A program made the translations under genes and the position numbers. Below the pieces are notes generated by a model. The model worked only from the letters and a program-made list of their open reading frames with translations, was not told where the DNA came from and ran no database searches. A DNA stretch of 54,642 bases, from NCBI GenBank assembly GCA_003605085.1, contig QZKD01000006.1:1-54642 (forward strand). Direction: 5' to 3'. This stretch comes from Acholeplasma sp. (lineage in GTDB: Bacteria > Bacillota_I > Bacilli_A > Acholeplasmatales > Acholeplasmataceae). Position 1 is the stretch's first letter. Each line of letters opens with the position of its first letter. Below are positions 1 through 54,642 of the stretch, piece after piece.

Positions 1-119
1 ATATGAATGAATTTACGGGCACCTTCATCACCAAAAACTTTTGCTTTTTGAAGGATGGTGGACACACCGATGACTAAAAATATCAAAACATATGATAAGA
101 CTAATCCCCAAACATTCAT
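1..119 (-). CDS. phytol/dolichol kinase-like protein, N-terminal fragment
   Basis: Only the first 39 codons are inside the window; the gene runs off the left edge. It begins with a hydrophobic segment (about residues 4-19) followed by GDEGARKFIH, an ExxRKxxH pattern typical of the CTP-dependent phytol/dolichol kinase and phosphatidate cytidylyltransferase superfamily. Its ATG overlaps the stop codon of the squalene/phytoene-synthase-like gene in an ATGA, so the two are probably translationally coupled. A prenol kinase next to a prenyl synthase is consistent with isoprenoid lipid metabolism, but the catalytic part is not visible, so the family call rests on a short motif. Confidence 0.5.
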   Translation of the reverse strand, partial: MNVWGLVLSYVLIFLVIGVSTILQKAKVFGDEGARKFIH

Positions 120-1060
120 GAAATTTCCTCACTTTGTGCGTTGATAAATTCTTGAATTAATACATTTTTCCGTTGATCAGAAACATAGTTCTTCTTTGTG
201 AATACATCATATTCAGCCTCTCTGCATGCGTTAATTATCTCTCTATAGAGAATAATCGACAATCCGAGAGGGACTCGAACTTCTTTATCGAATAAGTACA
301 GCTCATCCAAAGCACCTTGGAAATAGGTTTCTGCCTTTTTAGCTAAATCTTCAAACAAATGGATAAATTCACTCGATATCTTACCCATAGATAAATCTTC
401 AATAGAATAATTAGCCAACTTCATCAAGTCCTTGGGAAGGTAGACGCGATGATTTTTATAATCCTCACCGATATCGCGCAAAATATTGGTGATTTGCATT
501 CCATAACCTAGGTTGATAGCAAACTCATTTAAAAGTAAATAATTCTCTTTAGATAAGATGGGTATTAGCATTAAACCTACTGTTCCTGCTACATGATAGC
601 AATAATTTAAAAGCTCTGTTTCTGTTTTATACTCTTTAACATCGATATCCATTTTTTGTCCTTTGATCATATCGAAGTAAGGTTGATAATCATAATTTTT
701 AGGATAGAAAGACTTCGTTGCTTTTCTTAATGCACGCCAGCGGAAATGATTAATGGTGATGCCTTCTTTAAATAAAAGTAGTTCAGATTCTAGTCTTTTA
801 AGTCCTTCGATATCTTGATATTCATCGATTAAGTCATCTGCGTAGCGACAAAATGCGTATACGGCATAAATGGCTTCTCTTTGCTTCTTATTTTTAATCT
901 TTGAGAATGCTTGATAAAAGGTCAAAGAGTTCTTTTTTATTATCGCTTCGCATTGTTCAATATCTCGCTTAGGCATGTACCATGCCAAAAAAAAGACCAC
1001 GCAAAAGGTTAAAAAGATGGGGATGGTGATGACTAGATGAACCGCTTGAATACCTACCAT
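116..1060 (-). CDS. squalene/phytoene synthase family protein with N-terminal membrane segment
   Basis: A trans-isoprenyl diphosphate head-to-head synthase. The first aspartate-rich motif is in YADDLIDEY (residues 73-81) and the second in NILRDIGEDYKN (about 192-203), followed by RVYLPKD; both chelate the Mg-diphosphate of FPP or GGPP in this family. Unusually, about 30 residues with a strong hydrophobic stretch (about 8-28) precede the usual start of the fold (CEAIIKKNSLTFYQ). Met29 is an alternative start but has no visible ribosome site, while the upstream start is only weakly supported. Whether the product is a C30 or C40 compound cannot be told from the sequence. It overlaps the kinase-like gene downstream and is divergent from the tocopherol-cyclase-like gene. 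Confidence 0.85.
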   Translation of the reverse strand: MVGIQAVHLVITIPIFLTFCVVFFLAWYMPKRDIEQCEAIIKKNSLTFYQAFSKIKNKKQREAIYAVYAFCRYADDLIDEYQDIEGLKRLESELLLFKEGITINHFRWRALRKATKSFYPKNYDYQPYFDMIKGQKMDIDVKEYKTETELLNYCYHVAGTVGLMLIPILSKENYLLLNEFAINLGYGMQITNILRDIGEDYKNHRVYLPKDLMKLANYSIEDLSMGKISSEFIHLFEDLAKKAETYFQGALDELYLFDKEVRVPLGLSIILYREIINACREAEYDVFTKKNYVSDQRKNVLIQEFINAQSEEIS

Positions 1061-1132
1061 AAAGATTCACTCACAATCTCAATGCTCGAACTCGATAAAA
1101 ATTCTATCAAAGACATTGTTTTAGTTACACTA

Positions 1133-1141
1133 ATTATATCA
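1133..1141 (-). promoter_or_regulatory. extended -10 promoter for the synthase gene
   Basis: The minus strand reads TGATATAAT, an extended -10 (TGnTATAAT), about 70 bp upstream of the start codon. No convincing -35 was found, as is common with extended -10 promoters. The rest of the 279-bp divergent spacer (1061-1339) shows no gene. Confidence 0.4.
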
Positions 1142-1339
1142 TGAGTTAAAGATTTTATGTGATATCTGAACGAAGGGACAAACGAAGTTATTTAGCTGCT
1201 ATTTTCAAGTTCAAAACCTTATATTCGCTTCTTTTGTGAATGGATTCGAATCCTAAAACATTCAATGATAAGTCTCTGGTCAATCAATGGTACAATGAAA
1301 GAAAGAAGATAAGGCATCGTTTGAGTGAGGAGTGAGGTC

Positions 1340-2302
1340 ATGTATTTAAAAAAATTAAAACATCCCGAGTATTTTCAAGGAAATAAAAAAAAGAAAAACT
1401 ATTTTGAGGGATGGTATTATAAGCTCGTCAATAAGAACGGTGACCACACCATCGCACTTATTCCTGGAATTAGCCTAAATCTAAAAGATCCCCACGCTTT
1501 TATTCAAGTCTTTATCTCAAATACAGTCGGTCAAAAAACCAAATTATCCAGTTATTATGTTCGCTTTAACAAGGAAGACTTCTCCTATGGTTATGATGAG
1601 TTCTATGTCAAGATAGGACCTAATTATTTTTCTAAAGATAAAGTTTCTCTCGATCTGAAACACGAAAAATTCTCCCTATTTGGTATTTTATCACTTCATG
1701 ACTTGACCCCTATCCAAACTTCGATTGTCAGCCCAAATATCATGGGTAGTTTTGGCTATTTAGGTTTTATGGAGTGTTATCACGGGGTGATCAGTATGGA
1801 TCATCATCTCGATGGTTCATTTAAACTCAATGGAGAGATCATTTCCTTTGATCACGGAAAAGGCTATATCGAAAAAGATTGGGGTCGCTCCTTCCCAAGA
1901 GCCTATGTATGGCTACAGTCCAATCATTTTAAAGACTCTACTACTTCTTTAATGTTTTCCTATGCTGATATTCCCTTTCTTGGTTTCTATTTCAAAGGGC
2001 TAATTGCTAATCTTATCTTTCAGGGCAAAGAATATCGCTTCGCTACTTATAATGGCGGAAAAGTGATCAAAGAAGAGGTCAAAGATAAAAAAGTAATCTA
2101 TATGTTAAAGCGTCGTTCCTATAAACTGTTTATCGAAGCTTCATCAACGACAGAAATTTCATTAGCGTCTCCAAGAAATGGAATGATGATTGAACAGATC
2201 AAAGAAGGACTATCTGGTAAGATTTCTATCAAGCTTTTCTACAAAGATCAATTAATTTATGAAGATTTAGGACAACATGCAGGAATTGAAATCATGAAAT
2301 GA
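1340..2302 (+). CDS. tocopherol cyclase-like (AttH/CrtC-fold) protein
   Basis: A 320-residue soluble protein resembling the tocopherol cyclase family: an early YFEGWYYKLVNKNG, a central GYLGFMECYHGV and IEKDWGRSFPRAYVWLQSNHF, where the DWGxSFP tryptophan/glycine motif is characteristic. In plants and cyanobacteria this fold cyclises prenylquinols to chromanols; in other bacteria related proteins are annotated only by similarity. The start is placed at the ATG at 1340 because GGAG lies 7 bases upstream; an in-frame GTG at 1325 lacks one. It faces away from a prenyl synthase and a prenol-kinase-like gene, so a lipid or prenyl substrate is plausible. A genuine tocopherol pathway is not demonstrated, and no prenyltransferase is visible here. 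Confidence 0.75.
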   Translation: MYLKKLKHPEYFQGNKKKKNYFEGWYYKLVNKNGDHTIALIPGISLNLKDPHAFIQVFISNTVGQKTKLSSYYVRFNKEDFSYGYDEFYVKIGPNYFSKDKVSLDLKHEKFSLFGILSLHDLTPIQTSIVSPNIMGSFGYLGFMECYHGVISMDHHLDGSFKLNGEIISFDHGKGYIEKDWGRSFPRAYVWLQSNHFKDSTTSLMFSYADIPFLGFYFKGLIANLIFQGKEYRFATYNGGKVIKEEVKDKKVIYMLKRRSYKLFIEASSTTEISLASPRNGMMIEQIKEGLSGKISIKLFYKDQLIYEDLGQHAGIEIMK

Positions 2303-2312
2303 TGATTGAGTA

Positions 2313-2341
2313 TTGACAACGCATCCTTTTTTTACTATAGT
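2313..2341 (+). promoter_or_regulatory. strong sigma-A promoter of the FMN-binding/flavodoxin/tetR unit
   Basis: TTGACA (2313-2318), 17-bp spacer, TATAGT (2336-2341). The predicted transcription start falls in the inverted repeats immediately downstream. Confidence 0.8.
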
Positions 2342-2348
2342 ATATATG

Positions 2349-2380
2349 GTTAACGTCGTTAACTAAATATAACATTGTTA
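2349..2380 (+). promoter_or_regulatory. double palindrome, probable TetR-family operator
   Basis: Two inverted repeats lie in tandem just after the -10: GTTAACGTCGTTAAC (2349-2363, perfect 7-bp arms around one base) and TAACATTGTTA (2370-2380, perfect 5-bp arms). Their centres are 19 bp apart, close to two helical turns, and they cover the predicted transcription start and leader. A TetR-family regulator is the third gene of the unit, so autoregulation is the simplest reading. Confidence 0.65.
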
Positions 2381-2397
2381 ATATTAGGAGTTTTTTT

Positions 2398-2796
2398 GTG
2401 AAGAAAATATTGATTGTATTTATTTCTGTATTCTTTAGTTTGATTGTTCTCGCATTTCTTGGCATCTCATGGCTTCAAAAAGATTTAAGTGCTACAAAAG
2501 ATTTGGTCGTTCCCATGATTGATATGGACGAGGTTCAAGATGGAACTTACCTTGGCAAATATGAAAATGGTCGTTTTTCCACATCGATTGAGGTTGTGGT
2601 CAGTGACCATATCATTACTGAAGTCAATGTCATTGATGATGTCACCTTCAAGAAGGAAGATGTCACCCAATCACTTATCGATCAAGTGATCCAACACAAT
2701 GGTCTTGACGTGGATGGCATCTCTGGTGCTACCGCAACCGTCAACGCATACCTTATGGCAATTCATAATGCTTTAAATCAAGGAGAAAACGCATGA
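2398..2796 (+). CDS. membrane-anchored FMN-binding domain protein
   Basis: A 132-residue protein with one N-terminal membrane segment or uncleaved signal (about residues 4-26), then an FMN-bind domain exposed outside the membrane. DGISGATAT (residues 107-114) is the canonical flavinylation motif, in which the threonine at 112 would receive FMN through a phosphoester bond added by an ApbE-type transferase; no apbE is present in this window. The start is GTG with AGGAG 7 bases upstream. It overlaps the flavodoxin gene in an ATGA. The pair may pass electrons between a soluble flavodoxin and an extracytoplasmic flavin, which is inference. Confidence 0.85.
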   Translation: MKKILIVFISVFFSLIVLAFLGISWLQKDLSATKDLVVPMIDMDEVQDGTYLGKYENGRFSTSIEVVVSDHIITEVNVIDDVTFKKEDVTQSLIDQVIQHNGLDVDGISGATATVNAYLMAIHNALNQGENA

Positions 2797-3317
2797 AACA
2801 TACACTCATTGTTTATAGTAGTAAATACGGGGCAACCGAGTCATATGCAAAGCATTTAGCTTCAGCGCTTCATGGGAAATACCTATCTATTAAAGATGTG
2901 AAAAAAGAGGATATTAAAAATGCTGATACTCTTATTTTTGGTGGAAGTGTGTATATTGGCAAATTAAGTATCTTAAAGAAAATGGCTCGATTTAAATCTA
3001 TCCTATCTGAAAAAACGCTTTATTTTTTCGCTGTAGGACTCATGGACAGTGAGGAACAAGCTTTACCAACGATCATGAAAAGTAATCCTTTGCTATCCGA
3101 ATATAATTTTAAAAAAGTAAGTTACTTTCCAGGTATTTTTGATATTAACAAGATGAATGGTTTCCATCGTTTTATGTTAACCATGATTTCAAAAATGCTA
3201 ATCAAGAAAGATCCTTTGACTGAAGATGAAAAAGCATTGCTCGATGCGGTACAACATCCTAAAGACAAACGAGATTTTGCATTAACAGAATCCCTCATTC
3301 ATCAAATAGAGGAGTAA
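2793..3317 (+). CDS. flavodoxin domain protein, HemG-like
   Basis: A 174-residue flavodoxin-fold protein. The N-terminus, TLIVYSSKYGATESYAKHLA, has the FMN phosphate-binding loop (SSKYGAT, about residues 9-15), and DTLIFGGSVYIGKL (about 45-58) is the second FMN-contact loop. Length and pattern match menaquinone-dependent protoporphyrinogen oxidase HemG and its many functionally unassigned relatives. No haem biosynthesis gene is nearby, so haem synthesis should not be assumed; partnership with the upstream FMN-binding protein is more likely. AAGGAG lies 7 bases before the ATG. Confidence 0.75.
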   Translation: MKHTLIVYSSKYGATESYAKHLASALHGKYLSIKDVKKEDIKNADTLIFGGSVYIGKLSILKKMARFKSILSEKTLYFFAVGLMDSEEQALPTIMKSNPLLSEYNFKKVSYFPGIFDINKMNGFHRFMLTMISKMLIKKDPLTEDEKALLDAVQHPKDKRDFALTESLIHQIEE

Positions 3318-3323
3318 ATATAA

Positions 3324-3950
3324 ATGGCAAATCTATCTCTTAAAGAACAAAAACATGAACTCATCAAATCAACTATTTTGAATGCAGCAGAGAAATATTT
3401 TGTTTCAGGTGGGATTGATGCGGTTAACTTAAGAAAGATTGCGCAGGATATAGGATATTCTGCGACAAATATTTATAAGTATTTTCAAGATAAAGACGCG
3501 ATTATACAAGCACTTATCGAAAAACGCATGCAAGAAATCGCTCAAAACATTACATCTATTAAGCCTGATCAAAATTCCATCAAAGACATAATCGCTCTTG
3601 GATTTAAACTGCATATCCATAAAGTATTGGAATATCGTGAGCATTACAAAACAGTCATGTTATCCAAAGAAAAAGTTTTCTTAGATGCGACATCGATGTT
3701 GGAACCAACCACACTCAATCGACTACCCGCCCAAAGAAGGCTTTTAGAAACATTAAAAATAGGTATAGATAAAGGCGAATTGCGTGAGTTAGATCCAATT
3801 AAGACCGCTCAAGTGCTGTGGAGTGGTATGTTTGGTATACTCATTCGTGTCATCATCGAAGACTATAAAGATTTAGCGTATATTGATCAACTTGTCGATA
3901 CCTACGTCGATCACATGTTTTTAGGAATCAATGCTAATAAAAAGGCCTAG
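3324..3950 (+). CDS. TetR family transcriptional regulator
   Basis: A 208-residue regulator. The N-terminal helix-turn-helix spans about residues 14-60 and shows the family pattern ILNAAEKYF, GIDAVNLRKIAQDIGYSATNIYKYFQDKDAII. The C-terminal helical part is the ligand and dimer domain; the ligand is unknown. It is the last gene of a three-gene unit with an FMN-binding protein and a flavodoxin, 6 bp after the latter, with GAGGAG upstream of its ATG. The tandem palindromes at the head of the unit are its likely operator. A redox-active or toxic small molecule is a plausible inducer, by analogy only. Confidence 0.9.
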   Translation: MANLSLKEQKHELIKSTILNAAEKYFVSGGIDAVNLRKIAQDIGYSATNIYKYFQDKDAIIQALIEKRMQEIAQNITSIKPDQNSIKDIIALGFKLHIHKVLEYREHYKTVMLSKEKVFLDATSMLEPTTLNRLPAQRRLLETLKIGIDKGELRELDPIKTAQVLWSGMFGILIRVIIEDYKDLAYIDQLVDTYVDHMFLGINANKKA

Positions 3951-3968
3951 CTTAAAGTTAGGCCTTTT
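3940..3968. terminator. bidirectional intrinsic terminator between tetR and arcC
   Basis: AAAAGGCCTA and TAGGCCTTTT arms with a short loop; A-tract and T-tract on the two sides serve both converging units. It overlaps the stop codon of tetR. Confidence 0.85.
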
Positions 3969-3971
3969 CAT

Positions 3972-4889
3972 TTATGGTAATATTTTCGTTCCGCATGTTC
4001 CCTTAAAGGCATCAATGGCTTTTTCAAGTCCCGCAATGACTGCAGGACGACCTGTGGCTTTGACAAAAGCCATGCAGGCTTCAATCTTAGGAAGCATTGA
4101 TCCTTTTTTAAAATGGGATTCCTTTAAATATTCTTCAAGCTCTTTTATCGTGACATGAGAAAGTGCTTTTTGTTCTGGAGTGTTATAGTTGATGAAAACA
4201 TGATCAACAGCAGTCAAAATGAATAGTTCATCCGCTCCTACGATTTCTGCCATTTTGGCTGAAGCGAAATCTTTATCGATGACTGCATCAATGCCATAAA
4301 GATATCCTTCTTTTTCAATTACAGGAATTCCTCCCCCTCCTGCAGCAATCACAATTTCTTTATGGGAAAGAAGAGTTTTTATACTTTCTTTTTCGATGAT
4401 ATCGATCGGTTTAGGTGAGGCGATAATTCTGCGATACCCGCGACCTGCATCTTCCATCATTTGATATCCTTGTTCTTTTTCTAGCTTCAAAGCATCTTCT
4501 TTGGAATAAAACTGACCGATAGGTTTACTGGGATGTTTAAAAGCTGGATCATTTTCATCCACTAAGACCTGAGTTACAATCGTTGAAATGGAACGCTTGA
4601 TATGATGTTTGCTCATCTCATTTTGAATAGCATTTTGGATATGATATCCGATATATCCTTGACTCATTGCCCCACACTCTGCAAAAGGCATGAGTGGTGT
4701 TGATCTTGATTCCTGAAACGCCAAATTGATCATCCCTACTTGTGGGCCATTGCCATGAACAATAACGATATCATGATTCATTTCAATGAGTGGATATATG
4801 GCATGTGCCACATATTGTAAGAGTTTCTTTTGTTCTTCCGCGTTATTACCAAGTGCATTTCCACCTAAAGAGATCACATAACGAGACAT
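3972..4889 (-). CDS. arcC: carbamate kinase
   Basis: Last step of the arginine deiminase pathway: carbamoyl phosphate + ADP gives ATP + CO2 + NH3. The 305 residues match the family length. The amino-acid kinase fold is visible in VISLGGNALGN (start), VHGNGPQVG (about 43-51), the mid-protein AAGGGGIPV nucleotide loop and the DKDFASAKMAE segment that recurs in ArcC. AGGAGG precedes the ATG, 1 bp after the stop of arcB. As the terminal gene of the ornithine/arginine operon it supplies substrate-level ATP. Confidence 0.96.
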   Translation of the reverse strand: MSRYVISLGGNALGNNAEEQKKLLQYVAHAIYPLIEMNHDIVIVHGNGPQVGMINLAFQESRSTPLMPFAECGAMSQGYIGYHIQNAIQNEMSKHHIKRSISTIVTQVLVDENDPAFKHPSKPIGQFYSKEDALKLEKEQGYQMMEDAGRGYRRIIASPKPIDIIEKESIKTLLSHKEIVIAAGGGGIPVIEKEGYLYGIDAVIDKDFASAKMAEIVGADELFILTAVDHVFINYNTPEQKALSHVTIKELEEYLKESHFKKGSMLPKIEACMAFVKATGRPAVIAGLEKAIDAFKGTCGTKILP

Positions 4890-4890
4890 T

Positions 4891-5904
4891 TTACTTTCCT
4901 CCTAGTGTGAGTAACATCACAGCTTTAATCGTGTGCATCCGATTTTCTGCTTCTTGAAAAACGACACTTTGTTTGGACTCAATCACTTCATCTGTCACCT
5001 CGAGTGAACCACCACTCACATTAGGATATCGATCTCCAAATGCGGATGAAATCTCTAAACCAATTTCTGTATCTTTTCCATGAAATGCAGGTAAGCAGTG
5101 CATAAAAATAGCTTCTTTTTTTGCTAAATTCAATAAGTTTTGATTGACTTGATAGGGGTGGAGTAATACAATACGCTTTTCCCAAACCTCTTTAGGTTCT
5201 CCCATCGATACCCATACATCGGTATAAAGCACATCAGCATGCATCGCACCTTCTTTTGGATTTTCAGTGAAGGTGAGGGTCGCATGAGTTTCTTTTGCAA
5301 TGCTCTGACATGTCTTGATTAAGGCTTCATTAGGCCATAAGTGCTTTGGTGCTGCGGCTGTAAAATGCATACCCATCTTCGCACAACCAATCATAAGAGA
5401 ATTTCCCATGTTGTTTCTTGCATCGCCAAAATAGGTAAACTTGAGTCCTTTTAAATGACCAAAATGTTCTTCTATGGTAAGAAAGTCTGCAAGGATTTGA
5501 GTAGGATGATAAAGGTCAGTGAGTCCATTCCAAACGGGAACACCTGAATAAGCGGCAAGCATTTCGACATCAGATTGGAGATACCCTCTAAACTCAATAC
5601 CATCATACATTCGTCCTAAAACGCGTGCGGTATCCTTGACGGATTCTTTTTTCCCCATTTGTGAACCGGTAGGTCCAATATAGGTTACACCCATTCCTAA
5701 ATCCATTGCACTGACTTCAAAGGCACAGCGTGTACGGGTTGAATCCTTTTGAAAGAGGAGCACAACATTTTTATCGGACAAAACCTTGTGTGGTATACCT
5801 TCTAGTTTTTCTTTTTTTAGACGTTTTGCAACATCAATGAAATGCTTGATTTCTTCTGGTGTGTAATCGAGTAATGTTAGTAAACTTTTTCCTTTAAAAT
5901 TCAT
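4891..5904 (-). CDS. arcB: ornithine carbamoyltransferase, catabolic
   Basis: Converts citrulline + phosphate to ornithine + carbamoyl phosphate in this context. [10 protein letters not shown] is the carbamoyl-phosphate binding loop, [11 protein letters not shown] the second substrate motif and HCLPAFHG the ornithine/citrulline site with its cysteine. The start is set at the ATG at 5904, which has AAGGAG 6 bases upstream; an in-frame ATG 18 bases earlier lies inside arcA. Length 337. Position between arcA and arcC marks it as catabolic ArcB rather than biosynthetic ArgF. Ornithine made here feeds the ornithine genes upstream in the same operon. Confidence 0.96.
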
Positions 5905-5914
5905 AGTCTTCTCC

Positions 5915-7129
5915 TTAGTCATGGATATCTTCTCTTTCTAGTGGCATACTCATACAACGAGGACCTCCGCGCCCTCTAGATAATTCCGATGAAGCGATCT
6001 CAATCACTTCAACTCCTGCATCTTTAAGCATCTGATTGGTCACGTGATTGCGATCATAGACGATCACTTTTCCTGGTGCCACTGCTAGCGTGTTCGCACC
6101 ATCATTCCATTGTTCCCTTACACTGGTGATCTGATCACTTCCCCCACAGCGAATGAGGGTAATGGGACGATGTAAATGTTTTTCTAAGATGGATTCTAAG
6201 GAACCCACGACCTTTTGAATATGGAATCGTTCTTCTGTCTTTTCAATTTCAAAAACTGTGAGTTTATTTTCGATGCCTGGGTGAATGGTAAATGTTCCTA
6301 AGTCCACTTGCGTGAAGACTGTATCTAGGTGCATGAAAGCACGCGACTTGGGAATATTAAACGCAAGAACGGTCTTGTAATTACTATCTTTTGTAAAAAG
6401 TTGTTCTGCAAAGAACTCAATGGCTCTTGGATCTGTTCGAGAACTAATTCCCATCGCAACCACTGTTTTTGATAAAACCAAAATGTCTCCACCTTCAAGA
6501 GGATATCTGTTGAGTCTATGGTAAAAGTAGGGCATCTTATATTGAAAGCGTGGATGATATGAAAGAATATATTCTGCAAAAATCGTTTCTCTTTGTCTCG
6601 CTTGAGTACTCATCTTACTCATAGCAACCCCACAACCTACACTTGAAAAGGGGTCTCTTTGGAATAAGATATTAGGAATGGGATCGGTATAAAAGGGGTA
6701 TTCATCTTCAAGCATGTCCATGATCGAATGCTTGTTAGGAATTTTCACTTCATGAATTCTTATCCCTTCAATCATCTTCAAGACCATGTTCTTAGTGGAA
6801 AGTGAAGATAAAAATTGATAGAGTGCCGTTTTTATGGTGTGCGACTTAATTTTCGATTCCTCAATAAACGCGTTGATAAAATTTGAAAGAACCTCAGGAT
6901 GTGCATGAAGTGCTTCTTCGACCATGTCAGTTAAATAGAGTACTTCAATACCTTCTTTTCTTAAAACATCAGCGAACATATCGTGTTCTTCTTGAGCCAC
7001 TTTAAGATAAGGTATGTCATCAAAAAGAAGTTTTTCTAAGACGTCTGGTGTCAGGTTTTCGAGCTCTTTACCGGGTCTATGGAGTAAAATCGATTTTAGC
7101 TTCCCAATTTCTGAATGGACGTTAATCAT
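5915..7129 (-). CDS. arcA: arginine deiminase
   Basis: Hydrolyses L-arginine to citrulline and ammonia. The 404-residue guanidino-modifying enzyme shows [10 protein letters not shown] (Asp/substrate loop), EGGDILVLS (about 220), [15 protein letters not shown] (catalytic His region, about 264-278) and [12 protein letters not shown] with the nucleophilic Cys at 392. The ATG overlaps the alr stop in ATGA, and GGAG lies 7 bases upstream. In many bacteria arc genes stand alone; here they form the downstream end of the ornithine oxidation operon, so arginine enters at ornithine. Confidence 0.97.
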
Positions 7130-8205
7130 AACATCGCTCCTTTCATATAAATTCTTGGCACACGTTTGGAGATATTGGTCACCACTTCATAATTAATTGT
7201 GGATAGTCTTTTCGCGACATCATCGATGGATATCAGTCCTCCAAAAAGTGTGACAACATCACCCACCTTGATCTTATCATCGATTTTAACGAAGCATGCA
7301 TCCATGCAGATGATACCGACAAGTTTATATTTATGGTGATTGATTTCAACATATCCACCTTTATTTTTTCTGATAAAACCATCCGCATATCCAATCGGGA
7401 GGATGGCAATCTTCTCATCCTTTTCTGCGGTATAGGTTGCTCCATATCCTAAAGATTCCCCTGCTTGAAGCGTTTTAATGGTAACAACTTTTGTTTTAAG
7501 TGACATGATGGGACGAAGACCCATTTTGTCTTCATCAAGCGATAAGCCATATAAAGAGATACCTAAACGTACATGGGTTGTCACCTTAAAATTGGGTTCG
7601 TAATGAAAACTTGCAGCAGAGTTGGAAAGATGAATCATTGGTGGAAGTTTAGGAAGTGTGGTAATCATATCCATACTTCGATTGACCTGAAGAACAAAAT
7701 GATTATCTTGTTCATTTGCAGTTGCGAAATGTGAATAAATCCCTAAAAACTGATGCGGTGCTTTTTCTAATTTTAGAATCCAGTCATGGATAAAAGATCT
7801 CGATTCAATGCCATATCTATGCATCCCTGAATCGATTTTCACATGCAGTCTTAGTGGCTTCTCATAAGATAACACATCCATTGCTATGTCTTCGTCATAG
7901 ATCGTTAGATCAATTTTATGATGGTGACATAGATCAAACTGTGAATTTAGAATCGGCCCTAACATCATAATACCCACACTTTGATTGACTTCTCTTAATT
8001 CTATAGCTTCTTCTAAAAGTGAAACAGCAAAGTAATCAATACCCTCATGGATCAAGGTATTCATGACTTCTATCGCTCCATGACCATAGGCATCCGCTTT
8101 GATCACCGGGATCACTTTTTTAGGTTTAACGATGTTTTCTACAAGATGAAGATTATGAATCAGTGCTGATAAATCAATTTCAGCCCATGTTGGTCTAGCG
8201 TACAT
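7126..8205 (-). CDS. alr: alanine racemase
   Basis: A fold-type III PLP racemase. VIPVIKADAYGHG carries the PLP lysine near the N-terminus; GYGATY carries the second catalytic base tyrosine, and AILPIGYADGF follows. The start at 8205 is chosen because GGAG lies 7 bases upstream; an ATG 15 bases earlier has none. The location is telling: in the ornithine pathway the thiolase OrtAB yields acetyl-CoA and D-alanine, so a racemase in this operon would return alanine to the L form. A role in peptidoglycan D-alanine supply is also possible, and the sequence cannot separate the two. Confidence 0.93.
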   Translation of the reverse strand: MYARPTWAEIDLSALIHNLHLVENIVKPKKVIPVIKADAYGHGAIEVMNTLIHEGIDYFAVSLLEEAIELREVNQSVGIMMLGPILNSQFDLCHHHKIDLTIYDEDIAMDVLSYEKPLRLHVKIDSGMHRYGIESRSFIHDWILKLEKAPHQFLGIYSHFATANEQDNHFVLQVNRSMDMITTLPKLPPMIHLSNSAASFHYEPNFKVTTHVRLGISLYGLSLDEDKMGLRPIMSLKTKVVTIKTLQAGESLGYGATYTAEKDEKIAILPIGYADGFIRKNKGGYVEINHHKYKLVGIICMDACFVKIDDKIKVGDVVTLFGGLISIDDVAKRLSTINYEVVTNISKRVPRIYMKGAML

Positions 8206-9247
8206 AATGTTTCTCCACATAATGACTTGTCATAAGCGATAATATGCCCCCATAGGTCAATTTAAAGGTAAGTATATCTCCTACATGATAATGACCCACT
8301 AGAATTTCTAATACAAGATGATCTGATGAGGCACCTAAAATTTGAACACCTTGGGGTGGAATCAAATGATCAATAGAGATATCTTGTCTTCCGATACCGG
8401 CGAGTGCTCTTAAAATAGGTCCTCGATCTTCGAAGTGATGAATTTCCCCGAAGGCATCCATGCCAATATCACCTTCTGGTTTAGAAGGCTTTGTTTTAAG
8501 TTCTATCAATTCTACCTCTAGTGTCATGACATCATCAAAAAATCCCAAAATCGGAGTCCCATGGGCGGTCTCTCTACCAAGAATAATCGCTTCACCGATA
8601 CGTAGTTCATTGACATAACTTGGTAGTTCACCCTTCATGAGTAAGTCAACTGAGGAAGAATTGCCTCCAGAAACGACCATCATTTTATGACCACTGATCT
8701 TCTCACATAGCGATAAGACGTCATTTAGTTTTTGATAGACATCCTTGGTGGGAATGACGCCCCCATAACATGTGAGATTCGTTCCAATTCCCAACCATCT
8801 GAGATGGTCTAAACGCATGATGTCACGTATAAAATGTTCATCGATTGCTTGATAATAGATACCTTCTCTTAAATCCCCAAGATCGATCATCAGGATGATA
8901 TCATGGACCTTATTTTGTTTTTTTGCTTCTTCGTTAAGTTTTACGAGTACATCCCATTCTGAATTCAAAGAAACATCAGCCCAACTAATCACTTCTGAAA
9001 CTTCAGAAAGCATCGGAAGTCTGAGAAGCATTTTTCGCTTATGCGTCTTCATCGTTTTTAAATTCTGGATACGTGAATCTCCAATCATGTCAACCGATGA
9101 TTGATTGATGATATCGATCAAATGTTGATCAGCACAAAACACCTTGGTCACAGGGACTAAGGAGACTTGATAAAGATCACATACATGAATCATTTTTTCT
9201 AAGTTTTCTTGATATCGCTTTAAGTAGATATTCAATCTAGGATACAT
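8195..9247 (-). CDS. orr: ornithine racemase
   Basis: A PLP enzyme of the alanine/ornithine racemase family that makes D-ornithine from L-ornithine, the form used by OraSE. VSLVPVTKVFCAD carries the PLP lysine (about residue 34), MIDLGDLREG and SGGNSSSV match the Orr branch, and ELRIGEAIILG near residue 220 is a family signature. Length 350. GGAGG precedes the ATG. It overlaps alr by 11 bp although the two proteins belong to distinct subfamilies, so this is not a recent tandem duplication. Confidence 0.92.
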   Translation of the reverse strand: MYPRLNIYLKRYQENLEKMIHVCDLYQVSLVPVTKVFCADQHLIDIINQSSVDMIGDSRIQNLKTMKTHKRKMLLRLPMLSEVSEVISWADVSLNSEWDVLVKLNEEAKKQNKVHDIILMIDLGDLREGIYYQAIDEHFIRDIMRLDHLRWLGIGTNLTCYGGVIPTKDVYQKLNDVLSLCEKISGHKMMVVSGGNSSSVDLLMKGELPSYVNELRIGEAIILGRETAHGTPILGFFDDVMTLEVELIELKTKPSKPEGDIGMDAFGEIHHFEDRGPILRALAGIGRQDISIDHLIPPQGVQILGASSDHLVLEILVGHYHVGDILTFKLTYGGILSLMTSHYVEKHYVR

Positions 9248-9256
9248 AGGTCCTCC

Positions 9257-10591
9257 TTACATCCTTAGGGTTTTCTTTAAAAGTATTTTTGCTTCTTGAG
9301 GATATATTCTTGAAAGTACACCTAGCGAAGCAAAAATATAATCGTGATCTCTATAGATAGGTATATTAGGATCAGGTACAAGTTTGGTTTGTTGTTTCTT
9401 CAAGTAACGACGAACTATGTCTTCACCATTCTTCGCATAAAGAAGTGCTCCACCCGTCAAACAGATAGCTTTGACTTGTGTACAATCTTTTCCTTCGGGG
9501 ATAACCTTATAACCGTTGATGGTAAATACTTTTTTTAGATCACCTACGTGCCGGTCAATAGCAAGTTCTACACAGCGTTCCGTGAGAAGATCGATGATGT
9601 GTTGACCCTCTTTCGTTTCTGGAATAAAAGGTTCGGTTTCCAAGATATGCGTGATCTCTAATCTTTGCATTCCAAAACGTTGCTTTATTTCAAAATCTTT
9701 TAGTGTATCCAAAACCATCTTACGGTTGATATAAACTCCTAAGTCTCCCTCAACGGTTCGCTTTTGAAAAGGTTCACCTTCAAGCATCCGTTCGAACTCA
9801 GGTTTTGGCTTTGAAATGGAATGAACATCAGTGGTTGCTCCTCCGACATCAAGGGTCATCACACCATCAAACATTTCATCTAAAAGCATCGTAGAATCCA
9901 TCACAGCACCTGGCGTAGGGATGATCACATGATCGACCATCTTAAAGATATCTTTCATGCCTTTGGCGTGAATGATATGTTCTTCAAATGTCTTATAAAT
10001 GGCCTCACGAAGAGGAATAATATTAAACATATCCACCCTGGGATACACGTTCTCGACCAAAGTGATATGTGCTTTATTTAAGTTCTTAATTCGCTCATGA
10101 TTCGCGATATTCCCCGCGTAAATAATGGGTATGCCTAGATCGATGACATCAAGTAAATTGGCAAAGGCTACGTCTTTTTCACCAAAATCTGTCCCACCTG
10201 CAATGATGATCATATTGGGTTTGATTTGCTTGATCTTTTCAAGATGCTCTGATGCTAGACGGTTAGCGGTAATCAAGTGAATATTACCACCTGCATTGAG
10301 TGCAGCTTCTTTGGCAGCACGCGCTGTCATGTCATACACAAGACCATGTACCGTAATCTTTAAACCGCCTGCTGCAGAAGAGGATGCGAAAAATTCATCA
10401 TAGTGAATTTCATCGATGTTTAAGTTTTTCTTCAAGTCTAAAATGGCTAGAGATAATCCCTCTCTAACGTCTGTTTCCACGGTGGTTTGATGAATACCTC
10501 GACCGATAAATGCTATCTCATCTTTGAGATTGAACGCATTCACCACGGTGGTGGTTGATCCAATTTCGGCAATCAAACAATCAACGTTCAT
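9257..10591 (-). CDS. GlmL/MutL-like ASKHA ATPase, putative aminomutase chaperone
   Basis: A 444-residue protein of the GlmL family. It opens with the ASKHA phosphate-1 motif (AEIGSTTTVV, about 7-16) and has a second diagnostic loop, TLDVGGATTDVHS (about 247-259), and LTGGALLYA towards the C-terminus. GlmL proteins accompany B12-dependent glutamate mutase and ornithine aminomutase and are thought to reactivate the cobalamin enzyme. Here it directly follows oraE, overlapping it by 11 bp without its own clear ribosome site, so translational coupling is likely. This MutL is unrelated to the mismatch-repair protein. Confidence 0.88.
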   Translation of the reverse strand: MNVDCLIAEIGSTTTVVNAFNLKDEIAFIGRGIHQTTVETDVREGLSLAILDLKKNLNIDEIHYDEFFASSSAAGGLKITVHGLVYDMTARAAKEAALNAGGNIHLITANRLASEHLEKIKQIKPNMIIIAGGTDFGEKDVAFANLLDVIDLGIPIIYAGNIANHERIKNLNKAHITLVENVYPRVDMFNIIPLREAIYKTFEEHIIHAKGMKDIFKMVDHVIIPTPGAVMDSTMLLDEMFDGVMTLDVGGATTDVHSISKPKPEFERMLEGEPFQKRTVEGDLGVYINRKMVLDTLKDFEIKQRFGMQRLEITHILETEPFIPETKEGQHIIDLLTERCVELAIDRHVGDLKKVFTINGYKVIPEGKDCTQVKAICLTGGALLYAKNGEDIVRRYLKKQQTKLVPDPNIPIYRDHDYIFASLGVLSRIYPQEAKILLKKTLRM

Positions 10592-12779
10592 GCATTTTTT
10601 GATGGTGCTTCACGATAAAGCTTGCCACATCTTTTCCTTTCGTTCCTCGTGTAAATCCTTGATCCATACCATATTTTCTAGCTAAATCTGGAGTGACTTG
10701 TGTTCCACCAGCAATTAAAATGAGTTGATCTCTCACGCCTTTTTCTATGGCATATTGATGAAGTTTTTCCATATTCTTGTAATGGACATCATCATGAGAA
10801 ATGATGAGTGAAATCATGATCACTTGACTCTTGGTTTCAATCGCTGCATCGACAAACTTTTCGATGGGAACGCTTGTCCCTAAATATTGATAAGACATTC
10901 CATATTTTTCTATGCCGCCATGCTTAATATCTAAAACTTCACGCATGCCTACACTGTGTTCATCAGAGCCACCTGTGCCTGCAATAACCTTAAGTTCATG
11001 GTGTTTAACATAGTCCAAAATATAACTATCTTCGAGGACTTCTTCTTTCTCTTTGATCACTAAATCATTCATGTCAATATCAAAAGGAACAACTCCTTTG
11101 AGCTGAATGCGTGTGCCTTCCACAGGATGAAGTGTTTCTTTATGAATAACTTCAGGTTGTGTAAGACCCATTTTTTTAGCCACTTCAAGCGCTGCAACTT
11201 CACTGATCTCTTCACGTTGAGGAAAGAAGAGGTCGAGTGTGACAACTCCATCGCCAAGCCATTGTACTTCAGGTTTTAGCTTCGAAGTGCTGCGATAAAT
11301 TTCATTTTCCTTTAAACGAACATTGACTGAATCATTTTCATCGAGTTCATCGATGTATTGGATTTTACTTCGATCTTCAAACGTGCAACCTTTGATGAGT
11401 TTGCTTGGTTCATCGTGATCACTTAGTCCATATTGTTTTATGTTGTTATACCCATAATGTGCAGTGACAGGAGCCATATAGCGTGTGTTTCGTTTAATGA
11501 TGGTATTTGCGCCAATTCCGCCTTCCATCTTACGAGAGATGCCATCACCACTTCGCTCTGGATAATAGCCACTATCGACAAACATACCTTCTTCAACCGC
11601 TTGATAATAACCACCCATCGCTAGGATCTCTTCCATCATGAGTATAGCTCGTTCTTTGAGTTCTCGCTTCTTCTCAACGAGATAACCTTCTTTTTTAAAT
11701 TCAAGCATCGATAAAAGATCATCCATACCCATCATGGCTTGTTTCGCTGTATCCAAAGCTTCGATATTATACACATGCCAAGGGACATTTCTTCCCTCAT
11801 CAGGCGTGATGGTTGATTGAATATCGGCTGAGGTAAGACGAGAAACGAGTAGATTTAACACATGGGTCACCGTCGCTTCACGCGTCGATGAATCCATATA
11901 TTTCGTATTCATTTGCGCACGCATTTTATAACGATCCATGAATTCTCTAAGTGCTATTGCATAAGGCAAATTGATCTTAATATCTGGTGATGGTGGTGCT
12001 GCAGGCGGAACCGTTGAAAGACAGATTAAATCAGGACGAATGCCGATACGTTCGCTCATCCGGCTATTGATCGCATGTTGAACAAAAAGTTCTGGCATGA
12101 CCTTCCATGCATCTCTAGCCGTTGCATTCGCATTGTGTGCCCCATCGATTTGCGCAAGGCCACCGAATGCCATAATCTTTTTGCTTTCAGCAGCATCCAC
12201 GAAACTACGAATCATATTGATATTGCGATATAGAATATTGTATTGCGGGTCTTGATGGGCACCATTGACGCCCTCTTCAACAAACATGACTGCAATCTCA
12301 GGCCCAGCAACACCACTGACGTAAGAGTGATAATTAATGGGACGACCCACTTCATCTTCAATCATATCGAGGGCTTTTCGTTGAGCTCGTACCTGTTTTC
12401 GTGTAATGGGGACTCCACCAATCCCTTGAGGTGTACCTTCAAGAAGACCATCCATATGCGATTGACCGGCGGTGCGAATCACCATGATGTGATCCGCGCC
12501 GTGCCATGCTGCCATCCGCATACGTCTGATATCATCTTCAAAGCGTCCTGAAGCGATTTCTGTGGTGATGGTTGAATCTGGTTGTGGATCGATCCCACCA
12601 AGATGTCTTGCTGCAGGAAGTGGAATAAAATTCTTTAACGATGCACTCGCTTGAACATAGTGAAAAGGACCCAGATCGATGGGTGCTTTATCCCGCCATA
12701 CCCAACCTCTGCGTCTTGGCGAGTAATTTTCGAGGTTATCTAGGATGTGATGAATGTCAATCTTTTCATGAATCTTCAT
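10581..12779 (-). CDS. oraE: D-ornithine 4,5-aminomutase, large subunit
   Basis: Adenosylcobalamin- and PLP-dependent isomerase converting D-ornithine to (2R,4S)-2,4-diaminopentanoate with OraS. The 732 residues match the family. The N-terminal TIM-barrel part contains RTAGQSHMDGLLEG and the tail is a Rossmann B12 domain. DEHSVG (606-611) is the DxHxxG base-off motif with axial His608; Lys619, 11 residues on, has the spacing known for the PLP lysine of this class (same spacing as in KamE). Overlaps oraS by 4 bp. The cofactor is presumably supplied through the nearby adenosyltransferase and B12 uptake unit. Confidence 0.97.
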   Translation of the reverse strand: MKIHEKIDIHHILDNLENYSPRRRGWVWRDKAPIDLGPFHYVQASASLKNFIPLPAARHLGGIDPQPDSTITTEIASGRFEDDIRRMRMAAWHGADHIMVIRTAGQSHMDGLLEGTPQGIGGVPITRKQVRAQRKALDMIEDEVGRPINYHSYVSGVAGPEIAVMFVEEGVNGAHQDPQYNILYRNINMIRSFVDAAESKKIMAFGGLAQIDGAHNANATARDAWKVMPELFVQHAINSRMSERIGIRPDLICLSTVPPAAPPSPDIKINLPYAIALREFMDRYKMRAQMNTKYMDSSTREATVTHVLNLLVSRLTSADIQSTITPDEGRNVPWHVYNIEALDTAKQAMMGMDDLLSMLEFKKEGYLVEKKRELKERAILMMEEILAMGGYYQAVEEGMFVDSGYYPERSGDGISRKMEGGIGANTIIKRNTRYMAPVTAHYGYNNIKQYGLSDHDEPSKLIKGCTFEDRSKIQYIDELDENDSVNVRLKENEIYRSTSKLKPEVQWLGDGVVTLDLFFPQREEISEVAALEVAKKMGLTQPEVIHKETLHPVEGTRIQLKGVVPFDIDMNDLVIKEKEEVLEDSYILDYVKHHELKVIAGTGGSDEHSVGMREVLDIKHGGIEKYGMSYQYLGTSVPIEKFVDAAIETKSQVIMISLIISHDDVHYKNMEKLHQYAIEKGVRDQLILIAGGTQVTPDLARKYGMDQGFTRGTKGKDVASFIVKHHQKMHER

Positions 12780-13135
12780 CTTAAAAATACCTCCTTATAT
12801 GAAGCTATTTCTTCGGATGAAAGGAGTTTTAAACCCGCTTCACGAATGGTAAGATGATGATCTTGAGCATAGCGAAAAACGATATGACCTGTACCATATT
12901 CAATGAGGTTATGTTCCATCATCTTATCGGTGAGTTGTTTAGCCTCAATGCTTGAAAATCCCATACGCATGAGCACACTGCGTTCAATGGCTGGAGTCGT
13001 GTAATGATACGCCATATCTAAAAGAGGATCGATCAGTTGATCCGTTAATTTTTCGAAATAAACTTTTAATTCTTGATCGGATAGATGTGCTAAATGGGCA
13101 CGTCTTGTTGCAAAGTCATCTACTCTTGATTTCAT
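12776..13135 (-). CDS. oraS: D-ornithine 4,5-aminomutase, small subunit
   Basis: A 119-residue alpha-helical partner of OraE with the family-typical length and position immediately before oraE. Features include RRAHLAHLSDQELK near the N-terminus and PAIERSVLMRMGFSS about residues 49-63. It has no cofactor motif of its own; in the known enzyme it stabilises the OraE barrel. The ATG follows the ortB stop directly, with GGAGAG upstream. Confidence 0.93.
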   Translation of the reverse strand: MKSRVDDFATRRAHLAHLSDQELKVYFEKLTDQLIDPLLDMAYHYTTPAIERSVLMRMGFSSIEAKQLTDKMMEHNLIEYGTGHIVFRYAQDHHLTIREAGLKLLSSEEIASYKEVFLR

Positions 13136-14518
13136 TCATCTCTCCTCCATCAATGCCTTAACTTTATCTTTGGTGATGTTTAATTCGAGTGCTAAATATT
13201 GATAGTCTTCTTCAAACAACATCACATCTTTATAGCGTTTTAAATAAGATAATCTGAGTTGATCAAGGGGAATATCTTTATGTTTCAACATGCTTGCTGA
13301 GCTAGGAAAAATCAAGTTTGTTCCCGGTTTTTCATTGAGTGGATTTCCCAATACAAGATTGATCCCTCGGTCCATAGCAAACGAGATCTGTGCATTCATA
13401 TGTTTACCAGCACCTGTGTACTCGGTTTCTTGAACGACAATGATTTCATCTTCTTTCATCGAAGTAGCCATACTAAACGCTAAGGCTAAACTCGTATTTC
13501 CTGCAGGACCTCTTTCCATACCTTCAAGAAGAGCTAAGGCTTCTGTGATAAAGAAGACAGAACCTTGATTCACAAGCCCATAACCATCCATGTATCTCAG
13601 TGGTCTAGCCGCACTTCTTGGTACATCGCTTCGGTCGGGAAATGTGGTAAATGGAATACCAAATCCCGTATGACCTGTCGTAAATGATTTTAGGTTGAAA
13701 TCATGATCAGATGCCATGTGAAGTCCTGTTAGATCCACACTTGCAGCCATGATTTTTGTCTCTAAAGCTCCCGCTTTTTTTAGTCCTCGTGCGGTTCCCG
13801 TTAAGTTTCCACCACCTGCATTCGTGCAGATGACAACTTCAGGATATTTGTGTTCTTCTTTCATCATGTCTTGTGCAATCTCATACCCTAGGGTTTCGAT
13901 ACCCATGATGCCATAAGGGGAATAAAGAGAGGCATTAAAATAGCCTGTTTCTTCTAAAAGCATTAAAAATTGATAAAAGAGCTCTGGTCCAACAGATAGT
14001 TGAACTACGTCTGCACCATAGGCTTGACATGCTCTGGCTTTTTCAATGATTTCAGGTTGTCCAACCCCATTGGAATCGTAACATTCTTGAACGATGATAC
14101 ATTTAAGACCTTCCCTTGCTGCTAAAGCGGCGACAGCGGCACCATAGTTGCCTGAGGTTGCTGCAATCACTCCTTTAAAACCAAGTTTTTTGGCTTGATG
14201 AATGGCCATGGCAGCACGCCGTGCTTTGAAAGATCCCGATAGATTTTGTGCTTCATCTTTGAGAAAAATACGTGCACCATAACCTGGTTCTGCAAATTTT
14301 CTTGCATAGGCTGAAAGTCGTTTTAATTCAATGAGGGGTGTATTTCCTATATTATTTTCTTTTTGGATTCGAATCACATCGTCTAAGGTATACCCTGAGG
14401 ATGCCATCATTTTTTCATAATCAAACCCAATGCCTGGATCTTCGAATGCTTCATAATCCATTCGGAGGGCTTGACGCATGATGTCTTGTTTACGGTTCAT
14501 CACATCTTGATAACTCAT
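13136..14518 (-). CDS. ortB: 2-amino-4-oxopentanoate thiolase, beta subunit
   Basis: PLP-dependent subunit of the OrtAB thiolase, which cleaves 2-amino-4-oxopentanoate with CoA to acetyl-CoA and D-alanine. The 460-residue fold-type II enzyme resembles threonine synthase: GNTPLIELKRL, the PLP lysine in NLSGSFKARRA (about 96-106), ATSGNYGAAVAALA, and the phosphate-binding glycine loop CTNAGGGNLTG (about 231-241). The ATG overlaps the ortA stop in ATGA. Threonine synthase itself is ruled out mainly by the neighbouring ortA and oraS. Confidence 0.94.
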   Translation of the reverse strand: MSYQDVMNRKQDIMRQALRMDYEAFEDPGIGFDYEKMMASSGYTLDDVIRIQKENNIGNTPLIELKRLSAYARKFAEPGYGARIFLKDEAQNLSGSFKARRAAMAIHQAKKLGFKGVIAATSGNYGAAVAALAAREGLKCIIVQECYDSNGVGQPEIIEKARACQAYGADVVQLSVGPELFYQFLMLLEETGYFNASLYSPYGIMGIETLGYEIAQDMMKEEHKYPEVVICTNAGGGNLTGTARGLKKAGALETKIMAASVDLTGLHMASDHDFNLKSFTTGHTGFGIPFTTFPDRSDVPRSAARPLRYMDGYGLVNQGSVFFITEALALLEGMERGPAGNTSLALAFSMATSMKEDEIIVVQETEYTGAGKHMNAQISFAMDRGINLVLGNPLNEKPGTNLIFPSSASMLKHKDIPLDQLRLSYLKRYKDVMLFEEDYQYLALELNITKDKVKALMEER

Positions 14519-14811
14519 GATAGATCCTCCGTTTCCTTAAGAATCGTTTGTCTAATCTCAGATAATATGGGAACATAATGCCCAAAATTATGCGAAAAGA
14601 ACGGATTCACTTGAACTAAAATTCCTCGTTCAATCCGTTGAGTCATTGTTTTTATCTCGACCATATCTCCTATATTTGCTGAACTGATCAAATATCCTCT
14701 CTGTCGCATTTCGAAAGGGACTTGTCTGGTATCCATAGGTAGTTGTGGTGCACGTTCTTCTGGTGTAAGGATCATCCGATATATTTCAACATACGTCATG
14801 GCTTCTATCAT
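14515..14811 (-). CDS. ortA: 2-amino-4-oxopentanoate thiolase, alpha subunit
   Basis: A 98-residue OrtA with the usual length and position upstream of ortB. YVEIYRMILTPEERAPQLP (about 7-25) is the recognisable N-terminal family stretch. It is the first gene of the long minus-strand operon: GGAGG lies 7 bases before the ATG, and a promoter with an overlapping catabolite site lies directly upstream. The protein has no cofactor motif and is believed to complete the OrtB active site or bind CoA. Confidence 0.92.
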   Translation of the reverse strand: MIEAMTYVEIYRMILTPEERAPQLPMDTRQVPFEMRQRGYLISSANIGDMVEIKTMTQRIERGILVQVNPFFSHNFGHYVPILSEIRQTILKETEDLS

Positions 14812-14850
14812 TTTTATACCTCCATTGACATAAAAAAAGGGACGAACATC

Positions 14851-14864
14851 TGTAAGCGCTTACT
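14851..14864 (+). promoter_or_regulatory. cre (CcpA) operator at the ornithine/arginine operon promoter
   Basis: TGTAAGCGCTTACT is an almost ideal catabolite responsive element (TGWAANCGNTNWCA; last base differs), with a perfect 12-bp palindrome core. It lies just downstream of the candidate -10, at about +2 to +15 of the ortA transcript, a position where bound CcpA would block initiation or elongation. No ccpA is in this window. Confidence 0.82.
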
Positions 14865-14872
14865 CTATCCTT

Positions 14873-14901
14873 ATGATATCATTTTTGCCCTTTTTTGTAT
14901 A
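14873..14901 (-). promoter_or_regulatory. candidate promoter for ortA-arcC operon
   Basis: Minus-strand TATACA (14901-14896), 17-bp spacer, TATCAT (14878-14873). The -35 is weak, the -10 is good, and the spacing is ideal; the cre site follows immediately. Confidence 0.5.
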
Positions 14902-14927
14902 GCCCTTCGCGCGCAAATAGAAAAAAT

Positions 14928-14950
14928 AGGAAATCTCAAAGATTTCCTAA
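14928..14950 (-). terminator. intrinsic terminator after ord
   Basis: Minus strand: TAGGAAATC stem, five-base loop, GATTTCCTA, then TTTTTT. It ends the ord transcript, so ord and ortA are transcribed separately although functionally one pathway. Confidence 0.85.
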
Positions 14951-14959
14951 AAAAGTTAC

Positions 14960-16003
14960 TTAATGTTCGATAAGATCTCTCATATCTCCAAGAATTGCTC
15001 GAGGTACGGGTAGATCAAGCATCGTCTTTAATCCAGGTTTCGCATTGATGACGTGTGGAATCATATTGACACACATCGCAATCGTACCCACACCTCCATC
15101 GATTTCGGGTGTAATCGACATATGAATGTTGGGGGTTCCTTTAAGATTGATATAGTCTCCGGTATGGGTTCCTTCTATCTCAGGTTCGATTTGTTGAGGG
15201 TGAATCATATCGATAAAGACGTTACCATTGAGTAATCCCTGTCCAGTCATATTGATACCTGCAACATGTCCCGCTTTAGCTTCACCAAAGAGACTCTTTC
15301 GATCGATGGTGGTGACAATAGGTGCCATTTGCTGTTGAAAACCATCGAGTTTAACACCAAGAGCATCTGAAATCATCATGACTGACTCATGAAAACCCAC
15401 ATGACCTGCCAGTTTACCATCTGCCACGAGATGATGATAATCACCAAGAGAGAGGCCAACACCTTGTTCATGCATGACAGTTGGTCCAAATGGGGATAAG
15501 GAATTGATGCGTTTTGCTTCAATGTGTTCGACATCGACCATGGTTCCCGTTAATGCAACGACGAGTAAATCCATGATAAATCCTGGATTAATCCCGGTAC
15601 CAAGTACAGTCACGTTAAATGCTTTGGCTATATGATCAATTTGTAAAGCAAGTTTTGGTTCGCTTGCCATGGGATATGCCATTTCTTCAGCAGTGCTGAT
15701 GACATTGATGCCATAAGAAACGACTTTCTTGATTTTTTCATACGCACCTTTGACAAAACTATCTGTGCATAGTAAAACAATATCAGGTCGGTGATGACTC
15801 AAAATATGATCGATATCTGATTCGATGATAACTGATGGATGATCGGATTCAACAGGGATAAGTGTGCGAATATCTAAGCCTACGATCTCTGGATTACGAT
15901 CACATACTCCTTTAATTTCTACTCCTTTTTTGAGCATAAGCATTTGAGCCATACCACGACCCATTGCCCCAAAACCCCAAATAACTACTTTTACTTTATC
16001 CAT
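14960..16003 (-). CDS. ord: 2,4-diaminopentanoate dehydrogenase
   Basis: NAD(P)-dependent oxidative deaminase converting 2,4-diaminopentanoate to 2-amino-4-oxopentanoate between the OraSE and OrtAB steps. The Rossmann glycine loop is WGFGAMGRGMAQML (about 9-22) in a dihydrodipicolinate-reductase-like fold; VLGTGINPGFIMDLLV (about 133-148) is conserved in Ord. Length 347. AAGGAGG precedes the ATG. In related clusters ord sits next to ortA in the same operon; here a terminator separates it, and it follows the adenosyltransferase by only 11 bp instead. Confidence 0.94.
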   Translation of the reverse strand: MDKVKVVIWGFGAMGRGMAQMLMLKKGVEIKGVCDRNPEIVGLDIRTLIPVESDHPSVIIESDIDHILSHHRPDIVLLCTDSFVKGAYEKIKKVVSYGINVISTAEEMAYPMASEPKLALQIDHIAKAFNVTVLGTGINPGFIMDLLVVALTGTMVDVEHIEAKRINSLSPFGPTVMHEQGVGLSLGDYHHLVADGKLAGHVGFHESVMMISDALGVKLDGFQQQMAPIVTTIDRKSLFGEAKAGHVAGINMTGQGLLNGNVFIDMIHPQQIEPEIEGTHTGDYINLKGTPNIHMSITPEIDGGVGTIAMCVNMIPHVINAKPGLKTMLDLPVPRAILGDMRDLIEH

Positions 16004-16014
16004 GAGATCCTCCT

Positions 16015-16515
16015 TTACTGGACTTCATCAAAGTATCTAGCTAATGTGAATAGAAAGTCAGATAGACGATTGATATACTGAAGTGAGCATTCATTGATGG
16101 GTTGATCTTCACCTAATCTTACCAGTTCACGTTCAGCTCGTCTGACGGTCACTCTTGCAAGATTAAGCCAAGAGCCGGCTTTCGTCTGATCGAGTTTGAT
16201 AAAACGGGTAAGTGGTTTTAAAAAGCTATCGTAATGATCGAGTCTTGATTCAATCCAAACGACATTTTCATTCGTTGTGATAGATTTTTCAGGATCGTTT
16301 AACGCAATCTCATGCGCCATAGAAAAAAGATGAGCATGAATCTGATCCAAATCATTAATGACTTCTTCGAGACGAATATAGTGTTTCGCCATTAAAATGA
16401 CAGCCATTGATTCGTCAAGTGTTCCATTGACCATCATATGTTGATCAGCTTTACTGACACGTTTATTGAATAGATCGGTTTGGCCTTTGTCACCACGTTT
16501 AGTATATATTTTCAC
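16015..16515 (-). CDS. PduO-type cob(I)alamin adenosyltransferase
   Basis: Makes adenosylcobalamin from cob(I)alamin and ATP. IYTKRGDKGQTDLF (start) is the PduO ATP-binding loop, VNGTLDES follows in place of the usual G-x-x-DE motif, and TRVTVRRAERELVRL-like (seen as ARVTVRRAERELV, about 118-130) is the C-terminal signature helix. The GTG at 16515 is taken as the start: AAAGGAT lies upstream and the longer reading would overlap the previous gene. It sits between the lysine and ornithine operons, both of which need adenosylcobalamin, and would also serve the class II ribonucleotide reductase. Confidence 0.92.
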   Translation of the reverse strand: MKIYTKRGDKGQTDLFNKRVSKADQHMMVNGTLDESMAVILMAKHYIRLEEVINDLDQIHAHLFSMAHEIALNDPEKSITTNENVVWIESRLDHYDSFLKPLTRFIKLDQTKAGSWLNLARVTVRRAERELVRLGEDQPINECSLQYINRLSDFLFTLARYFDEVQ

Positions 16516-16522
16516 GATATAA

Positions 16523-16843
16523 TCATCCTTTCTTTTTCTTTTCTTTAGGCATGGGTAATGCATCATATGTTATGACGATAAGTTTCCACAAACTTTCTCT
16601 ATTATCCGTATCTTCAATCAAAAAATACGGTTTTCCTTTGGCATAAAAAGCTTCATATTGTGGTTGAATGAGATAGCTTTTTCCTTCATCTGTAGGTTTG
16701 ATATATAGTTTGTTATCCGCGAGAACACCGACCATCTTTTCTTTATAAAACATCCCATATTCACCAAACATTTTTTTAAATGTCACATAACCTAAGAATG
16801 AACATTGATCTTGAATATAGTCCTTAAAATCAATGCTTGTCAT
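16523..16843 (-). CDS. TfoX N-terminal domain protein
   Basis: A 106-residue single-domain protein of the TfoX-N family. FKKMFGEYGMFYKEKMVGVLADNKLYIKP (about 22-50) follows the family pattern of an FGxYG turn and a beta hairpin ending in LY-K. The C-terminus is lysine-rich (KEKKKKG). The ATG at 16843 is chosen over a TTG 12 bases earlier. Only the N-terminal half of classical TfoX (Sxy) is present, so a role in competence should not be assumed; the stand-alone domain has no settled function. Confidence 0.8.
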   Translation of the reverse strand: MTSIDFKDYIQDQCSFLGYVTFKKMFGEYGMFYKEKMVGVLADNKLYIKPTDEGKSYLIQPQYEAFYAKGKPYFLIEDTDNRESLWKLIVITYDALPMPKEKKKKG

Positions 16844-17411
16844 GATGAAAATCAATCCTTCCGTAGATAGTGATTAACCAAATCGCAAGCACTAACCAGA
16901 ATAAACGTTCGGTGAAACCTGCGATGGATGGAATCAGTAATGAGAAAAGTGCTGGAATCAGCATGGCTATTGCAAAACATAAATTGAATAGGCGCAATTT
17001 TTCAACTTTGACTAAAAATACATGGAGCAATGCTGCTAAAACGACGGATCCTTGTGCGATAAATAATGCATAGAAATGGAACATAGTAATCATATCAGCT
17101 GAATCCACATTCCATAAGCCCATTAATATCAACGCGATACCTAGAACCATCATCGGTAACAAAAGTGAAGAAAGAATTTCTTCTTTTTGTTTAAACCATC
17201 CCACGACGAGTAAAACAAGGACTCCAAAACCTATCCATCCTACATTCATCATCCAACTATAGGTTAATCCCTCTTCACCTAACCATGAGATTTGATCTCG
17301 TATGACGTTATACCTATCAGGGGCATAGATGACAGCAATGATTTGAACCACCAAAAAAAACACGAGTGGAATAATCCAAGGGGTCCATCTAATTCGATTG
17401 AGTTTCAACAT
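16830..17411 (-). CDS. DUF998-like integral membrane protein
   Basis: A 193-residue hydrophobic protein with six predicted membrane segments (about 12-29, 54-72, 82-98, 108-130, 139-155, 163-180). An early DRYNVIRDQISWLGEEG loop resembles the DUF998 signature near the first extracellular turn. AAAGGAGG precedes the ATG. It overlaps the TfoX-N gene by 14 bp. No terminator is obvious between kamE and this gene, so read-through from the lysine operon is possible. Function unknown. Confidence 0.65.
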   Translation of the reverse strand: MLKLNRIRWTPWIIPLVFFLVVQIIAVIYAPDRYNVIRDQISWLGEEGLTYSWMMNVGWIGFGVLVLLVVGWFKQKEEILSSLLLPMMVLGIALILMGLWNVDSADMITMFHFYALFIAQGSVVLAALLHVFLVKVEKLRLFNLCFAIAMLIPALFSLLIPSIAGFTERLFWLVLAIWLITIYGRIDFHHDKH

Positions 17412-17467
17412 GTATTCCTCCTTTAGAGGTTATTTCTATTTTACCACATCAAACATATGGAGAGATA

Positions 17468-18226
17468 TCATGACGTCTTCGTCTTAATTCCTTTAAGTTT
17501 AAGTTTCTTCACTGCAAAAGATGCTACATCAAACGCATACTTCTTCGGACCAAATCCTGCATCGTAGCCTAATTCTTTAGCTAGTGCATGATGAATTCTT
17601 GGTCCACCAATAATCACAATAAAATCGTCACGTTTGTTTTCTGCTTCAAGAAGTTCAATGAATGATGTTAGATTTTGTATATGTACATCTTTTTGAGTCA
17701 CTGTCTGACTAATGAGAATGACATCTGCTTTTGCTTCAATGGCTTTTTCTAGTAAAACTTCATTATCGACTTGTCCCCCAAGGTTGATGGCTTTAATACC
17801 TTTATAACGTTCTAAACCATACTGACCATTATAGCCTTTCATATTCATAATCGCATCAATTCCCACAGTGTGTGCATCTGTTCCAGTGGATGCTCCAATA
17901 AAGACTAAGGGTTCTGTGAAATTTTCTTCAATAAAGGATTCAATGTCTTCTTTACTCATCACATCGTGATCCATCGTGACCACATTCAGTGTTGTGATAT
18001 CCACTTGATGTTCAGCACGACCATACATGATATAAAACGAAAAGTTATCGGATAATGCTTCGCTATGTACGATAGAAGGATCATGAAGTCCCATCTGAAG
18101 TAAGATGTTTTTCGCAGCTTCATCCCCAAGAGGTCCTTGTGGAATCGGTAGCGAAAAAGAGAGTTGAACCTTACCGTCATTTTCGGTATCGCCATAGGGG
18201 CGAATCCATTTAATTTTTTGGTTCAT
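17468..18226 (-). CDS. kamE: lysine 5,6-aminomutase, beta subunit
   Basis: Cobalamin/PLP subunit of the mutase that moves the terminal amino group of D-lysine or beta-lysine; in the lysine fermentation pathway it yields 3,5-diaminohexanoate. GTDAHTVG contains the DxHxxG motif with axial His119; Lys130 is 11 residues later, matching the His133/Lys144 pair of the characterised enzyme. The Rossmann B12 domain covers the C-terminal half. Length 252. It overlaps kamD by 17 bp and has AAGGAG upstream. Last gene of the kam operon. Confidence 0.96.
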   Translation of the reverse strand: MNQKIKWIRPYGDTENDGKVQLSFSLPIPQGPLGDEAAKNILLQMGLHDPSIVHSEALSDNFSFYIMYGRAEHQVDITTLNVVTMDHDVMSKEDIESFIEENFTEPLVFIGASTGTDAHTVGIDAIMNMKGYNGQYGLERYKGIKAINLGGQVDNEVLLEKAIEAKADVILISQTVTQKDVHIQNLTSFIELLEAENKRDDFIVIIGGPRIHHALAKELGYDAGFGPKKYAFDVASFAVKKLKLKGIKTKTS

Positions 18227-19784
18227 GATGATTCTCCTTCATCCGTTTGATCATTAAATCAAGGACAGGGTTACGATAATCTTCATGTTTGATAAAGACT
18301 CCATGAAGCCCTTTTCCTCCATCTTCATGCCGCGAGATTTCTGCAAATCTTCCTTGGTGAAGCGCTTCAAACAGTCCTTCTTTTTCGATGATTTTTAAAA
18401 GTTGATATGCTTCATTTAACACGTGTTTAGCACGTGATTTAATGATACCATTTTCTTTAAATTCAATCTCATCACCAAAGTCTTTAAACGCTGTTTCGAT
18501 ATAGTTCGCATTGTTTAATGCAACCGCACGATCACTGATAAACGGCGTATGTATGGCTTCTGTCATCATGCCGAGTAAATGAATGGATTGGTGGGTCGTA
18601 ACTGCAGCAATATTAAAGAGTGCATCTTGAATATTTCCCATGAAAATATCGCCTGTCATATGCTTTGTTGGTGGCATATATTTTAAAGGTGAATTTGGAA
18701 AGATTTCTCTAGACATGAATGCCTGTGCAATTTCATAAAGAAAGCTGTTCTCTAATTTAGGGTTGATCTCAAAGGCATGACCCAGTCCCATGAGTGACTC
18801 TTTCATCCCTGCAAGTTTTGCAAACTGCTCATTGATGAACTGAGATGCTAGCACAGTATGTGCATGATCAAAAGCATCTGAAGTCGTTAAATAATTGTCT
18901 TCTCCTGTATTAATAATGATTTCAGCATAACTTGAAATGACACGTGAAAAATACTGGTCGATAAAGGTACGCTTCATATTGATATCACGGAAAATGATGC
19001 CATATAGGGAATCATTTAGCATCATATCAAGACGTTCAATAGCACCCATAATCGCAATCTCAGGCATGCATAAACCAGAAGCATAATTGACAAGTTTTAT
19101 GTAGCGACCTTCTTCTTTAGAGACTTTATCCAAGGCATCCCGCATTAAGCGAAAGTTTTCTTGTGTCGCATACGTTCCTCCAAACCCTTCTGTTGTGGGT
19201 CCATATGGAACATAATCTAAAAGGGATTGTCCTGTGCTGCGAATAACCGCGATAATATCGGCACCTTTCTTAGCTGCAGAAATGGCTTGTTTTATATCTT
19301 CATAGATGTTTCCTGTTGCAACAATGACATATTTATTCGGTGTTGTTTTATGGGGTCCCATCAAAAGCATATCATGGCGTTTTTCTTTCATGAGATCAAT
19401 CTTGATCATCATTTTTTCGATAAAAGGTGTCAGGACTTCTTGATGTTGGATCGGTCGATCTTTATAGAGGGATAGATCAAGCTTACCTTCAGCAACTTTT
19501 CTAGCGATTTCTAATGGATCAGATTCTAGATCATGAATAGCATGTGCCATATAAAAAGCAACTCCTTTAGTCATATCAGCATCTTTGCATATATGATCAA
19601 CTAAAGCATTGACTAAAGGACGACCTAAGTGGTCCACACCATCAATACCTAGCATGCGTAAAATGGTGCGTTCAACACTCACTGTTGTATTTTGATTTAT
19701 CCAAACCTGTACATCGTTGGCGATATGCTTTGCCATCAAACGACATGCTTGAATGATGTCTTTGTCTAAGTTAAGTTTGTTCAT
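18210..19784 (-). CDS. kamD: lysine 5,6-aminomutase, alpha subunit
   Basis: The 524-residue TIM-barrel subunit of the B12-dependent lysine mutase. RTILRMLGIDGVDHLGRPL (about 40-58) and IRSTGQSLLDYVPYGPT (about 192-208) are KamD signatures; the latter corresponds to the PLP/Cbl-facing RTAGQSHMDG loop in OraE. The ATG overlaps the preceding gene's stop in ATGA, with GGAG upstream. Gene order kamA, accessory, kamD, kamE matches lysine fermenters. Confidence 0.96.
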   Translation of the reverse strand: MNKLNLDKDIIQACRLMAKHIANDVQVWINQNTTVSVERTILRMLGIDGVDHLGRPLVNALVDHICKDADMTKGVAFYMAHAIHDLESDPLEIARKVAEGKLDLSLYKDRPIQHQEVLTPFIEKMMIKIDLMKEKRHDMLLMGPHKTTPNKYVIVATGNIYEDIKQAISAAKKGADIIAVIRSTGQSLLDYVPYGPTTEGFGGTYATQENFRLMRDALDKVSKEEGRYIKLVNYASGLCMPEIAIMGAIERLDMMLNDSLYGIIFRDINMKRTFIDQYFSRVISSYAEIIINTGEDNYLTTSDAFDHAHTVLASQFINEQFAKLAGMKESLMGLGHAFEINPKLENSFLYEIAQAFMSREIFPNSPLKYMPPTKHMTGDIFMGNIQDALFNIAAVTTHQSIHLLGMMTEAIHTPFISDRAVALNNANYIETAFKDFGDEIEFKENGIIKSRAKHVLNEAYQLLKIIEKEGLFEALHQGRFAEISRHEDGGKGLHGVFIKHEDYRNPVLDLMIKRMKENHHEPKN

Positions 19785-20761
19785 GTGTTCTCCAATCGTT
19801 TGATGTTATCGACATGGATATCGATCACATCAGATAATGCGTGGTAAAAAAGATCTTGATCATAACCTTCTCCTGTTGGACTCCATGGATTGATAGTAAT
19901 CCAAAGCAAAGGAATAGGTTTTATCACTTGAATGTTAAGTTTAAGTGCACGAATCGCATGCATCCATGAATGATGAACGAGCATCTTCGAAGGGTCATCG
20001 ATGAGTAGTGTGATGTGTTCATCACGGGTATCTAATATCAAGTTCATCAGTCGCTGAGTGATTGCTCCTTTAATGTAGATGAACTCGACCTTATCTTTCA
20101 TCCTACGAATCGTGTTTTCAAACCAATCGATCGACTTAAGATGATTTACATACGTCTCTCTTGCTGTTTTAATCATCATAGAGCCTTCAATTTCCATAAC
20201 ATTTTCTGGTGATTTTGCGTTAAATAGATGGACGATAAACGCTGTTTTATCTACAGTGTCTTCCATCTTTGGTGAAAAGGCAGCCCCTGTAGCAAGAATG
20301 ATTCCATCGAGTTCAGCCATCGAAGAAAAGGTCATACGATTAAATGCTCCATCCACAAATAGTTTTGTTGTATATGTCTTAAGCATGGCTAAAAGACTAT
20401 TCATATCACGATTTGTGGTAGGACCAGCAAGCATAATTGTCCCTTCCTCAATCACTTTCCCGATGATGATTGGACCAAGAGCGGTTTGAAAGTTTGTGGT
20501 CAAAAAAACATCGATTTTAGCTGTTGAATGCTTCAAGCACGAAGTTGCAGTAGCGATGACCATCTTAGGATAAACCACAATTTTAGGTTTAGGAAGAAAA
20601 TTCACTTGATCGAGCGTTTCTCCATCGAGACCAATGGATGTGAGTCCTAGCGTTTCTTGTTGATACTGCTCAATCAAATAATTGAGTGTCGTCGTTTTTC
20701 CTGTGTTTTTCGCTAAGCCTACAATGCCTATCGCACGAAAATGATCAAGAATGTTTCTCAT
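19781..20761 (-). CDS. P-loop NTPase of the lysine aminomutase cluster
   Basis: A 326-residue protein with a Walker A motif GLAKNTGKTTT (about 15-25), reminiscent of SIMIBI-class NTPases, and a glycine-poor C-terminal half. It lies exactly where lysine-fermentation clusters carry accessory ORFs between kamA and kamD; those ORFs are believed to help maintain or reactivate the B12 mutase. Usually two such genes occur (one MutS-like), but here only this one is seen. The exact match to KamB or KamC cannot be settled by eye. It overlaps kamA by 17 bp and has only a weak ribosome site. Confidence 0.7.
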   Translation of the reverse strand: MRNILDHFRAIGIVGLAKNTGKTTTLNYLIEQYQQETLGLTSIGLDGETLDQVNFLPKPKIVVYPKMVIATATSCLKHSTAKIDVFLTTNFQTALGPIIIGKVIEEGTIMLAGPTTNRDMNSLLAMLKTYTTKLFVDGAFNRMTFSSMAELDGIILATGAAFSPKMEDTVDKTAFIVHLFNAKSPENVMEIEGSMMIKTARETYVNHLKSIDWFENTIRRMKDKVEFIYIKGAITQRLMNLILDTRDEHITLLIDDPSKMLVHHSWMHAIRALKLNIQVIKPIPLLWITINPWSPTGEGYDQDLFYHALSDVIDIHVDNIKRLENT

Positions 20762-22019
20762 GATGATTCCGCTCGTGGCGGGTTAAATGTTCGGGTTCAA
20801 TGGAAATTTTTTGTCCATTAAGTAGTCCAGCAACACCATCAAGTTTCGCTTTTTTACAATCTTCACAATGACATTCTGAAACGTAATGATCTGGTTCGCT
20901 ATACGTAGTAATCACGCCTTCGAAGTTTCTAAGTACCACTTTGCCAGGCGCTTGGGAAATCATATAACTCGGCATGACAGGGATTTTTCCACCACCATTA
21001 GGTGCATCCACAACAAAGGTAGGTACAGCGAGTCCACTGACGTGGCCGCGTAATCCTTCAATGATTTCGATTCCTTTAGAAACCGTTGTTCTAAAGTGTT
21101 CAATACCAAAGGATAGGTCACATTGATAAATATAATAAGGACGAACACGTATGGCAATAAGCCCTTTGACTAGACGTCTCATGACGTGAACACAATCATT
21201 GACACCTTTAAGTAAAACCGATTGATTACCTACGGGAATACCCGCATTCACCAAACGGTCAATGGCCATTTTGGATTCCGGTGTAAGTTCATCTGGATGA
21301 TTGAAATGAACATTTACCCAAATGGGATGATACTTTTGCAACATGGAAACAAGCTTATCGGTCACTCGCATGGGCATCACCACAGGTGTGCGTGTACCGA
21401 AACGAATGACTTGGACATGATCGATTTCTCTCAGTTGTTTTAAGATCCATTCAATGCGTTCATCTGAGACCATGAAAGCATCCCCACCTGACAATAAGAC
21501 GTCATTGATCTCAGGATGGTCTTTAATATATGCGATGGCTTTTTCAATATTTTCATTTTTCAGTTCTTCATCATGTTGTCCAGCAAAGCGACGTCTCGTG
21601 CAATGACGACAATACATCGCACACATATCTGTAATTAAGAACAAAACACGGTCAGGATAACGATGCGTAAGTCCAGGTACCGGTGAATCGTGATCTTCAT
21701 GGAGTGGATCAAGTAAATCATGTTTACCTTGAACAAGTTCACCACTAAAGGGAACTGCTTGTTTTCGTATAGGACATGAAGGGTCTTCTGGATTCATTAA
21801 AGATAAATAATAAGGAGTGATGGCCATGCGTAAATGACCCAAAATCTTATGGATGGTTTGTTCTTCTTCAGGAGTTAAAGGAATATACTTTTTTAATTCC
21901 TCAGCAGACTTAATACGATGTGCAGTCTGCCATTTCCAGTTATTCCAATCTTCAAAACTTACCTCAGGAAAATAACGTTTTTTGCGTTCTAAGTAGCGAT
22001 CATTGAGTTCTAATTTCAT
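20745..22019 (-). CDS. kamA: L-lysine 2,3-aminomutase
   Basis: Radical-SAM, PLP-dependent mutase making L-beta-lysine, the first committed step. CAMYCRHC (residues 133-140) is the CxxxCxxC cluster for the 4Fe-4S/SAM site, followed by TRRRFAG. VLLSGGDAFMV (about 173-183) is the SAM-binding GGD segment, and VDAPNGGGKIPV carries the PLP lysine in the C-terminal third. CHCEDCKKAKLDG near the C-terminus is the zinc-binding tail of the clostridial enzyme. Length 424. AGGAGG upstream. Confidence 0.97.
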   Translation of the reverse strand: MKLELNDRYLERKKRYFPEVSFEDWNNWKWQTAHRIKSAEELKKYIPLTPEEEQTIHKILGHLRMAITPYYLSLMNPEDPSCPIRKQAVPFSGELVQGKHDLLDPLHEDHDSPVPGLTHRYPDRVLFLITDMCAMYCRHCTRRRFAGQHDEELKNENIEKAIAYIKDHPEINDVLLSGGDAFMVSDERIEWILKQLREIDHVQVIRFGTRTPVVMPMRVTDKLVSMLQKYHPIWVNVHFNHPDELTPESKMAIDRLVNAGIPVGNQSVLLKGVNDCVHVMRRLVKGLIAIRVRPYYIYQCDLSFGIEHFRTTVSKGIEIIEGLRGHVSGLAVPTFVVDAPNGGGKIPVMPSYMISQAPGKVVLRNFEGVITTYSEPDHYVSECHCEDCKKAKLDGVAGLLNGQKISIEPEHLTRHERNHHEKHS

Positions 22020-22030
22020 GAGTTCCTCCT

Positions 22031-23071
22031 TTATGACGCATATTTTTTCATAAAGATTTCTTTCATCATCGGTGATTCTCTGAAGATAGCTAAAGTGATA
22101 TCTGCATGATTTTTACTGTATCCATTACCAATCATCATGGTCACATCTTTACCGACACCTTCTGCACCAAGTGCTGCTCGTGTGAAGGATGTTGCCATGC
22201 TGAAAAAATAAACGATGCCGCCTTCTTTAGTCGCTAAAATCGATGTCATTTCTGTATTGGGAACATTGACGACATTAATCGTTAAATCACATAATTTACC
22301 CGCTGTCATGGCATCGACTTGATTATAGATGTCGATACTATTGGTGGCATCCCCAATAATGATGTCATCCACAAGAGCATTGGATAATAAAAGGTCTTTT
22401 TGTTTCTCGCTATGAAGCATACCGATGACTCGTCCTTTTTTACCTACGAGTTTTTTCGCTTCATAAGCACAAAGCATACCAGACTTACCACCAGCGCCTA
22501 AAATAAGCACGGTGTCACCTTCTTTGACAAGTTTTTTCACCTGTGCAGGTGCACCAGCAACATCAAGGCCTGCTAATACTAGTTTTTCATCTAGGTCATC
22601 TGGAATCACGGCATAGATTCCTGAATCGAATAAAACAGCCGTTCCTGAAATAGTGACTTGTTCATTGGTCATATTGATATCTAAAATCTCATCGATATGA
22701 AGAGGGGTGAGAGAAAGTGAAACAAGGGTCGCAATCTTCATGCCTTTTTTTAAATGTTGGTCATGGAAACGTGCACCCACTTCTTTAATGGTGCCAATAA
22801 GCATACCACCACTCTTGGTGACGGGATTTTGCATCTTACCTTGTGTCTTGACAATCGATTTAATCATTTCTTTCATCTTTTCAGGATCTTGATCGTTTGC
22901 ATCCTTGAGCTGATGAAATGACGCACTATCGATGTTTAAGACATCCACATCAATCAATACTTCATTCTCATTACAAATGGGTGTCGCATCTAAATGAAAT
23001 GCGGCTTGGGGTAAACACCCTTTAGGTTCGATCACACGATGGGTGCCGAAGGGACATAGTTTCATCTTCAT
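22031..23071 (-). CDS. kdd: L-erythro-3,5-diaminohexanoate dehydrogenase
   Basis: NAD-dependent oxidative deaminase producing 3-keto-5-aminohexanoate. Medium-chain Rossmann fold: GDTVLILGAGGKSGMLCAYEAKKL (about 180-203) holds the nucleotide loop. N-terminal PFGTHRVIEPKGCLPQAA is strongly conserved in Kdd. Length 346. Two ATGs (23071 and 23065) are possible; the spacing to GAGG favours neither clearly. It overlaps kce in the operon. Confidence 0.95.
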   Translation of the reverse strand: MKMKLCPFGTHRVIEPKGCLPQAAFHLDATPICNENEVLIDVDVLNIDSASFHQLKDANDQDPEKMKEMIKSIVKTQGKMQNPVTKSGGMLIGTIKEVGARFHDQHLKKGMKIATLVSLSLTPLHIDEILDINMTNEQVTISGTAVLFDSGIYAVIPDDLDEKLVLAGLDVAGAPAQVKKLVKEGDTVLILGAGGKSGMLCAYEAKKLVGKKGRVIGMLHSEKQKDLLLSNALVDDIIIGDATNSIDIYNQVDAMTAGKLCDLTINVVNVPNTEMTSILATKEGGIVYFFSMATSFTRAALGAEGVGKDVTMMIGNGYSKNHADITLAIFRESPMMKEIFMKKYAS

Positions 23072-23892
23072 CTTTCCTCTATTCTTAGTATTTGTCGAGC
23101 TTCATTAGGGGTGGCAATTTCTCTTTTATATCGCTTGGCGATATCGACGACTTTGAGTACTAGCTCGCGATTGCCTTTGGCGAGCACACCTTTTTCAAGA
23201 TAGATATTATCTTCTAAACCGACTCTGACATGACCACCATATTCAATAGCTAGTTCAGCCAGAGAAAATTCATATTTTCCCATACCTGCAACAGAGAACG
23301 TCGCATTTTCAGGAATGCTTTCTCTCATAAAATGGAAATCACGCGCTTCACCTGTCATTCCACCATTGACACCTAGGACAAAAGAAAAATGAAGTGGGTC
23401 TTTGATAAATCCTTTTTTATGAAGCCGCAAAACCATGTCGATATGACCTTTTTCAAAACATTCGAGTTCGGGAAAAATCTTCTTTTCATAAAATTTTTCT
23501 GCAAAGTACTTAATATCATTTTCAGTATTGATGAAGATATCATCCCCACCAAAATTGAGCGTTCCACAATCCAATGTAGCCATCTCAGGAAATAGTTCCG
23601 TAGGTTTCAAGCGTTCATCACGCTTCATTCCCACCGCACCCCCTGTTGAAGGCTGAATAATGACATCAGGACAACGCTTTTTGATCGCTTTCATCACTTT
23701 TTGATAACGTAATTTACTCTGCGTAGGTGTTCCATCATCGTGTCTAACATGAAGATGGATGATGGAAGCTCCTGCTTGGTAAGCTTGATAAGCTTCCTCG
23801 ACCATTTCTTCTACAGTATATGGAACATAAGGGTTGTGTTCTTTTTTGACTTCAGCACCTGAAATTGCACAGGTGATGATCAGCTTATTCAT
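23068..23892 (-). CDS. kce: 3-keto-5-aminohexanoate cleavage enzyme
   Basis: Zinc TIM-barrel (BKACE/DUF849) enzyme that condenses 3-keto-5-aminohexanoate with acetyl-CoA to give acetoacetate and 3-aminobutyryl-CoA. ITCAISGAE (start), [15 protein letters not shown] with the HxH zinc pair (about 44-58), [11 protein letters not shown] and [12 protein letters not shown] near the C-terminus are the family landmarks. Length 274. It overlaps kal by 8 bp; GAGG upstream. Confidence 0.96.
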
Positions 23893-24274
23893 GATGAACC
23901 CTCATCTTATCTTTAGGCACGATACAGGTTCCAATCGCTTTGGCTACTAAACGTCTTTCAACTAAAACATCACATGCAGATGGACTGATATCTGGACGTG
24001 CTTCAATCACTTTATAACAAGCAAATGCCATTTTTCTGGATGTATTTCCTACTTGAATGATTTCTCCTTCAATATCGATAAAGTCACCCGCATAAAGAGG
24101 GGCGAGGAAATCAACTGTTTCATAGGCACGAAATAATCCTTCATCCCCATCATGGCGAATCAAAAGTTCGGTTGCTACATCACCAAAAAACACTAGGATC
24201 TTAGCTCCATCGACAAGATTCCCACCATAGTGCGCATCTGCTTGAGATAAACGCATATGTAATTGTACTTTCAT
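23885..24274 (-). CDS. kal: 3-aminobutyryl-CoA ammonia lyase
   Basis: Hotdog-fold enzyme removing ammonia from L-3-aminobutyryl-CoA to give crotonyl-CoA. The 129-residue protein opens with [23 protein letters not shown], the Kal signature, and has the hotdog segment [18 protein letters not shown] about residues 50-67. GGAGG precedes the ATG. Its place after kce and before the CoA-transferase genes fits the pathway. Confidence 0.95.
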
Positions 24275-24275
24275 G

Positions 24276-24923
24276 TTATACCTCCATCAATTTGACATCA
24301 CCAATATGAAGTGTGGCTTCAGTTTGTAATATAATTTCATCAATTGAGACATCAGGATGACGTTCAATTAAATGAAGACCATCCTCTTTAACTTCAATCA
24401 CACATAATTCTGTCACGATTAAATCTACTTTTTTATATCCCGTTAGAGGAAGTGAACAACGTTTTTTAATCTTGGGAATCCCTTTATTCGTATGGGTCGT
24501 CCCAATGATGACGCGTTTAGCTCCTTCCACTAAATCCATGGATCCTCCCATGCCAGGAACAAGCTTTCCTGGAATAATCCATGAAGCAAGTGATCCTTCT
24601 TCATCCACTTCAAGAGCACCTAAAACGGTAACATCTAAATGTCCTCCGCGAATCATAATAAATGATAATGCAGAATCAAAGAATGCAGCATGACGTTTGA
24701 TGGTCGCAAACTGCCCGGAAGGATTTGTTAAATAGACACATACTTCTTCATTCACTGCTAGAGGACCTAAGCCTACGATACCATTTTCACTTTGTAAATA
24801 AATCTCACAATCCTCAGACACATAATTAGCAACAAGTGTAGGAATACCAATTCCTAAATTCACTAGGTTCCCTGGTTTTAATTCTTTAGCGATACGTTTA
24901 GCAATAATATCTTTGGCTTCCAT
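24276..24923 (-). CDS. atoA: acetoacetate CoA-transferase, beta subunit
   Basis: Family I CoA-transferase subunit [17 protein letters not shown] (about 20-35) and [13 protein letters not shown] (about 44-56), where the glutamate in SENG is the covalent CoA-thioester residue, are diagnostic. In lysine fermentation it moves CoA between butyryl-CoA and acetoacetate. Length 215. GGAGG upstream. It pairs with atoD, 2 bp away. Confidence 0.94.
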
Positions 24924-24925
24924 GA

Positions 24926-25567
24926 CTATACCTCCACGATGTAATCCACAAAAGGATGTGGTGTAATGATCACTTCAGGATCGAGATCAAGGATACGTTC
25001 TTTGACCAAAACAACGACTTTATCTGCCGCCATCGCCATGGTGGGATTAAAGTTGCGTGAAGATCCCTGATAGATCAAATTGCCATACGCATCGGCTTTA
25101 TAGGCATTAATAATGGCTAAATCTGCTCCGATAGGTTCTGATAAGATATATTTTTGACCTTTGATTTCAATAATCTCTTTTCCTTCTTCAACGGGTGTAT
25201 GAATACCTGTAGGAGATAAGACGCCACCTAAACGGCCTGCATACGCTCTGATTTGTTCGACGAATGTTCCTTGAGGTATGAGTTCAACTTCAACTTGACC
25301 TTCACTCATCAGTTTACCTGCATTTGGATTCGTTCCAATGTGGGTCACAATCAACTTTTTCACTTGATTGTTTAAGAGTAGTTTCCCTACTCCACGTTCA
25401 GGATATCCGGCATCATTACATATAATGGTCAGATCTTTGATGTTGGATTCAACCAACCAGTCAATCAATTTTTCTGGGGTACCACATGTCAAAAATCCAC
25501 CGACCATAATGCGCATTCCATCTTTAAGTAATGCCATAAATTCTTCTTTACTTGTGCGTTTCTTCAT
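24926..25567 (-). CDS. atoD: acetoacetate CoA-transferase, alpha subunit
   Basis: Family I CoA-transferase subunit A. DGMRIMVGGFLTCGTPEKLI holds the CoA-binding glycine-rich segment near residues 13-32, and GLGIGSPELIDWL-type helices follow; FNPTMAMAADKVVV is a family C-terminal motif. The ATG at 25567 is preferred since AAGGA stands 9 bases upstream; longer in-frame starts lie inside the preceding gene. It overlaps the MaoC-like gene by 20 bp. Confidence 0.94.
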   Translation of the reverse strand: MKKRTSKEEFMALLKDGMRIMVGGFLTCGTPEKLIDWLVESNIKDLTIICNDAGYPERGVGKLLLNNQVKKLIVTHIGTNPNAGKLMSEGQVEVELIPQGTFVEQIRAYAGRLGGVLSPTGIHTPVEEGKEIIEIKGQKYILSEPIGADLAIINAYKADAYGNLIYQGSSRNFNPTMAMAADKVVVLVKERILDLDPEVIITPHPFVDYIVEV

Positions 25568-25979
25568 GATCATCTTCCTTTCTTGGCATGAGTATCGCTT
25601 CGCCTGTAAGCATACATTCATTCATTTCATTGAATATCTCAGTCGTAAAAATCACGCGATTCTTTTCTAAAATAATCTCTTTAATCGTCGCTTTGACTGT
25701 GAGTACCATATCTGGGTAAATCGGTTTGAGAAATTTAAGCGATTGGCCACAATATATAGTACCTTCTCCAGGTAAATCAAGACCAAATATTTTAGAGAAA
25801 AGTGAACCGACGAGCATCCCATGAACAATCGGTTTCTTGAATATGGTTTTCGCACAATATGTTTCATCGAAATGCGCTTGATTCATATCGCCCGTAAGCT
25901 CTCCAAATTTTTTGATATCTTCACTAGTGATGATTTTCTGATATTGTCTAAAATCGCCAACTTTAAGTCTTCTAATCAT
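25548..25979 (-). CDS. MaoC-like (R)-specific enoyl-CoA hydratase
   Basis: A 143-residue single-hotdog protein. FGELTGDMNQAHFDETYCAKTIFKKPIVHGML shows the hydratase-2 motif with the Asp and His catalytic pair (GDxNxxH, about 32-38). Family members hydrate crotonyl-CoA and similar enoyl-CoAs to the (R)-3-hydroxyacyl form. It is the first gene of the lysine operon, directly after the riboswitch terminator; the start at 25979 has GGAGG five bases upstream. Canonical kam clusters use butyryl-CoA dehydrogenase for crotonyl-CoA, which is absent here, so an alternative fate for crotonyl-CoA is suggested. Confidence 0.85.
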   Translation of the reverse strand: MIRRLKVGDFRQYQKIITSEDIKKFGELTGDMNQAHFDETYCAKTIFKKPIVHGMLVGSLFSKIFGLDLPGEGTIYCGQSLKFLKPIYPDMVLTVKATIKEIILEKNRVIFTTEIFNEMNECMLTGEAILMPRKEDDHEETHK

Positions 25980-25991
25980 AAGATCCTCCAT

Positions 25992-26027
25992 GAAAAAAAT
26001 AAGAGACCTGTCTTAGGACAGCTCTCC
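25992..26027 (-). terminator. riboswitch-controlled intrinsic terminator of the lysine operon
   Basis: Minus strand GAGAGCTGTC, CTAA loop, GACAGGTCTC, then a run of T (arms at 26026-26003, one mismatch). Its 5' arm contains the CTGT that closes P1 of the L-box aptamer, so the two structures exclude each other. Confidence 0.82.
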
Positions 26028-26184
26028 ATTTTAGATCAAAAATGGCAATGAAGGAGGTGTACCCTCAATCATCAAGGTTAATGATTGGACCATCATTAAG
26101 CTTTCGGCGACATATGCCTTCTTATGATGCATGGATATCCTTTCCTTCGCATCATCGTACTCCATAGATCGCACCTCTGTAGTG
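26017..26184 (-). promoter_or_regulatory. lysine riboswitch (L-box)
   Basis: A 168-nt element with the L-box landmarks in order on the minus strand: AGAGGTGCGA, GAGTA (loop-E side of P2), GAAGGAAAGG, TCGCCGAAAGC, a TTAATGAT/ATCATTAA hairpin, a small GAGG/CCTC hairpin, a CCATTTT/AAAATGG hairpin (P5), and a GGAGAGCTGTCC end that compares to GGAGGGCTATC in the Bacillus lysC element. ACAG at the 5' end pairs with CTGT to form a short P1. Length and order fit the known aptamer; a covariance model was not run. It lies right behind the lysine operon promoter. Confidence 0.85.
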
Positions 26185-26195
26185 TTTCTATACCC

Positions 26196-26225
26196 ATTAT
26201 ATACGAAAGATGAAAGCGCTGTCAA
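26196..26225 (-). promoter_or_regulatory. promoter of the lysine fermentation operon
   Basis: Minus strand TTGACA (26225-26220), 18-bp spacer, TATAAT (26201-26196): consensus hexamers. The transcription start would fall a few bases before the L-box. The cre site covers the -35 and the start of the spacer. Confidence 0.88.
26211..26224 (+). promoter_or_regulatory. cre (CcpA) operator at the lysine operon promoter
   Basis: TGAAAGCGCTGTCA fits the consensus TGWAANCGNTNWCA fully. It overlaps the -35 hexamer, so binding would exclude RNA polymerase. Confidence 0.85.
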
Positions 26226-26277
26226 TGACTTTTCGTCCGATTAACTATAAGTTAAAGATGAACTATGTTTGTTTGAA

Positions 26278-26306
26278 TTTACAATAACTCTATTTTGGAG
26301 TATACT
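26278..26306 (+). promoter_or_regulatory. promoter of the small membrane protein gene
   Basis: TTTACA (26278-26283), 17-bp spacer, TATACT (26301-26306), divergent from the lysine promoter. AAAGGAT stands before the ATG. Confidence 0.65.
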
Positions 26307-26337
26307 AAAAGTATAATGACGAAAGGATGGTTTTGAA

Positions 26338-26574
26338 ATGAAAGCTTATCTTAAATTTATCGATGATTTACCCTGGGTAATTCAGCTCATTCTCGCGCTT
26401 CCAGGAATCGATAGCATTGCATGGGGTTTATACCGTTTATTTAAGGGAATAGAGAAAAATGATGTACTGCTTATTATCTTTGGTATCATATGGATTGCCG
26501 CTGGTTGGGCAGTGCTTTGGATCTTAGATATTCTCTCTCTCCTCTTAAATAAAAAAGTCATTTGGTTCGTATAG
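26338..26574 (+). CDS. small two-segment membrane protein
   Basis: 78 residues with two hydrophobic stretches (about 14-32 and 43-66) joined by a charged loop YRLFKGIEKND. No catalytic motif is visible. It has its own promoter, a ribosome site (AAAGGAT) and a terminator, and stands between two minus-strand operons, so it is likely expressed as a single gene. Function unknown; the family was not recognised. Confidence 0.65.
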   Translation: MKAYLKFIDDLPWVIQLILALPGIDSIAWGLYRLFKGIEKNDVLLIIFGIIWIAAGWAVLWILDILSLLLNKKVIWFV

Positions 26575-26577
26575 TAA

Positions 26578-26609
26578 ACAAAAAAGCACGAGATTTCGTG
26601 CTTTTTTTT
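26578..26609. terminator. bidirectional intrinsic terminator
   Basis: AAAAAGCACGA and TCGTGCTTTTTT arms around a short loop (core 26585-26602). Serves the small membrane protein gene and the B12-unit gene converging on it. A nearly identical stem recurs at 40211-40237. Confidence 0.88.
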
Positions 26610-27141
26610 ATTGTGTTGCTTGTCTAAATTTATACAATTGAACCCTCAGTATTTTCATAAGCGGTTCATATAACCAAAGAATACCTAAGAAATTTGTCAC
26701 AGCCATGACAAACTCGAAAGGAAGATCCATGAATAAATAGGCTAAAAACGGAGTTCCCGACACAAAGACAGAAACCGGAATAAATACCCATCCATAAAGG
26801 AAGCCAAAGAAAAAGCCAAAGATAGCCAACCGGTGTACCGATTCCCATGATTTAAGGATGGTGGTAAGTAAGATAGGAATAAGTAACCAACCGATAAGCA
26901 TCGAAGGGATATGAAGTGGAATCACAGGACCAAATGGAGATAAAATATTATAGACCAAAACATGCACAACAATAATTAGACTTGTTTTTCTAAAACCTAA
27001 GAGTTTGGTATAAATAATTAAAAGTAAGGTTGTAAATGAGAAATTAGGAATCATCGACAACGCGAGTTGTTGCACGAAAAGAACGGCTGCAAACAGCGCG
27101 ATTAGTGCAATCTCTTTCATTGCTTTATGACTCTTACTCAA
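26608..27141 (-). CDS. ECF transporter S component-like membrane protein
   Basis: A 177-residue protein with about five to six hydrophobic segments (12-32, 37-55, 58-75, 79-96, 108-128, 136-158). The opening IALIALFAAVLFVQQ helix with an alanine-rich face is typical of energy-coupling factor S components. It is the last gene behind a cobalamin riboswitch, so a corrinoid or precursor is the likely ligand (CbrT/CblT-type); this is inferred from context. The TTG start at 27141 has GGGAG 8 bases upstream, better than the ATG 21 bases inside. No EcfA or EcfT is in the window. Confidence 0.75.
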   Translation of the reverse strand: MSKSHKAMKEIALIALFAAVLFVQQLALSMIPNFSFTTLLLIIYTKLLGFRKTSLIIVVHVLVYNILSPFGPVIPLHIPSMLIGWLLIPILLTTILKSWESVHRLAIFGFFFGFLYGWVFIPVSVFVSGTPFLAYLFMDLPFEFVMAVTNFLGILWLYEPLMKILRVQLYKFRQATQ

Positions 27142-27147
27142 ACCAAA

Positions 27148-27627
27148 TCACTCCCAAACAGATTCTAAAACAATACGAAATTCATCCTGGTCTTCAAAAG
27201 GAATTTGACTGGGACCTAAAGTCGATAAAACATAATCATCTTCATGCTTCACATAAAAAGCTAAAAAAGTATTTGACCAATCGGATGCGACACTAAATCC
27301 TTCACCTGAAATGCCAAGAATGACTTTTCCCTCATAGGCAAAACTTGTAAATGTATACGAACAACTGGAATCTGCCCCATAAGATGAATTCGCACATGTG
27401 AGATCAAAATACCGATCTAGAATATTAAAGAATGTATCTCCTTCATGGTAGATAAGTACTTCATCAAATACAATGGTGCCATCTTGATCGATGATTTCAA
27501 GATGAATTTCACCTTCATCAGTCGCGATGTTTTCAATCCATAATAATCTTCCCACCACAAAGGCCATCAGAACGACCCCAAAGGTGATGATCAATTTAAC
27601 TCCGAGGTGTTTCACACCATCACTCAT
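27148..27627 (-). CDS. membrane-anchored DUF4430 protein
   Basis: A 159-residue protein with one N-terminal membrane segment (about 8-28) and an extracellular DUF4430-like domain: DGTIVFDEVLIYHEGDTFFNILDR then GEGFSVASDWSNTFLAFYVKHEDDYVL. DUF4430 resembles the beta domain of human intrinsic factor and transcobalamin. It has a cysteine pair (CANSSYGADSSC) absent from the lipoprotein upstream. It lies between that lipoprotein and an ECF S component in a B12-riboswitch unit, suggesting corrinoid handling at the cell surface. The exact start is uncertain (ATG 27627 or GTG 27615). Confidence 0.75.
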   Translation of the reverse strand: MSDGVKHLGVKLIITFGVVLMAFVVGRLLWIENIATDEGEIHLEIIDQDGTIVFDEVLIYHEGDTFFNILDRYFDLTCANSSYGADSSCSYTFTSFAYEGKVILGISGEGFSVASDWSNTFLAFYVKHEDDYVLSTLGPSQIPFEDQDEFRIVLESVWE

Positions 27628-27633
27628 TTCTTA

Positions 27634-28821
27634 TTACTGATATGGAATAAAGAGGTTTACTGCGGGATTTCCCCATACATCGCGGTATAATTTATAAGCG
27701 ACTAATGCTGAAAATACTTGAGGAGTAGAAAATGCTAAATCTGCGTTTTCATCAGCGAGTAAATACTTAAATGTTCGATCAACTTCATAGAGTTTTAATG
27801 CTTCAATTAAATCAGTATTATCGAGTGTATATTCAGTTCCTCTTGGATTAATACCTTGTGCGATAAGTCCTAAAACGACGGCTGCCGTTGAGGATGCATT
27901 GGGGTTGCCCCAAGATTCGATCCCTGAAGATGTAAGCTGATCACCGATATAAACCAGCATCTCATTCACAAATGATTCCACTTCCATATTTGATCCATAA
28001 GGGGATAATGCATTTAGCACCATGCCTGCATAATCTGCATCCATATAAGCTGGAGTCGATTGAGTTAATTCATCGATCATCGTGCTCGTTACTTCCATAC
28101 CTAAGAGGTGATAGGCATTCATGAATGAAACACTCTCGTAATGATTGGCGGGTATCATCGATACAATCGCTGTCTCTAAAGTAGAGGTTTGTAGACCAAA
28201 CGCTTGTGCAATGACACTTGATTTAAATAGACTGGCAATCGTGTCATCCATTAAGCCAGGATAATCATAATTTTGATCGTTTAATTCAGGGATATCATAA
28301 CCACGATCAGAAAGTTGTTTTAACGCTGCAACAACATGATAGCTTGCAGCATTTTCATTGATATAGTCAGATGCATGTTGCTCGATGAATGCATAAATGA
28401 CTTCATCCACCCAAAGATCGATTTCATCAAGCATCGTGGATTCCTTAAAGGAAATCTTTAAGCCATCTGAAAGTTCGATATCTTCTATCCCTACATTTGA
28501 CATCTCATCATCGATATATAAGGAATACCAATAATTATAGGTGATGCCATATTCGGTTGGGTAAAACCCTTCAATTCCATTGATCATCGTCCCTATGTCA
28601 AAGACAGAATAATCAAGGTCAATCGCTTGATCGATTAAATCAAACACACTTTCTTCTGTTGTTAAGTCATAGGTGATCGTTTCAAAAAAAACCTGCGTTC
28701 CTAAAAGATCAACAACTTCAACATCCAATGTTCCCCTAGGAACCTCTAAGTTGTCTTCCTGACATCCAGCAAGAAGGACAAAACTCAAAAGAATTAAACC
28801 TGTAAGCCAAACTTTTTTCAT
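27634..28821 (-). CDS. intrinsic-factor-like lipoprotein (DUF4430 plus helical domain)
   Basis: A 395-residue surface lipoprotein: signal peptide with lipobox LLAGC (Cys20). Residues about 28-118 form a DUF4430 domain (VFDLIDQAIDL, INGIEGF, YNYWYSLYIDDEMSNVGIEDIEL). Residues about 125-395 form a repeated helical array resembling the alpha-alpha barrel of intrinsic factor/prenyltransferase proteins. The domain order is the reverse of human intrinsic factor, where the barrel comes first. The start at 28821 has AAGGAG 7 bases upstream; longer readings enter the riboswitch. First gene after a B12 riboswitch, so a secreted cobalamin-capturing protein is the best inference. Confidence 0.8.
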   Translation of the reverse strand: MKKVWLTGLILLSFVLLAGCQEDNLEVPRGTLDVEVVDLLGTQVFFETITYDLTTEESVFDLIDQAIDLDYSVFDIGTMINGIEGFYPTEYGITYNYWYSLYIDDEMSNVGIEDIELSDGLKISFKESTMLDEIDLWVDEVIYAFIEQHASDYINENAASYHVVAALKQLSDRGYDIPELNDQNYDYPGLMDDTIASLFKSSVIAQAFGLQTSTLETAIVSMIPANHYESVSFMNAYHLLGMEVTSTMIDELTQSTPAYMDADYAGMVLNALSPYGSNMEVESFVNEMLVYIGDQLTSSGIESWGNPNASSTAAVVLGLIAQGINPRGTEYTLDNTDLIEALKLYEVDRTFKYLLADENADLAFSTPQVFSALVAYKLYRDVWGNPAVNLFIPYQ

Positions 28822-28840
28822 GCCTTTTCTCCTTTTTTGA

Positions 28841-28868
28841 TAAAAAAATCCATACCTCTTGGGCATGG
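28841..28868 (-). terminator. riboswitch-controlled terminator before the B12-uptake operon
   Basis: Minus strand CCATGCC, CAAGA loop, GGTATGG, then ATTTTTTTA. A second candidate hairpin (AAGGA/TCCTT with T4) lies just upstream near 28879-28896, probably part of the switching region. Confidence 0.75.
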
Positions 28869-28904
28869 AAATAGACAAAAAAGGATTTTTGTCCTTCTCA
28901 ACCC

Positions 28905-29075
28905 CAGAAGATGACTCGATTTGACGTCGATGGTAGGTCTCCCGGCTTAACATCATCCTAATCTGCACCTTCCCACGAAAATTCGCAGTGGTTTTTGCAT
29001 TTCGTCCGTATCACGGTTGCTGGGACAGCTCAAGTTTCTCACTTGATTCCCTGTTATGCGTATCGCACCATATCG
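28905..29075 (-). promoter_or_regulatory. cobalamin riboswitch
   Basis: Minus strand shows the B12 element landmarks: AACAGGGAATC..., the AAGTGAGAAACTTGAGCTGTCCC stretch, CAGCAACCGT, and the B12 box AGCCGGGAGACCTACC. It is followed by intrinsic terminator structures and then the lipoprotein gene, an OFF-type layout for a cobalamin-repressed uptake operon. The length (about 170 nt) and order fit the family; boundaries are approximate. Confidence 0.93.
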
Positions 29076-29092
29076 TCGATTCGATTAATTCT

Positions 29093-29121
29093 ATTATAGA
29101 CTACCTTGGGAAGATGTTCAA
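29093..29121 (-). promoter_or_regulatory. promoter of the cobalamin-riboswitch operon
   Basis: Minus strand TTGAAC (29121-29116), 17-bp spacer, TATAAT (29098-29093). It lies between the fchA stop and the riboswitch. Confidence 0.82.
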
Positions 29122-29163
29122 GGGTATTTTCCAAGGAAATTTCTTAATTAGAATGAAACTGTT

Positions 29164-29811
29164 TTACTCATTTATTTTCAGTCTTTCGTAAACTTCTTTT
29201 AGAAGTTCTGTTTGAATCTTTTCTATCTTCTCTTTAAGATCATCTGCTTGTATTTTATATTGATGTTTGGCGATGTGATCATCAAGGCTTGGAAGATTGA
29301 TGTAAACATTCATACATGCCCCTAAAGCTCCTGATGCTAAACTTAAAATAGCAACCCCTAAATCCGAAACCGTTTGAGGGTTTCCGTATCTCATAATAAA
29401 GGGAATTTGATGAAGTGCTGTCAAAGATAATGTAGCAACTTTCATGGGAACAAGTATCGCTTGGACTGTTCCTTCTTGAATCATTTTTTGACGCAACTCT
29501 TTTTCTTGATCCGTTGTTTTAGGCATTTGATAGGCTTGCATGATCATATTAAATGACTTGGTGTCATCATCGATGGCTTGGATGAGTTGTGTTTTCACGT
29601 AGGTGAGTGAACTGATCACATCTTTAAACTCAAATTGAATGTTTGAATCGAGTGCTAGAAATCTTTTTTTATCTATCGATAGATGTCCTACCATGCGGGT
29701 AAGAGATACACCTAAAGCTGCACTGAGTGCAGCGACAGAACCTCCACCAGGCGCTGGGCTTTTTGAATCCACTTCATCGATAAATTCGGTAATTTTCTTT
29801 GCAATAAGCAT
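29164..29811 (-). CDS. fchA: formimino-THF cyclodeaminase / methenyl-THF cyclohydrolase family protein
   Basis: A 215-residue all-helical FTCD-C domain protein. SPAPGGGSVAALSAALG (about 18-34) is the family hallmark at the folate site. After glutamate formimidoyltransferase has loaded formimino-THF, this enzyme releases ammonia to give 5,10-methenyl-THF. In mammals both activities sit in one polypeptide; here they are separate genes, with hutI between them. GAGGG upstream; last gene of the operon. No clear terminator follows. Confidence 0.9.
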   Translation of the reverse strand: MLIAKKITEFIDEVDSKSPAPGGGSVAALSAALGVSLTRMVGHLSIDKKRFLALDSNIQFEFKDVISSLTYVKTQLIQAIDDDTKSFNMIMQAYQMPKTTDQEKELRQKMIQEGTVQAILVPMKVATLSLTALHQIPFIMRYGNPQTVSDLGVAILSLASGALGACMNVYINLPSLDDHIAKHQYKIQADDLKEKIEKIQTELLKEVYERLKINE

Positions 29812-29813
29812 AA

Positions 29814-31076
29814 TTAATCCCTCACAATCTTTTGATCTTTGACGACATATTTACCAAGGATAAAGACATCTCTTACATGGTTTATGCCATAGTGATACAT
29901 GAGATAGGCTAAGTTAGGTATATCAAGCACTATGAAATCTGCATCTTTTCCTATCTCAAGTGATCCTTTTTTATCACTTAAATCCAGGTGATAAGAAGCA
30001 TTGATGGTCACAGCGTTGAGTATTTCTTCAGGGTGTAATCCCATCTGATTGGATGCGAGATGCATGATAAATTGTAAATTTTCAGTGGGCGAAGATCCTG
30101 GGTTATAATCTGTTGCCATTGAAATAGCTACCCCTTGATCTATCATTTTTCTTGCGTTAGCATAAGGTTTCTTTAAGAAAAATGATGTTCCTGGAAGAAG
30201 GTTGGCGATAGTATTTGAAGATGCGAGTAATTGGATATCAGCATCGCTTATCGCCATAAGATGATCCACTGACTTGCACCCTAATTCGACACCAAGACCT
30301 GCACCACCCAAAGGATGGATTTCATCGGCATGCATTTTAATCTTGAATCCTAATGCTTTGGCTTCTCTCAAAATCTTTTTAGTATCTGAAAGCGAGAAAA
30401 CACCTTCTTCACAAAAAACATCCACCGCTTCAGCCATACCATCTCGATAAATCATTTCCATATCGGTGAGCATGTCTGCAATATAGGCATCCTTATCATG
30501 TGAAAACTCTTTAGGGATTGCGTGTGCTCCCATATAGGTTGAAATCATCCGTATCGGATGCGTTTCATCAAGTTTTCTATTGACGCGAAGTTGTTTGGAT
30601 TCGTTCTCATAATCCAAGCCATAGCCACTTTTTGATTCAACGACTGTCGTTCCGTGAAGCATCATGGTGTCAAGGGAATGTCTTGCTTGATGGTAAAGCA
30701 TTTCACAGGTTGCCATACGTGTCTTATGGACGGTACCTAAGATACCTCCCCCATGTTTTAAAATATCAAGGTATGGAATTCCTTTTTGAAGTTCATGGTA
30801 TTCATCTTCACGCGAGCCCGCATGAACTAAATGCGTATGAGAGTCGATGAGACCTGGTAAAACAACAGCCCCTTTCGCATCAATTATATCGGTACATTCA
30901 CCCTTAAAACTATCTCCATCACCTTCACCAATTCCGATGATTTTGCCCTCTTTAATCGCGATAAACGCATGAGAGTATGTTTGAATCATCTTCATGTCTT
31001 TACCTTTGACGGGAGGTTTTTGATTAGGGGTATATAGGGTTCCAATACGATAGATGAGACGATCAGCAATCATCAT
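29814..31076 (-). CDS. hutI: imidazolonepropionase
   Basis: Amidohydrolase that opens 4-imidazolone-5-propionate to N-formimino-L-glutamate. DSHTHLVHAGSREDEY (about 78-93) holds the HxH metal pair; GTTVVESKSGYGLD, KMHADEIHPLGGA (about 247-259) and ATDYNPGSSPTENL (about 321-334) are the other metal and substrate motifs. Length 420. It overlaps ftcD; two adjacent ATGs are possible. Confidence 0.96.
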   Translation of the reverse strand: MMIADRLIYRIGTLYTPNQKPPVKGKDMKMIQTYSHAFIAIKEGKIIGIGEGDGDSFKGECTDIIDAKGAVVLPGLIDSHTHLVHAGSREDEYHELQKGIPYLDILKHGGGILGTVHKTRMATCEMLYHQARHSLDTMMLHGTTVVESKSGYGLDYENESKQLRVNRKLDETHPIRMISTYMGAHAIPKEFSHDKDAYIADMLTDMEMIYRDGMAEAVDVFCEEGVFSLSDTKKILREAKALGFKIKMHADEIHPLGGAGLGVELGCKSVDHLMAISDADIQLLASSNTIANLLPGTSFFLKKPYANARKMIDQGVAISMATDYNPGSSPTENLQFIMHLASNQMGLHPEEILNAVTINASYHLDLSDKKGSLEIGKDADFIVLDIPNLAYLMYHYGINHVRDVFILGKYVVKDQKIVRD

Positions 31077-32047
31077 TTTTCACCTCGGTTCACGTGAGCT
31101 TCAATGATTTTTGAATCATCAAAATCACGAAACATCAAATCCTTTTTTGCGTACTCTGTCATGTCATTGAGTGACATTTTCTTATCAAAAGATTCATCTC
31201 TAACTGCAAAATAATATTTAAGTGAATCGGTGATGGCTTCCTTGGGAATCAGTCCCACGATTTCACTACTCGTGACTTCAACATGATAACGACGTGCTTC
31301 CATTTTGACGGTTTCTAAAATTCGGTAGATCGGATTTTTCTTATAATCTAAAATATTCATCGTCACCTGAACGAATCCTTTATCCGCTAAAAACGCTGGA
31401 CCTGCTTGAATATGTTGAAACCCACCGGAGGATTGACGAATCGCTTTAGCTATCGAGGATGCGATTTTTTCATCTGTGGTCTTTAAGTCGATATTGTATG
31501 CAATCAGAGGCATTCTCGCACCGATTGCAGTTACACCAAAGGTTGGATGAATCTCATGTGGTCCATAATCTGGTGTCCATAAAGGATCTTTAATCTTTTC
31601 TTTCATCCCTTCAAATTCACCTTTTCGAATATCGGGCAAACTGATTCTTTCAGGTGTGTTTGCTGCTTTCGCATAAAGATATACAGGGATTTGAAACATG
31701 AAGGAAACGTGGTCAGCAAGCGATTTTGCGTATTCAACACACTCTTCCATCGTAATGCCACTGATGGGAATAAATGGTGTGACATCAACCGCTCCCATTC
31801 TGGGATGTTCTCCTTGATGTTCATTCATGTCAATTAAGTTTTTCGCTTGTTCAAAAAAGTGAATCAATGGAATCATCATCTTTTCTGGATCACCGATCAA
31901 AGTAATCACTGTTCGATGATAATTGGCATCGGGTTCCACACTGATCAGTGAAAATCCCTCTTGATCCTTAAGAGGTGCGACAATTTTTTGAATTTTATCT
32001 AAGTCTCTTCCTTCAGAAATATTGGGTACACATTGAACGATTCTCAT
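31073..32047 (-). CDS. ftcD: glutamate formimidoyltransferase
   Basis: Moves the formimino group from N-formimino-glutamate to THF, leaving glutamate. VPNISEGRD (about 6-14) and HRTVITLIG (about 45-53) with HPRMGAVDVTPFIPI (about 81-95) are the conserved folate/substrate segments of the transferase half. Length 324, stand-alone. AAAGGG upstream; its start overlaps the hutU stop. Histidine is thus degraded by the formimino-THF route rather than by formiminoglutamase. Confidence 0.96.
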   Translation of the reverse strand: MRIVQCVPNISEGRDLDKIQKIVAPLKDQEGFSLISVEPDANYHRTVITLIGDPEKMMIPLIHFFEQAKNLIDMNEHQGEHPRMGAVDVTPFIPISGITMEECVEYAKSLADHVSFMFQIPVYLYAKAANTPERISLPDIRKGEFEGMKEKIKDPLWTPDYGPHEIHPTFGVTAIGARMPLIAYNIDLKTTDEKIASSIAKAIRQSSGGFQHIQAGPAFLADKGFVQVTMNILDYKKNPIYRILETVKMEARRYHVEVTSSEIVGLIPKEAITDSLKYYFAVRDESFDKKMSLNDMTEYAKKDLMFRDFDDSKIIEAHVNRGEK

Positions 32048-34059
32048 GAATTCATCCCTTTCTTGTAGGCTTTGATCTTTTCTTTTAAATCCTGAAGATC
32101 GATAGGTTCTGGAAGCGTCACGGACATATGAGGATCATTCGCATTAAACGTTTCTATGGTTTCAATCGCATGTGGATTTCTTGCCCAAGCACGTCTTGAG
32201 ACACCTGCCATCACATCATAGGTCATCGCTTCAATCAAGATTCGGTCGGTATCTTCTTTTCCATCTAATACCATGCCATAACCACCATTGATCGCTTTAC
32301 CGATGCCCACACCACCACCGTTGTGGAGCGCAACCAAACTCATACCTCTAGCAGCATTTCCCAAAGCGACATGGGTTGCCATATCCGCCATGATATTGGA
32401 ACCATCTTTGATGTTTGCAGTTTCTCTAAAGGGGGAATCCGTTCCTCCGGTATCATGGTGATCACGACCGAGCATGATCGGTCCAACTTTACCTTTTCGT
32501 ACCAAATCATTAAATGCCAAAGCAATCTTTAATCTTCCTGCTGCATCTTGATATAGGATACGGGCTTTGGTTCCTACCACAAGTGCGTTTTCCTTGGCAC
32601 GTTTAATCCACATATAGTTATCGAAATCTTGAAAGCGACGATCTTTATCAATTAAAGACATGGCTACCTGATCGGTTAAATCTAAATCATCTTGAAGACC
32701 ACTTAAGCAGACCCAGCGAAATGGTCCATACCCATAATCAAATAACAAAGGTCCCATCATATCTTCAACATAGGATGGGTGAACAAATCCTTCAAGATCA
32801 TTTTGACCATTTTTACATAAACGAGTAATTCCTGTATCATAACAAGCTTTTAAAAATGAATTCCCATAATCAAAGAAATACGTCCCCCGTTTAATCAAAG
32901 TCTCGATTAAACTATAGTGTTTGATCAACGATTGATCGACCTCTTTTTTAAATGCTTGAGGATCAATACTGAGTAAATTAGTTCTTTCTTCAAAGGTAAG
33001 TGTATATGGGCAATACCCGCCATCATAGACTGCATGACATGATGTTTGATCGGATAAAAGATCCATCTTTTCATGGTGCAAAACGGCATATTCCAATAGA
33101 TCAACGATATTGCCTAAATACGCGATCGCGTAGGGTTTTTCTTCTTTTTGTTTTTGTTTTGCTAGATCAAACGCATCTTTACATGAGTGTGCTACTTCAT
33201 CAATCCAGTGTTGATCAAGACGTGTTTGAATACGTGAAGGATCGACTTCAGCAATGATCCCTACCCCTCCAGCAATGACAGTAGCTTTTCCTTGAGCTCC
33301 ACTCATTCCTCCTAAACCAGAGGATACGAAAAGTTTGCCTCTTAAGTTGTCCTTAGGATCGACACCTAATTTAAGTCTTCCTGCATTAAGGAGTGTGGAA
33401 TATGTGCCATGGACAATGCCTTGAGGTCCGATATACATCCAACCTCCGGCGGTCATCTGTCCATAGTTAGCAACACCGATGGCTTGGGCACGTTTAAAAG
33501 CATCCATATGATCATATTGACCCACCATGAGTCCGTTAGTGATGATGACTCTTGGTGCGTTTTTATGACTCAAATATAGCCCTAAAGGATGACCTGACAT
33601 GACGGTGAGCGTCTGTTCTTCGGTCATGATTTCTAAGTATTTTTTGATCAGATGATATTGCATCCAGTTTTGACACACTTGTCCTGTTTCACCATATGTC
33701 ACAAGTTCATAAGGATAAAGTGCAACCTCAAAATCTAGATTATTGTCAATCATCACCATCATCGCACGACCCGCTAATGTTTTAGCGTGGTACTGATCGA
33801 TTGATTTTCCATGAATCCGTCCTTCGGGACGAAAGCGATACCCATAAATACGTCCTTTTTCCATCAGTTCATCGATGAATTCAGGGATGAGTGTGTCATG
33901 CCATTTACGAGGAATATAGCGTAATGCATTGGATAATGAAAGTTCAATATCGTGCTCTGAAAGAAGGGCATCTCGTTTTGGTGCACGACGAATGCCTTCA
34001 ATAAACTTGGGATATTCAGGTAAATTAGGAAAAATCTCCTTCAAGGTGATTCCCTTCAT
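32044..34059 (-). CDS. hutU: urocanate hydratase
   Basis: NAD-cofactored enzyme converting urocanate to imidazolonepropionate. The 671 residues match the longer urocanase form rather than the roughly 560-residue Bacillus/Pseudomonas form. MTAGGWMYIGPQGIVHGTY (about 207-225), GGMSGAQGKA (NAD-site glycine loop, about 254-263) and HNGGGVGIGKAINGGYG near the C-terminus are landmarks. AAGGAGG upstream; overlaps hutH and ftcD. Confidence 0.97.
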   Translation of the reverse strand: MKGITLKEIFPNLPEYPKFIEGIRRAPKRDALLSEHDIELSLSNALRYIPRKWHDTLIPEFIDELMEKGRIYGYRFRPEGRIHGKSIDQYHAKTLAGRAMMVMIDNNLDFEVALYPYELVTYGETGQVCQNWMQYHLIKKYLEIMTEEQTLTVMSGHPLGLYLSHKNAPRVIITNGLMVGQYDHMDAFKRAQAIGVANYGQMTAGGWMYIGPQGIVHGTYSTLLNAGRLKLGVDPKDNLRGKLFVSSGLGGMSGAQGKATVIAGGVGIIAEVDPSRIQTRLDQHWIDEVAHSCKDAFDLAKQKQKEEKPYAIAYLGNIVDLLEYAVLHHEKMDLLSDQTSCHAVYDGGYCPYTLTFEERTNLLSIDPQAFKKEVDQSLIKHYSLIETLIKRGTYFFDYGNSFLKACYDTGITRLCKNGQNDLEGFVHPSYVEDMMGPLLFDYGYGPFRWVCLSGLQDDLDLTDQVAMSLIDKDRRFQDFDNYMWIKRAKENALVVGTKARILYQDAAGRLKIALAFNDLVRKGKVGPIMLGRDHHDTGGTDSPFRETANIKDGSNIMADMATHVALGNAARGMSLVALHNGGGVGIGKAINGGYGMVLDGKEDTDRILIEAMTYDVMAGVSRRAWARNPHAIETIETFNANDPHMSVTLPEPIDLQDLKEKIKAYKKGMNS

Positions 34060-35576
34060 TACGATTCCTCCTTTAAAACATCACGTAAAAAATCATGAGA
34101 TTTAATCATGTGTTCAACTTGATGGATATAGGGGTAAAGTGTCTCATCTTTTTCTAAGAAAGGAATAGATTCTCGAATTTTATCATAGAGACGCTTGGTG
34201 AATTTACCCATGGTTTTCTTTTCTCTAAAATCAATGGCTTGACATGCGACAAAGATTTCCATCGCAATGACTTTAAAGGCATTATCTAATATAGAAACAG
34301 CTTTTCTTGCTGCTGTGGTTCCCATGGAGACATGATCTTCTTGATTCGCCGATGATGGAATGGAATCCACAGATGCAGGATGGGCAAGTACTTTATTTTC
34401 AGAGACAAGCGATGCTGCGGTATACTGCACAATCATCAATCCAGAATTCAGACCTGACCATTTCGCTAAAAATGGAGGTAGACCTCCTGAAAGATAGGGA
34501 TTGACCATGCGTTCAATACGGCGTTCACTGATGCTTGCAAGCTCAGCGATTGCTATCCCTAAATAGTCAAATGCCATCGCAAGAGGTTGTCCATGAAAGT
34601 TTCCCGCACTGATTGCTTGTTTTTCATCCACAAAGATTAAGGGATTATCGGTCACTGCATTCATTTCTTTCTCAACCAAGACTTTGACATGATTCATAGC
34701 ATCCAAAGATGCACCATGAACCTGAGGTGCACAGCGCAGTGAATAGGCATCTTGGACGCGCTTATGATTTTGATGCGTGGTATATTCACTTCCTTCAAGA
34801 TAAGACAAAATCGCTTTAGCTACGGTGATTTGGCCATCTTGATTTCTGATCTGATGTACTCTGGGATCATACGCATCTGTAATTCCTTCCAATGCTTCCA
34901 TAGTCAAAGATAGGGAAAGATTTGCAAGATCTAGAAGATGAAATGCATCATAAAGGACGAGACTTCCAATCGCATTCATCCCTTGGGTTCCATTGATTAA
35001 ACTTAATCCTTCTTTAGCTTTAAGTTCTGATAAATGGTTCAAACCCAATAGGGCTAAACCTTCTTGTGTTGGCATTCTTTTTCCCTCTACAAAGACTTCA
35101 CCGAGTCCTATTAGGGGTAAACTCATATGCGATAAAAGGGCAAGATCACCACTCGCACCTAAACTTCCTTTTTCAAAAACAACAGGGATTAAATTATGGT
35201 TGAGATATTCGGTTAACTTTAAAATGACTTCTTCACGAAGTCCACTATACCCTTTGATTAAGGCATTGATCCGCAAGGCCATCATGGCACGTACGGTAAC
35301 GATTGGAAGAGGTTCACCAACCCCACATGCATGACTTTTTAATAGATTGGCTTGCAGTTCAGATAATTCTCTTTTATCGATTTTAACCGATGCCAAATGA
35401 CCAAATCCGGTATTAATACCATAGACGGCTTCATCTTGATTGGCGATATCTTTGACGTAATCTCTCGCCTGTCTTACTTTGATCAGTGCATCTTCATCAA
35501 TACTGATCGGTTCAAAATCTAAAGCGATTGGTTTTAAAACGTCAAGCGTGAGTGACGCTCCGTTTAATATAATCAT
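34059..35576 (-). CDS. hutH: histidine ammonia-lyase
   Basis: Removes ammonia from histidine to give urocanate. The MIO cofactor tripeptide is Ala-Ser-Gly at 141-143 in GSLGASGDLALLSH; YGINTGFG (about 52-59) contributes the catalytic tyrosine. Length 505 from the ATG at 35576, which has AAGGG 8 bases upstream; a longer reading reaches into the spacer after ptb. First of five histidine genes. The related Phe and Tyr lyases are unlikely given the hut context. Confidence 0.97.
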   Translation of the reverse strand: MIILNGASLTLDVLKPIALDFEPISIDEDALIKVRQARDYVKDIANQDEAVYGINTGFGHLASVKIDKRELSELQANLLKSHACGVGEPLPIVTVRAMMALRINALIKGYSGLREEVILKLTEYLNHNLIPVVFEKGSLGASGDLALLSHMSLPLIGLGEVFVEGKRMPTQEGLALLGLNHLSELKAKEGLSLINGTQGMNAIGSLVLYDAFHLLDLANLSLSLTMEALEGITDAYDPRVHQIRNQDGQITVAKAILSYLEGSEYTTHQNHKRVQDAYSLRCAPQVHGASLDAMNHVKVLVEKEMNAVTDNPLIFVDEKQAISAGNFHGQPLAMAFDYLGIAIAELASISERRIERMVNPYLSGGLPPFLAKWSGLNSGLMIVQYTAASLVSENKVLAHPASVDSIPSSANQEDHVSMGTTAARKAVSILDNAFKVIAMEIFVACQAIDFREKKTMGKFTKRLYDKIRESIPFLEKDETLYPYIHQVEHMIKSHDFLRDVLKEES

Positions 35577-35595
35577 GTCATCATCCCTTGGAGTC

Positions 35596-36501
35596 TTATT
35601 TGTGGTCTGCAATCAAACACGCGAGCGCGATTGAGTAAAATTTACTTTCTTTAGAGTCAGCGCGTGAGGTTAAAACGATAGGCTTTTTCGCACCAGCAAT
35701 GACTGAAGCACTTTTCGCATTGGCTAAAAACATCATCGCTTTATAAAAGACATTTCCAGATTCTATTTGAGGCATAACGATAAAATCGACATCGCCTGCC
35801 ATAGGATCTGTAATCCCTTTATGGTGGGCTGCTTCTTCATTAATCGCATTATCTAAAGCAAAAGGACCACCGATGACACACCCTTTAATCCGCTCATTTT
35901 GATTTCTTTCAATCAATTCTTGAGCATCTAAGGTTGCTTGCATCTTAGGATTGATCTTTTCAACAGCAGCAATCATTCCTACCTTAGGATTTTTAATGCC
36001 AATTGCGTGTAGAACATCGACACCGTTTTCGATAATTTCTTGTTTGATATTCACATCGGGATCAATATTCATCGCTCCATCACTCATCATGAGTAATTTG
36101 TGATAGGTTGGTATTTCCATCAACGTGACATGGGAGATACGATTGGGGGTTCTAAGTCCAAATTCTTTATCGAGGGCTGCTCTTAAAATCACAGAAGTAT
36201 CGACAAATCCTTTCATGAGAAGATCGCCTTCACCACTTGAGACCATGCGAACAGCTTTTTCACATGCTTTTTGTGGATCCTTTTCATCAATGATTTGATA
36301 CTCACCTAGGATTGCTTTAAGATCTTTGAGCATGGTCGTGATCTCGTTTTGATCGCCAATTAAAATGGCATCGACAAGATTTTCCCCTTTTGCCATCACC
36401 ACTGCTTCTAAGACAGGTAAATCATTGGCTGCAGCGACCACCAATCTTTTCTTTTTTAATAGTTGAGCTCGTTTCACCAAGTCGTACATCGTCTTTAGCA
36501 T
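35596..36501 (-). CDS. ptb: phosphate butyryltransferase
   Basis: Converts butyryl-CoA (or similar acyl-CoA) to the acyl phosphate. A 301-residue phosphotransacetylase-fold protein: MKGFVDTSVILRAALDKE (about 97-114), MSDGAMNIDPDV (about 138-149) and the C-terminal TSRADSKESKFYSIALA region are Ptb landmarks. AAGGAGG precedes the ATG. Paired with buk, it yields ATP from the acyl-CoA products of lysine or glutamate breakdown. Confidence 0.94.
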   Translation of the reverse strand: MLKTMYDLVKRAQLLKKKRLVVAAANDLPVLEAVVMAKGENLVDAILIGDQNEITTMLKDLKAILGEYQIIDEKDPQKACEKAVRMVSSGEGDLLMKGFVDTSVILRAALDKEFGLRTPNRISHVTLMEIPTYHKLLMMSDGAMNIDPDVNIKQEIIENGVDVLHAIGIKNPKVGMIAAVEKINPKMQATLDAQELIERNQNERIKGCVIGGPFALDNAINEEAAHHKGITDPMAGDVDFIVMPQIESGNVFYKAMMFLANAKSASVIAGAKKPIVLTSRADSKESKFYSIALACLIADHK

Positions 36502-36513
36502 GCTAAAACCTCC

Positions 36514-37584
36514 TTAGTTATACTCTTTTGCGTCTTCCTCACCACGCAAAACACGTAGTGCACCTAATGCGAGGGCTTCCATTTCATCTTCTCCTGGATA
36601 AACCAATACAGGGGCAATAAATGAGACGCGTTCTTTGATTAAGTCTATTGGATATTGGTTATACGCTAATCCTCCGGTAATGACGATGGCATCGACATCT
36701 CCTTTGAGGACTGTGCTATACGCACCGATGTCTTTGGCAATTTGATAGCACATCACACGGAAAATAAAATCTGCTTCTTGATCACCGGCTTGAATCCTTT
36801 TCATAATGGTGAGACCATCATTCGTACCTAAATACGCGACGAGTCCCCCTTGTCCATAATTTTTACGTTTGATTTCTTGCAAAGTATATTTCCCAGAGAA
36901 TACCATTTTATATAAAGGACCTAGAGGTACAGTTCCACTTCGTTCAGGAGACATGGGGCCATCACCATCTAAAGCGTTATTGACATCGATGACTTTTCCA
37001 TGGTGATGGGCACCAATACTGATCCCTCCACCTAAGTGAACAATGACTAAATTGAGTTCTTTATACGGTCTTTTTAAATCTTTGGCAACTTTGAGTGCGA
37101 CAGCTTTTTGATTCAACGCATGAAATAGACTATCTCTTCTTATTTCTGGCATGCCGGTATATCTTGCGATATCTTCCATTTCATCCACAGCGACAGGGTC
37201 AACGATAAAACTTGGAATTTTATACGTATCAGCAATATGTTTAGCAATCAAACATCCTAAGTTCGATGCATGTTCACCTCGAGGTGCTTTTTTCATGAAT
37301 TCGACCATTGCATCACTTACTTTATAGGTTCCACTAGGAATGGGTTTAAGCATTCCACCACGTCCAACCACTGCATGAAGTGAAGATAGATCGATGTGCT
37401 CATTTTTGAGTGCTTCATCTACAGCTTTCATTCTGAAATCGTACTGATCGATTATATGAGGAAAGGACAAAATGACATCTGAGTCGTGCTTGACGTTTGT
37501 TTTGAAGATCATGTTTTCATCTTCATAAATCGCAAGTTTGGTCGATGTAGACCCTGGATTGATAGCTAATATTTTATATGGCAT
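36514..37584 (-). CDS. buk: butyrate kinase
   Basis: Acetokinase-family enzyme making butyrate and ATP from butyryl phosphate. ILAINPGSTSTKLAIYEDE (about 5-23) is the phosphate-1 loop; VHLGGGISIGAH (about 196-207) is the second nucleotide loop; VITGGLAYN is near 290. Length 356 from the ATG at 37584 (AAGGAG upstream). Branched-acyl or butyryl specificity cannot be told. It sits between tnaA and ptb in an amino-acid-breakdown operon. Confidence 0.95.
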   Translation of the reverse strand: MPYKILAINPGSTSTKLAIYEDENMIFKTNVKHDSDVILSFPHIIDQYDFRMKAVDEALKNEHIDLSSLHAVVGRGGMLKPIPSGTYKVSDAMVEFMKKAPRGEHASNLGCLIAKHIADTYKIPSFIVDPVAVDEMEDIARYTGMPEIRRDSLFHALNQKAVALKVAKDLKRPYKELNLVIVHLGGGISIGAHHHGKVIDVNNALDGDGPMSPERSGTVPLGPLYKMVFSGKYTLQEIKRKNYGQGGLVAYLGTNDGLTIMKRIQAGDQEADFIFRVMCYQIAKDIGAYSTVLKGDVDAIVITGGLAYNQYPIDLIKERVSFIAPVLVYPGEDEMEALALGALRVLRGEEDAKEYN

Positions 37585-37594
37585 ACGTGTCTCC

Positions 37595-38980
37595 TTAATC
37601 AATAGGTTTAAAAGTCGAGGTAAAATGTCTTAAGATTGAAGATTCATACTCAAAGGTATAGCCCTTTAATTCATGGCGATGTTCATACACATGGATCACA
37701 GCATCTGCTACCACATCTAAATGATTGTATGTGTAGAGTCTTCTTGGAATCGTTAGACGCATAAGTTCCATTTTGCTTTCTTTGTTTTTATGGGTATCTG
37801 GATCTCTTCCTAATAGGAGTGATCCAATTTCAACGGCACGCACACCTGCTTCAATATAAATAGCATTCGTGACAGCAAGCGCAGGAAACTCATAAAAAGG
37901 AATATGGGGTGCGAAAGCTTTGCAGTCAACGAAAACGGCATGTCCACCGACCGGAAATTGAATGGGTACACCTGCATCGCGCAAGCGATCACCTAAATAA
38001 CGCACTTGATCGATGCGATGACGCAAATAACGTTCATCCAAGGCTTCCATTAAGCCGACAGCTAATGCATCCATGTCGCGACCGTTTAAACCTCCATAGG
38101 TAGGAAAGCCTTCATAAGGAACGACATAGGTACGGCATTTGTCGAAGAGTTCTTTATCGTTTTTAATCGCGATAATCCCTCCCATATTGACTAAACCATC
38201 TTTTTTCGCACTCATCAAAAACGCATCACCATAGGAACACATTTCAAAAACGATCTCTTTAATGGATTTATCTTGATATCCTAATTCTCTTTCTTTGATG
38301 AAAAAGGCATTTTCTGCGTAGCGTGCGCCATCGATGATCACCTTGAGTCCAAAACGATCCGCAATCTTTCTGACTTCTTTGATGTTTGCCATCGAAACGG
38401 GTTGGCCACCCGCTGAATTATTCGTCACCGTCATAATAAGACCAGCAATATTTTCCTTACCCTTTTCAATAATCGTCTCTTCGAGACAAGATAAGCACAT
38501 GTTACCTTTAAAATCATGGTAATGTTCGATGTCATAACAATCAGGAACGACACAGTCAATCGCTCTTGCACCTGCAAGTTCAACATGTGCACGTGTGGTA
38601 TCAAAATGGATATTCGCGATATAAAACATGCCAGGTTTCGTGACAAGTTGAGGTAAAAAGACCTTTTCTGCACCTCGTCCCTGATGAACTGGTATAAAAT
38701 ATTCATACCCCATAATAGTTCTAACTGCAGCTTCTAAACGATAAAAACTCCGACTCCCCGCATAGGCTTCATCACCGATCATCATCGCTGCCCACTGTTC
38801 CTGACTCATCGCACCTGTTCCTGAATCCGTGAGTAAGTCAATATACACATCATCACTTTTTAGTGAAAATGGATTATATCCAGCATTCTTTAATAATTCA
38901 ATTCGTTCTTCTTTCGTGGTTTCACGGATGGGTTCGACCATCTTAATTCGATAAGGTTCTGCGATATACTTTTGTTTCAT
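37595..38980 (-). CDS. tnaA: tryptophanase
   Basis: PLP beta-eliminating lyase. LLTDSGTGAMSQEQWAAM, GDEAYAGSRSFY, HQGRGAE and SAKKDGLVNMGG (PLP lysine) define the tryptophanase/tyrosine phenol-lyase family. VRAVEIGSLLLGRDP in the C-terminal part has Ile where tyrosine phenol-lyase has the arginine that binds the phenol hydroxyl (MERG), so tryptophanase (indole, pyruvate, ammonia) is favoured. Length 461 from the ATG at 38980, with AAGGAG upstream; the longer reading runs through the promoter. First gene of the eight-gene operon; no TnaC-type leader peptide was found. Confidence 0.9.
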   Translation of the reverse strand: MKQKYIAEPYRIKMVEPIRETTKEERIELLKNAGYNPFSLKSDDVYIDLLTDSGTGAMSQEQWAAMMIGDEAYAGSRSFYRLEAAVRTIMGYEYFIPVHQGRGAEKVFLPQLVTKPGMFYIANIHFDTTRAHVELAGARAIDCVVPDCYDIEHYHDFKGNMCLSCLEETIIEKGKENIAGLIMTVTNNSAGGQPVSMANIKEVRKIADRFGLKVIIDGARYAENAFFIKERELGYQDKSIKEIVFEMCSYGDAFLMSAKKDGLVNMGGIIAIKNDKELFDKCRTYVVPYEGFPTYGGLNGRDMDALAVGLMEALDERYLRHRIDQVRYLGDRLRDAGVPIQFPVGGHAVFVDCKAFAPHIPFYEFPALAVTNAIYIEAGVRAVEIGSLLLGRDPDTHKNKESKMELMRLTIPRRLYTYNHLDVVADAVIHVYEHRHELKGYTFEYESSILRHFTSTFKPID

Positions 38981-39008
38981 GGAACGTCTCCTTAGTCTTG
39001 ATACCCTT

Positions 39009-39014
39009 ATTATA
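39009..39014 (-). promoter_or_regulatory. proximal -10 for the tnaA-hut operon
   Basis: Minus-strand TATAAT about 30 bp upstream of the tnaA ATG. The -35 region (about 39032-39037, TTTCTT) is poor. A cre site lies just further upstream. Confidence 0.5.
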
Positions 39015-39044
39015 CATAATAAGAGCTCAAAAAGAAACATCTCT

Positions 39045-39058
39045 TGAAAGCGCTTTAT
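39045..39058 (+). promoter_or_regulatory. cre (CcpA) site upstream of tnaA-buk-ptb-hut operon
   Basis: TGAAAGCGCTTTAT matches the cre core TGAAAGCGCTTT, with two mismatches at the 3' end. It lies between a distal and a proximal candidate promoter, so it could block transcription from the distal start (at about +47) or act from upstream of the proximal one. A weaker palindrome without the central CG, TGAAAATACTTTCA, is at 39086-39099. Confidence 0.75.
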
Positions 39059-39110
39059 ATTTTCACATTTTCTTGACGTGTTACATGAAAATACTTTCAC
39101 TCATTTCATC

Positions 39111-39138
39111 ATTATATGCTAAAAATAGAGCTAATCAA
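39111..39138 (-). promoter_or_regulatory. distal promoter for tnaA-hut operon
   Basis: Minus strand TTGATT (39138-39133), 16-bp spacer, TATAAT (39116-39111). It would give a leader of about 125 nt containing the cre site. Confidence 0.5.
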
Positions 39139-39326
39139 ATGAGGTGACTAGGGTGGATATAAAGAAAAATCACTTGAACTACATCAAGTGCTTAAAGTCA
39201 AAGTCGCAGTGATCTCTAGAGCGAAACTCGAGTTCAAAAAAGACTTGGCGATACTTTATTGACCAGGGTTGCAGATGCTTTCAAGTATCAAGCCATGCAC
39301 TCTATGGTTTTGAAAACACATGAATA
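39139..39326 (+). other. short non-coding or decayed segment before a terminator
   Basis: This is the main part of the 375-bp gap between tnaA and the next gene. The plus strand has GAGGTGA before a GTG at 39154, which opens a 19-codon reading (VDIKKNHLNYIKCLKSKSQ) ending in TGA; the same frame continues for 36 more codons after that stop. A 7-bp inverted repeat, CACTTGA/TCAAGTG, lies at 39171-39190. A plus-strand terminator follows. It may be a small RNA, a tiny peptide gene or a broken ORF. I recognise no family. Confidence 0.3.
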
Positions 39327-39350
39327 AAAAAGGCCATCGGCCTTTTCTTT
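39327..39350. terminator. bidirectional intrinsic terminator
   Basis: AAAAGGCC, ATC loop, GGCCTTTT (39328-39346) with T-rich flanks on both strands. It closes the minus-strand pair of small genes and any plus-strand transcript from the preceding gap. Confidence 0.82.
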
Positions 39351-39355
39351 TTCCC

Positions 39356-39526
39356 TTAGGACATCCAAACGGGTTGGACTTGTTCTTTAACAGTATCGGT
39401 TTCACGAGCTAATCGTGCAATATCAAATCTTGATTCTTCCAAAGTTGAATAATAATCATGATTGCATTGACGAAAACAATCTGAAATTTGATTGAAGATT
39501 GCGTGAATCATATGTTTAATACCCAT
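39356..39526 (-). CDS. small hypothetical protein (56 aa)
   Basis: 56 residues, with GAGGTG 6 bases before the ATG at 39526. It has an amphipathic N-terminus (MGIKHMIHAIFNQISD), then CFRQCNHDYY with two cysteines and a histidine, and a charged helical tail. No signal peptide is obvious. It starts 13 bp after the secreted protein gene upstream, so the two are probably one transcript. Not recognised. Confidence 0.55.
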   Translation of the reverse strand: MGIKHMIHAIFNQISDCFRQCNHDYYSTLEESRFDIARLARETDTVKEQVQPVWMS

Positions 39527-39539
39527 CGTTCTCACCTCT

Positions 39540-39983
39540 TTACTCAAGTACAGAATGAAACTGTACATCTTGGCTGGCTTCAATGACTAGGCCAATGGTT
39601 CCTGTTGCATCTCTACTTACGATCTTGATGTAGTTGCAACCACTTTCTAAGTAAATCGTTTGTGTTTCATTAATTTCTTTGACTTGACCAAATGCATTGA
39701 CGAGTACAACCTTTGCTTGACCTTCTGTCAAGTTCTTGGATACAAGAACGGTAACTTCTTTTCCACCTTCAAGTGTTGCGATGGTATCGAGTCCATCAAA
39801 TGCTTCAAAGAATAATAAGGCTTCATTTTGATTTAAGTATCCATCGTATCCTTCAGATGTATAATCACTATCTGTGTTTCTGATCACGCGACTCGATTCA
39901 TAAGCATTCGCATTTTGAACTTTATATATAGCCACGAACACCAACAATCCAACTAGCACTGTCCATAACAATTTTTTTCTCAT
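39540..39983 (-). CDS. secreted or membrane-anchored hypothetical protein
   Basis: 147 residues with a basic N-terminus and a hydrophobic segment (about 5-21) ending in NANA, a possible signal peptidase site. The mature part is a predicted beta-rich acidic domain (DSDYTSEGYDGYLNQNEALLFFEAFDG, then YLESGCNYIKIVSRDATGTIGLVIEAS). No catalytic motif. GGAGG precedes the ATG; a strong promoter and a curious AT-rich repeat tract lie upstream. Function unknown. Confidence 0.65.
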   Translation of the reverse strand: MRKKLLWTVLVGLLVFVAIYKVQNANAYESSRVIRNTDSDYTSEGYDGYLNQNEALLFFEAFDGLDTIATLEGGKEVTVLVSKNLTEGQAKVVLVNAFGQVKEINETQTIYLESGCNYIKIVSRDATGTIGLVIEASQDVQFHSVLE

Positions 39984-40072
39984 TTTAAATTCCTCCGTTA
40001 TTTAATCAATATCGATTTTGATTTTTTCAATCATTTTTTTCTTTTGTATTGATTTTTTTAATTTACACCTTA

Positions 40073-40100
40073 ATTATATATCATTTTTTTGAGTTGTCAA
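40073..40100 (-). promoter_or_regulatory. promoter of the secreted-protein gene
   Basis: Minus strand TTGACA (40100-40095), 16-bp spacer, TATAAT (40078-40073). Confidence 0.82.
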
Positions 40101-40200
40101 GCATTTTTATGAATTTTATTAATTTTTTTATTGATTTTGTTAATTAATTTGATTTTTACATTGATTTTATTAATATTATTATTGATTTTGTTACTTTCTG
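40101..40200 (-). repeat. AT-rich tract with repeated AAAATCAAT units upstream of the promoter
   Basis: On the minus strand the motif AAAATCAAT or close variants occurs five times, at spacings of 21, 13, 18 and 21 bases, interleaved with ATTAAT. The tract sits directly upstream of the -35. Short A-tracts near helical phase suggest curved DNA or an UP-like element, or binding sites for an AT-binding protein. The same ATCAAT word recurs in the leader (40000-40060). Confidence 0.5.
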
Positions 40201-40210
40201 ATGAGAAAAA

Positions 40211-40237
40211 CAAAAAAGGCACGAGATTTTCGTGCCC
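40211..40237 (-). terminator. intrinsic terminator of the nqr operon
   Basis: Minus strand GGCACGA, short loop, TCGTGCC, then TTTTTTG. Same stem sequence as the terminator at 26578-26609. Confidence 0.88.
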
Positions 40238-40253
40238 TTTTATTTTTTTGTTG

Positions 40254-41339
40254 TTATGAGAAATTATCAAAATAGACGTTTTCTTGTCGAATCTGATGGT
40301 TGTTTAAAACCTTAATACACGCTTTAATCATTCCTGGAGATCCACATAGATAAGCTTCACTTTCGGTTAAGTCTTTCACATGGCGATCCACAACATCGGT
40401 AATGAGTCCTACTTCACCCTTCCAGTCATCATCTGGTAGCGGTTCTGAGAGTGCAGGAATATATTCGAAGTTTGGAAATTCTTTGGATAGTTGTTGGAAT
40501 TCTTCTGTGTAGTATAGATCACGTTTGGATTTTGCTCCAAAGAAGTATTTCACTTTTCGATTCATGCCTTGATCGCGTAAATAATAAAGGATAGAACGAA
40601 TCGGTGCTTTACCTGAACCACCTGCAATACAAATCATATCGCGATTGGATTGTTCCTGTAAATAGAAATCTCCATAAGGACCTGTCAAGATGACCTTGTC
40701 ACCGACTTCAAGTGCTTTATGCACATAGGTGGTTGCTTTCCCGTTGGGGACTTGGCGAATAATCAGTTCAATTTGATTGGTATACTTAGGGTGTGAGGCA
40801 ATCGAATATGCGCGAATGATATCAATACCAGGAACTTTAAGCTGTGCATATTGTCCTGGTTTAAAGTGCATTTCCTTTGGATCTAGTAATTCAAAACGAA
40901 CGAGTTTGATATCATAGGTCAAATCTTCAATGTAAGAAACTTTTGTTTTATATTCCTTTGCATTGAGCAACTCTTTTGGAATCTCAATCTTCATGTTCTC
41001 CTTGACTTTGACTTGACATGAAAGTCGGATGCCTTCTTCTTTTTCAGCTGGACTCAAGAAAGGTAGCTCGGTGGCTTTAATCGGTCCACCACCTTCGATG
41101 AGTTTAAATTTACAATATCCACATGTTGCTTTTCCTCCACATGCTGAAGGAATAAAGATTTTATGTGCTGATAATGTATTGAGTACAGTTTCATCTCCGC
41201 TTACGGGAATGATTTTATCGTCGTTGATCTGTAGAACCCTTTCACCACCGCCACCTAAAAGTTTTTCAACCACAATTAAGATGACTGCGATGATGATGAG
41301 CACCCCAATCAAAACGATCGGTGCATAAACTAAATTCAT
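40254..41339 (-). CDS. nqrF: Na+-translocating NADH:quinone reductase subunit F (NqrF-like)
   Basis: Electron-entry subunit. N-terminal membrane helix (about 5-25); 2Fe-2S ferredoxin domain with Cys67, Cys73, Cys76 and Cys108 (Cx5Cx2Cx31C, matching NqrF spacing); FAD site RAYSIAS (about 176-182); NAD site GGSGKAPIRSIL (about 240-251); C-terminal YFDNFS. Length 361. This identifies the complex as Nqr-type, because RnfB would instead carry 4Fe-4S ferredoxin motifs. Last of five genes; AAGGAGG upstream. Confidence 0.94.
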   Translation of the reverse strand: MNLVYAPIVLIGVLIIIAVILIVVEKLLGGGGERVLQINDDKIIPVSGDETVLNTLSAHKIFIPSACGGKATCGYCKFKLIEGGGPIKATELPFLSPAEKEEGIRLSCQVKVKENMKIEIPKELLNAKEYKTKVSYIEDLTYDIKLVRFELLDPKEMHFKPGQYAQLKVPGIDIIRAYSIASHPKYTNQIELIIRQVPNGKATTYVHKALEVGDKVILTGPYGDFYLQEQSNRDMICIAGGSGKAPIRSILYYLRDQGMNRKVKYFFGAKSKRDLYYTEEFQQLSKEFPNFEYIPALSEPLPDDDWKGEVGLITDVVDRHVKDLTESEAYLCGSPGMIKACIKVLNNHQIRQENVYFDNFS

Positions 41340-41350
41340 CGTTTTCCTCC

Positions 41351-41932
41351 TTAGATGCTTGCTAATCCAGTGAATCCAATGAATGCTAAAGCAAGGATTC
41401 CTAAGATGATAAAGGTGATGCCTTTCCCACGTAAACCTTTGGGTAAGTTAGAAATTTTTGCCATTTTCTCACGAATACCCGCAAGAAGAATAATCGCTAA
41501 TGCCCATCCTACTGAAGATCCAAAGCCGAAGGATGCCGTTTCAACAAATGTATATTCACGATTCACAAAGAATAATGAAACCGCTAAAACCACACAGTTA
41601 ACTGTAATAAGGGGTAAGAAAATACCAAATGCATTATACATCGCTGGGACAAACTTTTCCATGAAGATTTCTAATAACTGAACTACAGCTGCAATGGTGA
41701 TAATAAACACGAGTAAAGCAAGTTGTTCAGTTCCTGTTGCGAGCAAAAGTTGATAGATTGGCCAGTTAATAATCGCAGTAAGAGTCACGACTAAGATCAC
41801 GGCTAATCCCATTCCCTTTGCATTCTTCACGTTGGTAGAGATGGCAATCAGTGGACACATCCCTAATATATAGACTAAGGCAATGTTATGATTTAATATC
41901 GATGCTAAAATCAGTTCAAGTGAATTTCCCAT
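41351..41932 (-). CDS. nqrE: Nqr/Rnf membrane subunit NqrE (RnfA homologue)
   Basis: 193 residues with six membrane segments. The cysteine in GMCPLIAIS (about residue 25) and the one in VNCVVLAVS (about 113) are the two half-sites that, with NqrD, hold the intramembrane iron centre. The inverted-repeat fold shared with NqrD is visible as two copies of a three-helix pattern. GGAGG upstream, 11 bp before nqrF. Confidence 0.93.
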   Translation of the reverse strand: MGNSLELILASILNHNIALVYILGMCPLIAISTNVKNAKGMGLAVILVVTLTAIINWPIYQLLLATGTEQLALLVFIITIAAVVQLLEIFMEKFVPAMYNAFGIFLPLITVNCVVLAVSLFFVNREYTFVETASFGFGSSVGWALAIILLAGIREKMAKISNLPKGLRGKGITFIILGILALAFIGFTGLASI

Positions 41933-41945
41933 GTGCTATACCTCC

Positions 41946-42569
41946 TCAATCCGCATCATATAACTTCGACCACTCACGAATTCCCCAAATGAGAAGACCG
42001 AGAACGAAGAAGCCGCCTGGTGCAAGTGACATCACGACCCAATTTGGCCAAGAGTCTGGCATGATTTGAGTCCCTAAAAGTGTCCCACTGGCAAGAAGTT
42101 CACGAACAATGGAAACAGTTATTAAGATAAATGTATATCCCATTCCTGATGCAAATCCATCCACGAGTGTATATCTGACTGGATTCTTTGCAGCAAAAGC
42201 TTCTGCACGACCCATGACGATACAGTTGGTGATGATTAAACCTACATAAGCACCGAGTTGTTTTGAGATGGTGAAGAAATAAGCTTCTAAAAACATTTGC
42301 ACTGCAATCACGAATGCTGAGATAATGACCATGTAAGTCACCATACGGAATTTAGAAGGAATAAAATTGCGGATCATCGAAACAACAGCAGAGGATGCCA
42401 TGACAACAAATGTCACACCAAGACCCATGGCAATCGCATTTTCTACACGATTTGTCACAGCAAGTGATGAACAAATCCCAAGAACAGCAACAACGATCGG
42501 ATTATTGCGATGAAGCCCATCTTTGAGGATATTAAACCATTTGGTATATTGTAATCGTATTAATTTCAT
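41946..42569 (-). CDS. nqrD: Nqr/Rnf membrane subunit NqrD (RnfE homologue)
   Basis: 207 residues with about six membrane segments. GICSSLAVTNRVENAIAMG (about 31-49) and TNCIVMGRAEAFA (about 111-123) are the NqrD/RnfE signatures with the iron-binding cysteines. The start at 42569 is used because AGGAGG stands 7 bases upstream; the longer reading overlaps nqrC. Partners with NqrE. Confidence 0.94.
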   Translation of the reverse strand: MKLIRLQYTKWFNILKDGLHRNNPIVVAVLGICSSLAVTNRVENAIAMGLGVTFVVMASSAVVSMIRNFIPSKFRMVTYMVIISAFVIAVQMFLEAYFFTISKQLGAYVGLIITNCIVMGRAEAFAAKNPVRYTLVDGFASGMGYTFILITVSIVRELLASGTLLGTQIMPDSWPNWVVMSLAPGGFFVLGLLIWGIREWSKLYDAD

Positions 42570-42580
42570 GGTTTTTCCTC

Positions 42581-43165
42581 CTATTCTGTACGGCTTTCCC
42601 AAGCCGTCTTATATAATGAGTAATTATCATTCATAATGATTTCAAATGCTTCAGAGGTACGTGTCGCACCTGTGATGGCATCGACTTCATTGTCTGCATT
42701 CGCTGAAGGGTCTTTGTTAATTTCAAGGTTTGGAACCATTTGAATTCCCACAAAGTTTGCTAAGTATTTTGCTTCTGCAACGATACCCCCAAGACCAGGT
42801 GTTTCTTCTTGAACGAGAACGCGAATGGAAACAATCGTTTCAAAATCAGATTCTAATGTAATGATTCCCTCGATGGGTCCCCAAACGCCACCTCCCTCAA
42901 AAGGATAGGAAACATTCTGAGTTGATGTGTGTCTATAAAAGGTGAGTCCATCGACTAAGATAGTATCGATCTTTTCAGCAAATACTTCGTGAATATTCGT
43001 TAGACTGTAAGGCTCGTCATTGGCATCAAGAATCGCAGCTTTAAGTTCTGCTTCTGCATTTTGTGCAATGCGATCTCTAGTGAGTGCATCTACGCCTACG
43101 AGAAGTCCTGAGGTTAAGACCCCTAAAATTAGGACGAAGAGCATGAGCTTGAGATTCTGTTTCAT
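42581..43165 (-). CDS. nqrC: Nqr/Rnf subunit NqrC (RnfG homologue), flavinylated
   Basis: 194 residues: one membrane segment (about 5-25) and an extracytoplasmic FMN-bind domain. DAITGATRT (162-170) is the covalent FMN site with the acceptor Thr168, and ETPGLGGIVAE (about 121-131) is a family motif. An ApbE-type flavin transferase would be required; none is in the window. Overlaps nqrB by 4 bp (ATGA). Confidence 0.94.
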   Translation of the reverse strand: MKQNLKLMLFVLILGVLTSGLLVGVDALTRDRIAQNAEAELKAAILDANDEPYSLTNIHEVFAEKIDTILVDGLTFYRHTSTQNVSYPFEGGGVWGPIEGIITLESDFETIVSIRVLVQEETPGLGGIVAEAKYLANFVGIQMVPNLEINKDPSANADNEVDAITGATRTSEAFEIIMNDNYSLYKTAWESRTE

Positions 43166-44097
43166 GCTTCAACCTCCTCGCTTTCAACCTTTTTAACCGT
43201 TAAGTTGTCAATTAAAGGTGAAATGGCACTCATAATGATGAGTGTGAATGTAACACCTTCTGCGAAAGTGGCGAAATTTCTAATCACGAAGGTTAAGAGT
43301 GCTAACCCGACACCGTAAAGAAATTTACCGAAATTCGTTTGAGGTTGTAAAACGGGATCTGAAGCAATAAAGAATGCCCCAAATAAGATACCACCCGATA
43401 ATAATGAAATGATTGGATCACGTGCAATCGCTGCATCTGGGAAAACAAAATAGATAAATGCGGTGATGATAAAGAATACGCCAAGGTAACTTGCTGTTGC
43501 CTTCCAATCTCTAACCTTTAAGACGAAGAGGAGTAATCCTAATACGATGACACCTAATCTAAAGATTTCACCCGTGGATCCTGCAGCTTGTCCGAGAAGG
43601 AGCTCAGAAAGTGTAAACGGATAGGGAGTTACACCACGATTTAAACTTAAAAGTGGTGTGGTTGCAGCAATGAGATCACTTCCTGGTTGTTGCCAACTGG
43701 TTGCCATTTGTACCGGAAATGAAATAAGAACAAATAACGCACCGACAAGGGCTGGAAAGAAAATATATTTCCCACTACCTCCAAAAATATTCTTACCAAA
43801 GAAGACCGCAAAGAAGGTAGCAATACCGACAAGCCATGCGGGAACTGCTGGTGGTAAGATTAAGACCACCACAAGCGGTGTAATCATCCATTCTTTATCG
43901 AAAGGAAGTTTACGACCTTTGGCAAAAGCCCATTCTACGAGAAGTGCAACCGCGAAACTTACGGCGGTTAAGAGTAAAATATGCACTCCAAAGAATACGA
44001 CTGCCAAGATGAGCAAAATGGCTAGCGCCGCTGTAAAAATCCAAATATTTAGCGTTGTTTTTTTGTCGTGTTGAACATTGGTGTTCACGTCATTCAT
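43162..44097 (-). CDS. nqrB: Nqr/Rnf membrane subunit NqrB (RnfD homologue)
   Basis: 311 residues with about nine to ten membrane segments. FGGSGKYIFFPALVG (about 104-118) and SAISPLIDN (about 289-297) are the family landmarks. The flavinylation motif of the family (SGAT) appears degenerate: the aligned region reads GSDLIAATTPL, with AATT in place of SGAT. The length is closer to RnfD than to the roughly 415 residues of proteobacterial NqrB. AAGGG upstream; first gene of the operon; no nqrA or rnfC precedes it. Confidence 0.92.
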   Translation of the reverse strand: MNDVNTNVQHDKKTTLNIWIFTAALAILLILAVVFFGVHILLLTAVSFAVALLVEWAFAKGRKLPFDKEWMITPLVVVLILPPAVPAWLVGIATFFAVFFGKNIFGGSGKYIFFPALVGALFVLISFPVQMATSWQQPGSDLIAATTPLLSLNRGVTPYPFTLSELLLGQAAGSTGEIFRLGVIVLGLLLFVLKVRDWKATASYLGVFFIITAFIYFVFPDAAIARDPIISLLSGGILFGAFFIASDPVLQPQTNFGKFLYGVGLALLTFVIRNFATFAEGVTFTLIIMSAISPLIDNLTVKKVESEEVEA

Positions 44098-44167
44098 GTT
44101 GTCACCCTTTTCTAATATCTCATCATTTCATGATGGATGAATGAAATTACTTCGCTAATTCTCCTCT

Positions 44168-44196
44168 ATTATAGCACCTATAAGACTACACACCAA
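44168..44196 (-). promoter_or_regulatory. promoter of the nqrBCDEF operon
   Basis: Minus strand TTGGTG (44196-44191), 17-bp spacer, TATAAT (44173-44168). A short leader with a CATCAT/ATGATG hairpin follows before the nqrB start. Confidence 0.65.
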
Positions 44197-44298
44197 CAAT
44201 GAAGCACTTCAATTCCTAGGTTTTATTTAGAAACGTTATTTATTTAACCGTTTCTTTATTCATAATAAACGAGACGCTTATTTATTCATAAAAGAAAA

Positions 44299-44318
44299 GT
44301 GTGGACGTGGGTCCACAC
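44299..44318 (-). terminator. intrinsic terminator after ridA
   Basis: Minus strand GTGTGGAC, four-base loop, GTCCACAC, then TTTTCTTTT. The stem begins at the ridA stop codon. Confidence 0.9.
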
Positions 44319-44677
44319 TAAGATTTTACTGCAATCGCATCAATTTCAATAAGTGCATCCTTGGGAAGTCTTTTCACTTCAACGGTGACTCTTGCGGGTT
44401 TATGTTCTCCAAAAAACGCTTGATATGTTTCATTCATCGTTTGAAACATGGTTAAATCTTTCATAAATACCGTACACTTGACAATCTCACTCTTTTTGAG
44501 CCCTGCTTCTTCAACGATAGCTAAAATATGGGTGAGTGACTCAAGGGTTTGTTTTTGAATATCGCCTGTCAAATCTTTGGGGAGTTGACCAGAAACATAG
44601 AGTGTATCTTTGGCATATATCGCTTGACTATATGGCCCGATGGCTAAAGGAGCTTTAGGTGATTCTACAGTTTTCAT
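44318..44677 (-). CDS. ridA: RidA family enamine/imine deaminase
   Basis: 119-residue RidA/YjgF protein, trimeric in the family, which hydrolyses reactive enamines released by PLP enzymes. KAPLAIGPYSQAIYAKDTLYVSGQ (about 8-31) and KPARVTVEVKRLPKDALIEIDAIA (about 93-116, with the arginine that binds the carboxylate) are both conserved. The ATG at 44677 follows the htpG stop by four bases without a clear ribosome site, so it is likely coupled. In a strain with many PLP lyases and racemases such a detoxifier makes sense. Confidence 0.93.
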   Translation of the reverse strand: MKTVESPKAPLAIGPYSQAIYAKDTLYVSGQLPKDLTGDIQKQTLESLTHILAIVEEAGLKKSEIVKCTVFMKDLTMFQTMNETYQAFFGEHKPARVTVEVKRLPKDALIEIDAIAVKS

Positions 44678-44681
44678 CGGC

Positions 44682-46559
44682 TTATTTGGATGATTCAATC
44701 ATCAGTTTCGTGAGTTCACTGGCAAACTCATGAGGATTATCCAAAGGTAGTCCTTCAATCAATAATGCTTGATGATATAAGATCGATGCATAATCTCCAA
44801 TCTTATTTTCATCTTTTTCATAGATTTTTTTAAGTGCGATGAATAAATCATGATCGGGATTAATCTCTAGAATTCGGTCAGCTTTAACCTCGGTCTGGTT
44901 CGGCATTTGTTTTAAAATTTTTTCCATTTCCAATGATAAGCCTTCACCTGAAACTAAACAGACAGCAGATTCTTTTAGACGTCCCGAGAGTTTCACATCT
45001 TTGACTTTGCCATCTAAGGCTTTCTTAATCGCTTTTAAGATGTCTTTGTTTTCTTTTTCTTTTTTCTTTAAATCTGCTTTCTTCGTATCATCGACAAAGT
45101 CTGCTTCACCTTGTTGAACCGACTTGAAGGGAATCTCTTGATAATTTTGCATCATCTGAATCATAAACTCATCGATATCATCGGTGAAGATGAGAACTTC
45201 CACATTTTTATCCTTCATGACATCCATTTGAGGTAATGCCATGATAGATGCTTTATTTTTTCCGGTTGCGTAATAGATGGCTTTTTGATCTTCTTTTTTA
45301 CGATCAAGATACTCTTTTAAGGTGATATAATCATCGCTTTGTGAAGTTTTAAACATGATTAAGTCTTGTAGTTTTTCTTTATTCAAGCCAAATTGATCGT
45401 AGATACCATACTTAAGCGTTATTCGATAATTCTCATAAAACTCGATATATTCTTCACGATTGTTTTGTAGCATACTTTCGAGTTCATTTTTGATTTTCTT
45501 CTCTAAATGGGATGCAATCTTTTTCACCTGACGGTCTTGCTGGAGAAGTTCACGAGAGATATTTAAGGAAATGTCGGAAGAATCAACAAGACCCTTGACG
45601 AACTTAAAGTAATCCGGAAGTAAATCTTTATTCTTATCTTGGATAAAAACGCCTTTGGAATAGAGTTGAAGACCCTTTTCATAGTGTTCAGAATAGAAAT
45701 CATAGGCTGGTTTTTTAGGGATAAACAGAAGTGCTGTATATGTCAGCATTCCTTCCACATCAGTATGAATCACTTTCAGAGGATTTTCATAATCATTGAA
45801 ATGATGTTTATAGAAATCATGCATATCCTCTTCTTTAATCTCTGCTTTAGCACGCTTCCAAATAGGAATCATTTGATTGAGTGTTTCTTTTTCAACACTC
45901 TGTTTTTTGTCATCAGATTTGGATGCCATCATGTTGATGGGATAGCGAACGTAGTCTGAATACTTTTTAACTAATCTTCTTAAGGTATATTCCTTCAAAT
46001 ACGTAGAAAAATCTTCATCGTGTTCATCGTCTTTTTCATCATCACGAAGATATAAGGTGATGGTTGTTCCAATGTCCTTGCGATCCAATTCTTCGATCGT
46101 ATAGGAATCTTCACCTACTGATGACCAACGATAACCTGTCGTTGCATATGGGGAACGTGTTTCAACCACAACTTCTTTAGCTACCATAAACGAAGAATAG
46201 AATCCCACACCAAACTGACCAATGATCGATAAATCCTTGGCTTCTACTTTCTCCATAAATGCTTTGGAACCCGACTGTGCGATGGTTCCTAAGTTTTCAA
46301 TGAGTTCTTCTTCTGTAAATCCAATCCCGTTATCCGAAATCTGTAGAGTTCTTTCTTTTTCATTCGGGGTCAACCAGATTTCATATTCTGCTTGCGGGAT
46401 CTTCTCATCAGTTAAAGATAAGTAGTGACGCTTGTCAATCGCATCGCTTGCATTCGAAATCAATTCACGTAAAAAAATCTCTTTTTGAGTGTAAATCGAG
46501 TGTGTCATCAAATGTAACAATTTTTGTGACTCTGTCTTAAAACTTTGGGTTTTTGCCAT
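44682..46559 (-). CDS. htpG: molecular chaperone Hsp90 (HtpG)
   Basis: 625-residue Hsp90. GHKL ATPase domain at about 1-215: FLRELISNASDAIDK (ATP/Mg asparagine), LQISDNGIGFTEEEL and GQFGVGFYSSFMVA are diagnostic; the middle domain has GVFIQDKNKDLLPDYFKFVKGLVDSSDISLNISRE with the catalytic-loop arginine. There is no C-terminal MEEVD. The ATG at 46559 has GGAGG 10 bases upstream. The promoter overlaps an inverted repeat, described separately. Confidence 0.97.
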   Translation of the reverse strand: MAKTQSFKTESQKLLHLMTHSIYTQKEIFLRELISNASDAIDKRHYLSLTDEKIPQAEYEIWLTPNEKERTLQISDNGIGFTEEELIENLGTIAQSGSKAFMEKVEAKDLSIIGQFGVGFYSSFMVAKEVVVETRSPYATTGYRWSSVGEDSYTIEELDRKDIGTTITLYLRDDEKDDEHDEDFSTYLKEYTLRRLVKKYSDYVRYPINMMASKSDDKKQSVEKETLNQMIPIWKRAKAEIKEEDMHDFYKHHFNDYENPLKVIHTDVEGMLTYTALLFIPKKPAYDFYSEHYEKGLQLYSKGVFIQDKNKDLLPDYFKFVKGLVDSSDISLNISRELLQQDRQVKKIASHLEKKIKNELESMLQNNREEYIEFYENYRITLKYGIYDQFGLNKEKLQDLIMFKTSQSDDYITLKEYLDRKKEDQKAIYYATGKNKASIMALPQMDVMKDKNVEVLIFTDDIDEFMIQMMQNYQEIPFKSVQQGEADFVDDTKKADLKKKEKENKDILKAIKKALDGKVKDVKLSGRLKESAVCLVSGEGLSLEMEKILKQMPNQTEVKADRILEINPDHDLFIALKKIYEKDENKIGDYASILYHQALLIEGLPLDNPHEFASELTKLMIESSK

Positions 46560-46581
46560 ATTGATATCGCCTCCATCATTC

Positions 46582-46609
46582 ATTTTAACGAAAAAAAAGA
46601 GATTGTCAA
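46582..46609 (-). promoter_or_regulatory. promoter of htpG-ridA
   Basis: Minus strand TTGACA (46609-46604), 16-bp spacer, TAAAAT (46587-46582). The -35 lies inside the 3' arm of the GAGATTG inverted repeat, so the repeat may double as an operator. No CIRCE element (TTAGCACTC-N9-GAGTGCTAA) is present. Confidence 0.7.
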
Positions 46610-46662
46610 GTAAGAAGTGGCAATCTCGTTCTTAAAGTGCCAATTGTGTGACAATCTCTTTT
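46590..46662 (-). terminator. terminator of the MFS gene with three copies of a GAGATTG/CAATCTC arm
   Basis: Minus strand: GAGATTGTCA, then GAGATTGCCA, then TGACAATCTC followed by eight T. Either of the first two copies can pair with the third, giving two competing hairpins that end in the same T-run. It terminates the upstream MFS transcript; the last arm carries the htpG -35. Confidence 0.7.
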
Positions 46663-47829
46663 TTAAACAGTCGCTTTTTTGTTGATTTGGAATGTTTGGA
46701 GAAATAGAAAACCCACGATCAATAAGATCATTAGATATATGTAGAGTGTATCTCCAAAAATATCCATAATGAATCCTGAAAGCAAAGTACCGATGATAGC
46801 GCCAATGCCATAACCTGTAAAAATGAGACCATAACGCTTTGAATATTCACTTGGCTCATATTTCATACGCACTGCAGCGGGAATGATGGCTAACCATGCG
46901 CCTAAATTAAACCAAAACAAACCGTAACTTATCATGAAAAGAGCAAGATGTGTTCCACGATTAATCATCGAAATGATGCTTGCTATCATGATGAGACCTA
47001 GGGATATAAATGTACTAAACGTAAAGCCTTTTTTATCCATAAGCCAACCAAAGATTGGACGTGCAATCCCATTCATAATGGCGAACAACGACATACTAAA
47101 TGCGATTTTCCATGCATCAAATTGATACACACTCACACCGATGTAATACGATAGTCCAATCATCATTAGACCAATGGTCGTTGAAAAAACAAAATAGATG
47201 TAAAGTCTTCTTCCGGTGATGGATAAACTTTGTTGAAATGAAAGATTATTCTTTACCTCTAGTTCCATGGGTTTGATAGGTCTAATCAAAAACACAAAGG
47301 GTAAAAGCATCACTAAAAAGGAATAACCGTAGATATGAAGGGTTTGTGAGAATCCATATCGATCGATCAAAAATGTGGATACCGGTGCAACAATTAACGT
47401 CGACAGACCAAATCCCAATAAAACAATCCCCATATAGAAACCTTTGCGAAGAGGGTACACATCTTGAATACCTCGAATAGGAATACCATAGACCATGCCA
47501 ACCCCTGTACCAATCATCCATCCATAACTGATCACAAAGATGATAAAAGACTCCGTTGAACCCGCAATAAACCACCCAGCACCGATAAGTAAAAGTCCGA
47601 TCGTCATAATCAATGATGTATTTGTATGTTTTAGCAGTCTACCGGTAATCATCATCGATAGTGCATAAAAGAATAATGATGCCATATAAGGTAAACCACT
47701 TTGAAGTGTGTTTAAGGTGAATGTGTTTTCAACATAGGGACGAAATACAGAATACGTGTAAACTGCACCCATCATGAGCATAAGCCATATACTCATGACT
47801 AAATAGATAACTTTGTTCGTTGGTTTCAT
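46663..47829 (-). CDS. MFS transporter, oxalate/formate antiporter-like
   Basis: 388 residues, about twelve membrane segments. GAVYTYSVFRPYVE in the first helix and IPIRGIQDVYPLRKGFYMGI in the middle resemble the OFA (oxalate:formate antiporter) family; GWLMDKKGF is an MFS loop 8-9 motif. The substrate is not determinable, although a carboxylate is likely. The ATG at 47829 has AAGGAGG at the right spacing; a longer reading overlaps nrdJ. Followed by a terminator. Confidence 0.85.
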   Translation of the reverse strand: MKPTNKVIYLVMSIWLMLMMGAVYTYSVFRPYVENTFTLNTLQSGLPYMASLFFYALSMMITGRLLKHTNTSLIMTIGLLLIGAGWFIAGSTESFIIFVISYGWMIGTGVGMVYGIPIRGIQDVYPLRKGFYMGIVLLGFGLSTLIVAPVSTFLIDRYGFSQTLHIYGYSFLVMLLPFVFLIRPIKPMELEVKNNLSFQQSLSITGRRLYIYFVFSTTIGLMMIGLSYYIGVSVYQFDAWKIAFSMSLFAIMNGIARPIFGWLMDKKGFTFSTFISLGLIMIASIISMINRGTHLALFMISYGLFWFNLGAWLAIIPAAVRMKYEPSEYSKRYGLIFTGYGIGAIIGTLLSGFIMDIFGDTLYIYLMILLIVGFLFLQTFQINKKATV

Positions 47830-47873
47830 CATTACCTCCTTAATCTTTATTAGTATAGCATAAAAGAATATGC

Positions 47874-47900
47874 AAAAAAAAGGATGCACTTGGCATCCTT
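47874..47900 (-). terminator. intrinsic terminator after nrdJ
   Basis: Minus strand AAGGATGC, five-base loop, GCATCCTT, then TTTTTTT. Confidence 0.9.
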
Positions 47901-47912
47901 TTGAAGTTATTT

Positions 47913-50099
47913 TTAAATCGCACACTTTTCGTAATCACACTCAGGATTATTACAGTGGATACAACCTTGTTTTTTAACAAGAACATCACCACAAAGTGGG
48001 CATAATTCTTTTTCAATCTTTTCCGGTGTATGACCAGAGGATGAAACCGATATATGAGTCACATATTCTTTGATGACACCTGTTCTCTTATCCGTCCATT
48101 TTTCTTCAAGATGAACATGAGGAGGTGTTGCAGGATTCAAGTCTTCTGTGTTTTCATTCACACCCGCAAGAATTCCGATCTTTGCGCAGCGATCTCTAAA
48201 AACGGTTGCACCCTTGAAACCTTTTCTCCAAGCGGTTTTATAGATAGTGATGACATCTTCTACGGTTGCGCTATTGTGTAAGTTAAAGGTTGAACTAATT
48301 GCGGTATCGACATATTTTTGAATGGTTGCTTGGACGTTAGCTCGATCCATAAATGCGATATTTTGTGAAGTAATGAGTGCCCACTCAGGAAGCTCTTCAG
48401 GCTTAACGCCCATGGCTTTAGCAAGAGCAAGCGGAGTTTTTTCCCAAATCGTAATGGTTTTTTCTTCATCAAACATGGAGACAATACGACGGGTATAGTT
48501 GATCTGGAAGAATGGTTCAACTCCTCCGGATACACCGAGGATATTGGATATCGATCCTGTAGGAGCAATCGATACAAGACGTGAATTTCTTAACCCGTAT
48601 TGTTTGACGAGTTCATCGGTATCTTGATCGATGGCTGTTTTATAGAATTGTGAAGAAGATACTTTATCATAATCAAATCGTGGGAATACACCGAGTTCTT
48701 TAGCTTGAAGGGCAGATGCTTTCATCGAGGTATTGATCATACGACGCATGAGTTGATCTAAGAATTCCAAAAACTCAGGACTGCCGTAAGGAAGTTTCAT
48801 GGATAATGCTAAGTCAGCAAGACCCATCACTCCGAGACCAACTTCGCGGTAATTCTTCACGTGTTCTCTTTGTTCAGGAAGTGCGTGACGATCACCGAGC
48901 ATCGTGAGTAAATCATCTAGGGCAACAATCATTTCAGAGACAACAAAATCGAAGCGTTCCCAATCATAAGTTGCATTATCCGTAAACGCATTTTTAACAA
49001 ATGCATTCAAATTGATACTTCCAAGATTACATGAACCATGGGGCATGAGAGGTTGTTCCCCACAAGGATTGGTTGCAGTAAAACGCACATCATCATATTC
49101 ACTCATTAAATGATAATCATTCATGTGGTCGATGAAGATGACCCCTGGGTCACCCATCGTATGTGCTGAATAACCGACGAGTTTCAAAAGATCTTGAGCT
49201 TTTATCTTCTTTTCAATGAGTTCATAAGGTGTTTCAAAATTCATTACCCATTCATCATTGTTTTCAACAGCATTCATAAACGCATCGGTGAGTGCGATGG
49301 AAATATTGGCACCATTCACTTTAGAAAGATCTAGTTTGGTGGTAATAAAATCGATAATATCAGGATGATCAATATTGAGTACGAGCATTAGTGCACCACG
49401 ACGGTTATCCTGTTGTGTATTTAAGGTTGTATGTGAGTATTTTTCAGCGAATACCATCACACCTGGGGTGGTATTGGATGAGTTGTTGACTTTCGCACCC
49501 TTGGGACGAATCTTTGAAAGGTTCATGCCTTGACCACCACCGTAACTATAGGTTCTTGCAATTTGGTAGTCAACTTTATAGATGCTTTCTAAACTGTCTT
49601 CAGGATCTTGAACAACATAACAATTTGAGCCTGTAATGTTTCCATCACGACCGATTGCATAGAGGTTTCTTCCCCCGAAAATAGCTTCTTTACGACGAAA
49701 AATCTTTTCTAATGAAGACTTTCCAAACGCGATACGCTTGATAAAGTCTTTCTTATCTTCGCCGTTAATTAAATATTTCTTTAAGATGAGATCTTGTCTT
49801 TCGTCATTATCCGCCCAAGGATTATCACGATCTGTCTTCTGTTTCTCGCGATATTTAATGTAAGAACGTGCAGCTTCATAATACTTCTTCTTCATTAAAT
49901 AGAGTTCAACGTCATCTTGAATCGTTTCAATGGCGACATCTTCATTCTTTGGGTAAGCCTTGGTAATTTCTTGCGCTTGCTTTAGGCACTCATCATCTGT
50001 AAATGTAAGTCCGACGCTTTTATACGACTTTTGCATCGCTTGCGCAATTTTGTGTAAATCAAACGGTTCTATCGTACCGTTACGTTTCACGACATTCAT
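47913..50099 (-). CDS. nrdJ: adenosylcobalamin-dependent ribonucleotide reductase (class II)
   Basis: 728-residue NrdJ. An N-terminal ATP-cone (about 1-90) is followed by the ten-stranded barrel: SNCYVV with Cys160, GGGQGMNLSKIRPKG, NPCGEQPL with Cys346 and Glu348 of the active site, and GSCNLGSINL. The C-terminus ends in a CPLCG...C...C zinc-ribbon-like tail (four or more cysteines) thought to deliver reducing electrons. No radical-generating small subunit is nearby, fitting class II. This is the third cobalamin enzyme in the window. AAGGTGG upstream of the ATG; own promoter. Confidence 0.94.
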   Translation of the reverse strand: MNVVKRNGTIEPFDLHKIAQAMQKSYKSVGLTFTDDECLKQAQEITKAYPKNEDVAIETIQDDVELYLMKKKYYEAARSYIKYREKQKTDRDNPWADNDERQDLILKKYLINGEDKKDFIKRIAFGKSSLEKIFRRKEAIFGGRNLYAIGRDGNITGSNCYVVQDPEDSLESIYKVDYQIARTYSYGGGQGMNLSKIRPKGAKVNNSSNTTPGVMVFAEKYSHTTLNTQQDNRRGALMLVLNIDHPDIIDFITTKLDLSKVNGANISIALTDAFMNAVENNDEWVMNFETPYELIEKKIKAQDLLKLVGYSAHTMGDPGVIFIDHMNDYHLMSEYDDVRFTATNPCGEQPLMPHGSCNLGSINLNAFVKNAFTDNATYDWERFDFVVSEMIVALDDLLTMLGDRHALPEQREHVKNYREVGLGVMGLADLALSMKLPYGSPEFLEFLDQLMRRMINTSMKASALQAKELGVFPRFDYDKVSSSQFYKTAIDQDTDELVKQYGLRNSRLVSIAPTGSISNILGVSGGVEPFFQINYTRRIVSMFDEEKTITIWEKTPLALAKAMGVKPEELPEWALITSQNIAFMDRANVQATIQKYVDTAISSTFNLHNSATVEDVITIYKTAWRKGFKGATVFRDRCAKIGILAGVNENTEDLNPATPPHVHLEEKWTDKRTGVIKEYVTHISVSSSGHTPEKIEKELCPLCGDVLVKKQGCIHCNNPECDYEKCAI

Positions 50100-50169
50100 A
50101 CTTATCCACCTTTATTCTATCTATTTTTTTATCCCCTACCGAACCCATCTTGCTGAACGGTTTAGGTGT

Positions 50170-50198
50170 ATTATAAACCAATTCACATGGTAATTCAA
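50170..50198 (-). promoter_or_regulatory. promoter of nrdJ
   Basis: Minus strand TTGAAT (50198-50193), 17-bp spacer, TATAAT (50175-50170). A perfect palindrome with 6-bp arms, TGATACTACGTATCA, lies about 43 bp further upstream at 50241-50255; it does not look like an NrdR box. Confidence 0.8.
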
Positions 50199-50275
50199 CC
50201 GTAAAACCTATGAATATTTTATGAAAAAATTTTCATTGTTTGATACTACGTATCAGACTTTCATTTGTAAATAAA

Positions 50276-50318
50276 AAGAAATGGCTTTACCATGGGGATA
50301 TCCACAGTGTAAGCCATG
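50276..50318 (-). terminator. intrinsic terminator after the DUF2804 gene
   Basis: Minus strand ATGGCTT and AAGCCAT arms around a 23-base interior that includes the palindrome GGATATCC, then TTCTTTTTATTT. A second short palindrome, GTGAATATATATTCAC, lies just upstream (about 50339-50354) without a T-run. Confidence 0.65.
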
Positions 50319-50350
50319 ATGAAAGTCTTTTTATTTTAGTGAATATATAT

Positions 50351-51373
50351 TCACCATCGGTTAAATACTTTTTCTGCAAATCCAATCATATTTTTTATTT
50401 CGATAACTTCTTGATCATTGACTTTAAAGATTCCAGAAAATTTACCGAACACTTGATGTTGTCTAGATTCAATAATAAGAACATTCGAGTGGCTAAAACG
50501 ATCGAGAATTGGAACAAACTCTAATTGTATCGCACCATCAGATGATGACATTGTCCATGGCGATAGATAATCATCTTTTCCTTCTTTTTGTGGGATATTG
50601 AAGATGACGTCGTTGAGTTTATACGTTTTATCCCCATAAAACAGCATATTCTCTGTTGCTTTGGATAGATCACCAAATCCATAGCCAAGATTAAAGCCAA
50701 TCTTCTTTCCTTGATAGATACCACTCATACTCGACCAATACCACGTGTTTTTATAAGTCCATACCCCGCGACCCCAGTCTAGAACTCCATAGGCATCTTT
50801 AAATGTGAGTATCTCTTCTCCAAAGCTCACTGATCCACTCGCTTTGAGTAGATTCATTTTTTGATTATAGTAGAAATGCTTTTTCTTAGAAAAGGGGGTA
50901 GCAATCACCATTGAGTCTTTAATCGTAGGTTCAAGAATCAAATCAACCAAAAGTGGTTTCTTATCGTAGAAAGAGGCAATATCTGCTTTGATATGGCGTC
51001 TATTTTTTTCTAAAATAAACGAAATACTTTGTCCTTTCTTTTGGAAAACCACATCGCCTTTTGAAGATGTTCTTGGCATCTTTAATTTACCGTTGGAGAA
51101 AAATCCCATTTTTGAAAACGAACGTTCAATCTTTTGATCAAAATCGAAGAGTGTCACAGCACTAAACCACATATAGCTATTATCTGCCACCGTGAGTGCG
51201 ATACCTATATGGTCATTACCCACATAGTAGTAATCCCATTCCTTGATACGCATCCCTCTTACTTTCACCATATCACGATAATAATCTTTGACCAGTGATG
51301 TATGGTATCCAGCTTCATTGAGATACCCTTTTAAATTGAGTAATGGTCCTTTGCTGAGTTTATTCTGTTCCAT
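50351..51373 (-). CDS. DUF2804 family protein
   Basis: 340 residues. AYGVLDWGRGVWTYKNTWYWSSMSG (about 209-233) is the hallmark of DUF2804, a family with an AttH/lipocalin-like fold distantly related to tocopherol cyclase and hydroxyneurosporene synthase. The window thus holds two proteins of this broad fold, 48 kb apart. The start at 51373 is supported by AAGGG and by a promoter whose start site falls just upstream; the longer reading would run into the -10. Function unknown; no signal peptide. Confidence 0.82.
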   Translation of the reverse strand: MEQNKLSKGPLLNLKGYLNEAGYHTSLVKDYYRDMVKVRGMRIKEWDYYYVGNDHIGIALTVADNSYMWFSAVTLFDFDQKIERSFSKMGFFSNGKLKMPRTSSKGDVVFQKKGQSISFILEKNRRHIKADIASFYDKKPLLVDLILEPTIKDSMVIATPFSKKKHFYYNQKMNLLKASGSVSFGEEILTFKDAYGVLDWGRGVWTYKNTWYWSSMSGIYQGKKIGFNLGYGFGDLSKATENMLFYGDKTYKLNDVIFNIPQKEGKDDYLSPWTMSSSDGAIQLEFVPILDRFSHSNVLIIESRQHQVFGKFSGIFKVNDQEVIEIKNMIGFAEKVFNRW

Positions 51374-51404
51374 CTTGATCTTCCCTTCCATATTCCTTGT
51401 CTTC

Positions 51405-51433
51405 ATGATAGCATAACTTCACATCTTCTTCAA
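51405..51433 (-). promoter_or_regulatory. promoter of the DUF2804 gene
   Basis: Minus strand TTGAAG (51433-51428), 17-bp spacer, TATCAT (51410-51405). The predicted start lies about 25 bp before the chosen ATG. Confidence 0.65.
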
Positions 51434-51495
51434 TGATTCATCGGTCAAGTGAACCTCATTTTGGAGTATAATAAGGTTAACGAAAGAGGTTACCC

Positions 51496-53841
51496 ATGAG
51501 ACATTATCGCGTATCTGTTGGTGAACTTGTTTCCTTCCTCTATGCGAGTGGAGACCTCTCCTCAGAGACTTTCCAAAACGTCTCTTTGGTGGAAGGAACA
51601 AAGGCTCATCAATATGTTCAAAGTAAATATGACCGTGAAGATCGCGCGGAAGTTCCCATCAGTTATCTCTTTGAACATGAGGGACAAGAAATACTTCTTC
51701 AGGGACGAATCGATGGTCTGATTACCCTCAATGACACCCTTTGGATGGAGGAAATCAAATCAACACGATTCCCCATTTTTACAGATGAGTTTATGATGAA
51801 TCAAGAACATCTTGCGCAACTTAAAATGTATGCGTACATGTATATGAAAAACGAACATCTTGATGAACTCAAGGGACGTGTGACATATATTCAACTCTCT
51901 GACTATAAAATGCGATATTTTGAACAATATTTTGATGTCGATGTTTTGGAATCTATTGTTTCAGATTCCATTGCACGATATCTTGTTTGGCTTGATCAAT
52001 ATTATGATCATCTCGATCGTAAGAAAGTATCCTTAGAAAAGCTATATTTCCCTTTTGATACCTATCGTCGTGGTCAAAGAGAAATGATGGCTGCTGTATA
52101 TCAAACGATGAAAGATGATGATATACTCTTTTCAATAGCACCGACGGGTATCGGTAAAACGATGGCTTCGCTTTTTGCTACGTTAAAATCATTATCAGAA
52201 GACAATCAAAAAATCTTCTACCTCTCTGCGAAAACTCAAGGGAAAAAAATTGCTTTAGATACCATGGATTTATTGCACGAAGCTGGGCTTGAGACCAAAA
52301 CACTAGAAATTACATCAAAAGATGTCACATGCTTTTTAGAAAAAAGAGAGTGCGATCCAGAAAAATGTCCTTTTGCCAAAGGATTCTTTGATCGCCTATC
52401 GACTGCGATGCAAGACATTTTTCTTCATGAAACTCTTCTGAACCGAAACACTGTTGAATCCTATGCACGAAAACATATGGTTTGTCCCTTTGAGTTCTCA
52501 CTTTATGTCTCGTATTTTGTCGATGTCGTTATCTGTGATTATAATTATGCCTTTGATCCCAGAATCCATCTCATTCGTTATTTTGATGAAACGAATTTCA
52601 AACCACTGATCTTAGTTGATGAAGCCCATAATATGATCTCTAGATCACGAGATATGTATTCATCCACATTGATCCGTTCTGAATTCATCACATTAAGACG
52701 TGCAGCATCCAAACTTAAACCCTCGATTAGACATGCAGTAAAAAAAATGCTTGATCAATTTGATCGTTTTTCAGAACAACTTGAAACAGCTCCCTTTATC
52801 TCTTTTAAAAACTATGATCAAGAGTTTTTAGAAACTGTACGATACTTAATGAAGAAAATAGAAAATGCCTTGAAGGAAATGCCGAAGTATGCGAGAAAAA
52901 CTGATGTGATGGAAGTGTATTTACAGCTTTTAAGTTTTTCAATTATTCATGAATTCTATAATGATACTTACGTGACCAATGTTGAAAAACTGGATGTTGA
53001 TGATATCGCACTAACCATTCAGTGCTTAGATGCCAGTGAATTTATCTATGACACGATGAAGAATAAAGCGTATGGCACGGTTCTTTTTAGTGCGACCCTC
53101 TATCCGATTGATTACTATAAAGAATTAATCGCGATGGGCTACGGTGAAACTATGAAGATCAGATCTCCTTTTGATCCCTCACGCTTAAAACTTATCGTGA
53201 TGAATCAAGTGAATACAAGATATCAGTTTCGCGAAGGTTCAAAAAATGTCATCATTGAAACCATTCTTGAAGTACTTAAGTCTAAAAAGGGAAACTATAT
53301 TGTCTTTTTCCCATCCTATCAATACATGCGTCAAATCATAGATGAACTCCCCTTGGATCTCAATTGTGATCTCATCATTCAAGAACGTGATATGGATCAA
53401 ACTCTTCGTGATACCATTTTGGAGCGATTTAAAACCATTCAAAAGAGATCACAACTCGCTTTCTTTGTCATGGGAGGTATGTTTGCTGAAGGAATAGACT
53501 ATGTCGGTGATATGCTCTCTGGTGTGATCATTGTCGGTGTAGGTCTTCCCATGATCAGTGAACCAAACAATCAACTCAAAACCTATTATGATCAAACCTT
53601 TGGAAAAGGATTTGATTATGCCTATACCTATCCAGGTATGAATAAAGTGATCCAAGCGGTAGGAAGAGTCATCCGTAGAGATAATGATTATGGAATCGCC
53701 ATCTTAATCGATGATCGCTTTACCACAAAAACCTACCTAAACCTTTTCCCTCCAGAATGGAAACACTATCAGGTGATTAAGAAGCCTAAAGAATTATCAT
53801 CTATTTTAAATTCATTTTGGGATCATTATAAGGAGGAATAA
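51496..53841 (+). CDS. PD-(D/E)XK nuclease-XPD/DinG-like helicase fusion
   Basis: 781-residue superfamily 2 helicase. The N-terminal about 170 residues show a RecB/Cas4-like nuclease pattern (GRIDGL with Asp73, then EEIKS with Glu86 and Lys88). The helicase core has Walker A APTGIGKT (about 215-222), a likely 4Fe-4S domain with Cys279, Cys286, Cys291 and Cys330, the DEAH box at 375-378 and a late GRVIRRDNDYG helicase motif VI. Such fusions occur in Bacillota and probably act in DNA repair. GAGG lies upstream of the ATG; it is followed by the SRAP gene after 2 bp, another repair protein. Confidence 0.88.
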   Translation: MRHYRVSVGELVSFLYASGDLSSETFQNVSLVEGTKAHQYVQSKYDREDRAEVPISYLFEHEGQEILLQGRIDGLITLNDTLWMEEIKSTRFPIFTDEFMMNQEHLAQLKMYAYMYMKNEHLDELKGRVTYIQLSDYKMRYFEQYFDVDVLESIVSDSIARYLVWLDQYYDHLDRKKVSLEKLYFPFDTYRRGQREMMAAVYQTMKDDDILFSIAPTGIGKTMASLFATLKSLSEDNQKIFYLSAKTQGKKIALDTMDLLHEAGLETKTLEITSKDVTCFLEKRECDPEKCPFAKGFFDRLSTAMQDIFLHETLLNRNTVESYARKHMVCPFEFSLYVSYFVDVVICDYNYAFDPRIHLIRYFDETNFKPLILVDEAHNMISRSRDMYSSTLIRSEFITLRRAASKLKPSIRHAVKKMLDQFDRFSEQLETAPFISFKNYDQEFLETVRYLMKKIENALKEMPKYARKTDVMEVYLQLLSFSIIHEFYNDTYVTNVEKLDVDDIALTIQCLDASEFIYDTMKNKAYGTVLFSATLYPIDYYKELIAMGYGETMKIRSPFDPSRLKLIVMNQVNTRYQFREGSKNVIIETILEVLKSKKGNYIVFFPSYQYMRQIIDELPLDLNCDLIIQERDMDQTLRDTILERFKTIQKRSQLAFFVMGGMFAEGIDYVGDMLSGVIIVGVGLPMISEPNNQLKTYYDQTFGKGFDYAYTYPGMNKVIQAVGRVIRRDNDYGIAILIDDRFTTKTYLNLFPPEWKHYQVIKKPKELSSILNSFWDHYKEE

Positions 53842-53843
53842 TC

Positions 53844-54527
53844 ATGTGTGGACGATTTACCATCACAATTGACCTAGAAGATTTACGCGTTTACCTGGAA
53901 GAAAACTATGATATCTCAGAGTTGAAGGGAGAATTTGATCTTCCAAGATTTAACGTGGCTCCTGGTCAAGATGTGATTACCATTATCAATGATGGTGCAA
54001 AAAATAGAGTGGGTACGTTGCGTTGGGGACTTGTTCCATCTTTCGCGAAAGATGAAAAGATCGGGTATCAGATGATCAATGCAAAATCAGAGACGCTTCA
54101 TGAAAAACCTTCATTTCTCCCTTCTTTTCGCTCCAAACGATGTGTGATTCTTGCGGATAGTTTTTACGAATGGAAAAAAGAGGATACCAAAAAACAACCC
54201 ATGCGCATCCTTTTTGATGATCAGAAGATTTTTCCCATGGCAGGATTATGGAATACGTTTATCAGGGAAGATGGGACAAAGCTTCATACATGTACGATTA
54301 TCACGACAGAAGCCAATGAGTTAATGAAACCGATTCATGAGAGAATGCCTGTCATTCTTTCTGAAGAGATGCGAAAAAAATGGCTTGATCCCAGACAGAC
54401 CAATCTGTATGAACTCTCAAAACTTTTAAGACCTTATAGTCCCGAACATATGCGTGCTTACAAAGTCTCTGATATGGTGAATAAAGCAGGATATGATACA
54501 CCGGATTGCATCATCGAAATTAAATAA
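53844..54527 (+). CDS. SRAP domain protein (YedK/HMCES family)
   Basis: 227 residues. The mature N-terminus begins at Cys2 (MCGRFTI), the residue that forms a thiazolidine crosslink to abasic sites in single-stranded DNA. NAKSETLHEKPSF (about 77-89), CVILADSFYEWKK (about 95-107) with the catalytic Glu, and IHERMPVIL (about 166-174) with the conserved His complete the active site. It follows the nuclease-helicase fusion by 2 bp with GGAGG upstream, so the two form a repair operon. Confidence 0.95.
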   Translation: MCGRFTITIDLEDLRVYLEENYDISELKGEFDLPRFNVAPGQDVITIINDGAKNRVGTLRWGLVPSFAKDEKIGYQMINAKSETLHEKPSFLPSFRSKRCVILADSFYEWKKEDTKKQPMRILFDDQKIFPMAGLWNTFIREDGTKLHTCTIITTEANELMKPIHERMPVILSEEMRKKWLDPRQTNLYELSKLLRPYSPEHMRAYKVSDMVNKAGYDTPDCIIEIK

Positions 54528-54536
54528 AGAAAAAGT

Positions 54537-54571
54537 GCTCGGTGAATTAGTTTGCTAAAAACGGACAGTTA
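54537..54571. mobile_element. probable right-end region of the IS3 element
   Basis: Spacer between the SRAP stop and the transposase stop, containing TTTGCTAAAAACGGACAGTT on the plus strand, which resembles an IS3-family terminal inverted repeat zone. The exact boundary and target duplication cannot be set without the other end. Confidence 0.45.
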
Positions 54572-54642
54572 TTAAAAAAGAGTAGATAGAGCTTGTCTCC
54601 GATAATCCATTGGAGCGAGCTCTTTTATTTTTTCTTGTAATC
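54572..54642 (-). CDS. IS3-family transposase (orfB), C-terminal fragment
   Basis: The last 22 codons of a minus-strand reading enter from the right edge: LQEKIKELAPMDYRRQAL, then STLF and TAA at 54574-54572. The ELAPMDYRRQAL tail is typical of IS150/IS3-group transposases (P-x-x-YR-Q). Downstream, the minus strand reads AACTGTCCGTTTTTAGCAAA, the kind of end region IS3 elements carry. The rest of the element lies outside the window, so whether it is intact cannot be judged. Confidence 0.65.
   Translation of the reverse strand, partial: LQEKIKELAPMDYRRQALSTLF
54586..54636 (+). terminator. possible plus-strand terminator inside the transposase tail
   Basis: GAGCTTGTCTCC and GGAGCGAGCTC pair into a strong stem followed by TTTTATTTTTT. 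It could stop transcripts from the SRAP gene, although the sequence is also coding for the transposase on the other strand. Confidence 0.5.

Follow-up and report, generated by a model that had tools for sequence, protein, structure and literature searches.

What does a three-gene operon standing behind a cobalamin riboswitch do for an Acholeplasmataceae bacterium? We analyzed a 54,642-nt stretch of DNA from Acholeplasma sp. (contig QZKD01000006.1, hereafter the window), in which an earlier note made from the sequence had proposed a riboswitch-controlled module for surface capture of cobalamin followed by ECF import. The features form one compact minus-strand operon running from a promoter-like site at 29121 to a terminator at 26580, with intergenic gaps of 6 nt each within the trio. 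The note had given the span as 26634-29121, of which the upstream limit (29121) holds; the S-component gene ends at 26608, 26 nt past the other limit. From 5' to 3', the operon comprises:

29093..29121, minus strand: promoter-like site TTGAAC-17-TATAAT, directly 5' of the aptamer (a consensus match only, 10/12, and weak evidence)
28915..29087, minus strand: cobalamin riboswitch aptamer RF00174 (88.3 bits, E 1.6e-20, full model 1-189)
28849..28869, minus strand: intrinsic terminator between the aptamer and the first gene (expression platform), a hairpin with a U-tract
27634..28821, minus strand: lipoprotein of 395 aa with lipobox LAGC, N-terminal DUF4430 and C-terminal alpha/alpha toroid
28444..28650, minus strand: DUF4430 / transcobalamin-beta-like domain of the lipoprotein (31.9 bits; top match human transcobalamin beta domain)
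27667..28431, minus strand: alpha/alpha toroid domain of the lipoprotein, mature residues about 112-366, from fold comparison
27148..27627, minus strand: membrane-anchored DUF4430-type protein of 159 aa, with an N-terminal helix (4-28) and a beta-grasp (36-158)
26608..27141, minus strand: ECF S component of 177 aa, CbrT-like, whose family profile matches PDB 6FNP (ECF-CbrT)
26580..26607, minus strand: operon-end intrinsic terminator, bidirectional, with a 12-pair stem

To assess the conservation of the trio, we searched the lipoprotein against 88 genomes of the same family, yielding matches in 31 of them, nearly the whole genus included. In all 20 loci fetched from this set the trio is contiguous with its gene order unchanged, and a full-length cobalamin riboswitch lies directly upstream in 19, the exception (L051) being at a contig end. 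For distant loci, we used the lipoprotein profile against a 395-genome sample of the class and fetched 20 loci from five families (f2, f7, f10, f14 and f17), of which 19 have all three genes in order and 19 the riboswitch, L120 having neither. Taken together, 39 of the 40 loci, from six families, keep the trio adjacent and ordered and 38 have the cobalamin riboswitch upstream, with gaps mostly below 25 nt and some overlaps across the 39 loci, and with lowest identities to the window proteins of 24% for the lipoprotein, 17% for the small protein and 29% for the S component. Because the surrounding neighborhoods differ between groups, the trio itself is the conserved unit. The operon is not a chance grouping, and a lack of conservation, which the earlier note had named as evidence against its reading, is not what the genome search found. 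We also paired riboswitches with genes, requiring the same strand and a riboswitch at most 2 kb upstream, and including weaker matches to the DUF4430 part only. Among the matches listed, 73 of the 150 cobalamin riboswitches of the class sample (about half) precede a lipoprotein-profile match, and 28 of the best 30 lipoprotein matches have a cobalamin riboswitch.

The riboswitch that the earlier note had placed ahead of the trio was recovered by the covariance model over its full length and above the gathering score (88.3 against 31.5 bits), and it is the only cobalamin riboswitch found in the genome (29087-28915, minus strand). In 35 of the 39 loci, the stretch from aptamer to start codon contains a hairpin with a U-tract after it, the stem sequences differing. 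The four loci that have no leader hairpin (L112, L119, L122 and L123) encode a toroid-only lipoprotein and have a leader of 6-16 nt; in these, control is probably exerted at translation. Uptake genes are usually repressed by cobalamin, and by this logic scarce intracellular cobalamin would allow transcription past the terminator.

The first gene encodes a lipoprotein whose lipobox, LLAGC, was recognized by inspection and whose cysteine is invariant in a 38-row alignment. Its DUF4430 domain passes the Pfam cut-off (28.5 bits against 23.8). We modeled the mature protein with AlphaFold using 38 sequences (pLDDT 95.2, pTM 0.91), and the best Foldseek matches of the model were the isolated human transcobalamin beta domain (5no0, with an E-value of 2.1e-5, and 5np4) and the DUF4430 structure 3u7z. 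In the fold comparison, the helical barrel-like region described in the earlier note is a toroid scoring Z 18 with terpene cyclases and Z 15.8 with the alpha domains of intrinsic factor and transcobalamin, and glycosidase-like (GH105-like) toroids also outscore intrinsic factor. Since both of these groups score equally well or better, the toroid agrees with the animal carriers and is not singled out as one of them. Its sequence similarity to PF01122 (Cobalamin_bind) or to intrinsic factor stays below accepted cut-offs: PF01122 had no match in the window lipoprotein and reached 18.3 bits (E 0.0012, cut-off 25) in the relative L124, and the lipoprotein family profile aligned weakly with both domains of human intrinsic factor, their order exchanged (15.4 bits over the two, E 0.09). 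Searching PDB sequences with the lipoprotein alone and NCBIfam with all three trio proteins gave nothing useful, and a phmmer search with L124 gave no match. The beta-then-toroid order, read from the fold matches of the model, is the reverse of that in human intrinsic factor, as the note had stated. In the comparison of the predicted structure with intrinsic factor, the beta domain is a clear match and the toroid a generic one, closer to terpene cyclases. Separately, the domain order together with the missing PF01122 match rules out the lipoprotein as an intrinsic factor of the animal type.

The lipoprotein varies among relatives. It is toroid-only in five loci (L050, L112, L119, L122 and L123), where DUF4430 is found only on the separate membrane protein; in these lineages the beta domain is therefore supplied solely by the small protein. 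In eight others (L046, L049, L110, L114, L115, L117, L118 and L121) an Ig-like domain or a coiled-coil-like stretch lies between the lipobox and DUF4430, as if the length of a stalk varied. One lipoprotein (L127:4177-5550, minus strand) seems, by eye, to have two tandem DUF4430-like domains N-terminal to the toroid. In L051 (G014:C47), the lipoprotein reading frame carries a long additional N-terminal stretch and reaches the contig end. L120 (G143:C50) is a lipoprotein paralogue lacking riboswitch, small protein and S component; its genome contains a standard trio as well.

For the second gene, no Pfam family, DUF4430 included, matched the 159-aa window protein itself, and DUF4430 was matched by 17 of the 40 proteins aligned as its family. 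Its AlphaFold model (pLDDT 93.6) scored Z 11.1-12.8 with 3u7z and with the beta domains of transcobalamin, haptocorrin and intrinsic factor, the next fold reaching 6.8. As the search of the PDB with the small-protein profile returned no relevant match, the assignment rests on the fold and on the relatives; with the N-terminal helix, these agree with the second membrane-anchored DUF4430-type protein that had been proposed. The beta-grasp domain has an insert after the helix that holds the pair Cys78/Cys89, and two cysteines occur in this insert in 30 of the 40 family members and none in 9, which suggests a disulfide in a region that would be equivalent to the B12-contacting part of transcobalamin (PMC1796856).

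The third gene matches PF12822 over nearly the full profile at 24.3 bits (E 3.5e-5), below the cut-off of 30.7. Using the S-component family profile against the PDB, the sole related match was 6FNP chain A (E 7.3e-5 and 2.7e-4, a remote similarity). We took this chain (182 aa) to be CbrT by its size, 6FNP being described in the depositing paper as the B12 transporter ECF-CbrT (PMC5997447). A single CbiQ/EcfT gene was found in the genome, on contig C28 and outside the operon, consistent with a group II (shared-module) arrangement. We found no FecCD-type permease (BtuC) in the genome, by which BtuCDF was ruled out as its B12 importer; as the genome is 85% complete, such absences are provisional.

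A need for the vitamin is apparent in the window, which encodes the B12-dependent lysine 5,6-aminomutase, ornithine 4,5-aminomutase and class II ribonucleotide reductase NrdJ as well as a PduO-type adenosyltransferase, and in L051 a CobA/BtuR-type corrinoid adenosyltransferase gene lies directly 3' of the S gene. The NrdJ gene (47913-50099, minus strand) places an adenosylcobalamin-dependent ribonucleotide reductase in a mollicute. Across 20 genomes from the genus, CbiD, a marker of corrin ring synthesis, was not found. The cultured congener Peloplasma aerotolerans has no cell wall, and most of its vitamin pathways are reported missing (PMC11122141). By analogy, the host bacterium is probably wall-less as well, and the wording "Gram-positive route" used in the earlier note is misleading. 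Separately, a lysine riboswitch (26187-26011, minus strand, 79.8 bits), absent from the whole-window gathering scan, lies upstream of the lysine fermentation genes. Both here and in six relatives, a terminator overlaps the 3' side of its P1 stem, which suggests a lysine-induced ON switch, a type already described for kal/kce (PMC5584792).

We consider it likely that the operon serves cobalamin uptake by a B12-requiring Acholeplasmataceae bacterium, the lipoprotein capturing the vitamin, the beta-grasp protein taking part and the CbrT-like S component importing it. The riboswitch, the conserved trio and the folds all support such a module, as had been proposed; capture and hand-off are the steps we infer. 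The lipoprotein would be tethered at the outer face of the membrane and would bind cobalamin in the manner of transcobalamin and intrinsic factor, with the ligand held between beta-grasp and toroid; the fold is predicted, and the ligand and affinity are presumed. The membrane-anchored beta-grasp protein may then take over the ligand or clamp it near the S component, which, judging by its homology, would import cobalamin with the shared ECF module of the cell. The imported vitamin would supply the two aminomutases and the class II ribonucleotide reductase of the same window. A more specific version, which we put forward tentatively, is that the toroid lipoprotein and the beta-grasp protein assemble in trans into a clamp loading cobalamin directly onto the CbrT-like S component. 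In human transcobalamin, the beta domain binds cobalamin even on its own, and its assembly with the alpha domain depends on cobalamin (PMC5599065); the natural toroid/beta split seen in relatives recalls these separately made, cobalamin-assembled domains.

The same architecture could scavenge other corrinoids or precursors, such as cobinamide or non-cobalamin cobamides, instead of or besides cobalamin. This is possible, if on the doubtful side: cobalamin riboswitches are described as broadly corrinoid-sensitive (PMC9600662) and CbrT is reported to carry cobinamide as well (PMC5997447), against which stands the lack of CbiD in the 20 genus genomes. The surface proteins might also merely store B12 or withhold it from competitors, the S component importing alone and receiving no delivery. 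CbrT with its ECF module is reported to rescue an E. coli btuF/btuC/metE deletion mutant, defective in B12 transport, for growth that depends on the vitamin and, when purified, to take up B12 (PMC5997447). We nonetheless regard such a storage or withholding role as unlikely, the strict gene order and the gaps mostly below 25 nt, with overlaps, in 39 loci suggesting a joint machine. That the toroid is catalytic or does not bind cobalamin, its place in the B12 regulon being incidental, fits its higher Z-scores with terpene cyclases and GH105-like toroids but is highly improbable given the transcobalamin-like beta domain fused to it, its occurrence downstream of B12 riboswitches across six families and the weak two-domain profile similarity to intrinsic factor.

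We compared the cobalamin uptake operon with known systems. The earlier note had suggested that it may be undescribed, which does not hold: bacterial surface proteins that join an SLBB (DUF4430) domain and a toroid, in either order, had been reported by Burroughs et al. (2007), who frequently found a second SLBB paralogue and CbiO/CbiQ genes beside them and predicted a role in B12 scavenging (PMC1796856). Our literature search found no test of this predicted role, and a full-text search for DUF4430 found no paper on the present system. The operon shares with the 2007 proteins the DUF4430-toroid fusion, the second SLBB paralogue in the operon, the secretion signals and the ECF-type neighbors. 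It differs in having a lone CbrT-like S component as the transporter gene rather than CbiO/CbiQ, in its upstream cobalamin riboswitch (riboswitches being unmentioned in that paper), in its mollicute host and in the relatives that combine a toroid-only lipoprotein with a beta domain on a separate membrane protein (PMC1796856). What is added here is the widespread direct link to a riboswitch, the CbrT-like S component as a constant third partner, the predicted structures, the split form and the presence in Acholeplasmataceae. The predicted folds resemble those of human intrinsic factor, transcobalamin and haptocorrin, clearly for the beta-grasp and generically for the alpha/alpha toroid; the order of domains is reversed, the protein is membrane-tethered, an extra beta-grasp protein is present and PF01122 is not matched over its cut-off. 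Surface lipoproteins that capture B12 are also found in Bacteroides, where their folds are not known to be related to these and they work with BtuB in the outer membrane. The likeness to these, as far as the accessible part of the source goes, is that B12 is captured ahead of a transporter, in other organisms (PMC6143338). With Lactobacillus delbrueckii ECF-CbrT (6FNP), the S component shares full-length profile similarity, a shared ECF module and a B12 context, while the sequence similarity is remote and DUF4430 partners are not described in the accessible part of that paper (PMC5997447).

The operon thus unites the 2007 prediction of transcobalamin-like scavengers with the later proof of CbrT as an importer, in one riboswitch-controlled three-gene unit found in at least six families. 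ECF transporters are generally held to work without separate substrate-binding proteins, and if the hand-off is true, the trio would be unusual in pairing such a transporter with binding proteins.
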